Shown here piece after piece: positions 1 through 5,252 of a stretch of DNA of 5,252 bases (positions are counted from its first letter, which is position 1; the number at the start of each line of letters is the position of its first letter). Both the position numbers and the translations under genes were made by a program. The stretch is from contig CAMYWI010000122.1 of assembly GCA_947302675.1 (NCBI GenBank), forward strand, positions 1 through 5,252. Direction: 5' to 3'. This DNA is from an uncultured Selenomonadales bacterium. Its GTDB lineage: Bacteria; Bacillota_C; Negativicutes; Selenomonadales; Selenomonadaceae. The notes below the pieces were generated by a model. It was not told where the DNA came from. It ran no database searches and saw only the letters and a list, made by a program, of their open reading frames with translations.

Positions 1-1145
1 TGCGGCGCAATCGTGCGCGAATCATGGACGCGATTGTCGAGTTCGTCGGCACCGACCTTTTGAACACCAAAAATATTATGGAGACCGTTCGCGATGAAAA
101 CGCCGCGCAACTTTTGATTGACTACTTCGAGCAAAATAACGGACGCGCGAAGACTAAAACCCTCGTGCGAGAAATTTTGAGCGAACTGTTTAGCGGACTC
201 GACACGAAAAAAATTTCCGCAGGCGTCGCGACGATTCTTGAGCACGAAATTAAAAATCTCGACGCGCAAAAACTCTTCGACGCGGTGATAAAAGTCGTCA
301 CGAGCGACAGGCACAGCCGCAAGATTTTAATCGCGCTCTTCGACACGGGGCATAAAATTTTGCAAAGCAATCACATGCAGGAAGAGATTTTGCAAAAGAT
401 AACCGAACTGCGCGAGGCTTACGAAGGCGATTCGGCGGGGCGTGCGCTCGTGCTCAGCTCAATGGACTTGACCGACGAAAAAATTTTGAACATACTCAAC
501 GAGACTGTCGACAAGAAAATCAGTGACGCCGAGAAAATTCTCAACACGCAAGGCATGGTTGACGCGGAAACTGCGCGGGCGGCGGACGAGATGATTAAAA
601 TGTTCGGCGGTTTCGTGACGAACGCGGCGGGCAGTCTCAACACGAAAAAACTTCTTGACGACCTCAAGGAATTGTTCATGCAAAAGTTTGACGCGGCGGG
701 CTATATAAAGACGTGGCTTGATGTCAACGTCAAGGGCGAGACTGACCCGAAGATTTTAGAAAAGTTGCGACGACAGCAGGCGGCTAATCCGAACGTCAAG
801 CGCATTGTGGAGATTGAGCGCAAGCCGGTTATTTGGAAAGACGCGGTGGATTTTCTGGTCGACGCGAAGATTGACGAGTTCAAGCGCGACGAGAAACTTC
901 AAGAAAAATTCGACGCGCTGATAAAAGACTTCATAGAAAATTTGCTTGAGGAGTATCGCGGGCAGATACCGCAGATGATTCGCGAGCGGCTCGACAAATT
1001 CAGCGACGACGAGCTGACGGAGTTCGTGGAAAGTCACGTGGCGGACGATTTGCAAATGATAAGAATCAACGGTTCGATTTGCGGCGGGCTGGTCGGCATG
1101 TTTTTATTTATCGTCTCGCAGGTCATTGAACATTTGGTTCGCTAA
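1..1145 (+). CDS. DUF445 family membrane protein, upstream paralogue (5' end missing)
   Basis: This is the C-terminal part of a DUF445 (YjiN-like) protein, a membrane-anchored, mostly helical envelope protein of unknown function. The frame is open from position 3 with no stop before 1145, giving 380 visible codons. The ATG at 24 is probably internal. The residues around it (PRRN-like, RRNRARIMDAIVEFV) line up with HTAILPRRRKDFVKASVVMV at about residues 68-87 of the downstream paralogue, so about 70 residues, including the N-terminal membrane segments and the GGIADWFAV-type motif, should lie left of the window. The middle is long, charged and helical, rich in Asp, Glu and Lys. The C-terminus has the family ending IRINGSICGGLVG followed by a hydrophobic membrane helix. 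It is followed after 14 nt by a second DUF445 gene. The family call is confident; the function is unknown. Confidence 0.85.
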   Translation, partial: RRNRARIMDAIVEFVGTDLLNTKNIMETVRDENAAQLLIDYFEQNNGRAKTKTLVREILSELFSGLDTKKISAGVATILEHEIKNLDAQKLFDAVIKVVTSDRHSRKILIALFDTGHKILQSNHMQEEILQKITELREAYEGDSAGRALVLSSMDLTDEKILNILNETVDKKISDAEKILNTQGMVDAETARAADEMIKMFGGFVTNAAGSLNTKKLLDDLKELFMQKFDAAGYIKTWLDVNVKGETDPKILEKLRRQQAANPNVKRIVEIERKPVIWKDAVDFLVDAKIDEFKRDEKLQEKFDALIKDFIENLLEEYRGQIPQMIRERLDKFSDDELTEFVESHVADDLQMIRINGSICGGLVGMFLFIVSQVIEHLVR

Positions 1146-1149
1146 GGGG
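1144..1149 (+). promoter_or_regulatory. Shine-Dalgarno site for the second DUF445 gene
   Basis: AAGGGG overlaps the stop codon of the upstream gene and sits 10 nt before a TTG codon at 1160. It supports TTG as the start. The next in-frame ATG (1217) would cut into the first membrane segment. Confidence 0.6.
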
Positions 1150-1159
1150 TTGATAATTT

Positions 1160-2482
1160 TTGAACAGGTGGAATACGGCGGACACGACGTTACTTTGTGC
1201 CGCGCTGTTTTTTTTAATGGCGGTCGGATTGCGAATCACATTCCCCGAAAATATTTTGGCGGAAGGATTTTTATTCGTGACGGAGGCGGCACTTGTCGGC
1301 GGAATAGCGGACTGGTTCGCGGTCACGGCGTTATTCAAAAAGCCGCTGGGCTTTCCGTTCCACACGGCGATTTTGCCGCGCAGGCGAAAAGATTTCGTCA
1401 AAGCGTCGGTGGTCATGGTTCAGCAGGAATTTTTTTCGCGGCGGACGATTTTTAAAAAGCTCGGCGACTTCAAGCTCCTGCCGCGCATTGTCGACTTCCT
1501 CGCCAAAGATTCAACGCGCGAGCTGATTCTCAAAGACCTTTTTAACGTCGTGAAAAAATTCGTCGCGTCGCAAAACAAGGAATTGCGAGCGAAGGCGATA
1601 GCAAACGAACTGCGCCGAATCATTCGCGACATTCCCGCGCAGGGGCTGATTAACGACTTCGGGGCGCAATTCAAACGCGGCGACAAGGACAGAGAAATTT
1701 TTATCAGCATAGTCAAGGCGATTCGCAAGACCGCCGCCAAGCCCGAAACTTGCGACAAACTTCAAGCGATTTTAGAAGAGTACGCGAACGAGAAGACTAA
1801 AAATATGGGCGGCTTTTCGATTTTAATGGCGGGACTTGCGCAAATGCTTGACCTTGTGAACTTCGAGGAGGCGGCGCGAATCATGCAAACGCAACTGCTC
1901 AAGCTCCTTGACGAACTCGCGCGAGATACGCAACTGCACCGGCGCACGCTAAACGAATGCCGCTTAAAAATTTCTGAGCTGAGCGACACGCCAGAATTTA
2001 AAGACTTAGTCGAGCGGATACAAATCGACGCGGCGACGGAGTTGCCGTTGGAAGAGGCAATCGAACTCGCGCTGATTCACATAGAAAATCAAATCGCGAT
2101 GACAAACTTCGACGAGTCGCTAAAGAAGGCGCAAAAGAATTCAAAGCACGACGGCAAAAGTTTAGGCGCGTTATTGGTCAACACGTTCAACGAGGAGTAC
2201 GACAGATTCTTGCGGCTCATCAAAGAGGACACGGCGGCGCGGCAAGCCTTTGAAAAATTCGTGGACGAGTTGACGGCGCGAGCGGCACTTCACGCACAAC
2301 CGCTTGTCGGCACGGTCGCGAGGTCGGCACTCGACAAACTGACGGAAGAGCAACTGAACAACTTGGTTTACGACAAGGCGGAGCAAGATTTTATCTGGAT
2401 AAGATTAAACGGCTCAATCGTCGGCTCGGCGGTCGGATTGGCGATTTTTATTTTGATAAAAGCGGCGGGGTTAAGCGTATGA
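1160..2482 (+). CDS. DUF445 family membrane protein, downstream paralogue (full length)
   Basis: This is a complete 440-residue DUF445 (YjiN-like) protein, a normal length for the family, whose biochemical role is not established. A hydrophobic segment at about residues 10-24 is followed by a second at about 36-59 carrying the family motif GGIADWFAVTALF (47-59). The conserved HTAILPRRRKD stretch is at 68-78. A long charged helical region fills about 90-405. The C-terminus has IRLNGSIVGSAVG (414-426) and a final membrane helix. The predicted layout is therefore membrane-anchored at both ends with a long helical body between. Translation starts at TTG 1160 behind an AAGGGG site. The stop overlaps the murI start (ATGA), which implies coupling. 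It shares motifs with the gene just upstream but is clearly diverged from it, so the duplication looks old. Confidence 0.9.
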   Translation: MNRWNTADTTLLCAALFFLMAVGLRITFPENILAEGFLFVTEAALVGGIADWFAVTALFKKPLGFPFHTAILPRRRKDFVKASVVMVQQEFFSRRTIFKKLGDFKLLPRIVDFLAKDSTRELILKDLFNVVKKFVASQNKELRAKAIANELRRIIRDIPAQGLINDFGAQFKRGDKDREIFISIVKAIRKTAAKPETCDKLQAILEEYANEKTKNMGGFSILMAGLAQMLDLVNFEEAARIMQTQLLKLLDELARDTQLHRRTLNECRLKISELSDTPEFKDLVERIQIDAATELPLEEAIELALIHIENQIAMTNFDESLKKAQKNSKHDGKSLGALLVNTFNEEYDRFLRLIKEDTAARQAFEKFVDELTARAALHAQPLVGTVARSALDKLTEEQLNNLVYDKAEQDFIWIRLNGSIVGSAVGLAIFILIKAAGLSV

Positions 2483-3258
2483 AGATTGCGTTCTTTGATT
2501 CGGGGATTGGCGGCTTATCGGTTCTGCACCACGCGCTGAAAATTTTGCCGCAGGAAGAATTTATTTTCTACGCGGACGAAGATAACGTTCCCTACGGCAC
2601 GAAGTCGCGCGAAGAAGTCTTGGGCTTTGTCGACGAGGCGTTTCAATTTTTAATCGCGCAGGGTATCGGGGCAATCGTCGTGGCTTGCAATACGGCGACA
2701 TCGGTCGCGGTCAAAGCAATGCGCGAAAAATATTCATTGCCGATAATCGGCATGGAGCCGGCGTTGAAAGTCGCGTTGGATTTATTTCCCGACAGAAAAG
2801 TTTTGGTGACGGCGACGGCGATAACAATCACGGGGCAAAAAATTCAGCGACTGGTAAAAAAACTCCGCGCGGAAAATTTGGCGGAGCTTAGGGCGTTGCC
2901 GCGACTGGTTGAATTTGCGGAGCGGCAGGAGTTCAACTCGGCGGCTGTCGAAGAATATCTGCGCGGCGAACTGAATTATGACTGGGGAAAATTTTCGTCA
3001 CTGGTCTTGGGTTGCACACACTTTAATTACTTCAAGGACACACTGAGAAAAATTTTGCCGGCGCACGTGAAAATCTTAGACGGGAACGCGGGCACGGTCA
3101 ACGAGTTGATAAGGCGGGCGAATTTAAAAACTGCGCGGGCAGAAAATCTTCCGAAGATAAAATTTTATTATTCGGGGCGGCGCGTGAAAGATTTAAGAGA
3201 ACTCGCGCGGCTTGGAAAATTTTTACAGCGACTCGACGAAATGGAGGCGATTACATGA
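2479..3258 (+). CDS. murI: Glutamate racemase
   Basis: MurI interconverts L- and D-glutamate without a cofactor, supplying D-Glu for the peptidoglycan precursor UDP-MurNAc-L-Ala-D-Glu in the cytoplasm. The 259-residue length is typical. Family landmarks are in order: FDSGIGGLSVL at 6-16 with Asp7 and Ser8, the substrate loop VPYGTKS at 37-43, VACNTATS at 68-75 with the first catalytic Cys70, GMEPALK at 91-97, and GCTHF at 178-182 with the second catalytic Cys179 and His181. Both catalytic cysteines are intact, so the enzyme should be active. Its ATG overlaps the stop of the DUF445 gene (ATGA), with a modest G-rich site (GCGGGG) about 8 nt upstream. Its own stop overlaps the next start in the same way. 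The motif after the second Cys reads HFNYF rather than the more usual HYPLL, an ordinary variation. Confidence 0.96.
   Translation: MKIAFFDSGIGGLSVLHHALKILPQEEFIFYADEDNVPYGTKSREEVLGFVDEAFQFLIAQGIGAIVVACNTATSVAVKAMREKYSLPIIGMEPALKVALDLFPDRKVLVTATAITITGQKIQRLVKKLRAENLAELRALPRLVEFAERQEFNSAAVEEYLRGELNYDWGKFSSLVLGCTHFNYFKDTLRKILPAHVKILDGNAGTVNELIRRANLKTARAENLPKIKFYYSGRRVKDLRELARLGKFLQRLDEMEAIT
3243..3247 (+). promoter_or_regulatory. Shine-Dalgarno site for the HAD phosphatase gene
   Basis: GGAGG lies inside the murI 3' end, 7 nt before the ATG at 3255. This strong site fixes the HAD start upstream of the unusual N-terminal extension. Confidence 0.8.
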
Positions 3259-4013
3259 AAAATTTTAACGAGGCTAGCAATGCGCAGCGTTGCGTACCGG
3301 CGCGGGAGTTACTCCGAACTGTCGAACGGCACGACGCGACCGCTGTTCCGCCGCTTTTAAAGCGGGCGGCGATTTTTGACATGGACGGCACGTTGACCGA
3401 CACGCTCGCCGATTTGCACGACAGCGTTAATGAAATGCTCGACCATTACAACTTCCCGCGCAGGACGCTTGACGAAGTTCGACAATTCGTCGGCAACGGC
3501 GCAAGGAAATTAATGATTCGGAGCTTGCCCGCCGACAAGGAAAATTTTGTTGACGAGGCTTTGGAATTTTATAACGGTTGCTACGCCCGCAACTGCTTGA
3601 AAAAAGTTAAGCCTTACGCGGGGATTATGGACTTGTTGGCGACGTTGGAGGCGAAAAAAATTCCGCTGGGCATTTGCACGAACAAACAGCACTTTGCGGC
3701 GATTGCCATTGCGGAAAAAATCCTCGCGCCGATAAAATTTTCCTACGTCAGCGGCGACGAACCCGGTCAGCCACGCAAGCCAGATCCTACTCGCGCACTG
3801 GCGGGCGCAAAAAAATTCGGCGTCGAACCCGCGCAGGTTGCCTACTTCGGCGACACGGCGGTTGATATTCAAACGGCTCTTAACGCAGGCTTTTTAGCTG
3901 TCGGGGTGACATGGGGCTTTCGCCCGCGCAGTGAGCTTGTCGACAGCGGCGCACAGATTATCATTGACACGCCGCAAGAAATTTTTAGCAAGATTAAATT
4001 CGGAGGTAGTTAA
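3255..4013 (+). CDS. HAD-superfamily hydrolase, phosphoglycolate phosphatase (Gph)-like, with N-terminal extension
   Basis: This is a cytoplasmic Mg2+-dependent phosphatase of HAD subfamily IA. The best guess for substrate is 2-phosphoglycolate, or pyrophosphate as in PpaX. All HAD motifs are present: motif I DMDGT at 42-46 (nucleophile Asp42, acid/base Asp44), a small helical cap at about 53-115 including VGNGARKL, motif II CTNK at 141-144, motif III Lys175 in RKPDP, and motif IV GDTAVD at 199-204 (Asp200, Asp204). The core from residue 38 on is about 215 residues, the usual Gph size. The oddity is residues about 5-37, which precede the first strand, where the family normally has only a few residues. 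No in-frame ATG, GTG or TTG occurs between the start and motif I, so the extension must be translated. The ATG overlaps the murI stop. The substrate cannot be fixed from sequence. Confidence 0.9.
   Translation: MKNFNEASNAQRCVPARELLRTVERHDATAVPPLLKRAAIFDMDGTLTDTLADLHDSVNEMLDHYNFPRRTLDEVRQFVGNGARKLMIRSLPADKENFVDEALEFYNGCYARNCLKKVKPYAGIMDLLATLEAKKIPLGICTNKQHFAAIAIAEKILAPIKFSYVSGDEPGQPRKPDPTRALAGAKKFGVEPAQVAYFGDTAVDIQTALNAGFLAVGVTWGFRPRSELVDSGAQIIIDTPQEIFSKIKFGGS
3270..3365 (+). repeat. Candidate palindromic element inserted in frame in the HAD gene
   Basis: This stretch encodes the extra N-terminal residues of the HAD protein and is packed with inverted repeats. GCAATGC (3277-3283) pairs with GCGTTGC (3287-3293), one G-U pair. 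GGAG (3305-3308) pairs with CTCC (3312-3315). GAACGGC (3324-3330) pairs with GCTGTTC (3342-3348), one G-U pair. CCGCTT (3351-3356) pairs with AAGCGG (3360-3365). The outer limits are approximate, and I see no clear target-site duplication or long terminal repeat. It resembles in concept the in-gene palindromic elements known from Rickettsia (RPE), but no family is recognised. Only one copy lies in this window, so its repeated nature is inferred. Confidence 0.45.
4002..4007 (+). promoter_or_regulatory. Shine-Dalgarno site that decides the YbaK-family start
   Basis: GGAGGT is a near-perfect site 7 nt before a TTG codon at 4015. It favours TTG 4015 over the longer GTG start at 3931, which would overlap the HAD gene by 83 nt. 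Confidence 0.85.
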
Positions 4014-4014
4014 C

Positions 4015-4482
4015 TTGTCCATTGAGAAGGTAAAAAAATATTTTGAGGAGATTGGCGAGCCGGAGCGCGTGATTGAGTTCGAGCAGTCGACTTTTACTAG
4101 CGAACTCGCCGCGCAGGCTCTTGGTTGCGAAGTCGGGCGCATTGCCAAAACAATTTCGGTCTTCGTCGACAAAAAGCCCGCGCTAATTCTGATGTCGGGC
4201 GACATGAAGATTGACAATAAAAAGTTCAAGGCACAATTCAACTGCCGCCCGCATATGATACCCGTTGACGAGGTGGAAAATTTAATCGGTCACGCGGTCG
4301 GCGGAGTTTGTCCTTTCGCGGTCAATGAGGGCGTCCCGATTTACCTTGATGCCTCGCTTGAACGTTTCGACGTGATTTATCCCGCCGCTGGCAACGACAA
4401 GAGTTGTGCGCGTTTCAAACTCGACGAGCTTAGTCACTACGTTAAAAGCGCGGGGCGCGTCGACGTTGCAAAGGTCAAGTGA
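4015..4482 (+). CDS. YbaK/EbsC family protein (aminoacyl-tRNA deacylase-like)
   Basis: Members of this family (YbaK, ProXp, the INS-like domain) hydrolyse mischarged tRNAs such as Cys-tRNA(Pro) or Ala-tRNA(Pro) in trans. With the TTG start at 4015 the protein is 155 residues, the normal single-domain length. Motifs seen are TSELAAQALGC at 28-38, IAKTI at 43-47 with Lys45 matching the conserved functional lysine of the family, SGDMKID at 61-67, GHAVGGVCPF at 92-101, the strand VPIYLDASL, and YPAAGND near the end. The TTG start follows the HAD stop by 1 nt and has a GGAGGT site, so it is the last gene of the tightly packed operon. Its final codons contain a promoter for the next gene. The exact tRNA substrate, or whether it edits at all, cannot be told from sequence; the EbsC branch is poorly characterised. 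Confidence 0.9.
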   Translation: MSIEKVKKYFEEIGEPERVIEFEQSTFTSELAAQALGCEVGRIAKTISVFVDKKPALILMSGDMKIDNKKFKAQFNCRPHMIPVDEVENLIGHAVGGVCPFAVNEGVPIYLDASLERFDVIYPAAGNDKSCARFKLDELSHYVKSAGRVDVAKVK

Positions 4483-4494
4483 ATTCGTTATAAT
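4466..4494 (+). promoter_or_regulatory. Sigma-70/SigA-type promoter for the secreted protein
   Basis: A -35 box TTGCAA (4466-4471) and a consensus -10 box TATAAT (4489-4494) are separated by 17 nt. Transcription would start near 4501, leaving a leader of about 16 nt before the ATG at 4517. The -35 lies inside the last codons of the YbaK-family gene, whose stop is at 4480-4482. Confidence 0.75.
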
Positions 4495-4516
4495 CTTCGC
4501 GGAAAGGATGAACGCC

Positions 4517-5152
4517 ATGAAAATTTTTTCTCGACATAAAAAACTTTTCGCGGGGATAATCGCGGCAATAATTTTCTCGGCAAGTGAAGTCTTCGCGCAG
4601 GACTGGGAGGAAGGCGAAGTAATCGCGGAAGTGCCGACGGAAATTTATATGTGGGTGCAGTCGACGCCGCGAGCAAATTATTGGTTCAATCATCAGCAAA
4701 TCGGCTATCGAATCCGCGAGGACGGCACGCTTGATTTGAACACGCTAATGGTGCCGGCGGTTTATATTTATGACAACATACAGATTGAAGACGTGATTCA
4801 AAAGCGGCGTTGGAAGAAACTTTCGACGCGCGGCTACAATAAGCTCGTCGGGCGTTCGGAACTGTTGAAGTTCGATTTAAAAAATATGACGGTGCAAGTT
4901 GTGGAGAAGGTTGATTTGGACGACACGTGGGGTGCACTCGACAAGGATACTTCGGGCGAGCCGGTTCCGTTGAAAAATCTTTCAAGCAAGGACGTTATGT
5001 ATAAATTTTATCGGACGCTACTCGATTGGGCGCGAGCACACAACGAATTGATAATCGGGCGTTCAAAGGGCAAGCTGAGCGAGGCGGACGGCGACTTGCC
5101 GATTAACGAAGTCCCGATAAATAAAATTTTCATTCCGCCTGCCGAGTATTGA
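4517..5152 (+). CDS. Secreted protein of unknown function
   Basis: I do not recognise this 211-residue protein. The N-terminus is a classic Sec signal peptide: positive residues (Arg6, Lys8, Lys9), a hydrophobic core at about 10-22, and an Ala-type cleavage site, probably VFA|QD after residue 27. There is no lipobox cysteine and the mature part (~184 residues) has neither a cysteine nor a membrane helix, so it should be soluble, periplasmic or exported. The mature part is rich in aromatic and charged residues, with YMWVQSTPRANYWFN near residues 43-57 and RRWKKLSTRGYNKLVGR in the middle. The ATG at 4517 is chosen because AAAGGA (4503-4508) sits 8 nt upstream; the in-frame ATG at 4508 overlaps that site, and the open frame further left (from 4406) lies upstream of the promoter. 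It probably has its own transcript, separate from the operon before it. Confidence 0.85.
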   Translation: MKIFSRHKKLFAGIIAAIIFSASEVFAQDWEEGEVIAEVPTEIYMWVQSTPRANYWFNHQQIGYRIREDGTLDLNTLMVPAVYIYDNIQIEDVIQKRRWKKLSTRGYNKLVGRSELLKFDLKNMTVQVVEKVDLDDTWGALDKDTSGEPVPLKNLSSKDVMYKFYRTLLDWARAHNELIIGRSKGKLSEADGDLPINEVPINKIFIPPAEY

Positions 5153-5160
5153 AAAACTTC

Positions 5161-5189
5161 TTGACAGCAAAAGCTTTGAATGATAAACT
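5161..5189 (+). promoter_or_regulatory. Promoter of the tRNA-Ser gene
   Basis: A perfect -35 box TTGACA (5161-5166) is followed after 17 nt by TAAACT (5184-5189), which keeps the key T, A and final T of the -10. It is preceded by TG at 5181-5182 as an extended -10. Predicted initiation is near 5196, a few bases before the tRNA. It occupies most of the 49-nt gap after the secreted protein. No rho-independent terminator is seen in that gap. Confidence 0.7.
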
Positions 5190-5201
5190 TTGCGGCGTTG
5201 C

Positions 5202-5252
5202 GGAGAGTTGTCCGAGCGGCTTAAGGAGCACGACTGGAAATCGTGTGTTGCG
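5202..5252 (+). tRNA. tRNA-Ser (anticodon GGA), 3' end cut by window
   Basis: The 5' acceptor strand GGAGAGT (5202-5208) leads into a serine-type D arm (TCCGAGCGGCTTAAGGAGC region). The anticodon stem is CACGA (5229-5233) pairing with TCGTG (5241-5245), around the loop CTGGAAA with anticodon GGA at 5236-5238. It should decode UCC and UCU. The long variable arm expected of tRNA-Ser begins at 5246 but runs off the window, so the T arm and 3' acceptor strand are not visible. Confidence 0.93.

Follow-up and report, generated by a model that had tools for sequence, protein, structure and literature searches.

Results

An extension at the start of the HAD phosphatase gene

The window, that is, the whole stretch of 5,252 nucleotides analyzed here, contains two DUF445 genes, murI, a HAD phosphatase gene, a gene with an aminoacyl-tRNA editing domain, and a small open reading frame (ORF), as judged from the ORF listing and Pfam; the Pfam search gave no match for the small ORF. 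The forward-strand gene at 2479..3258 (PF01177, E = 4.9e-17), which we take to be murI, encoding glutamate racemase, lies upstream of the HAD phosphatase gene at 3255..4013, also on the forward strand (252 residues; HAD_2, PF13419, E = 1.5e-32). The murI stop codon overlaps the HAD start codon, ATG 3255, within the sequence ATGA. The window had no Rfam match at E ≤ 1. Positions 5200–5252 look by eye like a serine tRNA gene of which only the 5' part lies within the window; ARAGORN reported none.

The HAD protein begins with about 34 extra residues, as the preliminary description of this DNA had claimed. By eye, ATG 3255 is the single in-frame ATG, GTG or TTG ahead of motif I, and the extension is absent from 37 of the 38 readable orthologous loci, being present in L001 (42 loci were compared, and four without a readable N-terminus were left out). 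The relatives used for comparison are MAGs of Selenomonadaceae/Selenomonadales, many of them from ruminant guts and two of them Quinella sp. Most of the empty orthologues begin MK-(T/I)-Y-(K/R)-AAIFDMDGT. In the DNA-level comparison, which covers loci L001–L021, an empty site reads, for example, ATGAAAAAAATTTATCGGGCGGCGATT (L003), whereas the filled site, with 3261–3366 of the window as extra DNA, reads ATGAAAAATTTTAACGAGG-CTAG...TTTTAAAGCGG-GCGGCGATT. Relative to the usual five residues before AAIF, the window has a net gain of 96 nt and L001 one of 99 nt. The copy lacks a target duplication; about 10 nt of the target have been lost and the reading frame is kept. The proposed entry just after the start codon, with both the frame and the two aspartates of motif I preserved, is borne out. 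On the forward strand, the right junction falls between 3366 and 3367 (G|CGGCGATT, in the Ala-Ala codons), as placed by comparing the window with L001 and by the target profile, and it probably represents an insertion site of the preferred |YG type described below.

The body of the HAD protein is under purifying selection (dN 0.106 and dS 0.80 between the window and L001, NG86). In the protein tree, the window and L001 were united in 0% of 200 bootstrap trees, and P0002 is 95% identical to the HAD protein of the window, yet lacks the insert. Two independent insertions at this site are possible, as the protein tree separates the two filled alleles; because these have both their left and their right junctions in common, one insertion followed by allele replacement is also possible. 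Another HAD homologue, P0001, carries a 59-residue internal tandem duplication.

A dispersed repeat family

The HAD segment is one copy of a dispersed repeat of about 105 nt, present in multiple copies in Quinella-like gut Selenomonadaceae. A sequence search with the segment gave matches in 12 of 12 relatives at E ≤ 10 and in 11 of 12 at E ≤ 2.7e-4 (the best match in G005 had E = 0.73), with 54 matches in G001. From 42 full-length copies, six were left out (five with a nested palindrome and one near-duplicate), and the remaining 36 form alignment A1, from which a covariance model was built. At E ≤ 0.001, this model detects the element in 31 of 41 related Selenomonadaceae genomes, G021 alone having at least 97 matches, and the earlier suggestion of a mobile, multi-copy element holds. 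Family-wide, copies were found in 43 of 189 genomes at E ≤ 0.001, under stricter filters and with at most 21 matches scored per genome; class-wide, 25 of 380 genomes have copies at E ≤ 1e-12, all of them within the 43 carriers. In contiguous sequence at E ≤ 0.01, 391 kb of G021 contain 45 matches (one copy, split where two pieces meet, accounts for two of them) and 395 kb of G010 contain 15, which extrapolates, assuming even spread, to about 290 and 95 copies per genome, respectively. Two copies in G001 are 94% alike while their flanks are 41–44% alike, no more than the average pair, which suggests recent movement.

Nearly all copies are intergenic. In the 785 kb from G021 and G010, which have a coding fraction of 0.897 by our own gene calls, none of 40 right ends lies within a predicted gene that extends 60 nt or more to each side. 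This bears on the comparison with Rickettsia RPEs that had been drawn for the HAD segment. As outlined in PMC10969869, RPEs are short palindromic repeats able to sit in frame within genes and lengthen the product, and nearly half of those in R. conorii lie in ORFs. The element shares the short palindromic form, the possibility of in-frame insertion and the lengthened product, but it is nearly all intergenic and many of its copies have long duplications, and a close likeness to RPEs is not supported.

Conserved hairpins

From left to right, the element consists of an AT-rich left end, CTAG, the left hairpin, CGCG, a variable middle, CGCG-N4-CTGTTCC, and the terminal hairpin, all given here on the forward strand. 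The left end (3261..3273), ragged in the family, was placed by the empty-site comparison and the profile, its junction with ATGAAA being uncertain by a few bases. In A1, CTAG (3274..3277) forms the foot of the left hairpin GCAATGC-GCA-GCGTTGC (3277..3293), for which covariation includes compensatory variants such as GAAATGC/GCATTTC. The left CGCG block (3301..3304) is nearly invariant, with one of 36 copies differing at one base, and the right one (3335..3338) is invariant in all 36. The variable middle (3305..3334) lies between them, and a possible third helix spans 3324..3348. Covariation and the junction profile place the terminal hairpin CCGCTTT-T-AAAGCGG at 3351..3365, where it forms the precise end of the element.

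The preliminary description had listed four adjacent hairpins. All four can form in the window sequence, and the family retains them unequally. Over the 36 copies, the left hairpin (3277–3293) is paired in 86% of cells with two-sided changes at 5 of 7 pairs, and the terminal hairpin (3351–3365) in 91% with two-sided changes at 4 of 6, so that covariation among copies does underpin these two. The helix at 3324–3348 is the weaker case, with 80% of cells paired, little covariation and mostly one-sided (GU) changes, and the local hairpin at 3305–3315, paired in 32% of 139 cells in the 35 other copies, is not conserved. Because folding the segment alone gives no greater stability than shuffles of equal composition (z −0.13; 93 of the 200 shuffles were as stable), it is the family, rather than the single sequence, that proves the structure. 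Overall, 90.5% of cells are paired in the model structure and compensatory changes occur at 10 of 18 pairs; none of 500 shuffles reached the observed pairing, compensatory count or covariation score, in a test biased toward the structure, which had been derived from the very alignment tested. The count of pair types was not elevated (184 of 500 shuffles). When the helix partners are slid against each other, only 27–53% of cells remain paired.

The left hairpin has a subfamily with a GAA/GGA mismatch block within the stem. In this subfamily (GCGAAGC/GCGGAGC in A1), the arms have the form GCGNAGC, which we take to be that of the DNA mini-hairpins known for their great stability; the ends of the stem show compensatory changes, which favor one long stem containing the GAA/GGA block. 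Alternative terminal hairpins in the family are GGATGCAACGTCACGTTGC, GGGTCAAGCGTCACGCTTGC, and TTTG-N4-CTTTT..AAAAG-N4. In three copies of the TTTG type (L089, L103, and L121), the right end AAAAGTAGGAGG stands immediately 5' of an ATG, an arrangement in which the terminal arm might act as a ribosome binding site.

Insertion signature

We compared the left and right flanks of each copy for direct repeats (score ≥ 40), with the expectation taken from swapped flanks. In set 1, which is not a random sample because it was chosen by likeness to the window copy, 25 of 113 copies have direct repeats at their flanks, against 0.10 predicted by swapped flanks (of 116 copies, 3 were left out because their flanks were short). 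In set 2, made up of new copies of which 41 of 62 come from G021, repeats flank 22 of the 62, with 0.05 expected (3 of 65 model matches left out). Random pseudo-elements in G021 and G010 had repeats in 21 of 6000 cases, corresponding to about 0.4 and 0.2 expected for sets 1 and 2. Pooled, 47 of 176 distinct copies have a direct repeat and 129 have none at the same threshold; the latter may be old or may have been inserted by another route. The repeats are 24–106 nt long by alignment (median 38), mostly 24–65 nt, and the three that exceed 65 nt are all in tandem arrays.

The element joins its target precisely at the right end, at D|YG, and raggedly at the left. In 28 of the 47 copies, the right repeat copy begins one base inside the model end (offset −1), and among these 28, a few of which are orthologous pairs, the target begins with C or T in 27 and has G as its second base in 20. 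The left end varies across tens of bases among copies, and some copies that lack the left hairpin still carry direct repeats. At the other cut site of the duplicated copies, no strong motif was found. Tandem arrays of duplicated gene end plus element, with a unit of about 133–171 nt, occur in L351 (1125–1513), L275, L127, and L072 and suggest later unequal exchange. The records named throughout are MAGs, so assembly errors are possible.

Empty sites and effects on genes

Two gene ends, that of tatD and that of the nicotinate phosphoribosyltransferase (NAPRTase) gene, the latter named by Pfam, were compared across genomes; a match was counted when it covered at least 70% of the length. Of 25 genomes, 22 have one copy of the duplicated tatD end, and G001, G021, and G007 have 3, 4, and 2 copies, respectively. 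The duplicated end of the NAPRTase gene is single in 20 of 24 genomes, double in G007 and G014, and short or unmatched in two. Between the duplicate ends, the covariance model matches at tatD in G001 and G021 and at the NAPRTase gene in G007 (loci L341, L351, and L316). Inspection by eye revealed a short remnant with a different terminal module between the tatD copies of G007. In G014, also by eye, the end of the NAPRTase gene is duplicated over about 190 nt (L319, 2148–2382), and the two copies have no element between them, an observation that speaks against a strict association of element and duplication.

At groEL, a copy directly follows the stop codon in 7 of 26 loci by eye, two of these copies being divergent (2 of 28 loci without a 3' end were left out). 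Several of the empty groEL sites (L166–L192; for example, in G008 and G023) read TAA-GYCGCTTAA after the gene, with other first bases in G005; this stretch, which resembles one arm of the terminal hairpin, is either an old scar or native sequence. The likeness to this arm, the outer one, suggested guide–target pairing in the style of IS200/IS605. Such pairing does not hold generally, since in most cases the target bases ahead of the duplication lack the hairpin arm, L059 being a partial exception.

Genes at the insertions were assessed for 45 repeat-flanked ends, namely 54 less nine with inserts below 54 nt, which were taken as tandem artefacts. At 35 of the 45 insertions, the duplicated stretch contains a predicted gene start or stop or has one no more than 25 nt away, and one full gene should therefore remain; at nine there is none, and one gene spans the insertion. 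In-frame captures are rare. Nine of the 116 copies in the window-like set 1 were scored as inside a gene, and by eye five copies in three genes look truly in frame; L021, L056, L084, and L117 were rejected, having a better start downstream or a tiny ORF. The captures concern the HAD gene (window and L001), probably an acyltransferase/PGA_cap protein (L088), and an MBL-fold gene. At one site of the last, 8 proteins have 30–40 residues where 112 have 6, among the 120 homologues listed of 336. The MBL inserts L132 (= P0121) and L158 (= P0151) match the covariance model; the others were judged by peptide and fit two kinds of terminal module, and in P0157 the target repeat DNFSD is visible.

Discussion

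Proposed mechanism and significance

We consider it very probable that the segment is a non-autonomous mobile repeat that inserts with a long, variable target duplication by means of an enzyme supplied in trans. What we observe directly is the dispersal in many copies, the sites with and without the element, the covariation of the hairpins, the duplications, the precise right and ragged left ends, and the site preference; to these we add, by inference, the order of the cuts, the fill-in and the enzyme. The terminal-hairpin end would be joined at a target site of the type D|YGNC, the other target strand would be cut, apparently mostly 24–65 nt away, fill-in would duplicate the stretch between the two cuts, and the left end would be joined raggedly or in truncated form, all by an enzyme acting in trans. 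In the HAD event, about 10 nt of target were lost rather than duplicated and the frame was kept by chance, with a net addition of 32 codons after ATG-AAA. An autonomous long partner with the same two ends was looked for in the 785 kb and not found; the one candidate pair, L295, proved on reading its sequences to be two distinct copies whose halves have diverged.

As a rule, small mobile repeats persist only in intergenic DNA. An insertion of the present kind into a gene end leaves a complete gene beside the element because the duplicated stretch is long, so that the element can enter the end of a coding sequence and the complete gene stays. Such gene-sparing duplication would explain how genomes that are about 90% coding carry about a hundred to a few hundred copies. 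The element is also a source of in-frame protein extensions, in HAD, in the MBL-fold protein and probably in an acyltransferase. Its signature sets the tasks of the enzyme, which would have to nick at D|YGNC, join the terminal hairpin, and cut the other strand tens of bases away. To our knowledge, no bacterial transposase class leaves such a signature. With a nick at YG, a second cut mostly 24–65 nt off, and a gene end copied at each insertion, the element might represent a SINE-like or otherwise new class, a suggestion that we put forward tentatively and at somewhat less than even odds.

Alternative explanations

SINE and LINE retroposons have a precise 3' end, a ragged or truncated 5' end, variable-length duplications, and a preferred nick site. 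The element resembles them in its variable-length duplications and in having one precise and one ragged end, but it has a bacterial host and no A-tail. Retroposition proper, in which reverse transcription at a target nick would use an RNA copy with a precise hairpin at its 3' end and give long variable duplications and ragged or truncated 5' ends, would also account for the nick preference, for the duplications around copies without a left hairpin, and for a remnant of about 35 nt with only a terminal module, seen by eye between two tatD ends (L361). We nevertheless regard it as unlikely. RVT_1 is present in just 6 of 20 genomes, among them G024 and G016; by covariance model counts the seven genomes richest in the element are G021, G010, G001, G028, G024, G026, and G007, and a reverse transcriptase was found in the fifth richest, G024, and not in the other six, which as MAGs may be incomplete. 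Moreover, several of the copies without a left hairpin begin near the same NCGCGG, so part of the loss may reflect a short subfamily rather than truncation.

Template switching in replication, or tandem duplication, could instead have captured or copied the element with no dedicated integration enzyme. The tandem arrays of gene end plus element (L127, L072, L275, and L351) and the one duplication without an element (L319) fit this explanation, which is weakened by the right junction lying at the same offset in 28 of 47 copies, by the YG preference, and by the scattering of copies over many loci; we rate it slightly below retroposition.

It is quite improbable that the hairpins constitute a selected RNA device, such as one that couples the translation of murI to that of the HAD gene, or a 3'UTR element. 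Their covariation and the copies right after the groEL stop in 7 of 26 loci (two divergent) would suit such a role, but covariation is equally expected of hairpins needed in transposition, the element is absent from the same site in 19 other groEL loci and in 37 of 38 HAD loci, and between co-directional genes it occurs in both orientations (34 versus 20).

REP/BIME elements, as summarized in PMC3733652, occur in many copies near gene ends, form hairpins, and carry a tetranucleotide at the foot of the hairpin. The element shares all four features, and a (C/N)TAG tetranucleotide at the hairpin foot together with a hairpin at each end could point to a Y1 (RAYT-like) transposase that moves an element of the REP/BIME or IS200/IS605 type. 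This seems very improbable to us. At about 105 nt (104 positions in the model) and with two different hairpins, the element differs from the 20–40-nt imperfect palindrome of a REP, and its tag is CTAG in most copies rather than GTAG or CGTC. Long duplications are not expected of Y1 elements. Furthermore, Y1_Tnp (PF01797), a profile that matched 5 of 14 control genomes, was found in 3 of 41 related genomes (G014, partial; G027; G039), not in the other 38 and in none of the seven richest. Neither a RAYT/Y1 transposase nor a reverse transcriptase is supported as a general resident mobilizer, the RVT_1 matches of G024 and G016 notwithstanding. Y2_Tnp (PF04986), the transposase of IS91-like elements, matched 0 of 20 genomes and none of the control genomes either.

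That the extension is simply an ordinary conserved N-terminal region of a HAD subfamily can be dismissed, since the purifying selection that might speak for it concerns the HAD body rather than the extension, the DNA is multi-copy elsewhere, and the empty alleles at 37 of 38 readable loci refute it.

Relation to other small repeats

Titles and the beginnings of abstracts, with subscription papers outside the scope, contained no description of the element, which is not proof of its being unpublished. In the text of a Quinella genome paper (PMC9585023), the terms transpos-, palindrom-, mobile, and insertion sequence were absent. ERIC/RU elements are outlined in PMC2759123 as mobile repeats of about 100–170 bp, sometimes predicted to be translated within genes. 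The element falls in the same size class and shares the occasional predicted translation within genes.

MITEs of DDE transposons carry inverted repeats at their termini, and their target duplications are short and constant in length. In the element, by contrast, the two ends carry unlike hairpins, as read from A1, and the duplications are long and variable (24–106 nt). A composite form in G021 (family B; loci L293, L281, L286, L294, L282, and L284) has two right-end modules facing outward, often followed by TCTTTG..CAAAGAAAGTAG.
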